The notes below the pieces were generated by a model. That model worked only from the letters and a program-made list of their open reading frames with translations, was not told the origin of the DNA and ran no database searches. 14,742 nt of DNA from Clostridiaceae bacterium (GTDB taxonomy: Bacteria; Bacillota; Clostridia; DSM-8532), in the NCBI GenBank assembly GCA_012842645.1, contig DUSJ01000343.1:1-14742 (forward strand), written 5' to 3'. Below, piece by piece: positions 1 to 14,742 of the stretch (positions are counted from its first letter, which is position 1; the number at the start of each line of letters is the position of its first letter). The position numbers and the translations under genes were made by a program.

Positions 1-360
1 ATAATAGCGGGGTTCGTTTACGGTATTGAGATAGGAATGTATTCAGCCCTTGGGCTGGTTCTTAAGGCCTTTCTGATTGATTCGGTCATAGAGGGCTTCA
101 ACATGAAGAAACAGCTTGTAATTGTCAGCAGCAATCCTGAACCTATTAAGGAATATATCATCAAGAACATACAACGCGGTGCGACCATCCATACCGCTGT
201 AGGAGCATTCACCAACGAGGAAAAGCATATCATTACTTCTGTCATGGACAGGAGACAGGCCATCGAACTGAGGAACTTCATCCGCAAGGTGGACAAGGAC
301 GCGTTCATCACCATCACGAGCTCGTCCGAAATAATCGGCAAAGGCTTCAGAACCCTGTAA
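1..360 (+). CDS. YitT family membrane protein (DUF2179), 3' part only
   Basis: The reading frame is open from base 1 to the TAA at 358-360, so only the last 119 residues are visible and the true start lies outside the window. The first residues (IIAGFVYGIEIGMYSALGLV) are the end of a hydrophobic membrane segment. They are followed by a soluble C-terminal domain containing a VIVSSNPEPIKEYI strand-helix, the RGATIHTAVGAFTNEEKHII segment and a RQAIELRNFIRKVDKDAFIT segment. This arrangement of a membrane domain followed by a DUF2179 domain is typical of YitT/YpjC/YqfU-type proteins, which are about 280-300 residues long and have no firmly established function. ATG codons inside this fragment are unlikely starts because they would cut the membrane domain. 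No convincing intrinsic terminator follows the stop. The identification rests on remembered family motifs. Confidence 0.8.
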   Translation: MIAGFVYGIEIGMYSALGLVLKAFLIDSVIEGFNMKKQLVIVSSNPEPIKEYIIKNIQRGATIHTAVGAFTNEEKHIITSVMDRRQAIELRNFIRKVDKDAFITITSSSEIIGKGFRTL

Positions 361-394
361 AAACGCCATGCATAATCTTTCCGGTTATTTTTGC

Positions 395-408
395 CGAACA
401 TATATTCT
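395..408. promoter_or_regulatory. Candidate LexA (SOS) box 1
   Basis: The sequence CGAACATATATTCT matches the Gram-positive LexA/DinR consensus CGAACRNRYGTTYC at 12 of 14 positions, by my own comparison. It lies about 20 bases upstream of the likely -10 element of the radical SAM gene, where the -35 region would be, and shares an exact GAACATAT with the second box 45 bases downstream. Together with that box it forms an AT-rich inverted repeat (about 399-416 against 434-449) around the promoter. Binding has not been shown. Confidence 0.5.
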
Positions 409-425
409 TTTTTATCGGCTTATGC

Positions 426-431
426 TAAAAT
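426..431 (+). promoter_or_regulatory. Candidate -10 element of the radical SAM operon
   Basis: TAAAAT preceded by TGC (423-425) gives an extended -10 element, with an expected transcription start near 438. No good -35 hexamer lies at the right distance; the best options are T-rich stretches around 403-413. The alternative hexamer TAAGAT at 431-436 is also possible. The element lies between two candidate LexA boxes, which would place the operon under SOS repression. Confidence 0.45.
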
Positions 432-439
432 AAGATAAA

Positions 440-453
440 AGAACATATGTTTC
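440..453. promoter_or_regulatory. Candidate LexA (SOS) box 2
   Basis: The sequence AGAACATATGTTTC matches the Gram-positive LexA consensus CGAACRNRYGTTYC at 13 of 14 positions; only the first C differs. It starts at about the expected transcription start and ends immediately before the ribosome binding site GGGAGGA (454-460), so a bound repressor would block initiation. This is the stronger of the two boxes. The regulated gene is predicted to act in DNA metabolism, which fits SOS control. Confidence 0.65.
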
Positions 454-463
454 GGGAGGAATT

Positions 464-1738
464 ATGCGGCTTCTTGAAAAGCTCCAGGTCCTTGCTGATT
501 CGGCGAAGTACGATGTTTCCTGTTCATCGAGCGGCAGCAGCCGCGCGGGCAGAAAAGGCCAGATAGGCAACACAGTCGCAGCGGGCATCTGTCATACATG
601 GACTGATGACGGGCGCTGCATATCGCTGCTTAAGGTGCTCTTAAGCAACTGCTGCATCTATGACTGCAAGTATTGCGTAAACCGTGTGACCAATGACATA
701 AGAAGGGCTACCTTTTCTCCCGAGGAGCTCTGTTCCCTTACTATCGAATTCTACAGGCGGAACTATATAGAAGGTCTCTTCCTGAGTTCTGCCGTCCTGA
801 AGAGCCCCGATTATACCATGGAACTCATGATCAGGGTCCTGAAGAAGCTCAGGCACGAGTATGGATTTAACGGATATATTCACATCAAGTCCATTCCGGG
901 CGCGGACCTGCGCCTGGTCTGCCAGGCAGGTCTGCTGGCCGACAGAATGAGCGTAAATATTGAGCTTCCATCAGTACAGGGTCTTAAGCTTCTGGCGCCC
1001 CAGAAGGATTACGAATCAATAATCACTCCCATGGCATATGTGAAAGAGCAGATACAGGAATCCAACGCGCTGACTGTATACAGAAAGAGAGAGATGTTTG
1101 TTCCGGCAGGCCAGACTACACAGCTGATAGTAGGAGCCACCAGGGACAGCGATCTCACCATAATGAACCTGACCCAGAGCCTGTATGACAGGTATAGGCT
1201 CAAGAGGGTGTACTACTCGGCATATGTGCCTGTGAATGCCGATGAAAATCTTCCCGCAATAACCACCGGCCCGCCTCTCCTGCGTGAACACAGGCTTTAC
1301 CAGGCCGACTGGCTCCTTAGGTTCTACGGTTTCAGGGCTAACGAACTCCTGAACGAGAGCCACACCGACTTCGATGTCAGGGTGGACCCGAAATGCGACT
1401 GGGCAATCCGCAATATCGACAAGTTCCCCGTCGAGATCAATAAAGCCCCGCTCGAAATGCTGATGAGAGTGCCGGGAATAGGCTATAAAATGGCTGAGAA
1501 AATCGTGAGGGCAAGACGGATAGCCCCGCTGTCTTTTGAAGATCTGAAAAGGATGAGGGTCGTTCTCAAGCGGGCGCGATATTTTATTACCTGTAAAGGC
1601 AAATACTATGGGGGCATTGATATCGACAACGAAGACCTTTACCGGGTCCTCTCCGAGGAAAAGCCTTCAAAAACTATCCCTGGCCAGATTTCCATGTTTG
1701 AGAATACTACCGGTGATCCTTCTCTTCGCTCAGGATGA
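464..1738 (+). CDS. Radical SAM protein, putative DNA modification/repair (UDG-linked type)
   Basis: The 424-residue product has the radical SAM 4Fe-4S motif CxxxCxxC at C64, C68 and C71 (CCIYDCKYC), preceded by the family-typical N-terminus AKYDVSCSSSGSSR. A central TIM-barrel region contains HIKSIPGAD (about 140-148). The C-terminus carries a helix-hairpin-helix motif around 327-360 (LMRVPGIGYKMAEKIVRARR), a non-sequence-specific DNA-binding element. Length and motifs fit the TIGR03916-type 'rSAM_link_UDG' family, which occurs beside a DUF4130 protein that is sometimes fused to uracil-DNA glycosylase. The following gene is that partner. The reaction is unknown; repair of a damaged or modified base is inferred. 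The start ATG has GGGAGGA at 454-460, closely spaced. The last residues (GDPSLRSG) are encoded by a common palindromic repeat, so the native tail may have been replaced. Confidence 0.88.
   Translation: MRLLEKLQVLADSAKYDVSCSSSGSSRAGRKGQIGNTVAAGICHTWTDDGRCISLLKVLLSNCCIYDCKYCVNRVTNDIRRATFSPEELCSLTIEFYRRNYIEGLFLSSAVLKSPDYTMELMIRVLKKLRHEYGFNGYIHIKSIPGADLRLVCQAGLLADRMSVNIELPSVQGLKLLAPQKDYESIITPMAYVKEQIQESNALTVYRKREMFVPAGQTTQLIVGATRDSDLTIMNLTQSLYDRYRLKRVYYSAYVPVNADENLPAITTGPPLLREHRLYQADWLLRFYGFRANELLNESHTDFDVRVDPKCDWAIRNIDKFPVEINKAPLEMLMRVPGIGYKMAEKIVRARRIAPLSFEDLKRMRVVLKRARYFITCKGKYYGGIDIDNEDLYRVLSEEKPSKTIPGQISMFENTTGDPSLRSG
1716..1736. repeat. Short palindromic repeat overlapping the end of the radical SAM gene
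   Basis: ATCCT (1716-1720) and AGGAT (1732-1736) form inverted arms around an 11-base loop. The sequence resembles the 'GATCCTTCGCTTCGCTCAGGATGA' kind of repeat that I recall from intergenic regions of many bacterial genomes (the loop here reads TCTCTTCGCTC). It supplies the last residues and the TGA stop of the radical SAM gene. The family assignment is from memory. Confidence 0.45.
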
Positions 1739-1767
1739 TTTAACGTCAGCTGAGAATCAGGCGGATT

Positions 1768-1794
1768 CAAGGTTTCTCCGGAGCGGTAACCTTG
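1768..1794. repeat. Inverted repeat (hairpin) in the radical SAM/DUF4130 spacer
   Basis: CAAGGTT (1768-1774) pairs with AACCTTG (1788-1794). Inside it, CCG (1778-1780) pairs with CGG (1784-1786) around a GAG loop. No T-run follows on either strand, so it does not look like an intrinsic terminator. It sits between two other hairpin repeats in a 130-base spacer and may be a repeat element or an RNA processing site. Confidence 0.4.
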
Positions 1795-1824
1795 GGGTCA
1801 TCAATTGGTACATAATGTAAAAAT

Positions 1825-1851
1825 GAAGCGGAGGAACCGTCCCCCTGCTTC
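1825..1851. repeat. REP-like hairpin, copy 1 (core GAACCGTCC)
   Basis: GAAGC (1825-1829) pairs with GCTTC (1847-1851). The stem continues inward through G-U and G-C pairs with one mismatch to a loop around AACCGTC. The core GAACCGTCC (1834-1842) is identical to that of copy 2 at 4062-4070, while the outer stem arms differ completely in sequence but remain paired. On the minus strand the hairpin is followed by ATTTTT, as in copy 2. No minus-strand gene ends here, so copy 1 is not obviously a terminator. Similar GGACGGTTC-core repeats are, as I recall, frequent in Clostridia-related genomes. Confidence 0.6.
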
Positions 1852-1868
1852 AAACGGAGGCGCAAGAC

Positions 1869-2603
1869 ATGATCTATGTTACAGATGGCACTTTTGAAGG
1901 AATCCTGACGGCCATCTTCGAAGCATACAGTAATAAGGAGGAACCTCAAAGCATCGTCACCGGGGAGTATTACCAGGCGATGCTCGGAGCCGATGTCCGG
2001 ACCATCGAGACCGACAGCGAAAAATCGGACAGAGTTTACAGGGCAATCGCAGAAAAAATGTCCCGGGAAGTACTGGAGACACTATACGAAGCCTGGCTGA
2101 GCGAGCACCGTGATGTAGGCATCGCGATCTACAGGTTCGTAAAGACCGGACTCAAACTTGGCAGGAAAGTCCTTTCATTCATCCAGGATCCTGATGTCAG
2201 AATGATAGCCGACCTGTCCATGAAAGTATCCAAAGAAGTCCACCTGTTTACAGGAATTCTCAGGTTTAACCGGCTGAAAAACGGCATATACTATGCGCGA
2301 ATAGAACCGGACAACAACATCGTGATGCTCCTGGCCGGCCATTTTGCCGACAGGCTTTCTGATCAGCCCTGGATAATCCATGACGCAAGGAGGAATATTT
2401 CGGCGCTGTTCGATACAAACGAGGTGGTTTATACAACCGACGAAATTATCATCCCAAGGGATTACAGGGACGACACCGAATTCGAGATACTTTGGAAGAA
2501 GTACTTCAAAACCATGGCAATAGAAAGCAGGATCAATCCCAGGCTCCAGAGAAGCTTCATACCTGTCAGGTACTGGAAAAACCTGCCTGAAAAACAGCTG
2601 TGA
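1869..2603 (+). CDS. DUF4130-type putative DNA metabolism protein, partner of the radical SAM protein
   Basis: The 244-residue product begins MIYVTDGTFEGILTAIFEAY and carries an HFADR motif (159-163), WIIHDARR (168-175) and the conserved C-terminal block RINPRLQRSFIPVRYW (221-236). These are hallmarks of the TIGR03915/DUF4130 family ('probable DNA metabolism protein'). In other genomes this domain is encoded next to the rSAM_link_UDG protein or fused in front of a family-4-type uracil-DNA glycosylase. Here it stands alone, at normal length for the unfused form, with no glycosylase visible nearby. The ATG has GGAGG at 1856-1860 with 8-base spacing. It lies 130 bases downstream of the radical SAM gene on the same strand without a clear terminator between them, so co-transcription is likely. 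Its biochemical activity is unknown. Confidence 0.85.
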   Translation: MIYVTDGTFEGILTAIFEAYSNKEEPQSIVTGEYYQAMLGADVRTIETDSEKSDRVYRAIAEKMSREVLETLYEAWLSEHRDVGIAIYRFVKTGLKLGRKVLSFIQDPDVRMIADLSMKVSKEVHLFTGILRFNRLKNGIYYARIEPDNNIVMLLAGHFADRLSDQPWIIHDARRNISALFDTNEVVYTTDEIIIPRDYRDDTEFEILWKKYFKTMAIESRINPRLQRSFIPVRYWKNLPEKQL

Positions 2604-2664
2604 CAGCATGTCCGAAAACGGGCTCAGGATTGATGTTTTTGGGCATAGTGCTAATTTGTTCATA

Positions 2665-2693
2665 TTGAGTCGCATATGGCGATATGGTATAAT
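2665..2693 (+). promoter_or_regulatory. Strong sigma-A promoter of the 6S RNA gene
   Basis: TTGAGT (2665-2670) and a perfect TATAAT (2688-2693) are separated by 17 bases, and TGG directly before TATAAT gives an extended -10. The predicted transcription start is A2700. No ribosome binding site or credible protein follows, in keeping with a structural RNA. Confidence 0.85.
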
Positions 2694-2699
2694 TGAAAC

Positions 2700-2938
2700 A
2701 GGTAAAACATCCTGGGATGTGCGCCATACCTTGTTTTTGAACCTGCTGCGGTTGACACGGGAGTTCGGAGTTTGCGCACGTAGCATAGGCCTCAAGCTAA
2801 TTCCGACAAGCGGTGTAAGCCGCTTGCCTCGGCAGTGGAAATGTGAAATGCGCAACAGGACACCCACCTGGTGAGGGGCCAGGTGTCAAAAAAGGTTAAC
2901 GGCATCTTGGGGCAAAGGAGACTGTCAAGTCTCCTTTG
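2700..2938 (+). ncRNA. ssrS: 6S RNA (regulator of RNA polymerase)
   Basis: 6S RNA mimics an open promoter and binds the housekeeping RNA polymerase holoenzyme. Here the 5' end CCTGGGATG (2711-2719) pairs with CATCTTGGG (2903-2911), forming a closing stem that resembles the ends of E. coli 6S RNA (CTGAGATGTTCGC and GCGGCATCTCGGAG). An inner stem joins CCTG (2742-2745) and TGCG (2747-2750) to CGCA (2851-2854) and CAGG (2856-2859). The terminal hairpin has CAAGCGG (2807-2813) with CCGCTTG (2820-2826), extended by CCGA and TCGG. On the 3' side of the central bubble a hairpin, CACCTGG (2865-2871) with CCAGGTG (2879-2885), matches the position of the hairpin in the E. coli molecule. The mature RNA is about 205-215 nt before the terminator hairpin. 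A strong promoter and terminator frame it. A covariance search has not been run. Confidence 0.82.
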
Positions 2939-2943
2939 TTATT
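2913..2943. terminator. Intrinsic terminator after 6S RNA, possibly shared with the convergent gene
   Basis: CAAAGGAGACT (2913-2923) and AGTCTCCTTTG (2928-2938) form a perfect 11-base-pair stem with a GTCA tetraloop. On the plus strand TTATT follows, a modest U-tract. The hairpin starts right at the end of the 6S closing stem. It also lies immediately beyond the stop codon (2939-2941) of the minus-strand hydrolase-fold gene, so it may stop both transcripts, although no T-run follows on the minus strand. Confidence 0.8.
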
Positions 2944-3979
2944 GGCCTTTCGCCTCTTTTCCTCTGTTGCTGATTCTTTTTTTGGATTCTTTTTTGGGAG
3001 TTATAAGCTGGTTTAATTCCCTGACTATGGCTTCCGATTTGCTGATGTGAATGAATTCGCCGGAACCAGGTACTTCTTCCGAGCTTACAAGCGGAGATAT
3101 ATCCATGATATCTTTCGACATTTCTTCGTAAACCCTGTGAAGCTGGCGTGCGGAGTATTCGCTGATCCCGCTTTTAACCCACTGTCTTATCACTGTTTCA
3201 CCTGACGGATACAGGATCCTTACAGGGATTGCAGGGAAACTTTCACCTGCGCTGGCCTCTCCAAGGGCATCCTCCACCTGGGCTATCTCTTCGAGCATGG
3301 TGTCATAATTGGCTGTCCTTGAATAGTGTTCCACGATATATCTCTTGTATTGTTTGTCAGGATTATAGCCTTTGATCGGGGACGAGAGCCTGTATAAGCC
3401 TGCTGCGGCCATTTTCTTTTTCTTTATTGCGGATTCTGCAGGACCGGGGCATTCGTCGATGTTTTTAACAGCCTCTTTCCATTCGGCATAGCGTAAGGGT
3501 ACCGGGTTTATCAGGAGTATGCCCGATACTTTTTCAGGGTTGCTTTTTGCGTAATGGACGGCATATATGGCACCGGTCCAGTTTGTGACAATAAAGACGG
3601 ATTTCCTGATCTTTTCGAATTTCAATATGAGATCGATTTCATCTTTTATCGAATCCGGGGTTATCGAATTATCCTCCGACTTGCTCCAGCCGTAACCTGG
3701 GCGGTCAAAGGTGATTATCCTGCATTTCTTCCCTATTTCATCCTGGATGGGCCACCATTCGGCCTGGGAACTTCCGATGGCGTTAATTATGATTACGACA
3801 GCCCCGCCTTTGCCTTTTATACGGTAAAAGATTTTCTTTCCTTTTGAATCAGCGAATTTCCCTTCCTGAGGAGGTGTATCGAACCATTTCCTGTTTATGC
3901 TGCGGCTGAAGATAATAAATGAGTATACTGATGCAGCAACAAGGAGGATGAACGCCGATGCATAGTAAAAGAAAGTCAT
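2939..3979 (-). CDS. Membrane-anchored alpha/beta-hydrolase-fold protein, probable pseudoenzyme
   Basis: The 346-residue product starts with a membrane anchor (about residues 2-24) and continues with an alpha/beta-hydrolase fold. Seen are VVIIINAIGSSQAEWW (61-76), the FDRPGYGWS strand-turn (91-99) and the elbow segment FIVTNWTGAIYAVHYA (129-144). Normal members have an oxyanion HG where this one has N66-A67, and G-x-S-x-G where this one has T-N-W-T-G. The nucleophile position is therefore W134, encoded by TGG. A histidine near the end (H311, GEFIHISKSEAI) fits the catalytic His. Hydrolase activity through the usual triad seems lost, so a binding or scaffold role is inferred. The C-terminus is a lysine/arginine-rich tail. 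I chose the ATG at 3979 because AAGGAGAG precedes it by 9 bases; an in-frame ATG 11 codons upstream (4012) has no ribosome binding site. Confidence 0.75.
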   Translation of the reverse strand: MTFFYYASAFILLVAASVYSFIIFSRSINRKWFDTPPQEGKFADSKGKKIFYRIKGKGGAVVIIINAIGSSQAEWWPIQDEIGKKCRIITFDRPGYGWSKSEDNSITPDSIKDEIDLILKFEKIRKSVFIVTNWTGAIYAVHYAKSNPEKVSGILLINPVPLRYAEWKEAVKNIDECPGPAESAIKKKKMAAAGLYRLSSPIKGYNPDKQYKRYIVEHYSRTANYDTMLEEIAQVEDALGEASAGESFPAIPVRILYPSGETVIRQWVKSGISEYSARQLHRVYEEMSKDIMDISPLVSSEEVPGSGEFIHISKSEAIVRELNQLITPKKESKKRISNRGKEAKGQ

Positions 3980-4001
3980 TAATGGTCTCTCCTTAACTGT
4001 G

Positions 4002-4007
4002 ATTATA
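4002..4007 (-). promoter_or_regulatory. Candidate -10 element of the hydrolase-fold gene
   Basis: A perfect TATAAT reads on the minus strand, 22 bases before the preferred ATG at 3979. No clear -35 hexamer lies 16-18 bases upstream. If real, transcription would start near 3995 and give a very short leader, which would exclude the alternative ATG at 4012. Confidence 0.3.
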
Positions 4008-4047
4008 TTCATATGCTAACATACGGACATAACGTCATCAAGATGGG

Positions 4048-4079
4048 AAAAACAGACAGAAGAACCGTCCGCTTGTCTG
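4048..4079 (-). terminator. Intrinsic terminator built from REP-like hairpin copy 2
   Basis: Reading the minus strand, CAGACA (4079-4074) and TGTCTG (4058-4053) form the stem of a hairpin directly after the stop codon (4081-4083) of the upstream minus-strand gene. A run of five T follows (4052-4048). This is a good intrinsic terminator. The hairpin is also the second copy of the GAACCGTCC-core repeat. Confidence 0.72.
4053..4079. repeat. REP-like hairpin, copy 2 (core GAACCGTCC)
   Basis: The element has the same 27-base length and the same core (4062-4070) as copy 1 at 1825-1851. The outer arms are CAGACA/TGTCTG instead of GAAGC/GCTTC, so pairing is conserved while the arm sequence is not. 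It lies between two minus-strand genes and serves as a terminator for the upstream one. Confidence 0.6.
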
Positions 4080-4080
4080 A

Positions 4081-5193
4081 TTATGGCCGCAGGAGTTCCC
4101 TGATCGTGTTCTCCAGGAACTCGATACGTCCTTCCAGTTCACGGATCCGCTCATTCAGGGCTTCGTTGTCTTCCGGGAGGGTCTCGTTTTTCCGGGCGGT
4201 CAGCATTTTAAGGTCGAAAGGAAACCTGAGACCGCTGCCAAAAAGCATAAAGGTCATGTCGCACTTGAAATTGCGGTCTTTCTTGTACGTGGACTGAAAT
4301 TTGCACTTGAGAGGGATATCCCTTCCAGACAGGTCAATCCTTGATTCTTCGATCACGCTTTTCATATCCCTGCTGATTCTTGACAGGATAAACGATGCCT
4401 TCAGTGAACGGACCACGAAAGGGACGTTGTTCACAAGTATCAGGCAGTCGCTTCCCTGGCCGGATGACGCGCTGAAGACTTCAAGGCCTTTTGAGAACTT
4501 GTTCAGGACGGGATCGAACTTGAATACCACGCTTACATCGTTACCGTCGTCAGGCGAAGCCAGGACATATACGGGGCCGTCGTCGGCGGCTACAGCCTGA
4601 AGGCGGAGAGAGGGACTGTACGGAAATGGAACAGTCACCGGCCTTGACGCTTTCCCGCCCGATATTTTCCTGTGCACCAGAAGGCTTATCCCCTGAACAT
4701 CTGTTACGAAAAAAAGGTGAATGGTGGTTTCGTCTGTGCAGACCGCGTAATTCTTCCCTTCGCGTATTATTATGCCTTCGACCTCGGGCATTGCATTCAT
4801 CTGGTTTATGGGCTGGTAAGTGAGAAGCTGCTTCCTGTTATGGGAAACGACATAGAAAACATGATTCATGCCGTCGGCCTCGACAAGCCTGACATTATAG
4901 GGGGAACTTCCTATGATCCTGCTCTCAAGAAGCACCGTAGGTTCTTTTTTTTCTTCACAGGCGTTCATATATAAAAGCCTTCCGCTGTAATCGACGAAAC
5001 AGGCGCTGATAGTGTCGGATGAGTCAAGCAGGGCGGAAAAATCGCATGTAGCATTTTCTGACAGCAAAAAAGGGGGTCCCCACTTATTGTCTTTTTCCAG
5101 CATACTCATGAAAAGACCGTTTTTGTACCATATACAAGTTGTCACACCCATGCTGTTTCTCAGCAGGTGCCGTATATTCTCATACGAGGGCAC
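4081..5193 (-). CDS. Unrecognised protein with C-terminal coiled coil, possibly beta-propeller-like
   Basis: I cannot assign a family with certainty. The product (about 370 residues) has no signal peptide or membrane segment. It consists of many short beta-strand-like segments with repeated patterns such as HVFYVVSHNRKQLLTY, IHLFFVTDVQGISLLVH and PVYVLASPDDG, which suggests a beta-propeller or similar repeated fold. It ends with a leucine-heptad coiled coil (about the last 30 residues, NERIRELEGRIEFLENTIRE). The start is uncertain: GTG at 5193 has AAGGGGG nine bases upstream, while the TTG at 5202 abuts that sequence and is less likely. No in-frame ATG has a suitable site. It is divergent from the cysteine-rich gene at 5346, with 152 bases between them. 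An intrinsic terminator follows directly. Confidence 0.7.
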   Translation of the reverse strand: MPSYENIRHLLRNSMGVTTCIWYKNGLFMSMLEKDNKWGPPFLLSENATCDFSALLDSSDTISACFVDYSGRLLYMNACEEKKEPTVLLESRIIGSSPYNVRLVEADGMNHVFYVVSHNRKQLLTYQPINQMNAMPEVEGIIIREGKNYAVCTDETTIHLFFVTDVQGISLLVHRKISGGKASRPVTVPFPYSPSLRLQAVAADDGPVYVLASPDDGNDVSVVFKFDPVLNKFSKGLEVFSASSGQGSDCLILVNNVPFVVRSLKASFILSRISRDMKSVIEESRIDLSGRDIPLKCKFQSTYKKDRNFKCDMTFMLFGSGLRFPFDLKMLTARKNETLPEDNEALNERIRELEGRIEFLENTIRELLRP

Positions 5194-5277
5194 TTGCCAC
5201 AACCCCCTTGCGCAGAGATAGTAAGCTTGTCACTAATAATTCATATTTATATCCCGGCGCTAATATTACTCCCAGTA

Positions 5278-5304
5278 ACCAATTAAGCCAAAAGGCATAT
5301 TATG
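5278..5304 (+). promoter_or_regulatory. Weak candidate mother-cell sigma (SigK/SigE-like) promoter
   Basis: AC at 5278-5279 and CATATTATG (5296-5304) are separated by 16 bases, which loosely fits the SigK pattern (AC, then CATANNNTA). It lies 42 bases before the start of the cysteine-rich gene. The pattern is short and degenerate and could occur by chance. Confidence 0.22.
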
Positions 5305-5345
5305 ACAGTGTGAAGGCAATTATTTTGAAATGGAGGACCGAAAAA

Positions 5346-6188
5346 ATGGGCTGCAAAGATCAAGTGGTTCCGGGGCTTATATGCGGCGAAGACATATGCA
5401 AACTACGGGAAGCCGTGTGTGTTCATGTAGAAAAAGTATATGACAATTGCCGTGAAAAAGATTGCGTTGAAGATGCGGTCGTAGACTTTGTAGATAATGT
5501 ACAGGACCTTATCAATAACGCAATAAAGGTAAAAACAAAAGACGCTGAAGTAGTGGCGGTATTGGCCGATCTTGAAGATGTTCCCTTTAAGAGAGGATTC
5601 TTTACTGTCAATGTACGGTATAAGATCCGTGTAGTTTGCGAGTTCTGCTACAAGGACGTAACCGGGAACATCGTTAATTCTTCCCCGAAGGTAGGTTATG
5701 TCTGGTTCTCGAAGACAGTGATCCTCTTCGGTTCCGAGGGGAAGGTCAAGATCTTCAGGAGCGTGGACGCGAACCAGTCTGTTCCTTTAACCTGCGAAGG
5801 ATGCAACGATGGCTGCGGAGGGTTGATCGAACAGGACAATCTTCCGATAATCAAGGTTGAGGTCGCCGAGCCCCTGGTACTGAATACCCGCATCAAGAGA
5901 GTACATGAAAAACACCATCACTGCGATGATGACAGAAGCGAAATAAACGCTATGATTGGGCCGCAGAGGAGAGTCGTGGTAACCCTCGGCATATTCTCGA
6001 TCATTAAGCTGGTGCGCCTTGTTCAGCTTCTGATACCTGCCTTCAATTTCTGCTATCCCAACAAGGAGTGCATCGCTTCCACTGACGAGAATCCCTGCGA
6101 TATCTTTGACTCAATCGAGTTCCCGCTGGACCAGTTCTTCCCTCCGCAGAGATTCGACCTTGGCGGCGCGGAAGAGCGCAAATGCTGA
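5346..6188 (+). CDS. Cysteine-rich conserved hypothetical protein, possible spore-associated protein
   Basis: The 280-residue product has 16 cysteines (3, 13, 18, 25, 35, 40, 98, 101, 150, 153, 157, 193, 236, 242, 251, 280), including pairs CEFC (98-101) and CEGCNDGC (150-157) and a KHHHC stretch (189-193). It has no signal peptide or membrane helix. Segments such as VCVHVEKVYDNCREKDCVED (24-43), PFKRGFFTVNVRYKIRV (80-96) and VILFGSEGKVKIF (125-137) resemble uncharacterised proteins I recall from spore-forming Clostridia. A spore coat or other disulfide-linked structural role is inferred, not shown. The frame is open far upstream, but the ATG at 5346 has GGAGG at 5332-5336 with 9-base spacing and begins the conserved part. 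A strong terminator follows at once, so the gene is probably monocistronic. Confidence 0.75.
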   Translation: MGCKDQVVPGLICGEDICKLREAVCVHVEKVYDNCREKDCVEDAVVDFVDNVQDLINNAIKVKTKDAEVVAVLADLEDVPFKRGFFTVNVRYKIRVVCEFCYKDVTGNIVNSSPKVGYVWFSKTVILFGSEGKVKIFRSVDANQSVPLTCEGCNDGCGGLIEQDNLPIIKVEVAEPLVLNTRIKRVHEKHHHCDDDRSEINAMIGPQRRVVVTLGIFSIIKLVRLVQLLIPAFNFCYPNKECIASTDENPCDIFDSIEFPLDQFFPPQRFDLGGAEERKC

Positions 6189-6217
6189 AAAGGAAGGGCG
6201 AAAGTCCTTCCTTTTTT
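6188..6217 (+). terminator. Intrinsic terminator of the cysteine-rich gene
   Basis: AAAAGGAAGG (6188-6197) pairs with CCTTCCTTTT (6206-6215) around an 8-base loop, and the T-run continues to 6217. It begins on the last base of the TGA stop codon and separates this gene from the following operon. Confidence 0.92.
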
Positions 6218-6223
6218 GTAGTA

Positions 6224-6251
6224 TTGCATAAATCTGTAACAATGTTAAAAT
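6224..6251 (+). promoter_or_regulatory. Probable sigma-A promoter of the cyclase/V-ATPase operon
   Basis: TTGCAT (6224-6229) and TAAAAT (6246-6251) are 16 bases apart, and TGT before the -10 gives an extended -10. It lies just after the preceding terminator. The leader to the ATG at 6308 is about 50 bases and AT-rich. No other clear promoter is seen before the ATPase genes. Confidence 0.6.
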
Positions 6252-6307
6252 AAAATAGAAGACGTGTATATATGCGTTTTATTTTTTTAGGAAGGTACTT
6301 AGGATAA

Positions 6308-7498
6308 ATGCGAAGATTGATGACGATTCTCGCACCTTTAATAGTACTTTTTGCTGCATGGGCTCTTGCTTCCAAAGCTGAGCTTTACAGCGAAGCTGTC
6401 CAGTCATTGATACTGGTGGTTCCCTATATCATTGCGGTTCTGGCCCTCTTCATGAGCGTCTGGTATCAGAACAGCAATTCTTTTTACCTCGTTTTATTTA
6501 TCCTTGTATCGCATATTTTTATTGTCGTTTCACAGAAAAAGATCCCGATGCTGAACGAGGCAACCACGATGGTCAGTATTTTGCTGCCCCTGAACACCCT
6601 TTGGCTGAGTTTTTCAAAAGAAAGAGGGGTGTTCAGTTCCTACGGCAGGAAAAAAGCGCTGATCATACTTGTACAGCTTGTATGGATCTTTATTTTTATA
6701 ATGATAAAATCGGGCGTCCCTGTTACTTCCGATATGGCTGAAACCTTCAAGGGGATAAAAGTACCGGCGGTGGTCATTTACATAATATCTGTCGGGCTGC
6801 TTTTATCATGCTATATTTTAAAAAGCGTGAACATGAACATCATCTATGTGGCTGTCCTTCTAGCGTCTGTCATCTCGCTTTATTTCGCGAACAGGCTGAT
6901 CCTGTCGTCCATTTTCACATCGGCAATTTTTGTCATTGTAGTTATAGCTCTTTTTGATGTATCCTATTCATTGGCATTCTATGATCCCCTTACTGGCGTA
7001 TACTCCCGCCGGGCCCTCGAACAGGAACTGCTTAAACTGGGGAACAAGAGATACGCCATAGCCATGGTGGACCTGGATCATTTCAAGAAAATAAATGACA
7101 CTTACGGGCATGATATAGGAGACGAAGTCCTTAAAATGGTAGCCTCAGTCCTCCAGAAGAATTCGGGGCACGGGAAAGTGTTCCGTTATGGCGGGGAGGA
7201 GTTTGTCATCCTGTTCAGCAGGACAAATTATAACGAGATCATGCCGCTTTTGGAGCGTATACGAAGGGCTGTCGAAAGAAGGCCGTTTATCATAAGGGCA
7301 GACAACAGGCCCGCCGAAAAGCCGGACAAAAACAGTATCACTTCTTCTGCCGGAAAGGGTAAAATAAATATAACAATCAGTATCGGTGTAGCCCAGAAAA
7401 CAGACCTTATGAAATCCTGCTTCGATGTTATAAGAAAAGCGGACGAAGCGTTATATAAATCGAAAAACAGTGGTAGAAATTGTGTGACGAAGATTTAG
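6308..7498 (+). CDS. Membrane-bound diguanylate cyclase (GGDEF domain)
   Basis: The product (396 residues) makes cyclic di-GMP from two GTP. Residues 1-220 hold about six or seven hydrophobic segments with short loops, an uncharacterised membrane sensor region. The GGDEF domain follows at about 223-396: DPLTG (226-230), metal-binding aspartates in MVDLDHFKKINDTYGHDIGD (253-272), and an intact RYGGEEF signature with GGEEF at 295-299, so it should be active. The inhibitory RxxD I-site normally found just before the signature is absent (SGHG at the equivalent place). A polar insertion of about 20 residues (331-350) precedes the SIGVA strand. The ATG at 6308 has GGAAGG at 6290-6295 and AGGA at 6301-6304, neither ideally spaced. 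The TAG stop is 16 bases before the first V-ATPase gene, with that gene's ribosome binding site in the gap, indicating co-transcription. Confidence 0.9.
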   Translation: MRRLMTILAPLIVLFAAWALASKAELYSEAVQSLILVVPYIIAVLALFMSVWYQNSNSFYLVLFILVSHIFIVVSQKKIPMLNEATTMVSILLPLNTLWLSFSKERGVFSSYGRKKALIILVQLVWIFIFIMIKSGVPVTSDMAETFKGIKVPAVVIYIISVGLLLSCYILKSVNMNIIYVAVLLASVISLYFANRLILSSIFTSAIFVIVVIALFDVSYSLAFYDPLTGVYSRRALEQELLKLGNKRYAIAMVDLDHFKKINDTYGHDIGDEVLKMVASVLQKNSGHGKVFRYGGEEFVILFSRTNYNEIMPLLERIRRAVERRPFIIRADNRPAEKPDKNSITSSAGKGKINITISIGVAQKTDLMKSCFDVIRKADEALYKSKNSGRNCVTKI

Positions 7499-7514
7499 CA
7501 ATGGGAGGGGACCG

Positions 7515-7835
7515 ATGGTTAATATTCTGCAGGACATCATCCAAAGCGAAGAAGAAGCCCTGAGAATAGAAAACGAGGCAAGGCAGCAGGCGCTTGCTAT
7601 TGTCGCGAAAGCCAGGAAAAAAGCTGAGACTATAATTGAAGAAGCCTTCAGCCAGGGCGAAGAGATCACGAAAGCGATACTTGATGAAGCAAAAGCCGAG
7701 GCTCTCAGGGAGCGTGAAAATAACATAAGCGTCCAGAAGGAAGCCAGCGAAAGGATAAGGATGGAATCCGGAATGAAACTGGAAGAAGCAGTCCGTTTCA
7801 TTATGGGAAAGGTTGTGGATAAGTCGTGGCAGTAG
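7515..7835 (+). CDS. atpH: V-type ATPase peripheral stalk subunit G/H
   Basis: This 106-residue, highly charged, almost wholly helical protein (EEEALRIENEARQQALAIVA, followed by AKARKKAETIIEEA) forms a long coiled coil. It matches the small first gene of V-ATPase operons, called NtpF in E. hirae and AhaH or subunit G/H elsewhere, which pairs with subunit E to form the peripheral stalk holding the catalytic head. It has no membrane segment. The ATG has GGGAGGGG at 7503-7510. The gene follows the cyclase by 16 bases and overlaps the next gene by 10 bases, so the two are translationally coupled. Sequence conservation in this family is low, so the call rests mainly on position, size and coiled-coil character. 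Confidence 0.85.
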   Translation: MVNILQDIIQSEEEALRIENEARQQALAIVAKARKKAETIIEEAFSQGEEITKAILDEAKAEALRERENNISVQKEASERIRMESGMKLEEAVRFIMGKVVDKSWQ

Positions 7836-9826
7836 TAAAAATGAACAAGATCACTTTGCTGGGTCTTAAAGAGGAACGGTCACGACTGCTGAAAGCGCTT
7901 ATGGATCTGGGTGTGGTTGAAATATCACAGGAGGAGCCCGGCGAAGATCTTGGCGGGAAAGCCTGGAATTTAAGTGTACAGGATGAATTGAACCAGATCG
8001 ATTCACGCATGTCAGTCCTGTCGAGATCCCTTGAGATCATTGACAGCCATGTGCCTGTCAAAAAGCCATTGTTTTCCGCCAGAAGGATCGTTTCGGAGAA
8101 CGATTACAATGAAATCGTAAAAAACAGGGAAGCTCTCCTTGAAATCGCCAAACGGATAAACGCATGCGAAGACGAACTGAACAGGCTTAAAGGCGAAGAG
8201 AACCGCCTGGCAGGGCTTGCAGTTTCACTGGAACCGTGGCTTGACTTGGACATACCCCTTGATATTACTTCTACCCGCTATACTTTCTGTTATACCGGCA
8301 GCATTGCAGGCGCTGCCGATGTTGAATACGTCAGGGAAGCCATACGCAGCGAATTTCCGGAGTCAGAGATAATGATCGCAAAAAGTGACGCTGAAAGGCA
8401 TTATATCGCGGTCATTGGATTGAAGTCCGATGAAGAGGAAATTATAAACAGCCTCAGGAACTGGAGCTGGAACAGGATTACTGTTCGTGATGCCGTAGGA
8501 ACGGCAAGGGAAGCGATGTCTCGCCTTGCCTTCCAGCGTGAGAGCATAGCAAAAGAGCGTGAAGCATACCTTTCATCGATCACGGAGCTTGCTGTCAACA
8601 GGGAAGCGCTGGAAGCGGCTGCCGACAGCTACAACATGGACAGGGCCAGGGCTGAAGCGAAGTCACGCCTTGTTTCCACCGAATTCGCTTTTCTTCTGAA
8701 GGGCTGGCTCCCGGCGGAATATTCGGACAGGATACTGAATTACCTCGACGAAAACTTCTGCTGTGCAGCAGAGATTGAAGAACCTGCACCAAACGAGGAA
8801 TTCCCTGTGCTTTTGAGAAACGGACCGGTTGTGGATTCGATTTCTCCTGTGGTCAGCATGTACGGCGCGCCTTCAAGCCTTGAACTGGATCCGAGTTTTG
8901 TCACATTCCCGTTTTATATATTCTTCTTTGGTTTAATGCTTGGGGACGGCGGTTACGGACTGATTATTTCCCTTGTTACAGGGATTATTCTTCTGAAATT
9001 CAGGATGGAAGAATCAACCAGGAATTTTATCAAACTCCTGTTCTTCTGCGGGCTGGCGACAATATTTGCAGGATTCCTGTTCGGAAGCTGGTTTGGCATT
9101 TCTTCCCTTACAAAATATGCGCTCTGGATAGTCCCTACAGAAAAGCCCGAGTTGATGATGAGCTACTCGATACTTATCGGTATCATCCATATGTATGTGG
9201 GATTATTTATGAAGGCATTAAACATAATCCGCCGTGACGGTATCCTGGATGCTGTTTTTGACGTGGGCTTTGATTATATTATGTTAACTGGCTTTATTAT
9301 GTCCCTTCTGCCTTATGCGCCTGGCATATCGGTTCCTGATTCAAGCCCGATCGTTAAGACAGGAAACCAGTTATTCATTATAGGGGCGGTGTTGATTCTG
9401 CTCACCAGGGGCAGGAAGTCGGGGAACATTTTTGGGAAAATATTCGGGGGATTGCCGAGCCTGTATGGTGTGATATCTTTCTTCAGCGACTGTCTTTCCT
9501 ATACGAGGATCCTGGCGCTTGGACTTGCCTCCGCAATTATCGGTGATATCGTAAACACCCTGAGTATGCAGCTGGGAGGCAATGCCATTGTCAGGCTGAT
9601 ATTGGTCACACTGGTATTGCTGTTTGGTCACATCCTCAATTTCGTGCTGAATGTACTCGGAGCGTTTGTTCATTCCTGCAGGCTCCAGTTCCTGGAGTTC
9701 TTCGGAAAATTCCTTGAAGGCGGAGGGGAGCCATTCAATCCCCTTAAGGCCAATACAGAATATATCGTAGTGAAAACCGAATTGTCCGAATTGCTTAAGC
9801 CCGGTATAAAAACCGGTGTAAAATAA
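7826..9826 (+). CDS. ntpI: V-type ATPase subunit I (membrane stator, a-subunit homologue)
   Basis: The 666-residue protein provides the ion half-channels and anchors the peripheral stalks. Residues 1-350 are a soluble arm with coiled-coil stretches; the membrane domain of about seven or eight helices begins near 358 (FVTFPFYIFFFGLMLGDGGYG). The essential arginine facing the rotor is R561 in SDCLSYTRILALGLA, matching yeast Vph1 R735. The second conserved arginine is R619 in FVHSCRLQFLEFFGKF, followed by the EGGGEPFNPL motif (631-640). The GTG start at 7826 gives the family-typical N-terminus MAVVKMNKITLLGLK. The in-frame ATG five codons later lacks a ribosome binding site. It overlaps the previous gene by 10 bases. 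Length is normal. Confidence 0.96.
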   Translation: MAVVKMNKITLLGLKEERSRLLKALMDLGVVEISQEEPGEDLGGKAWNLSVQDELNQIDSRMSVLSRSLEIIDSHVPVKKPLFSARRIVSENDYNEIVKNREALLEIAKRINACEDELNRLKGEENRLAGLAVSLEPWLDLDIPLDITSTRYTFCYTGSIAGAADVEYVREAIRSEFPESEIMIAKSDAERHYIAVIGLKSDEEEIINSLRNWSWNRITVRDAVGTAREAMSRLAFQRESIAKEREAYLSSITELAVNREALEAAADSYNMDRARAEAKSRLVSTEFAFLLKGWLPAEYSDRILNYLDENFCCAAEIEEPAPNEEFPVLLRNGPVVDSISPVVSMYGAPSSLELDPSFVTFPFYIFFFGLMLGDGGYGLIISLVTGIILLKFRMEESTRNFIKLLFFCGLATIFAGFLFGSWFGISSLTKYALWIVPTEKPELMMSYSILIGIIHMYVGLFMKALNIIRRDGILDAVFDVGFDYIMLTGFIMSLLPYAPGISVPDSSPIVKTGNQLFIIGAVLILLTRGRKSGNIFGKIFGGLPSLYGVISFFSDCLSYTRILALGLASAIIGDIVNTLSMQLGGNAIVRLILVTLVLLFGHILNFVLNVLGAFVHSCRLQFLEFFGKFLEGGGEPFNPLKANTEYIVVKTELSELLKPGIKTGVK

Positions 9827-9848
9827 AAATTATAGGAGGATCACTTAC

Positions 9849-10316
9849 ATGAAATTCGCAGACATCTTTTTGAACCCTCAGGTCTATGCTGTTTTGGGAG
9901 CGGCAATTGCATTTCTGGTCGCAGCCCTTGGCTCTTCAAAAGGCTGCGGAATTGCCGGTCAGGCTGCTGCCGGAGTAGTGGCTGAGGAGCCTAAAAGATT
10001 TACCGCTACCATGATTCTGCAGGCGCTTCCTGCAACACAGGCGATTTATGGATTTGTTATTGCCAATATGATCCTTGGCAAGATCAGTGCTGACATGACG
10101 TTGGCTCAGGGATTGTCCCTGCTTACAATCGGCCTTCCTATGGGTATAGTCGGATGGTACTCCGCGGTTTACCAGGGAAAAGTGGTTACAGCTGGTATCC
10201 ATATGGTTGCAAAGAGACCCAATGGCCTTTTCAATGCCATAATCTATGCGACCATGGTTGAGCTGTTCGCTATTTTCAGCCTTGTCGTGTCAATTCTCAT
10301 GCTGGGTAAAGTCTGA
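9849..10316 (+). CDS. ntpK: V-type ATPase subunit K (rotor ring proteolipid), probably Na+-binding
   Basis: The 155-residue proteolipid has four membrane helices (about 11-29, 50-76, 88-108, 127-152) formed by two duplicated hairpins; copies of it form the rotating ring. The ion-binding carboxylate is E138 in ATMVELFAIF. The first hairpin has Q64 where a carboxylate could be, so there is one site per four helices, the arrangement associated with ATP-driven pumps. The five Na+ ligand positions of E. hirae NtpK (L61, T64, Q65, Q110, E139) are all present here as L60, T63, Q64, Q109 and E138, so Na+ coupling is likely. The ATG has AGGAGGA at 9834-9840, the strongest ribosome binding site of the operon, which suits a subunit needed in about ten copies. 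Confidence 0.96.
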   Translation: MKFADIFLNPQVYAVLGAAIAFLVAALGSSKGCGIAGQAAAGVVAEEPKRFTATMILQALPATQAIYGFVIANMILGKISADMTLAQGLSLLTIGLPMGIVGWYSAVYQGKVVTAGIHMVAKRPNGLFNAIIYATMVELFAIFSLVVSILMLGKV

Positions 10317-10362
10317 GCCATGCAAATTATTGTTCGCAAGAAATTAAAGAGGGGCTTATAAG

Positions 10363-10968
10363 ATGAACGGAGCCGAAAAAATAAAGGAAAAGATCATAGC
10401 CGATGCCCGGGAAAGAGCGGAGAAGATACTCGAGGATGCAAGACTCGAAGCCCAGGGCATAATAAAGGACGCAGAAAAACAAGCTTTCCAGCGTATGGCT
10501 ATAATGACTGAAAAGGCAAAGGAAGATGCTGCCCTGTATAAGCAGCGTGCCCGCGCAGCCGCAGAGATGGAAATCAGGAAGAGTCTCCTGAAAACACGCC
10601 AGGATACCATCGACGAGGCATTTGCCGCTGCCCTTGATAGGATAGCTGAGCTGCCGGATGACAAGTACAGCGGCTTTATTGAAGACATCCTTCTCAGGGC
10701 TGCAAGGGATGGAGAAGGAGAGCTTGTTGTAAATAAAAAAGACAAACAGCGCCTGGGGCAGCAATTTATTGACAGGATCAACGCCAGGTTCATATCCCTT
10801 GGCAGAAACGCTAAACTCAAACTGTCATCTGATGACCTGGATTCCCGGGGCGGATTTATCATCCGTTATGGCGAGATGGAGATAAACAGCACTCTCGAGG
10901 TTATTCTGAATATGGAAAGGCCAAACCTCGAAGCCGGGGTTGCCGCCATATTATTCGGAGGAGAGTAA
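10363..10968 (+). CDS. ntpE: V-type ATPase subunit E (peripheral stalk)
   Basis: The 201-residue protein has a long N-terminal charged helix (residues 1-90, for example IIADARERAEKILEDARLEA). It is followed by a globular C-terminal domain with GELVVNKKDKQRL and the family-typical ending SRGGFIIRYGEMEINSTLEV (163-182). It pairs with the G/H subunit as the peripheral stalk and caps the A/B head. The ATG has AGAGGGG at 10348-10354. It lies 46 bases after the K gene and 44 bases before the C gene. Order and length agree with E. hirae ntpE. Confidence 0.92.
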   Translation: MNGAEKIKEKIIADARERAEKILEDARLEAQGIIKDAEKQAFQRMAIMTEKAKEDAALYKQRARAAAEMEIRKSLLKTRQDTIDEAFAAALDRIAELPDDKYSGFIEDILLRAARDGEGELVVNKKDKQRLGQQFIDRINARFISLGRNAKLKLSSDDLDSRGGFIIRYGEMEINSTLEVILNMERPNLEAGVAAILFGGE

Positions 10969-11012
10969 ATTCAGGCCCTTATGGGGCATGAAGCGGTAGT
11001 AAAGGAGTCTAT

Positions 11013-12029
11013 ATGGCCAGAGTCAAGCAAGAGGATTACGCATATGCCACCGCACGAATACGTGCCAGGGAAACTAAACTTTTGAGCCGTGGCAGGCTGG
11101 AACGCCTTTTTGAAATAAAGGACTATTCTGACGCTGTCAAAATGATGGCTGAAGCAGGATACGGCAATGAGCAGGCAGACATCAGGAAAAGCGGTGCCGA
11201 GAGTTTTGAGGAAATCCTCGACTCCGAACTTGCAAAAACCTATGACATGATCGGAGAGATGGTTCCGGACCCGCTGGTTATAAACATGTTCAGGAAAAGG
11301 TATGATTATCTCAATGCCAAGCTGATCCTGAAAGCTGAAGCGTTGAAGATGAATGTTTCGGAAACATTGTCCGGACTGGGCACCGTTGAGCCGGCCAGGC
11401 TGCAGAAACTGATATCTGGAAGAAAACTCGCCGAATTTCCGGAAATCTTCAGAACAGCCATTGAAGAATGCCTCGAAGTATTCAGTGCTTCCGGTGATCC
11501 ACAGGTAATAGATTTTATCATGGACAGATATTGCTTCATGGATATGGCGGCGGATGCCAAATCAAGTGAAGATCCTTTTTTGATCAGACTTGTGGATATG
11601 CTTGCAGATACCGCCAACCTGCGCGTATTTATAAGATCTAAACTTCTTAAAAAGCCTGATGATTTTATCCAAAGGGCATGGATAACAGGCGGCAATTTCA
11701 GCGGCAGGCTGTATGAAGAAATGAAGAGCAAGGAGTTCAATAAACTCTTTGAAGTCCTGAAAAGCCTCGGAGAGGAAAAACTCGCAACGGACCTGTCAGA
11801 AGCAATCGGTAAACCGGATGGTATATCCGAGGTGGAGAAAATCCTGGACGATTATATCGTTCAGTATCTAAGGCAGGGCAGATTTGTTACCTTTGGGGTC
11901 GAGCCGGTTATCGGGTACCTGTTTTTCAAGGAAACCGAGATCAAGAACGTCCGTCTTGTTATAACCGGAGTCATGAACGGGATCCCGAGGGATATCATAA
12001 GAGAAAGGCTGAGGTTGGGTTATGCATAA
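11013..12029 (+). CDS. ntpC: V-type ATPase subunit C (d-type central rotor adaptor)
   Basis: The 338-residue, all-helical soluble protein begins YAYATARIRARETKLLSRGR, the typical N-terminus of the V-ATPase C/AC39 (d) family. It contains FRKRYDYLNAKLILKAE (about 94-110), also typical, and ends with a GVEPVIGYLFFKETEIKNVR segment. It links the central stalk to the proteolipid ring. The ATG has AAAGGAG at 11001-11007. Its end overlaps the start of the F-subunit gene by 8 bases, so the two are translationally coupled. Length is about normal for the family. Confidence 0.93.
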   Translation: MARVKQEDYAYATARIRARETKLLSRGRLERLFEIKDYSDAVKMMAEAGYGNEQADIRKSGAESFEEILDSELAKTYDMIGEMVPDPLVINMFRKRYDYLNAKLILKAEALKMNVSETLSGLGTVEPARLQKLISGRKLAEFPEIFRTAIEECLEVFSASGDPQVIDFIMDRYCFMDMAADAKSSEDPFLIRLVDMLADTANLRVFIRSKLLKKPDDFIQRAWITGGNFSGRLYEEMKSKEFNKLFEVLKSLGEEKLATDLSEAIGKPDGISEVEKILDDYIVQYLRQGRFVTFGVEPVIGYLFFKETEIKNVRLVITGVMNGIPRDIIRERLRLGYA

Positions 12030-12342
12030 GATAGCGGTTATAGGAGACAAAGACAGCATCCTCGGTTTCAAGGCTATCGGATTTGACATCTTTCCCGCCG
12101 GAAACAGGGAAGAGAAGGCCAACCTGATAAACAGCCTTGTGAACGACGGATATGCCCTTATTTACATTACTGAGGATGCGGCAAAAGATATACTGGATGA
12201 AATATCCAGGTACAGGAGCAGTTATTTGCCTGCGATCATCCTGATCCCCGGCAGCACCGGGTCATTGGGGATAGGGAAGAGACTTGTCAGGGAAAGCATT
12301 GAGAAAGCGGTAGGAGCCGATATTCTGGCTCATAATGGATAG
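12022..12342 (+). CDS. atpF: V-type ATPase subunit F (central axle)
   Basis: The 106-residue protein has the Rossmann-like start HKIAVIGDKDSILGFKAIGF, then YALIYITEDAA (about 45-55) and LPAIILIPGSTGSLGIG (about 73-89), all typical of the small F subunit that, with subunit D, forms the rotating axle. It is called NtpG in E. hirae and NtpF or AtpF in other schemes. The ATG lies inside the end of the C gene with an 8-base overlap, so translation probably depends on termination there. The A-subunit gene follows after 54 bases. Confidence 0.93.
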   Translation: MHKIAVIGDKDSILGFKAIGFDIFPAGNREEKANLINSLVNDGYALIYITEDAAKDILDEISRYRSSYLPAIILIPGSTGSLGIGKRLVRESIEKAVGADILAHNG

Positions 12343-12396
12343 AACCCGAAAAATAATATCCGGGTCGGACCGGATGTTTGAAAGGATTGGAATGGT

Positions 12397-14154
12397 ATGA
12401 GTCAAGGCAGAATCGTCAAAGTTTCAGGACCTTTGGTCGTCGCGGAGAACATGCGGGACTGCAACATGCTGGACGTCGTGCATGTATCCGAAATGAAACT
12501 GATAGGAGAGATCCTTGAGATCCATGAGGACAGGGCCTCCATCCAGGTGTATGAGGAAACCTCGGGCCTGGGGCCGGGCGAACCGGTCGTGTCCACAAAA
12601 GCGCCGCTGAGCGTTGAACTTGGACCGGGGCTTATAGAAAATATATTCGACGGCATACAGAGACCGCTGGAAACCATGCGCAGCCTTACAGGCGACAATA
12701 TAACCCGCGGTATCAAGATTCCTGCTCTTAACAGGGAGAAAGAGTGGGAATTCGTTCCGGTCAAAAAAGCCGGGGACTATGTACAGGCCGGTGACATCAT
12801 AGGAACAGTACAGGAGAACGAGGTTTTCCAGCACCGGATAATGGTTCCCTATGGCATTGAAGGAACCATTGAATCTATAGAATCAGGGAAGTTTACCATC
12901 GAACAGGTTGTTGCAAAGGTCAGGGACAGGAACGGCAATATTGTTGATCTGACCATGATGCAGAAATGGCCTGTCCGAAAGGCAAGACCATACAAGGAAA
13001 AGCTGACGCCCAACACACCGCTCATTACAGGACAAAGGATAATCGATACCCTCTTCCCGATAGCCGCGGGTGGAGTGGCTGCAATTCCTGGTCCTTTCGG
13101 AAGCGGCAAGACGGTTGTCCAGCATCAGCTCGCAAAATGGGCCGAAGCAGACCTGGTCGTCTATATTGGCTGCGGTGAGCGCGGCAACGAGATGACAGAC
13201 GTTCTCATGGAGTTCCCTGAGCTTAAGGACCCGAAAACAGGCCATCCCCTGATGAAAAGAACGGTACTTATAGCAAACACCTCGGACATGCCTGTTGCTG
13301 CCCGTGAAGCGTCTATTTATACAGGAATAACCATAGCGGAATATTTCAGGGATATGGGATACTCTGTGGCCCTGATGGCTGACTCCACGTCCCGCTGGGC
13401 CGAAGCCCTCCGCGAGATGTCAGGGCGTCTTGAGGAAATGCCCGGCGAAGAAGGTTATCCTGCATACCTGGCATCGCGCCTTGCCCAGTTCTATGAAAGG
13501 GCCGGTAAAGTCAGGACCCTATGCTCTGACGACAGGATCGGGTCCATCAGCGCCATAGGCGCCGTATCGCCTCCAGGCGGTGATATATCCGAACCGGTGT
13601 CACAGGCTACCCTGAGGATAGTGAAAGTATTCTGGGGACTCGACTATAACCTTTCATACAAGAGGCATTTCCCAGCCATCAACTGGCTGCAGAGCTATTC
13701 CCTTTATACGGACAAGCTTTCTGACTGGTACCGCGAGAATATCTCCAGGGACTGGAACAGGTTCAGGGCTGATATGATGCGTATCCTCCAGGAAGAAGCG
13801 GGGCTCCAGGAAATCGTCCAGCTGGTAGGTATAGACGCTCTTTCCCCTGCCGACAGGGTCACCCTTGAGGCAGCCAGGTCCATCCGCGAAGACTTCCTGC
13901 AGCAGGATGCCTTCAATGAGATCGATACCTATACCACCCTTGAAAAACAGTACAGGATGATCAGGATCATCATGGCTTTCTATGAAAAATCCCAGGAAGC
14001 CGTGAAGAAAGGCGTGGATATTGAAGACCTCTTCAAGCTGCCTGTCAGGGAAAAGATCAGCCGTATGAAAATGATATCCCAGGAACAGGGAAGCAAGCCT
14101 TTTGATGAAATAGAAGAAGAGCTTACCAGGCAGATTGAGGCTTTATATAAATAA
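12397..14154 (+). CDS. ntpA: V-type ATPase catalytic subunit A
   Basis: The 585-residue catalytic subunit hydrolyses ATP. It has the N-terminal barrel ([15 protein letters not shown]), the A-type non-homologous insert (about 110-200), the Walker A motif GPFGSGKT (232-239), the GERGNEM segment with catalytic E261, and the Walker B region [17 protein letters not shown] ending the strand at D329. These are followed by the [11 protein letters not shown] motif (391-401). All catalytic residues appear intact and length is normal. The ATG has AAAGGA at 12381-12386. The gap to the B gene is 106 bases, larger than the other gaps in the operon, and holds a structured element described separately. Confidence 0.98.
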
Positions 14155-14165
14155 TTCGGAGGTAA

Positions 14166-14261
14166 ATGGGACTGTTTCGCAGATCATCATGTCGCTGATA
14201 CTCAATCGGAATGACATTCAATGATCAGGACAGTCCGCAAGGGAAGGAGAGAAGAGCTTAA
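14166..14261 (+). other. Cascade of tiny overlapping ORFs before ntpB, coding status unknown
   Basis: An ATG at 14166 has GGAGG at 14158-14162 and opens a 10-residue ORF (MGLFRRSSCR) ending in TGA at 14198. An ATG at 14189 opens an 11-residue ORF ending at 14224. An ATG at 14211 opens a 16-residue ORF whose TAA at 14259-14261 overlaps the ntpB ATG by one base (TAATG). They could pass ribosomes across the hairpin to ntpB, or be chance. Only the first has a good ribosome binding site. Confidence 0.25.
14169..14236. repeat. Nested 68-base hairpin between ntpA and ntpB
   Basis: Four consecutive arm pairs nest around a 5-base loop: GGACTGT (14169-14175) with ACAGTCC (14230-14236), GATCAT (14182-14187) with ATGATC (14221-14226), ATGTC (14189-14193) with GACAT (14213-14217), and CTGAT (14195-14199) with ATCGG (14205-14209, one G-U pair). 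About 23 base pairs form in all, separated by small internal loops. No T-run follows, so it is not an intrinsic terminator. It could be an RNA processing or translational control site, or a small inserted repeat. Confidence 0.5.
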
Positions 14262-14742
14262 TGCTTAAGGAATATCGATCGATTGCCGAAGTTGCCGGGC
14301 CATTAATGCTGGTTCGCAACGTGGAAGGGGTAACATATAACGAACTGGGCGAGATAGAGCTTGCCAATGGCGAGATAAGGCGCTGCAAGGTCCTTGAGGT
14401 GGACGGGAACACAGCCTTGGTACAGTTGTTCGAGAATGCCGTCGGCATCAACCTTTCGAACAGCAAGGTCCGTTTCCTCGGGCGCAGCCTTGAACTGCCG
14501 GTATCTGAAGATATGCTGGGGCGCGTATTCGACGGGCTCGGGAAGCCCATCGACGGAGGACCGGCCATTATCCCTGAAAAGAGGCTGGACATAAACGGTC
14601 AACCAATTAACCCGACTGCCAGGGACTATCCCAACGAGTTCATCCAGACGGGCGTATCGGCCATCGACGGGCTCAATACCCTTGTCAGAGGCCAGAAACT
14701 CCCGATCTTCTCGGCATCAGGACTGCCCCATGCCGACCTGGC
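14261..14742 (+). CDS. ntpB: V-type ATPase subunit B, 5' part (runs off the window)
   Basis: The frame is open from the ATG at 14261 to the window end, giving about 160 of an expected 460 or so residues. The start [20 protein letters not shown], the segment [19 protein letters not shown], and [20 protein letters not shown] followed by [20 protein letters not shown] identify the non-catalytic B subunit. In place of a Walker A P-loop it has [10 protein letters not shown], as expected for B rather than A. The ATG has AAGGAG at 14244-14249. The operon in related bacteria continues with subunit D, which would lie beyond the window. Confidence 0.96.

Follow-up and report, generated by a model that had tools for sequence, protein, structure and literature searches.

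The window analysed here is a stretch of 14,742 nucleotides from a Clostridiaceae bacterium (contig DUSJ01000343.1 of assembly GCA_012842645.1). Close to its beginning lie a gene for a radical SAM protein (rSAM) and a gene for a DUF4130 protein, both preceded by a promoter region in which two LexA-type boxes can be recognized (Table 1). TIGR03916 was the sole NCBIfam family that rSAM matched at E <= 0.001, and no match to a model of spore photoproduct lyase (SplB) appeared at that threshold. Domain searches with rSAM yielded HhH_3 at 32 bits and Radical_SAM at 25.5 bits, the latter under its cut-off of 29.5. The helix-hairpin-helix that a preliminary description of the locus had ascribed to the gene product is recovered as PF12836, and a search of the PDB sequences connects it with the ComEA-related chain 2duy (E 0.00078). 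The structure model of rSAM (pLDDT 80.5) matches the folds of HydE, biotin synthase, RimO, MiaB, lipoyl synthase and viperin-like proteins. Beyond the three cysteines of the CxxxCxxC motif, C20, C43 and C52 are Cys in 89/89 homologues. Extra N-terminal cysteines serve a second cluster in some radical SAM enzymes, and an auxiliary cluster held by C20, C43 and C52 is possible in rSAM as well.

Table 1. Features of the rSAM-DUF4130 locus, in window coordinates
Feature	Position	Strand	Basis or remark
LexA-type box 1, CGAACATATATTCT	395..408	.	over the -35 region; ranks second of all window sites by matrix (13.0 bits)
Extended -10, TGC-TAAAAT	423..431	+	read from the sequence; TGnTA kept in 25/25 aligned promoters
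LexA-type box 2, AGAACATATGTTTC	440..453	.	ranks first of all window sites by matrix (15.5 bits); kept in relatives
Shine-Dalgarno-like GGGAGG	454..459	+	abuts box 2 downstream; read from the sequence
Radical SAM protein TIGR03916 (rSAM_link_UDG), 424 aa	464..1738	+	657 bits, cut-off 343.5
CxxxCxxC iron-sulphur motif (C64, C68, C71)	653..676	+	invariant in 89/89 homologues
Helix-hairpin-helix, residues 322-362	1427..1549	+	PF12836, E 1.3e-7
QISMF, residues 408-412, candidate beta-clamp-binding peptide	1685..1699	+	disordered tail; definition from PMC12309361
DUF4130 / TIGR03915 protein, 244 aa	1869..2603	+	TIGR03915 254 bits (cut-off 112); DUF4130 164 bits (cut-off 27)

The promoter and its two boxes

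According to the preliminary description, two LexA-type boxes, matching the Gram-positive consensus at 12 and 13 of 14 positions, bracket a -10 element. These counts are correct, since box 1 differs from the consensus CGAACRNRYGTTYC by two mismatches and box 2 by one, and the extended -10 lies between the boxes. Plain counts of consensus matches were nevertheless dropped as evidence, because chance matches are frequent at three mismatches: the window holds 39 matches at that tolerance against 26.4 expected, a number that was reached by 3 of 200 shuffles. A matrix was instead built from 64 sites before the lexA and recA genes of family members only (17 of 30 lexA loci and 17 of 27 recA loci, the latter contributing 17 sites), with the rSAM sites themselves excluded. 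It ranks box 2 and box 1 as the top two sites of the window, followed by a site at 9.1 bits, and random sequence attains scores as high as theirs 16 times (box 2) and 43 times (box 1) per 10 Mb. The view that the boxes are chance matches might draw on the 39 occurrences just mentioned, but at their matrix scores boxes 2 and 1 would be expected only about 0.0002 and 0.0004 times per 100 bases, and they are conserved across orthologues; we regard coincidence as extremely improbable.

The -10 element was not listed by a simple promoter scan of the window, and the promoter to which it belongs has no good -35. The element was examined in an alignment of rSAM promoters from 25 of 30 relatives' loci, which were chosen by hand and include the window. 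In 25/25 of these promoters an equivalent of box 2, with a AACATATGTT-like core, is found about 7-15 bases past the -10, at a position that in the window would correspond to the start of transcription. A box-1-like element occupies the same position in 11/11 of the aligned promoters from the same genus, in forms that range from GAACATATTTTC to AAACATATGTTT. The eight promoters from genera g2, g4 and g6 lack this element and have a TTG-type -35 (TTGATT, TTGCAT or similar), placed 17 bases ahead of the -10. Box 1 therefore looks like a genus-level addition that became superimposed on the -35. In either promoter layout a repressor, once bound, would presumably stand in the way of the polymerase.

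Based on these comparisons, and on those described in the next section, we consider it very probable that the segment from 395 to 464 is a LexA-repressed promoter of an rSAM-DUF4130 operon. One LexA dimer would sit on the -35 region (box 1) and a second on the start site (box 2) of the extended -10 promoter, and the bound LexA would hold the operon off. DNA damage would then lead, by way of RecA filaments, to the self-cleavage of LexA, whereupon rSAM and DUF4130 would both be made. Binding, repression, induction and co-transcription at this promoter are what we infer from the arrangement of its sites.

LexA-type sites in the genome, its relatives and other lineages

The assembly from which the window comes amounts to 2.06 Mb in 469 contigs and is 86.9% complete. 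Its own recA gene carries an exact GAACAAATGTTC 20 bases upstream, a box of the type seen in the rSAM promoter; by the preliminary description, a different box there would have spoken against SOS control. The genome's uvrA is preceded at 88 bases by GAACATATGTAC (one mismatch), and its DEAD_2 helicase gene by an exact GAACATATGTTC located 46 bases before the ATG taken as its likely start. A search of the assembly, at its completeness of 86.9%, yielded no lexA gene, but 13/13 congeners have one; a match to the S24-peptidase family in the genome was rejected as LexA, since the frame resembles, by eye, a signal peptidase. The four same-genus lexA promoters that were scanned (L022, L025, L030 and L032) have three boxes each at no more than one mismatch. 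Among family and class relatives taken together, the lexA promoters show a box at this tolerance in 29 of 30 cases and two or more boxes in 24. For recA, whose starts were placed by rule, 2 of 27 loci were left out because the search motif was missing; 21 of the remaining 25 promoters have a box, exact in 19.

Counted over the whole genome at up to two mismatches, GAACATATGTTC is not enriched, with 89 occurrences versus 93 for a reversed control; at up to one mismatch it occurs at 11 places, 5 of them within long reading frames. Genome-wide there are 18 occurrences of GAACN4GTTC and 67 of its reversed control. Of 16 places that were viewed in context, several fall within reading frames or upstream of other genes, one of which encodes an ArsR-type regulator. 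This gene has an exact GAACAATTGTTC 25 bases upstream (L166 1501-1512; G000:C196:2940-2951), probably as its own operator.

These palindromes raise the question of whether the boxes might be operators of some other regulator that shares the ACATATGT core, their likeness to LexA sites being incidental. In favour of this it can be said that the box-1 form AAACATATGTTT, present in several promoters of the genus, is two mismatches away from GAACN4GTTC, and that palindromes such as the one before the ArsR-type gene need not all be LexA sites. Nevertheless the box form recurs before the genome's own recA and uvrA and before the lexA genes of relatives, and the orthologues in Alphaproteobacteria and in one betaproteobacterium carry very different sites that match LexA motifs. 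We therefore hold the involvement of another regulator to be very unlikely.

The comparison of orthologues was made on overlapping sets of genomes. The best 30 matches were retained as the loci of relatives, and with the window included their rSAM promoters have a site at no more than one mismatch in 27 of 30 cases, 28 of 30 passing 11 bits. A larger clostridial set comprised the best 80 of 188 loci, of which two had no upstream sequence and were left out. Among the other 78, a box at no more than one mismatch was found upstream of 58 and an exact box upstream of 21. Dinucleotide shuffles of the same sequences gave means of 4.9 and 0.24 (largest values 10 and 2), stretches inside the rSAM gene gave 9/78 and 1/78, and neighbouring genes 7/259 and 1/259. 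Two further Clostridia from a plasmid collection (L203 and L204) also have boxes at no more than one mismatch. The 20 clostridial orthologues of this set, drawn from the best 80 of 188 loci, upstream of which such a box was not found include nine with a two-mismatch look-alike within 80 bases, for example GTACAAATGTTT; a search of the nearby upstream sequence of the other 11 revealed nothing convincing. Two of these 11 have a more distant box: in L145 it is exact and located 1263 bases upstream, in front of the gene preceding rSAM, and in L142 it has one mismatch and is located 275 bases upstream. In a group of gut Clostridia (L094, L096, L097, L098, L102, L105, L108, L113, L123, L131 and L151) G[T/C]AC-wwwT-GTT[T/C]-like sites are seen upstream of rSAM at the position expected of the LexA box, and these might perhaps be recognized by a LexA of shifted specificity.

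The sites before more distant orthologues were sought in 13 proteobacterial loci, hand-picked from 158 plasmid records for spread over genera; the starts in L199, L202, L203 and L236 were set by hand, as those records have no annotation there. Betaproteobacteria use a CTGT-N8-ACAG form of LexA site. The single betaproteobacterium sampled has an exact CTGT-N8-ACAG, the form of the E. coli operator, before rSAM. The published LexA motif of Alphaproteobacteria is GTTC-N7-GTTC (PMC8565304), and its opposite-strand reading, GAAC-N7-GAAC, is present in exact form in 12/12 of the alphaproteobacterial rSAM promoters sampled, with its first base no more than about 45 bases from the start; it occurs in 0/12 in-gene stretches and has a mean of 0.05 in shuffles that preserve letter content only. 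Two Bacteroidota promoters and one from Fusobacterium contain no exact match to the motifs tried: in those of Bacteroides and Fusobacterium none of these motifs was seen, and that of Spirosoma has the Gram-positive form only, at one mismatch. The preliminary description had named an enrichment of LexA-type sites upstream of orthologues as support for its claim, and most of those scanned do have them (58/78 for the clostridial promoters among the best 80 of 188 loci, and 12/12 for the alphaproteobacterial ones). Such a site, tracking the LexA motif of each lineage, is strong evidence for SOS control. Together with the matrix, the comparison upholds SOS control of the rSAM/DUF4130 promoter as that description had proposed it.

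For this family, SOS control has precedents. The COG to which the rSAM (TIGR03916) family belongs is, as we take it, COG4277. SOS control of a COG1573-COG4277 operon has been described in Bacteroidetes, in a paper that also cites it for Verrucomicrobia and Alphaproteobacteria (PMC8565304). That system resembles the one in the window in being a two-gene operon with predicted LexA control and a tie to UDG-based repair; it differs in its LexA motifs, GGA-N5-TCC and CTAA-N5-TTAG as opposed to GAACN4GTTC, and in a partner called a UDG (COG1573; PMC8565304), whereas the DUF4130 protein of the window is without a UDG domain. What can be added here is the clostridial case, the clamp-type tail described below and the three extra invariant cysteines. 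The radical SAM protein of the Gram-positive core SOS regulon is presumably SplB-like, unlike the family in the window. The account of that regulon, drawn from seven species of Firmicutes and Actinobacteria, names a radical SAM protein of unspecified family, and the lineage of the window is absent from those seven species (PMC7739468). Compared with the motifs searched in a study of the LexA regulon in C. difficile, GAACnnnnGTTT and GAACnnnnGTTC, box 2 is an exact match and box 1 has a single mismatch; the term "radical SAM" is absent from the main text of that report (PMC4234289). Within the literature searched the clostridial case seems to be unreported, and it extends a known pattern. With it, a widespread radical SAM family would be placed firmly within the clostridial SOS response, and one gene is seen with three kinds of LexA site across three lineages.

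Products of the probable operon and their possible roles

The DUF4130 gene is probably the second gene of the rSAM operon. DUF4130 comes after rSAM, in the same orientation and often with overlapping frames, at 75 of the best 80 of 188 clostridial loci; of the five lacking it, four break off within about 450 bases, so that L089 alone offered room for it. A single rSAM-DUF4130 transcript is likely in general and is not certain in the window, given a gap of 130 bases between the genes, inside which the promoter scan listed no promoter-like match. The gene next to rSAM is annotated as UdgX family in 9 of 10 annotated alphaproteobacterial loci and also in Caballeronia, and the single UdgX-type partner that was scanned, from Azospirillum brasilense, consists of DUF4130 plus UDG. 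At the tenth alphaproteobacterial locus, that of Azospirillum sp. TSA2s, an oppositely oriented TnpB gene occupies the position of the UdgX partner (L243 1846-2397). In the Bacteroidota and Lachnospira loci TIGR03915 is a stand-alone gene.

The structure model of DUF4130 (pLDDT 91.8) led, in a fold search, to DHH phosphoesterases (RecJ, Cdc45 and NrnA), and its DGSFEG resembles by eye the DxDxDG of DHH proteins. A profile comparison of DUF4130 with DHH gave no support, and a PDB sequence search with DUF4130 returned no relative at E <= 1. A DHH/RecJ relationship is a weak lead drawn from the model.

Residues 400-424 of rSAM form a tail that is disordered in the model and poorly conserved except for a pentapeptide of the QLSLF type. 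Its relaxed form is present in 72 of 86 homologue tails, against 0.36 expected from shuffled tails that preserve letter content only, and the strict form QL[SD]LF in 36; the remainder of the homologue proteins contains none. The 14 exceptions consist of 12 near variants (QLRMF, QLKLF, QLLLDF, QLALL, QIFMF, QISML and others), the poor L117 and L128, whose frame is without a normal tail. The proteobacterial tails all finish with QLxL and then F, L or I (13/13). The bacterial clamp-binding consensus is given as QL[S/D]LF or QxxLF, and the QADMF of E. coli Pol III alpha is among the listed binders (PMC12309361). The likeness of rSAM to proteins with a beta-clamp-binding motif, such as B. subtilis PolC (PMC12309361), lies in a short C-terminal peptide of the QLSLF type; in the window this candidate peptide is QISMF, with M at position 4. 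Among the matches listed by a search of a single literature collection, judged partly by title and abstract, none joined a radical SAM protein with the clamp. The pentapeptide is a lead, a candidate for a clamp-docking peptide.

What the products might do is a separate matter from how they are controlled. SOS regulons hold kinds of genes other than those for repair, and the suggestion in the preliminary description that SOS control would be direct evidence for a role in DNA repair is too strong. We can tentatively picture, with somewhat less than even confidence, a radical SAM enzyme active in the repair or processing of a damaged base; its helix-hairpin-helix would hold it on DNA and its clamp-type tail would bring it to replication forks, with DUF4130 assisting in the handling of the lesion or the product. 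A more specific form of this proposal, in which a damage-induced, clamp-docked rSAM with a second Fe-S site at C20, C43 and C52 processes base lesions at forks, its operator having been re-made where the LexA motif changed, is likewise put forward as a possibility that falls short of an even chance, because QISMF in the window departs from the strict motif, and in its two nearest relatives the peptide reads QIFMF and QISML. It is also conceivable, if on the doubtful side, that the operon is under SOS control while its products serve some purpose other than repair, such as the modification of nucleic acids or proteins, or the promotion of mutagenesis or lesion tolerance. NCBIfam words the function of TIGR03916 as putative modification/repair, the fold matches of rSAM span radical SAM enzymes of many kinds, and DUF4130, for which links to SplB-like proteins and UDGs are described, has been termed a predicted mutagenesis-related enzyme (PMC3765255). 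Against these stand the helix-hairpin-helix motif, the clamp-type tail and the UDG-fused partner in Azospirillum, which suggest work on DNA while leaving the reaction open. For the proposal of a repair or processing enzyme at the fork, the clamp-type tail makes the enzyme's place of action simple to test, and the extra invariant cysteines hint at its mode of action.

Right behind the DUF4130 gene, a 6S RNA (RF00013, 58.8 bits) occupies positions 2706-2917 of the window on the forward strand, preceded by a promoter-like TTGAGT-17-TATAAT at 2665-2693.
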